From positions 1-20,341 of the forward strand of contig FN648395.1 of the NCBI GenBank assembly GCA_000310025.1: a stretch of 20,341 nucleotides of DNA, in the 5' to 3' direction. Below are positions 1 through 20,341 of this stretch, piece after piece (the first letter of the stretch is position 1; each line of letters begins with the position of its first letter). The DNA is from Ectocarpus siliculosus. Lineage: Eukaryota; Sar; Phaeophyceae; Ectocarpales; Ectocarpaceae. The translations under genes were made by a program, and so were the position numbers. The notes under the pieces were generated by a model, which was given only the letters and a program-made list of their open reading frames with translations, was not told where the DNA came from and did no database searches.

Positions 1-1
1 G

Positions 2-3000
2 GTTGGCACAACATCAACACCAACAGGGGATAGGTGGCTCGGTCCTCGCTGGGTATCCTGCTGCTGCCGTAAGTTATTTAGCCGAGTTATGCTGGCGTGT
101 GTATGTTCGGGGCACGTAGCGGGTGTGTGTGTGTGTTTTGTTTTTAGTCTGTCGCCGGTTGGCTGGGGGCGTGATCGCTTCCTTCTCGCGCTTGTTGTCA
201 TCTTTCACTCACAAGAGTGTTCTTTTGCTGGAGATGTGCCTAGGGCGCATGGGCAGCACCGGTGGAGTACATCCCGAGAGCATGCTCGTAAGCCTCGGGG
301 GCAGGAGGGTTCATGTCCGCGCTGATCGCAACGGCGGGCGAGGGGCCGGCCGGCCCCGGCCGCGCGGCGCAGGCGGCGGCCGCGCTGAGACGAAACGCGG
401 TGGCCGCGCTCGGGGAGCTCCTGTTTTACATCGTTACGCAAGAGCCCGTCGGTACCGGCGGCGGCGGCGGCGGGATGGAGACGGAGAGGTGGAACATTCC
501 AGTCGCCGCCGTGGCGGGCGTGATCGGGAAGTGCCTGCTGGTCGTGGACGACGCCAGCGGCAGCGGTGGCGGTGGCGGCGGCGGCGGCCGGCTCGCCGGC
601 CACGAAGGGGCTCGACACTACGCGGCCAAGACCATGGAGAACGTGCTCGCGCAGGTGGGGCCTTCGCACCCCCTCGTGCCCGCCCTGGTCACGCCGGAGC
701 TGGCGCTGGGCTTGCTGGACCTTGCTAGGTGAGTTTTATTGGTTTTCTGCCGCTGCTCTGTGATTTAATTTTGTTTTTTGTATATCTTGCTCCCGTTCTC
801 GGTTGCGAGGAGGACGAGGGGCTCTCCACGACACGACACGACACGAGCGTTTGACATCCTGTGTACGGCACCAGCCTTTTGCGGCACCTTGACGCGGCTC
901 TCAGTACGAAAACACTTGGGCGCATGTCCCTTGGCCACCAACCGGGCCCCAACACTGCTGTAGCACTCTCTCGTATGACTCTCCTCGTGGGTCGTGCTTT
1001 TCCGGCCGGGTGTGCTGTGACCTTGAAGACTTCCGCCCCTCTTCTTGGAAAAGCACCGATGTGTGCTCTCTTGTCAGCGCGGGTGTTTTGGTGTAAGTTT
1101 TGAAGGGCCTCGCAGCGCAGGGAGGTTTGAAATGATGGCAGCACCGGTTGTTAATGTGCGATGGATAAGTCTCAAGATTTCCCCCAACTCGTCGCGTTCT
1201 TTCGAGGTTGACGGGAACGGAAGAGACAAATGGTCGTGTTTTGTGGATAGAACAGGACAAGCGTTTCCCCGATGTGGTTCCAACAGTTGTGCAATTCGAA
1301 TATGTCAGCAGGGTAACGATTTTACGCCCAAGCGCTTTCAAGAGCGACCCCCGACCGTACACATACCCTCAGCGATTCTGGCTCCAAATCCTGTTCACAT
1401 CCTGTAACACTGGCAATGGGTGCAAGGTTCGAGATGCAAAGTACCCCCGCTTGCTGCCTCGCAGCCTTTTTAGGTTCCAAAGGCTCAGCAGAGTTTTTTT
1501 CGTCCGTTCTGTCCGCTCGAATTCACGTCCCACCGCCGAGAACTGACCTCTCCCCCACCCGTTCGCGTGTTCTTTCTTTTCGCAGGCATGCCTCCTCCGA
1601 GAATCTTCGGCGCACGGCAACGGCGGCGCTGTACCACGTTTTCGGGCACGATATCTTGGGCGGAGAGTTCAGCCAAGACCGCGGCGACGACGACGACGAT
1701 GACGAGATCGAAGCTAGCAGAGGCATCGGCAGCGAGAGCGCAGGTCGAGGAGCGAGAAGAGGCACAGGGCGAAGAAGGAGCGACAGGGCAGGGGACGACG
1801 TGCCAGCCGCCGGTTGTGTGGCCTCCCGAGTGATGCGCGAGCCCGGCGCGCCCGAGTTCATCGTCCAGGGGCTGTCAGCGGAAGGTAGCTCTGCCACGTC
1901 CCGGCGAGCCTTTCTCGGGATGTTCAACCTCGTTGTCTGGGCCAGCGGTAACTGTGGCGGCGGCCGGTCCGTCGGCGGGCGTGGGCCGGAGGACGACGAG
2001 TTTGCTGGCGGGGGGCGGCGGAACGCCCCCCTCTTCCTCCGACGCGCGGTGGAGTGCATGTTGGACTCGCAGCACCTCCTGCTAAGGCTGCTGCGGGTCG
2101 CGGAGCACGGCGAGGGCGCGGTCCTCCGAGCGAAGGGTTTCCTCTCGCTCCGACTCGCGCTGGAGGAGGCGGCCGATCCTGGCTTTCTCCTGAAGGCGTG
2201 CCGGTCGCGCCTGCTGCCGCTTCTCGCGAGAGCGATCGGCGGCCTGGCTCCTCGGTCAGCTCCTCGCGGCCCCGCCGAGCCCGCTTCTGCCTCCGCCGCG
2301 GGTATACCGGAACTCTCCCCACAGCAGGAGTACCTCTACGAGTGCTCCACCCTGCTCGCGGAGTGGCTCTGCGCGGTACCCGAAACGGCAGCGAGGCGCC
2401 TCGCGACGGAGCTCCTACAACGCCGCGGGGTTTCCGCCGGGGGAGACGGCGTGTCAGCGACGACGGCGAGGGACGGTTGCGATGCTACGGGGAGGTGGGG
2501 GCGCCAGCCGGATCGGAGCGGCGGCCACAGGAGCGGTGGCGGCGCTCCTCCGCGGCGGTTTGGTGCCAGGCAGCAGGCATCAGCGGCAGGGACCGCCGAG
2601 TTGGAGGCTGCGATGGGGATGTTCCAGGCGGTTGTCCACCTCGTGAACAGCCCCCTGTTGCGCGAGCGGGCCGTCACGCGGCCGTTCGTGAGCGACGTGG
2701 CCGGCTGCCTAGCCCTCTCGTGCCCAGCTCTGGGGGTAGCGGCAGCGGGCACGGGCAGAGGCAACAGCGGCGGCGGCGGTAGCAGTGGCCGCAGCAGCGA
2801 CAGAAGAGCCGTGTCACCGGCAGCGGGTGGTCCCTGGAGCGGCGGCGGCGGCGGCGACGGTTCGGCAGGGTCGGTCGTGCTGGCGGCCCTTCTCCCCACG
2901 GTTGAGACCCTCGCTCAGCAGGCCGAGCTGGTTCTTGTGCCCCACCGGGGCGTGGTGTCCGCGGAGCTCATCCCTGTGCTCTGCCGGTTTTTGAGGAGCC

Positions 3001-5272
3001 CCAGCGGCGACACGCGCGCTCTCGTGGTGGCCATCTTCCGCGTCCTGCTTCCGCCGCTTGTTCGACCACAACAGCAGCAGCAGCAGTCGGGCACACCACC
3101 GCCGCTGCCACCGCCCGCCAGGCCGCAGCAGCAGCGTCTCGGCGGGCCTGCCGAAACCGCGGGGTGGCGGCCTTCTTCTTCTTCTTCTTCCCCTTCGCCG
3201 GTAGCGGCGGAAGACCTGGTGCGGTCCGCGTTTGCCGACCACCTCCTGCCGCACGCGCCGAGCCTCCTGGGCGACCACGACCCCATCCCGCAGTACACCA
3301 TCCGGCTCCTCCTCGACGTCGGTCGGGCGTGGGGAGGGCTCGGAATGGCTCTGCTGTGTTCCGGTCGCGATGACGCCGCCGCCGCCGCCCCCGTCGCCGC
3401 TGCCCTCCTAGACCGTCTTTCCGGGACACCGCTGCCAGCTGCTCTGTCACCGAGGGGGGGCACGCGGACTGGGCACGAGCCCCCTGGAGATGCCGCCGCT
3501 GTGACGACCCTCGATCCCGCTCTGGCCTGCCTCCTCTCGCTCCTCGTCGACGACGGGGCGGGGACAACGGGGGCAGGACCCGGGCGGGGTTTGCCGAGCG
3601 ACCGGCGGCATCGCCAACACGTGGCCGGTACTGTTCACTACGACGGCGACGACAGCTACCACGGCGGCGAGAACGACGACGTATTTGTCGCTCTCCTGGG
3701 CCTTGAGCTGCCGCGGCGGACGGCGGCGGCGGTGGCGGCCGCGGTGAAAGCCGGGGCGCCGGAGGTCGCGGACGCGTGTCTCGGCCTCGCCGTCGCGTTG
3801 CTGGACGCCGGAGCACGTCGCAAAGCAGCTGCGGAAGCCTTGTTGGGTCCCGTGAGCGGCACCGAGAGGGCGGCGGCGGCATCCACTTGTAGAGGCGCTG
3901 GCACTGGCGCCGCTGCTGTTACTGCTGGTGAGCAGTGGGAGGAGCAGCAGCTGAGGCCGCTGCTTGCCGCCGTTCCTTTGGCGGTGGAGACTGTGAACCT
4001 GTTCTGCGTTCAGGGCGCCCTGGCGGAGAAGCGGCGAGAGCATCAACTGGCGGGAGCACCGGTAAGGGGTCGAGAAGGGCCGGGGGGAGCGCTCGGCGGT
4101 GTCGACGACGGCGTTCGGTCGGGTGTTTCGGACTCGGCGACCTTGTTCTTGGAGATGTGTTACAAGGTGAGGGTCGTTGTTTTGGTGGACCAGTTGGCCA
4201 TACGTCGCCCGTGTGTGTTTTCGTGTGGTCGTTTGCTGTTTGTGTTCTCGCTGAAATGATGTACACAAAATAGTGATACATATGCACTTGCAAAGCTTGT
4301 GAAAAAATAGTTTCCAGCACCTGATTTTGTCAGCGTATCGACGTTTGCACCGACAATAGCTCGTTTCCCATAGTCTGTTTGGTTCGCCTTTCACGCAACT
4401 CTTCCGCTCGCCGATAGACATTTCTTTGAAGGAGAATGGTGACGTGTGTGCCTTCTCTGCACAGACTCCGTTTCCCTGACGCACGATGGACACTCTCAAG
4501 CACACGTTTCGTGTGCGGTAAGGCTGCCTGGCAGCCGGCGTTTTGACTAAACGACGGACATCTAACTACCTATCTTCTTTCCGAGACTACCCTCAGACCC
4601 ACCCCTGACCGCTCTTGCTTACCTGGACAACAACACTGGACACCATCACCTTGAAACCTCACCTTCGAGCGACCGAATTTGTTCTGTTGCCCAATCCACG
4701 ACGTCCCCGGTGCCTCTCGGGGCGGGACCCGCTTCGAAAATATTATTTTTTCGCAGATGTTCGGCGAAAGCCTCCTTCGGTCGCTACTGCTCACGTATAC
4801 CATTCGGCCTACCAGCAGCGTCTCCGGCGGCGAACCGCTCCCCTCTCTCGCTTCCGGACATGCGGCGGCGGCGGCGGCGGCAGCCCCGCAGGCCCGGGTG
4901 TTCCGCCAATTGGCCGACTTTCTCGCCTGCCCGGCCGAGGACGAGCGCCCACGGATCCGCATCCTTCGCCTCCTGCTCTCCGCGGTGTCGACGTTAGGCC
5001 AGCCCTTCTACGGCACGCTTCGGCGGGGTCCGCTTTGGACGGCGCTTCTGAGACTGGCGACTGGGCGGGGCATAGGGAGCGGGCGGGAAGCCGTGTTGGT
5101 GGCCGGGGTGGGCGGATCGGGAGCGAGAACAGCCTTGGGAGCGACGAGTGCTCTGGCCCGGGACGTCGTCGCCGCGGTTAGAGAGGACCGAGGCTACAAC
5201 GGCCCGGTTGCTGGTGCTGAGCCGCGCGGATGGAGCGGCCGCAGCGGCAGCAGCCGCGGTGAACGGCGGTGA
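2..5272 (+). CDS. ULK4: ULK4/RUNKEL-like protein, C-terminal helical-repeat region (5'-partial, spliced)
   Basis: Proposed exons are 2-68 (partial, uncertain), 305-728, 1586-4166 and 4757-5272, with TGA at 5270; together about 1195 codons. Phases agree (1, 2, 0). Exons 3 and 4 follow textbook TTCGCAG acceptors, and exons 2 and 3 end at GTGAGT/GTGAGG donors. The product is rich in Leu/Ala amphipathic helices of ARM/HEAT type. Landmarks resembling the C-terminal region of ULK4 and plant RUNKEL, recalled rather than aligned, are LGELLFYIVTQE (409-444), AAKTMENVLAQVG (about 622-660), a PEFIVQGLS...SRRAFLGMFNLV stretch (about 1850-1932) and DHDPIPQYTIRLLL (3273-3314). ULK4 is a pseudokinase linked to cilia and microtubules in animals; RUNKEL acts at the plant phragmoplast. 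The kinase domain must lie upstream if present. Long Gly, Ala, Gln and Ser tracts separate the helical blocks. It could be another ARM-repeat protein, but the order of landmarks favours ULK4. Confidence 0.65.
69..304 (+). other. Intron 1 of the ULK4-like gene (proposed)
   Basis: A consensus GTAAGT donor starts at 69. The acceptor is weak: GGGGCAG ending at 304, with no T-rich tract. It is chosen because frame 1, used by the clear coding block from about 310, has a TAA at 289, and only a phase-1 junction at 305 rejoins exon 1 without a stop. Alternatively translation begins at ATG 313 and the upstream piece is not coding. Confidence 0.4.
729..1585 (+). other. Intron 2 of the ULK4-like gene
   Basis: GTGAGT donor at 729; acceptor TCTTTTCGCAG ending at 1585. 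The split AG|G codon restores arginine and joins ...LLDLA-R to HASSENLRR in frame. The 857-bp intron holds a short GACAC tandem (about 829-846) and otherwise no feature I recognise. The reading frame of exon 3 stays open back to about 1416 inside the intron, which is chance read-through upstream of the acceptor. Confidence 0.75.
3072..3087 (+). repeat. (CAG)n tract coding poly-Gln in the ULK4-like exon 3
   Basis: Five to six CAG units encode a Gln run inside a Pro/Gln-rich linker. A (TTC)n tract at about 3173-3190 codes a Ser run about 100 bp downstream. Both lie between helical blocks, so length changes here should be tolerated. Confidence 0.7.
4167..4756 (+). other. Intron 3 of the ULK4-like gene
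   Basis: GTGAGG donor directly after the TAC AAG codons (phase 0); acceptor TTTTTTCGCAG ending at 4756, followed by ATG TTC GGC. The 590-bp intron is AT-richer than its exons and shows no other feature. The ATG that opens exon 4 is an internal methionine, not a start. Confidence 0.75.
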
Positions 5273-6670
5273 TCGACGATGTGATATGTTGGTGTACCGT
5301 AGAAAATATTGATTGGAGGTGTCCGTTGACAAAGGGCGGTGCTCGTGGGAAGCTGTGGTGTGCGCTTCGGTAGCATTTGCGCACGCGGTTCCACATGGCG
5401 TCCGCTATTAGCACTGGAAGGAAGAATTTCTTTGTTTGACTCAGTTTGATCGCCTGGTCCGCCCGCGAGGTCCGGACAGGCGTGTGGAGCGACAATCAAG
5501 CCGTTTCATCGTGCACGTATAAGTGAAGCATCCGCGCGCGACATCGCGAGGCGAGAACCCCTCGTCTGTGCCGTCATTTTTGTGGATTGGGAAGACTGCA
5601 TGAGCCCCTAAATGTGCCCCCGAAGCTTGGAGGAATTCCCCCGTGCTTGCTCGAAAGGATGGATGAGCTCGGCGACGCTGTTTGTTACAGACAACCGAAC
5701 AGGCCTCTCAGCCTTGGAGGACAGAAATCCACGTGTTCCCGCGTCGCCACCGAAATGTCGAAGCAACTGGCGGCGGTAGTCTTTAGATTTAGAAACCAAG
5801 AGCAACCCCGGATGCGGTGCAAACAAGTGTTCTCCCTTGGCAGAGACACGAGCGTGCGCTATTTTTGTGTGCCTTGTTGTCGTATATTCATGGTTTGCCT
5901 CCCGTGTATAGATGTGCCACCTCCGCATTGGCGGCGGGCCGGAGAGCCTACTTTAATTTAGAGGTGGCGCCTTGAACAACAAGATTTGCCAAGAAGAGCC
6001 ACAAACAAAAACAGCTGCAGCATGAAGGGAATACTCGAGTAGGGAAAGCACTCAGGGAGGGGAGCTGCTGCTGTCGCCACGAAGGGTGCGTGAAAACAGG
6101 CCTCTGGCTCGCCCCGTGTAGTAATTTGTTACGATACGTTAAAAAGTTGTCAATTTTTCCCCCGAATGCTAGCCAAATACACAAGATGCTCCATATCCCC
6201 GAGGCTACCTCCCTCCCCGTTTACTACTGTACTGGCCCTCCCCTTTGACGGAGGCGAGCTCACCGGTCTATCCACTCCCCGTTGCTGGTACTGTATGGTA
6301 TTTCACACACTTTGCCACCCTCTCCGTGTGTTGTTATCAGCAGCGATGTCCCACGAAACAACAAACCCCAAGCAGTTACAAGGGCTCGACGATACCTATT
6401 GTACCATGACCGCTGAGGCAATTTGACTAAACTTAAGCCAGCCGCAAGGGTTGGCGGTCGCTACAGGCTACGCGGAGCACCACCGGGGAGGTGCGATATA
6501 CAGCTCAGTCAACACATGTGGCGTTCTGCCCACTTGGTAAACACCATACAGCGAAATCTCCGCGCGTGTGTGCAGGACAGCGGCTCTCAGAACCCTTTTC
6601 TTTCGCCCAACGCAGCGCGATTCTATGATGGCTACAGCAGTGGTAAAACACGAGAGTATCAACAAAAACA
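5273..6670. other. Convergent intergenic gap / 3' untranslated regions
   Basis: This 1.4-kb stretch lies between the stop of the plus-strand ULK4-like gene and the stop of the minus-strand MAPR gene. It should contain both 3' UTRs. Open frames of up to about 124 codons occur on both strands, but none has recognisable domains, splice support or coding-like composition. No clear polyadenylation signal could be assigned. Confidence 0.6.
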
Positions 6671-8200
6671 CTACTGCAGCACTACCCTGCCGACGACGGG
6701 GTAGCCGCACGCCTTGAACCTCTCCTCCCAGCCCGCCAGCGTCATCCTCTCGATCCGGTTCAGTCCCGTTAGCGACAGGTCATCCAGGTCGCTCTTGCCG
6801 TCTTCCTTCGAGGCCACCAGCCCCCTGGCCACCCCCCTTGATACATCGTGGCCGGGGAAGGCGGCCAACTCACCGCTCTGGTTGCGGGAGTTGCGGGCGT
6901 TGGGGGGGGTTCGGGGGTTGGAAAACGAGGAAGGCTGGTTGGTACTGGTGTGTTTTTCAAGGAATTGGCCTTCTTCTTGCTGTGGGGAATGAACAGGGCC
7001 GCTTCCGTTCCCCCAAGAGTTGGGAATAAAGAGAGACTGTTGAACGGCCACCCTTTTGGTTGAGAAACTGGGGGGGGGGGGGGGGGGGCACAATCCCATC
7101 AATTAAACTCTGTTACTGCGGCTTCAACAACGATTTACGTTCCGCGGTAGCCGTGGTTGTGGGGCTACGACATGATGGCGAAAAACAACCCACGTTGTTT
7201 GCAAAGAGGCCAAGGAAATCCAACTGCTGTGTCTACACACATAGAAATCAGACGCCTCGAAAGGAGAGAAAGCGAGTGGAATACAGCACCCTGGAGGCGA
7301 CACCACCACCACGTCCATCTTCAAGTACATGTACAGAGGTTGCATGGGATTGATCTGTAGCATCGTGACGCGGCGCGAGCTACAACGCACAAAAAACACC
7401 GTGCCAGTCATGAACAAACCAGCGACTTCAAACAAGTCACGAACGAATGAAAGAATGCGGTGTATGTACAGCGGTACTGCTGAAGTTCAACACTCGTATG
7501 CGCAAGACCAGGCAGTCACCACAACTTGGACTCTCACCGGCCCGTAGATCCCTCTCCCGTTGGACGCATCGTACACGGTGCCCCTCAGGGAGATAAATAT
7601 CGGGTGAGGCTTCCGAGAAAGGGGTGATTCACCACCATCAAAGGTGTTGAGCTCCGCAATCGTGAAGTCTCGTAGCAGCGGCCGTATCGGTTGCACCGCT
7701 GCGGTCACCTCCTCCTCCTCCCCCTCTCTACTACTGGATGCAGCAGCTGCTGCTGCTGGTGCGGGGGCAAGGCTAGATGTAGAATCTACCGAAGGAACGG
7801 ATGATGTAGAATCCGTAGGAGCGCCCACAGAAGCAGCTCGGGCAGCCTCATCGCTCCGCTGTTGCTGCGCCTCTAATGCGTCCATAGGGCAGCTGCAGCA
7901 CTCCTCTTGCTCCTCGTGCGCCGCCAGCAGCGGCTGGTCGATGCCGTCGCCCGCTGGCGGTGCCGCTGCTGATTCTAACTGCCACAGCCTGTGCTCGGCG
8001 TAGCACCACGCCCAAAATATGGCAAACATGCCTATGCCCACTGCGACTCCCCCTAGGAGGATCACGACCCTCATGGTGACCAGTTCCGCTGGCTCAGAAG
8101 CGGGAGGCACGGCCGCGGCCGGACCAACGGCGGAAACCGCTGCCACTTCCTCTGGCGTAGAGACGCGATAAACTTGAACACGTCTCAAGATTTCTCCCAT
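6671..8200 (-). CDS. Single-pass membrane MAPR / cytochrome b5-like heme/steroid-binding protein (gene A)
   Basis: Two exons, 8200-7538 and 6877-6671 (TAG at 6671), give 289 residues. The start is the first in-frame ATG, with purine at -3 and G at +4; the frame is open upstream to about 8431 but has no ATG. One membrane segment spans about residues 43-64. An acidic, Ser/Ala-rich linker follows. The MAPR domain runs from about residue 179 (FTIAELNTFDGG, PIFISLRGTVYDAS, IYGP) across the splice junction to SGELAAFPGHDVSRG, DDLSLTGL and GYPVVGRV. Known MAPR proteins (PGRMC1, yeast Dap1, plant MSBP1) are mostly ER-anchored and bind heme or sterols and P450 enzymes. Residue 225 is Leu where PGRMC1 has its heme-ligating Tyr113, so heme binding is doubtful. 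It lies head-to-tail downstream of the two-domain paralogue. Confidence 0.8.
6878..7537 (-). other. Intron of MAPR gene A
   Basis: On the minus strand the donor is GTGAGA right after the GGG CCG (Gly-Pro) codons, phase 0. The acceptor is C-rich and ends AACCAG before AGC GGT GAG. The junction rebuilds the MAPR core motif Y-G-P-x-G-x. The 660-bp intron carries a pure 19-base homopolymer (G on the plus strand, 7070-7088), about 190 bp upstream of the acceptor. Confidence 0.8.
7070..7088. repeat. 19-base poly-G (poly-C on the transcribed sense strand)
   Basis: Uninterrupted G run inside the intron of MAPR gene A. Length is prone to sequencing and assembly error. Confidence 0.9.
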
Positions 8201-9715
8201 GTCCCGTGCCTGGTGTTTCTCTACGGCGACATGGGATTGCGCCCCCAAACAGCGATCAAGCGTAGACAGCGATGCCTCTGGTCCCCCTTGAGGCCAGAAA
8301 GAGATGCCGCAGCGGACGCCTGGTCGGTCGGTCGGGTGTCGGGGTAGGTACCTGAAGAGGAGGGGCCGTCGTGCGTGACGCAGCGACAGTCCAGTCCAGC
8401 GAGAAAAACGCCTCTTTTCATGTGCGGGCACATAGTTTCAGTTTCTTAGCAAGCGGGTTGTGCGCTCCAGTGTATCGTGCACCGCATTCACGCGCCTACT
8501 CAGGATGGTACCGTTGCTTAACAATACTTCGAAGTTAAGCTGCTGTGTTACGGCGGAGAAAGTTTACCATACTTTGAGATTTCGCAGTGGATCATACAGT
8601 CTAGTCACGACAAAGTTCGGCACCAAATCTCGAGAAAACGGGCGCGCGGCGTCCGTACACCAACGTTTGCGCGTGCGAAGCGCGCGCCAGTAGCTCGGTA
8701 TAGCGACCTAGGTCTACCCGCTGCACATCGACCAAGGTTGGGGTGTGGGCTAGGGTTAGGGTTTGGGGATGGGCTAGACCAAATTAGGCTAATATTGCAG
8801 TAGCGCCCGTGGTGTAGCCTGAGGGCTGGGGAAACCTGCTTGACAGTAGTTTTGCTTTGGTTTCGTGTCTACCTCCAACCAAAACCCAGCAACTGTTGAA
8901 CTCTTGTGGTGACCGCAAACATACAAGTCGACAACGCTGGTGTGCGCACGCCGGTCCGAGAACCGGGCCACGCAGAAGAAACCCTCCGCCGTGCGCAACA
9001 ACATCAACGTCAGGCGTTGCACGGAAACCTACTTGTAGCAAACACGATGCCCTCGTACACTACCGCAATTTGGACGGCACAACAACTCTTGCAGTGGCGT
9101 CGATGGAATCACCGACATGCACTGGAAAACTACACGTAGGCAGCCCCGGAACCAGGTCAACGGTAGATAGATCGAAGAAGGACACACTGCTGTACCGCAG
9201 CGCCTTGAATTGTTTTCCTAACGTCGGCCAAGTCGGCCAAATCAGCATCTTGGTGAGGATCGAAAAAAATGGCCAGCAAAGGAAAGTAGCGGGCACTTGC
9301 ATCTTCTACGTGGGCACTGTAGACTGCCCTGCTCCTTCGAGCACGACAGGACACCACGTAGTGAACGGGACAAAACCCACCGACCCACACGGCAGTACAG
9401 CAGTAGCGGTGATTTCGCGGCCGGAGCTGTGTGCCACGGTATACAATGCTGGAGCACCACTTGGCGTCAAACCAGAGTATCGCTCCCCCATACACAACGC
9501 GAACGACCACACCCCAACTCAACGTGAAAGGGGGAAAACACAACAAATCGTCTGGTACGAAAAAAAATAACGCGCGCAGTGCAACAGCGGCGGCGGCGGA
9601 GGGGGTGGGGGCAGCGTCCAATGTTTTCACCACTCTATGCGGCAGAGACAGCAACAAGGCAATCCAACAAAGGGAAACGGTGCGTGAAAACGCGCTTTCT
9701 CGCACGGTTCACTCT
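8201..9715. other. Gap between the tandem MAPR genes: 3' UTR of gene B and 5' region of gene A
   Basis: About 1.5 kb. The part nearest 9715 is probably the 3' UTR of the two-domain gene; the part nearest 8201 should hold the leader and promoter of gene A. I see a two-unit telomere-like TTAGGG string (about 8750-8767), and a GC-rich inverted pair GGCGCGC / GCGCGCC (8641-8690). A plus-strand open frame at 8857-9570 starts with TTG and has no recognisable domain. No other gene is supported. Confidence 0.6.
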
Positions 9716-12700
9716 TCAACGTTGGCCCTGATACGAACCAAGGTCTATCCAGCCAACGACGGGATACCCTTTGCCTCCCTCCCCGAGCTTCTCCACCCAA
9801 TCGGCGAGGTTCTTTTCCTCCCGGTCCGTCAGACAAGAATAGTCCAAGACACCCTCGATGTCCTCGCTCGCCATCGACATCTTGGCCAGTACTGGAGGCA
9901 CCAACGGATACAATTTGTAGAAAAGCGCCGGGAGAGAGAGAGGGCGGGAGGCGTGTGTTCATGAAAATGATTGCCGGGTTCTCTCGACCATACAAGTACA
10001 ATAGATCTCGAAGGCGGGGAGGGGAGGAGGAGCACTGGAGCATATCTAGACTTGGGTAGCGTGAATTGTTCGTGGCATACAGGCGCCGCCGACCAGACCA
10101 CAAAAAGCAGGGATGGATCCGGGCCCCTGCTAAAACAAGCAAGCGCGGCATTCTCATGATGCCCCTTACCGCGTGAAGCGTCTCTCCCCGCGAGGCACTC
10201 GTACGGGCCGCCCTCCAGGTAGAACTCCGAGCCCCCGAAGGAAACGTCGAACACCTTGTCCTTCACGCCCATATAGATCGGCTGAGCGGCGTAGTTGCTA
10301 AAATACACAGCGTTCGCCGTCGCCTTCGCCTCCTGCTCTGGCGGCAGCGACTCGGCAGGTTGTTCTTCTTGCCGCGCCAACACCGCGGCCTGTTCTCCTG
10401 GTTCTCCCCCTCCCACCTCACGTTCTCCCCCCCCCGCCCCCGCTCCCCGTTCCGTTTCCCCGTGTTCGGACGCCGCGACATCAGCTGGTCGTCCGTCGAA
10501 AGCCCGCAGCTCGGCGCGCGAGAACAAGCGGGGGGGCGGCGGAGCGACCACCCTACCCAAGCTCGGGTAGCCGCGAGCCCTGAACGTGTCCTCCCAGCCT
10601 CTCAACGTCATCTGCTCAAAGCGGCCCAAGCCTTCGAGAGACAGGTCGTCCAAGAGGGTGCTGCTGGATCTGTCACTACGTGACGCACCGTGCGCTACTC
10701 TTCTGGATATGTCGTGACCGGCAAACTCGGAGTATTCTCCTCCCTGTTGGGGGGGGGCGGGGGCGGGGGCGGGGGGGCAACAGAGTTAACTGCCATCCTT
10801 TTTGTCCCAATCGTCAAACAATGTAGAACACCAAACGCCTCAAAAATGGGCAGCAGACAAATTTGCAGGGCTACCTCCCTCGGAGTAGCATTGCTGTTGT
10901 TGTTGCTTCTTGATTCTAGAGATCATCGCCGAAAAAACAAAACCATGGGGGAGTCCAAAATGCCGGACGTTGATCGTTGAGGGGCAACACAACTCTTTCC
11001 CGCAATACGCACGACCCCCCTGGTATCAAACCTTGGACATGAACGAAAGATGGACCTTAGAGCTACTTACGTCGTAGGCCAGTTGTCACTACTGTTGTTG
11101 CTTCCTCTTGCGAAAAGTCACACGCCGAAGATCAATAACCGTGACCGCCGTTGGGACACGAAAATAACACCAACGACTCTCTGGAGCTGATTTGGTACGG
11201 TCAACGAAACATATTTAAGGTCACATTCGGCACCGCACGGCTCCAAACCTTTGCAATACCCCAACAGGACGTGACAGCACCTCCTGCCGGGTACCACTCC
11301 CAAGGCACCTCGTCCATTTTTCGGGAAGACATCTTTGAATCCTAGAACGGTAGAGTACAAAACGACCTTGGCCAAAAATTTCAGGTCGCTGTTTCTTCCC
11401 CTGGCGTCAGGTCTGTTCTGAATGCGGCCTTGCCCCCTTCTCATGCTTTCCCGTTAGCATGGTTCGCCCGTTTCCCCCCATTTTACGTGAAAACACCATA
11501 TCTATGTTCGACGGATTCATTTTAATTTTTCCAACATGGTGCCTACCGTTTCTTAAAGGTGCTATTCAACCCGTGTTCCCGTGGATGCGTCATGCAACGC
11601 TTAAACGACCCATGTCAGGAATACCCAAGTTTGCGCCACATCAGTGCGGACGAACAGACCAGAAAAATGCTGTTGGGCCGTGAACGTCAATGAATATCTT
11701 TCAACGCACCCCTACCCTGGACAACGAGTGACCACGAGGAGCTGCTGCTCGCAGCAACGCTCCTAAAAAACAAAAACAATAAATAGTGGTTGCGGTACAC
11801 CGTCGAACGTGCTACGCGCGAAGCACCGCTGTGCTGTGCTGTGAGAGCACTTGTGCCACACCAAACCCAAAGACTTGGGGCGATTCTTTTTGCAAATCTG
11901 CGGCGAGCGTCCAAGCCCGCAGCAGGAACAGCAATCAAGCACGAGCAGGTCAAAGGAAGCCCACTCTTCCGCGAGATGAAGTTAATTTTCGCTGAGGAAC
12001 AAGAGAAACCAACAGATCTCGAAAAGCATGTTTGTTTATGACGGGAGACTTGGGTGCACACCATGCTGCACGCTTGAGGAACTGAAGCGCCTACATACAA
12101 GGACTGCTGTTTTGTCCGAGCCTCGTCATAGTCCCCATGCCGCGAACAGAAGTAGTCTTGGCGGTCGCGCCCTCTCTAAAATCAGCCAACGATGTGTGCG
12201 CACACCGGCATCACGTGCCTGAAAGCCAACCAAGATTGCGCCCACCCATCGCCGGAGGCGTGCATGCGACCGCAGTAGCAGGCTATGCATCGTCACAAGA
12301 GCCAGCACAACCAGGAGCCCTGGGTTCGAGCACACTGCGTACACCTCGTACCGGATGCTCGAAGCACCGGTCATTGTACACCACGTACAGGTCAGGACTT
12401 AAGGTTAACCCTTTTGAGTCTTCAGGCGTTCTCACTGATCATTGATTGATCATTTGCAAATGCTGGTGTAGTGGCAAGTCGTGGAGTTGCCGCCCTGCAG
12501 CCCTTCGCGCCGTGTATTGGCAAGTCCATAGGTGTGTCTAGATTATTAGCACCCGCGCTAACCGGCTGACCAATGAAGAGACTTCAGTGACAGCGGGTAA
12601 TATCAAGGTCTCGGGAATGGGAATGGGGCCAATCAATGCCAAATCATGAATCTCTCAACGTATGCACATGTCAATGAACGCGTGTGTGCATACATACATA

Positions 12701-14798
12701 CATACATACATATATATATGTTCTTTCGCAGCACCACACATACACTCGCCCGAACGTAGGAAGTCACTGCTGCAAAGAGCAGAGGGCAGCAAAAGGGAGG
12801 GGTATTGCAATCCCTGCCGAAGCCCAGATATCAAGGATATCGTGGTTCCCAACAATTTGAAAATCGTTCCCAAGATCCAGCAGTCATTGTGTCAGCAGCT
12901 ACAACGAACGCTGCAACAACACTACTACTACTGCTGTAGACGAGTAAAACATATCAGCAACACATCCACACTCGTAGCGCCACACATACCACCCTCGCCC
13001 GAACCTAGGAAACCACGAGGTACAGGTGTGTGCTGGTGGATGTGCTTGTTGTTTGAAAAACACAGGAGCTCTAGAGAGCTGGCAGGGCACATTTCGGGGG
13101 GGGACAGAGAACAGAGAAGTACAGAAGTACAAATACCAGCTATGGGTCTTCACTGATCATTTTGCCCTCTCTGGACTGATCATTTACAATATACCGAAAA
13201 TAGACTAGTTGAGGCAGCTAGACGATTGATCATTTCGAAGTCTACACAGCTAACCTGCCCTACTGACCGCAGCGCGACCACCTATCAACCCTTTTACGAC
13301 CCTGTCTGTGGCCACCACCCTGTCGCCGGCTTCTCTCATGGCCTACAGGTGGAGATAGCTGTTGCGTGTGCAGAAGTACACTGGTGTCTTTCTCTGCACT
13401 TCTCTCTCTCCCGCTCGCTCTCGCTCTCATTTTTTTTTTTTGGCGCAAACAAAAAAATCTGACAGTCCAGCCCTAGACCCAAAGGGGGTTAACATCTTTC
13501 AAAAAGTTCCAGCGTTGCGTGCCTTGAATTTTTTTTCTCGTGTCCTGTTCTCGCACACCAACATGCTGAACATAAAAACGAGGTGCTTGTCTGTTACAAG
13601 CACGATGACCACTAGACTGCTGAAGCTAGTCAGCGCTGACTAGTAGTCTGGTTGTCATCGTGCTTCTTTACAGCTGAATAATACAGTCTTGTGGTCATCG
13701 TGCTTCTTTACAGTCTCCACTCACCGGGCCGTAAAGATGTCTCCCCGCAGACGCGTCGTATACCTCCCCCTTCAGCGCGATGTAGATGGGGCGTTGCTTT
13801 ACTGCTCTGGCCTCCCCTCCCCTCATCCTCGGAGCCGAGCATCCCCCGTCAAAAGCATTCAGCTGCCGCACCGTGAAGTTCCGCCTCACCAACTTGGTCG
13901 CCTCCGCGTCTCCACCGTCCAAAGCAGTTTCGCTCCGGCCGCCCGTGTCTGTAAGCGACGAAAACGACGGCGACAAGCCAGCTCCGAACGCCGCCGCCGT
14001 TCCGGGGGCATCGCGACTAGGGGTCGAGCCCCTGTCGGGGAGTGCCGACGACGACGGCGGTGGCTTGAAGCCCTCTCTTCCCTGCCAGCCTCTCTCCCAA
14101 GGCAGCAGAGTAGTCGTGGTGGGTTCGCCGCCACCATGGTCGATCCTTTTTCCAGGCTCCCGAGCCCCCGTTGTTGTCGTCGCGGCCGCCTGGCTTCCTG
14201 GTCCTGCTGCTGTCGCACTGCTGGCGCTTTCACCGCTAAGAGGAAGATGCGATCGTTCTTCGCCGGATGGTGGTGATCGCACACAATGATTTTCCTGCTC
14301 GCCTGTTGCACCGCCGTTGTTGCCATCAGCAAGGACCTCGCTAGTTAGGGAAGCCGCAGCAGCCGCAGGGGCAGGGGCGATAACAGAGACGGCGGCAGCA
14401 GCCGCGGCATCGGCACCAGCGACAGCAGCGGACGAAGCCTCGGGATCGGCTGAAGTGCCAGCTTCAACGCCAGCACCTACCTTCCGCCGAGGAGACCGAA
14501 CACTCAGCGGGCATCTATTCGCTCCGAACAGTCCCGCGGGATGTCGCTGGGACAGCTCGTGCGCCAGCGTAACGGCCCTCGAGGAGCCTTGGTCATGCGA
14601 GGCGAGAAGAGCCTCCATTGTTCCGTCCAAGTCTCCTGCCGCCTCAAGCTCTTCCGCTCGCTCCTCGAGCGCGGCGGCAGTCGAACAACCATGGGTGATG
14701 GTGCTGGTGGTGCCTGTGCTGCTCGTGCGGCGTGACGATAACGACCCCGGTGCCCGAGATGCTTTTCTGATAGGCGAGCCACCACCACCCCCCCATCC

Positions 14799-14829
<31 letters not shown>

Positions 14830-14903
14830 ACGGCCAGAAGCACCATGCCAACCGACAAGACCTCCACCGAAACTACTTCCTCAGAAGCATCATCACTCGT
14901 CAT
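9716..14903 (-). CDS. Membrane protein with two tandem MAPR / cytochrome b5-like domains (gene B)
   Basis: Three exons, 14903-13725, 10743-10170 and 9891-9716 (TGA at 9716), give 642 residues. The start ATG has A at -3. A leucine-rich membrane segment spans about residues 20-37, nine of its Leu coming from a CTG repeat. A short helical stretch (78-119) and a long low-complexity linker follow. MAPR domain 1 covers about 343-460: NFTVRQLNAFDGG, RPIYIALKGEVYDAS, LYGP|GGEYSEFAGHDISR, GYPSLGRVV. Domain 2 covers about 466-631: FSRAELRAFDG, QPIYMGVKDKVFDVS, FYLEGGPYECLAGRDASR|VLAKMSM, GYPVVGWI. Both keep the Tyr equivalent to PGRMC1 Tyr113 (residues 397 and 574). A role in heme, sterol or P450 biology at an internal membrane is inferred from the family. 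Each junction restores an unbroken family motif, which makes the model strong despite a 3-kb intron. Confidence 0.8.
9892..10169 (-). other. Intron 2 of MAPR gene B
   Basis: Donor GTAAGG after CGC G and acceptor GCCTCCAG before TA CTG GCC (phase 1). The split codon is Val, giving the family motif DASRVLAKMS. The intron is 278 bp, with no feature inside. Confidence 0.85.
10749..10777. repeat. G-run array (four G5-G9 blocks separated by single C) at a 3' splice site
   Basis: On the plus strand four runs of 9, 5, 5 and 7 G are separated by single C residues; on the sense strand of gene B this is the polypyrimidine tract just before the AACAG acceptor. The pattern meets the usual G-quadruplex rule on the template-side strand. 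Confidence 0.85.
12689..12719. repeat. (CATA)n-(TA)n microsatellite
   Basis: About six CATA units run into a short TA tract within gene B intron 1. Confidence 0.9.
12731..13012 (+). repeat. Diverged direct repeat pair (12731-12763 and 12977-13012)
   Basis: Two copies of a roughly 35-bp block share CCACACATAC, CTCGCCCGAAC and TAGGAA in the same order, 246 bp apart, with small indels. They lie inside the TGATCATT-bounded segment. Confidence 0.7.
13591..13673. repeat. 83-bp foldback with perfect 18-bp palindromic centre
   Basis: Arms 13591-13621 and 13642-13673 are imperfect inverted copies sharing AAGCACGATGAC / GTCATCGTGCTT. The centre 13626-13643 (CTAGTCAGCGCTGACTAG) is a perfect palindrome. 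The sequence lies about 50 bp inside gene B intron 1 from its donor. Confidence 0.85.
13692..13713 (+). repeat. Extra direct copy of the foldback right arm
   Basis: Twenty bases starting GTCATCGTGC at 13694-13713 repeat 13654-13673 exactly, 40 bp downstream and only about 6 bp from the gene B 5' splice-site hexamer. Confidence 0.9.
14802..14828. repeat. (CAG)9 / (CTG)9 repeat coding part of a membrane helix
   Basis: Nine pure CTG codons on the minus strand encode Leu26-Leu34 in the N-terminal membrane segment of gene B. Confidence 0.95.
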
Positions 14904-15175
14904 GATGACGTGCGGCCCAACACAAAATACAACTCACCCCCCGCCCCCGGCGTTATCTTGGAATTTATGTACAAGGAGAGAAGTTGTTCCCCGTGCCACC
15001 GCCAGGGCAGGGCCGCCTGGGAAGAACACAAATAAGTGCTGATGAATGATGACCGAAGCGGGGAAGCACAGAGAGAACAGAGAATATTGGGGAAACGTCT
15101 TGCTGGGGATGGGCGAAGGGAGATAAAGGGAGAGAAACAACGAAACAAACCGTCTCCTATCTTGGTTCTCCTGTG

Positions 15176-15217
15176 GTTCGGATCATTGTTGGTTCGGACG
15201 GATGTTCGGATTTCGGA
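15176..15217 (+). promoter_or_regulatory. Cluster of four TTCGGA direct repeats
   Basis: GTTCGGA occurs at 15176, 15192 and 15204, and TTCGGA at 15212, in the same orientation with shrinking spacing, in the divergent promoter. Their function is unknown. Confidence 0.5.
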
Positions 15218-15316
15218 TGGTCATGTGACTTGGTACTTGGTACAAGTATGCTCACAGCTCACAGCAGTTCCCGAGCCAACAAACTGCAAGACACCTGCAT
15301 ATGAACTGATACTTGC

Positions 15317-15326
15317 ATGACGTCAT
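15317..15326. promoter_or_regulatory. CRE/ATF-type bZIP site, copy 1 (ATGACGTCAT)
   Basis: Perfect 10-bp palindrome containing TGACGTCA, the classical CREB/ATF binding core. It lies about 400 bp upstream of the mEAK7-like start. Binding is inferred from the consensus. Confidence 0.5.
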
Positions 15327-15334
15327 CGAACCTT

Positions 15335-15347
15335 CATAAAATATTTT
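15335..15347. promoter_or_regulatory. AT-rich TATA-like box between the two CRE-type sites
   Basis: CATAAAATATTTT stands out in a GC-balanced setting midway between the bZIP palindromes. It could be a core promoter element with a leader of about 350 nt for the mEAK7-like gene; this is weak evidence. Confidence 0.25.
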
Positions 15348-15355
15348 TCCAGGAG

Positions 15356-15365
15356 ATGACGTCAT
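15356..15365. promoter_or_regulatory. CRE/ATF-type bZIP site, copy 2 (ATGACGTCAT)
   Basis: A second identical 10-bp palindrome, 39 bp from the first (start to start). Confidence 0.5.
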
Positions 15366-15722
15366 GTCCTCCTCTCTCCGATGTCTCCGAGGCTGCTGTC
15401 TGTCTCTCCTATTTACTACACTCACCACTCACACCTCTACGATAGTCAACCAAAACACACAACGCATACCATACGGGGAGACCTACGACTACCACTGCAG
15501 CGAGAGGGAGAGAAGGACCTCCTAACGAGACCACACGAGGCCTAGTTAGGAGTGTCGCGCCGTCGGCGGCGGCGACAGATCAGCTAGCTTCTCGCACCCA
15601 ACAAACTGCAACTGCTGGTGGAGGATCCAGGTGTTTCTCGCTGGGTTGCCTCCTTCCGATACCCCGCCTCCCCGAAATTCCGTGAAAAAGTAAAAGAGGC
15701 CTGAAGTTCCCGAGTAGCGCAA

Positions 15723-18700
15723 ATGGGCTGCCACGCGAGCAAGCAGGCTAGCCTGAGCGGGGAGATTCGGTCGGAGGAGCTAGCCAAGTGCGCCGCGGTT
15801 TCGGGCGAGGTGCGATGGGTCTGGCTCAGATCACGGTCTCTCTTCAGCTTCGCTGAACTTCGCTCGCTCTTCAAGCAATTCCAAGCAGCTCTGCGAGCGT
15901 CGTCACAGCAGCAGCAGGAGCAGCCTGGTGAACTTCAATACCACGACCTGCTCGGCGCCGCGTCCCAGGCGGCGCCCGTCTGCAGCGTGGAGGCCATCAA
16001 AGGGGGCGGCCGAGCTCCGTCGTACGGCGGCGCGCCGGGCTCGGCGATGAGCAAGGCGCAGTTCCTGTCGCTGTGCGAGTCGAGCGACGCGTTTCGTTTG
16101 TCTGAGGTGGTCGGCGCCTTCGGGTCACGGCTCTTCGATGTCCTCGACGCTAGCGGCGTTGGGTTCCTGGACTTCGAGACCTTCGTGCTCGGGCTAAGCA
16201 AGCTGCTCAAGGTATGTGCATTTATGGCGTGGTGGTGTTTTTCGGTGAAAGTTGTTGGTTCATTTTTTAGCGGGCGGTTGTCCAAGCAATTGTACAGAGA
16301 GATAGATGCACCTGCTGTCCTGAGGCACTCAGTTGTTTTGTAAACTCCACGGGTAAGCATCAGTAGTCATGCAAAAAAACGCCCGCCGGCGCTTTCATCT
16401 ACGTGAAGCAGCAGCAGCAGCAGCAGCAGCGTCCAAAAGGTTGTTGTGTTGTTGTTGCCTCGCGCCTGTGATGACAACCCAAGAAGCTTCCCTTCTAATG
16501 TGACAAGATTGCGACCGGTCTCTTTGAACCGACTGACCGCTGCCGCCTCTTCAAAAGGCACTACACCCGGCATCCTCCCGTGACATCTGTACGCCGACAT
16601 AGCAGCACGGGGCCGTAGCCTTGTGGGTAGATTTGGCGCCTTCTTTCATTCCCTGTGTGGAGTAGGAGTCGAGCGGTCCCCAGGGGCAACAATGCGTTTC
16701 ACCATCCAGTCCTCCCCGTAACATATATGTATGAAGCCGCTGCTCTCCTCGCCTAGAAATCGGCCTGGAAATCACCTTGTATCGATTTTGGATACTTCAT
16801 ACATGGTACATGCAGTCAGCTGCACCAGTATGGACATCAGTAGTGAGCGGAGAACGGAACGTTTTTTTGAGGTGAAGACAACACCAACAACAACAACAAC
16901 GAACCAGCAACGGCGGCAGAGGAGTAGCAGAGAGTATTCTAGGATACAGCAGTAGCAGGACGGTGGGGACGCGACTTTACCTTGCACTTGCTGTTCAACT
17001 TGCAGACAGAATCTCGCTGTATACCATGGAGGAAGGATCGCAGGGGACTCAACACTTCTGTGCCTACACCGCCGCCGTGTACCTACGGGGCTTCCCTCTC
17101 TGTTGCACCCGGCTCGCCTTGTAGTCCTTGGGCGGACATAACATACATAGCCGACCGCCATGTGCCGCGGCGATTTCAGATAGGCCTCCTATCACAGGCG
17201 TGTTACTTCATGTAGTTTTAGCTGGAGGCGGTAGTATACCGCCGCAAGGAGTCGCATAGCAAGGCGCTTCCATCAAGTAGCCCAAAAGGGACACGTGGCC
17301 GAAGGTTATTGAAGGGTCTTACCCAACTTTTTTTATGTATGTATCGCCCCGAAATTGCCGCGAGGACGCGGTGTGTGCTGACGGTGCGACGACCATTGGG
17401 CTATTTACCCCAATACTGTTGAATTTTGTTCCCGGCCGGGTCTTGGCACAAGATTTGGTTGGTTAGAGTATACTATCCAAACCATCCCCCGCACACGAGT
17501 TTGCATCCGTTCGCACCCTGTCGGAAGGAATCGATTGTTTGCCGCCGTTGCAAGTAATGGGTAGGTGTGGTTTTTGTCCCCCACCTGCTACGGCACCAGT
17601 TCTACGTGCGCCTTTCTGTATAACCTTCATGTGTGTCAGGAGCAGCGTTCCCCAGCCCGGACATTCTTCTCTTCTTTATTGTTGTTACCCTGCTGCTTCA
17701 TGTACCTCCGCCCGCCCTTCGATTTTTTCGCGAGAAGGGCGGTCCCTTTTTGTGTATTCATTCACGAGTACACCGCTAATTCGCCGCAGAGTTGACAAAA
17801 TTGTCCGCTCCCACGAGAGAGTGGAACCCAGGGCCTGCTTCCCACGGCCTGCAGATACTACTGGTACCTGGCATGATGCAGGCTTACGAGGTTACCGTGC
17901 GCACTAGACCACCGGTTCGGGACAAACAGCAGTGTAGGGATTTTAAACCGGAGTCTACCTAAAGGGGGAGACGCAGAAAACAGCACCGCCCGCGACCACC
18001 ACAAGACCGCCTCCAGTCCGGCACCCGTCAGTGGCACGAATCATACGCGTATGTATGTTCTTCCTTCCGCGTTTGTGATGGAATGGAATGCATTTTGATG
18101 CCGGTGCCATGCCCAAGCCGGTCCACCCCAGTGGCAGTTGAAGGCTCTGGGCACTGATGAATAAGTGTGTGCTCTTATGTGCGACGGCTAGCACGCACGG
18201 CCCTTGGAGCTTGCCATGGATAGTTCGGGGGTCGGTGCAGCTCCTTCTCCCAGTAGTGCTGAACGGCTTGGTGGAATCTGATGATCTCCATGTCGGAATA
18301 TAGTTGTCGGAACATTCCTCGGGTAGGTGCAGCCCTGCGCAGTAACCCAGCGCCGCGGCTTGCCGCGACCCACCAATCTACCCACCAGCGGTTTCTCGGG
18401 CTATATACTGTCAACTCTGGGGGTGTATCCAGGAATTTTCCACAACCACTGCATTCGATCAAGTCGTAAGCACCCCTCCCCCTCGATCGGTTCGTGTTTC
18501 TGTGTGTCCGTTAGTCTCTCGCCCTGTCTCAAGTGTTTCCTTCGTGTGAATCACCCCCCGACTGGACCTCTTGCCACTGCTGTTACAGTATGTAGGGGTA
18601 TGCGGTATTCATCTTGCCGTGCCAGTGGATGGGTGTGCGGGGCGAGGTTAGGGTGCCGGCGTCCTTTCCTGCCACGTCCTTTCTTCGCCGTTGTTTGCGA

Positions 18701-19617
18701 GTTGGGCTTGCCCGTGTCCTCCCTTTCGTTCCCAGACAACGCGGATGTTCTCCTCCGAGCTCCCTGAAGTGTTTTGTGTATGAGAACCAGATGAGAACCT
18801 CTTCCCAAACGATAATCTCGCCCCCGCGTTTCTCCTCCTGGTCGGCCTTCTAGCCCACACCCAACAATGCGCGGGCCTGCCTGCCTTCTTGGCATTGAGA
18901 AGGTCTGCGAATGACTCAGCACAACCTGTAGGTCAAGTTGGAGAAAGAATGGCGCCGGGAGAGAGTTGGGTTTGTCGTGCTTCTGACACCGGTCGCCAAC
19001 ATCTCCACGCCAAGAACCGATCCGATCCCGACACACGCACCCCATGCTCTCTCAGCCGAGATGTTAGAACGCAACTTGTAGTTCTTCTCCCGCTCGACCC
19101 TCTCGTTGTTTCTTTCCCTCCTCCGACTTTTGTTGTTTGTTCCCACCCGACTTCTCCCAGCCGTTAACCTTCCCCGCTTTTTTCGTGTCCACCTTGATCA
19201 GGGACCAGAGAAGGAGAGGCTGAAGCTCCTATACTCCGCCTACGACCTGTCGGGAGTGGCGCCCAGCGAAGAGCGACGGAAGTCGAGCCAATCGAGCGGA
19301 GGCAGCAGCAGCTTGAGCGGCGGCAACGGCACCGGCGGCGGCGGCGGCGGTGGTGGCAGTGGCAAGGTCAAGCCGTCCCGAAGGAGCAAGTACCTCACCC
19401 TCGAGGACATCACGGCCGTCCTCGCCAGCGCCTCGCAGACGGCGGCCTACCCGGCCCTCTTGAGCTTCACCACGGACGGTAAGGGCGGCATGACCACCGG
19501 CCACCTCAGCGGCGGGGGGCTTATCGGCGGTGGCGGAGGTGGCACCGGCGGCGATGGCATGTTTTGCTGCAGCTGCTGCTGGTGCTGCACGGGCTGCAAC
19601 GGCGAAGGCTGCAGCGG

Positions 19618-19670
<53 letters not shown>

Positions 19671-19825
19671 GCGGCGAGAACGACGGCGGCTTGTGTGGTG
19701 GTGGAGAGTGCAGAAGAGGGGCGGAAAAATCACCCCGAAATGGGGGGGAGGGTGGGCTCCCGTCTAACCAGGACAGCCTTAGAAATAGTGGGGAAGGAAG
19801 AAAGGAGGCGTGCGGCGGGGGAGGA

Positions 19826-19861
<36 letters not shown>

Positions 19862-20109
19862 CGAGGCAGCAGCGCCAGGGTTAGCAGCGACCCGGAAGCG
19901 CTGGCGGAGCTCCTCCGAGATATGGCGCAGCGGAACGCGGAGAGATACGCAGTGGCGGCGGTGTCGGAATTCGGCCAGGCGCAGGGGGGCACCGGGCTGA
20001 CCCAAAAGGAGTTCGAGAAGTGGGCCCTGACCGGCCCCGTCCTTCGGTGCCGCATCAACGAGTTCTCGATAGACCTCAACCTTGCCCCTTTCCAGGGGGT
20101 GCGGCTGTG
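15723..20109 (+). CDS. N-myristoylated EF-hand-like protein, mEAK7/TLDc family candidate (3'-partial, spliced)
   Basis: Exon 1 is 15723-16211 (163 codons, phase 0) and exon 2 is 19202-20109 (ends phase 2). The start MGCHASKQ is a classical N-myristoylation signal (Gly2, Ser6, Lys7) with Cys3 for palmitoylation, so membrane attachment is expected. An EF-hand-like unit ends exon 1 (FDVLDASGVGFLDFETFVLGLSKLLK region, residues 138-163) and continues as GPEKERLKLLYSAYDLSG in exon 2. After a low-complexity stretch come LAELLRDM (about 396-403) and TGLTQKEFEKWALTGPVLRC. The order (acylated start, degenerate EF-hands, this segment) resembles animal mEAK7, a lysosomal mTOR-linked TLDc protein; the TLDc domain would lie downstream. 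EF loop 1 has Val at position 5 and Thr at position 12, so calcium binding is doubtful. The alternative is another calcineurin-B/CIB-like EF protein. Confidence 0.65.
16212..19201 (+). other. Intron 1 of the mEAK7-like gene (2990 bp)
   Basis: Donor GTATGT after AAG; acceptor CCTTGATCAG before GGA CCA GAG, phase 0. The join gives LSKLLK|GPEKERLKLLYSAYD, the usual spacing between paired EF-hands. The intron contains a (CAG)7 repeat (16409-16429), a CAA-rich stretch (about 16878-16903), a short perfect hairpin GGCGGTA-GTA-TACCGCC (17228-17244) and no recognisable gene. Open frames are short and mostly lack ATG starts. Confidence 0.7.
16409..16429. repeat. (CAG)7 intronic microsatellite
   Basis: Seven pure CAG units in intron 1 of the mEAK7-like gene. 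Confidence 0.9.
19619..19666 (+). repeat. (GGAGCC)8 hexamer repeat coding Gly-Ala
   Basis: Eight exact hexamers in frame in exon 2 of the mEAK7-like gene, encoding alternating Gly-Ala after a Cys-rich stretch. Confidence 0.95.
19828..19860 (+). repeat. (CAG)11 repeat coding poly-Ser
   Basis: Eleven CAG units, read as AGC, give a run of ten Ser in the mEAK7-like exon 2. The same repeat unit codes Leu in gene B and Gln in the ULK4-like gene. Confidence 0.9.
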
Positions 20110-20341
20110 GTGAGTGTGAAACGGGTGGTCCCTAGGAAGGGCGTGCGTTCGGCTAGTAGGCTGTGTGTCTTCCGGCGGCGGGGTGGTGTTCTCTTCTGTG
20201 CTCTTCTCGTTGTCTTATCGGGTTCTTGGTTGAGGCGTGGGTGTGGTGGGAACGCGTGTTGAGGGTGGGCGGAGGAGGGGTTATATGGGAGAGTGTTCAG
20301 TGGGGGGGGGGGGGGGGGGGGGGGGGGGGAACAAATTTTTT
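20110..20341 (+). other. Start of intron 2 of the mEAK7-like gene (runs off the window)
   Basis: A consensus GTGAGT donor begins at 20110 and would leave the reading frame in phase 2; without splicing, TGA follows at once. The remainder is G/T-rich and ends in a 28-base G run. Confidence 0.65.
20302..20329. repeat. 28-base poly-G run at the window edge
   Basis: Uninterrupted homopolymer in the putative intron. True length is uncertain for technical reasons. Confidence 0.9.

Follow-up and report, generated by a model that had tools for sequence, protein, structure and literature searches.

A gene on the minus strand of contig FN648395.1 of the brown alga Ectocarpus siliculosus quite probably encodes one membrane-anchored protein, in which a predicted N-terminal signal anchor and a long flexible spacer precede two non-identical MAPR domains in tandem. 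The window, i.e. the whole stretch of DNA that was analysed, comprises 20,341 nucleotides. Within it this gene, designated gene A, was modelled with three exons, and a second gene with a single MAPR domain, designated gene B (about 8200–6671, minus strand), sits downstream of it. The tyrosine equivalents given below refer to human PGRMC1. The features of both genes are the following:

9716–14903, minus strand: gene A, three-exon model.
13725–14903, minus strand: gene A exon 1, with the start Met, the hydrophobic segment, a low-complexity stretch and the first half of domain 1 up to ...HLYGP.
14802–14830, minus strand: CTG repeat, 9.7 copies on the coding strand, which accounts for the run of leucines in the predicted membrane segment.
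10744–13724, minus strand: gene A intron 1, 2981 nt, GTGAGT...CAACAG.
10170–10743, minus strand: gene A exon 2, with the second half of domain 1 (GGEYSEFAG...GYPSLGRVV), the linker APPPPR and the first part of domain 2 (FSRAELRAFDG...AGRDASR).
9892–10169, minus strand: gene A intron 2, 278 nt, GTAAGG...CTCCAG, phase 1, after DASR.
9716–9891, minus strand: gene A exon 3, with the end of domain 2 and the stop codon.
10546–13877, minus strand: MAPR domain 1, residues 343–459, spanning intron 1; Y391, Y397 and Y452 are the equivalents of Tyr107, Tyr113 and Tyr164.
10528–10545, minus strand: inter-domain linker APPPPR, residues 460–465, six residues.
9749–10524, minus strand: MAPR domain 2, residues 467–632, spanning intron 2; Y568, Y574 and Y627 are the equivalents of Tyr107, Tyr113 and Tyr164.
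7538–8200, minus strand: gene B exon 1, with a hydrophobic segment and the first half of the MAPR domain up to ...GIYGP; the start was taken at 8200 and is uncertain.
6671–6877, minus strand: gene B exon 2, with the second half of the domain (SGELAAFPGHD...GYPVVGRVVLQ) and the stop codon.

The minus strand was read over 9000–15600, and splicing of 14903–13725, 10743–10170 and 9891–9716 yields a product of 642 residues with a single stop at its end. Both introns are of the GT-AG type and the exon joins are in frame, exon 1 closing at the phase 0 donor GTGAGT. The site of intron 1 lies exactly between HLYGP and GGEYSEF, and since the plant protein represented by PDB entries 1T0G and 1J03, which we take to be a steroid-binding protein of the MAPR type, aligns across this site without a gap, the join of exons 1 and 2 is backed by homology in addition to the splice signals. 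No stop codon occurs in exon 1 in the frame of gene A, versus 10 and 13 in the two other frames of the minus strand, and the same holds for exon 2 (none versus 4 and 7). Exon 2 had been read in the first-pass annotation as running unbroken from the end of domain 1 (GYPSLGRVV) into the start of domain 2 (FSRAELRAFDG), and the absence of stops confirms this reading. When the dinucleotides were shuffled 2000 times, exon 1 never stayed open and exon 2 did so 10 times; the plus strand of exon 2 is open as well, over 168 codons at 10177–10683. Because of these open shuffles and plus-strand frames, the openness of exon 2 taken by itself is moderate evidence, and stronger support comes from homology to either side of the domain junction. 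The start codon, splicing and transcription of gene A are predicted from sequence. Within intron 1, positions 13598–13713 hold inverted repeats of 22–24 nt (88–95% complementary) along with a direct repeat of 29 nt, which may constitute a small fold-back element.

Methionines are found in the gene A product at positions 1, 20, 96, 360, 438, 551, 589 and 591. The stretch from residue 459, where domain 1 ends, to residue 467, where domain 2 begins, contains none, and neither does that between Met438 in domain 1 and Met551 in the core of domain 2. Translation of a complete domain 2 standing alone could therefore be initiated only within domain 1, from Met438 or an earlier methionine, and separate domain products would need a start within domain 1 or internal splicing. 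The two domains could be imagined to lie on separate transcripts with the open frame between them being incidental, given that the region is GC-rich, that long open frames occur in it on the other strand too, and that some of the exon 2 shuffles remain open. Such a pair of genes is improbable, however, since the second half of domain 1 is itself located in exon 2, which continues in frame into domain 2, and since a methionine is missing between the domains. The signal AATAAA, in whose place this organism may use another, is moreover absent from the minus strand of 9716–14903; it occurs four times across the whole window, a number reached in 34 of 100 shuffles. A bacterial-type scan of 9716–10800, whose model is not applicable to a eukaryote, returned no promoter-like and one terminator-like site (0.8 expected).

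That a single predicted membrane-anchored protein carries two MAPR domains had already been suggested in the first-pass annotation, together with a search of the 642-residue product with a Cyt-b5 family profile as a means of checking it. In the Pfam scan of the gene A protein, carried out with E values up to 1, PF00173 (curated cut-off 23.7 bits) was the sole family and matched two stretches, with 48.4 bits and an E value of 1e-12 for the whole protein; these two stretches and the PDB matches support the suggestion. Scored alone, domain 1 reached 30.8 bits, above the cut-off, and domain 2 reached 22.9 bits (E 8.8e-5), just under it. Among PDB sequences the plant protein was the best match to both domains, with E values of 2.2e-16 (1J03) and 2.7e-16 (1T0G) for domain 1 and of 6.5e-15 and 7.7e-15, respectively, for domain 2; PGRMC1 (4X8Y) matched at 2.1e-9 and 7.8e-9. 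A profile built from the three domains of the window (domain 1, domain 2 and gene B) matched the plant protein at 4e-23 and PGRMC1 at 1.5e-16, so that 1J03/1T0G and 4X8Y rank first for either domain and for the profile. Classical cytochrome b5 shares the Pfam domain PF00173 with both domains of gene A, but its entry 6NZX gave E values of 0.17 with domain 1 and 0.38 with the three-domain profile and was not matched by domain 2. The HPGG motif is the mark of cytochrome b5, and it is absent from the 642-residue product. Judged by their sequences, both domains of gene A are cytochrome-b5-like domains of the MAPR type, nearer to MAPRs than to cytochrome b5.

Alignment of five sequences (domain 1, domain 2, gene B, the plant steroid-binding protein and PGRMC1) demonstrated that Tyr107, Tyr113 and Tyr164 of PGRMC1 all face tyrosines in both domains of gene A. 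The claim made earlier that the Tyr113 equivalent is kept in both domains thus holds, the residues being Y397 and Y574. Lys163 of PGRMC1 faces arginine in domain 1 and lysine in domain 2, and one extra glycine stands ahead of the Tyr164 position in domain 1, domain 2 and gene B. Hehenberger et al. 2020 are said to define MAPRs by an insert between helices 3 and 4; the segment from AGxDxSR to the helix that contains the W shows few gaps when set against PGRMC1 at the level of sequence. Domain 2 additionally contains a low-complexity insert of about 69 residues (about residues 478–546).

In its N-terminal part the gene A model is less secure. By hydropathy, and from a predicted start codon, a hydrophobic segment lies within residues 7–45, where 19-residue windows exceed 1.6 from residue 7 and peak at 3.22 at residue 15. 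A second, weaker hydrophobic run is found at residues 158–186, with windows just above 1.6, so a single membrane pass of the protein is not certain. The CTG/CAG microsatellite at 14802–14830 might differ in length among individuals. A low-complexity spacer of some 300 residues (about residues 38–342), which stayed open in 3 of 2000 shuffles, connects the hydrophobic segment with domain 1. Its GC contents at the three codon positions are 0.66, 0.69 and 0.59, and those of the domain 2 insert 0.83, 0.57 and 0.61, neither having an excess at the third position; the corresponding values are 0.58, 0.54 and 0.70 for domain 1 and 0.62, 0.40 and 0.81 for the domain 2 core. The predicted translation of the spacer is based on its open frame, with codon-position GC unlike that of the domains, and the real spacer could be shorter, for example if exon 1 were spliced internally. 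The missing third-position excess in spacer and insert, as well as the microsatellite nature of the Leu run, would also suit a degenerating or misassembled fusion from which no functional protein is made. Such a fusion is nevertheless very improbable in view of 642 codons free of stops and frameshifts, the MAPR residues conserved in both domains, and the third-position GC, which is raised in domain 1 and in the core of domain 2.

Gene B comprises, besides a hydrophobic segment and a stretch of low complexity, a single MAPR domain, for which the PF00173 score was 20.2 bits, below the cut-off of 23.7. Its hydropathy peak is 2.45 at residue 45, a value of hydropathy only that depends on a predicted start codon. 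Gene B resembles gene A in its N-terminal hydrophobic segment and in its phase 0 intron, the exon 1 donor GTGAGA coinciding in position with that of domain 1, after YGP. Of the domains compared, that of this adjoining gene, which the first-pass annotation does not mention, is nearest to domain 1 (58.4% identical over 89 positions), and the locus is therefore a small MAPR cluster. At the position of Tyr113 gene B has leucine (TTG, 6868–6866), and at that of Lys163 cysteine. The Tyr113Phe mutant of PGRMC1 gave no response to haem in gel filtration according to the accessible text of its structural report (PMC4802085), and gene B is for this reason unlikely to bind haem as PGRMC1 does; by analogy, its leucine would make it a natural counterpart of that mutant. 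Haem binding through other residues is possible in gene B, and neuferricin, another MAPR, may use aspartate in place of tyrosine, as stated in the accessible part of PMC5366339.

The two domains of gene A are only 33% identical to each other over 84 aligned positions, versus about 50% to the plant protein (domain 1, 50.0% over 82 positions; domain 2, 49.4% over 81), and an origin of the pair by recent copying of a single domain is rejected on this ground. The introns speak against such copying as well: the phase 0 intron after YGP is common to domain 1 and gene B, whereas that of domain 2 has phase 1 and lies elsewhere. An unrooted tree of this small set of five sequences places domain 1 and gene B on one side, and domain 2, PGRMC1 and the plant protein on the other, with a support of 100. 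Domain 2 also has the same AGRDASR motif as PGRMC1, at which domain 1 has AGHDISR and gene B PGHDVSR, and the identities with PGRMC1 are 38.6% for domain 1 and 42.3% for domain 2. The view of domain 2 as the canonical type and domain 1 as the diverged one was dropped, because the two do not differ in their closeness to the plant protein, with alignment scores of 180 (domain 1) and 163.5 (domain 2); since the identities are 50.0% and 49.4%, neither domain can be called canonical on this ground.

A domain-1-type gene was probably duplicated in tandem to give this locus, and another MAPR domain was joined on; in the order of events that we infer, the duplication would have come first and one of the copies would then have been joined to the second domain. 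The reverse order, an old fusion of which copy B later lost domain 2, is conceivable, although a search for domain 2 over the window by tblastn revealed no convincing remnant of it behind gene B. Outside the matches to genes A and B, that search gave as its best hit a low-complexity stretch at 19655–19708 (E 0.023), and a match of 29 residues (E 0.90) fell within the intron of gene B, at 7342–7256.

Elsewhere in the window, the open frame 1317–4259 on the plus strand matches PF23606, the HEAT repeats of ULK4-like kinases, with 74.5 bits against a cut-off of 27, and that of 15705–16343, also on the plus strand, has a weak EF-hand match (E 0.036) below the cut-off. The open frame 19082–20113 has no Pfam match, and the Rfam and tRNA scans of the window gave no matches.

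Expression, membrane topology, haem binding and partners of the gene A protein are matters that we infer. The N-terminal signal anchor would hold the protein, so that the long spacer and then both MAPR domains would be placed on the same side of the membrane. Haem iron is ligated by Tyr113 in PGRMC1, while Tyr107, Lys163 and Tyr164 form hydrogen bonds with the propionates, as described in the accessible text of PMC4802085; each domain of gene A would most likely bind haem via its conserved tyrosine. The protein would then act in the way proposed for other MAPRs, as a membrane-held partner in haem or sterol pathways, for example of cytochromes P450, and the tandem would set two haem sites of differing properties on one anchor. 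Gene B, having leucine instead of the ligating tyrosine, would correspond to a paralogue of domain 1 with little or no haem.

PGRMC1 forms dimers through the stacking of its haems, and the accessible text of PMC4802085 suggests that conserved residues may extend this mode of dimerisation to other MAPRs. With Tyr113 equivalents present in both domains, the tandem of gene A might represent an intramolecular version of that dimer, in which Tyr-bound five-coordinate haems lie face to face in one chain. This arrangement is unlikely, however, as the stacking structure is that of human PGRMC1, the two domains are 33% identical, and domain 2 carries its long insert. It is also made uncertain by the short linker of six residues: in the b5 fold both termini of the chain are situated away from the edge of the haem, and a face-to-face pair would thus be hard to close with so short a connection. 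A somewhat bolder proposal, and an unlikely one, is that two different haem sites on one anchor pair within the chain and are regulated by the linked paralogue lacking the haem ligand, which would give a genetically fixed hetero-pair versus the reversible homodimer of animals. If expressed, the two-domain protein would provide a covalently linked pair for testing whether MAPRs need two adjacent haems; otherwise it adds one further domain architecture to a common family.

Relatives of the gene A architecture were sought in viral, bacterial, archaeal, phage and plasmid collections, the contigs being scanned with one to six short patterns each. In viral contigs the query with the two-domain protein gave 22 pattern stretches and the two alignment queries 102 and 189, none of which was confirmed, and the same was true of the 67 and 38 stretches from two scans of bacterial and archaeal genome contigs. 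Phages and plasmids gave no match by tblastn, the plasmids being searched with the domain 2 core only. Given the make-up of these collections, the result says little about eukaryotes. Open-licence literature on tandem or paired MAPR or cytochrome b5 domains yielded one paper, on desaturases, and no tandem MAPR, and an earlier report may exist elsewhere. As far as the accessible parts of the respective papers go, the four human MAPRs have one such domain each (PMC5366339), Toxoplasma has a single MAPR (PMC10499268), and a survey in one oomycete, with 11 members of the cytochrome b5 superfamily, names other fused domains but not a second MAPR domain (PMC8655872). While the MAPR domain itself is known and common, the feature that appears to be unusual here is the predicted succession of two different MAPR domains end to end in one chain.

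The plant chains 1T0G and 1J03 have 102 and 109 residues and give one match each, whereas the chain of gene A combines two domains with a long spacer and an insert. Gene B likewise has one domain, with leucine at the Tyr113 position, in contrast to the two domains of gene A, both of which have tyrosine there. PGRMC1 (human, 4X8Y) has Tyr107, Tyr113 and Tyr164 in common with both domains of gene A; however, it consists of one domain and lacks the extra glycine before Tyr164, while gene A has two domains, each with that glycine.
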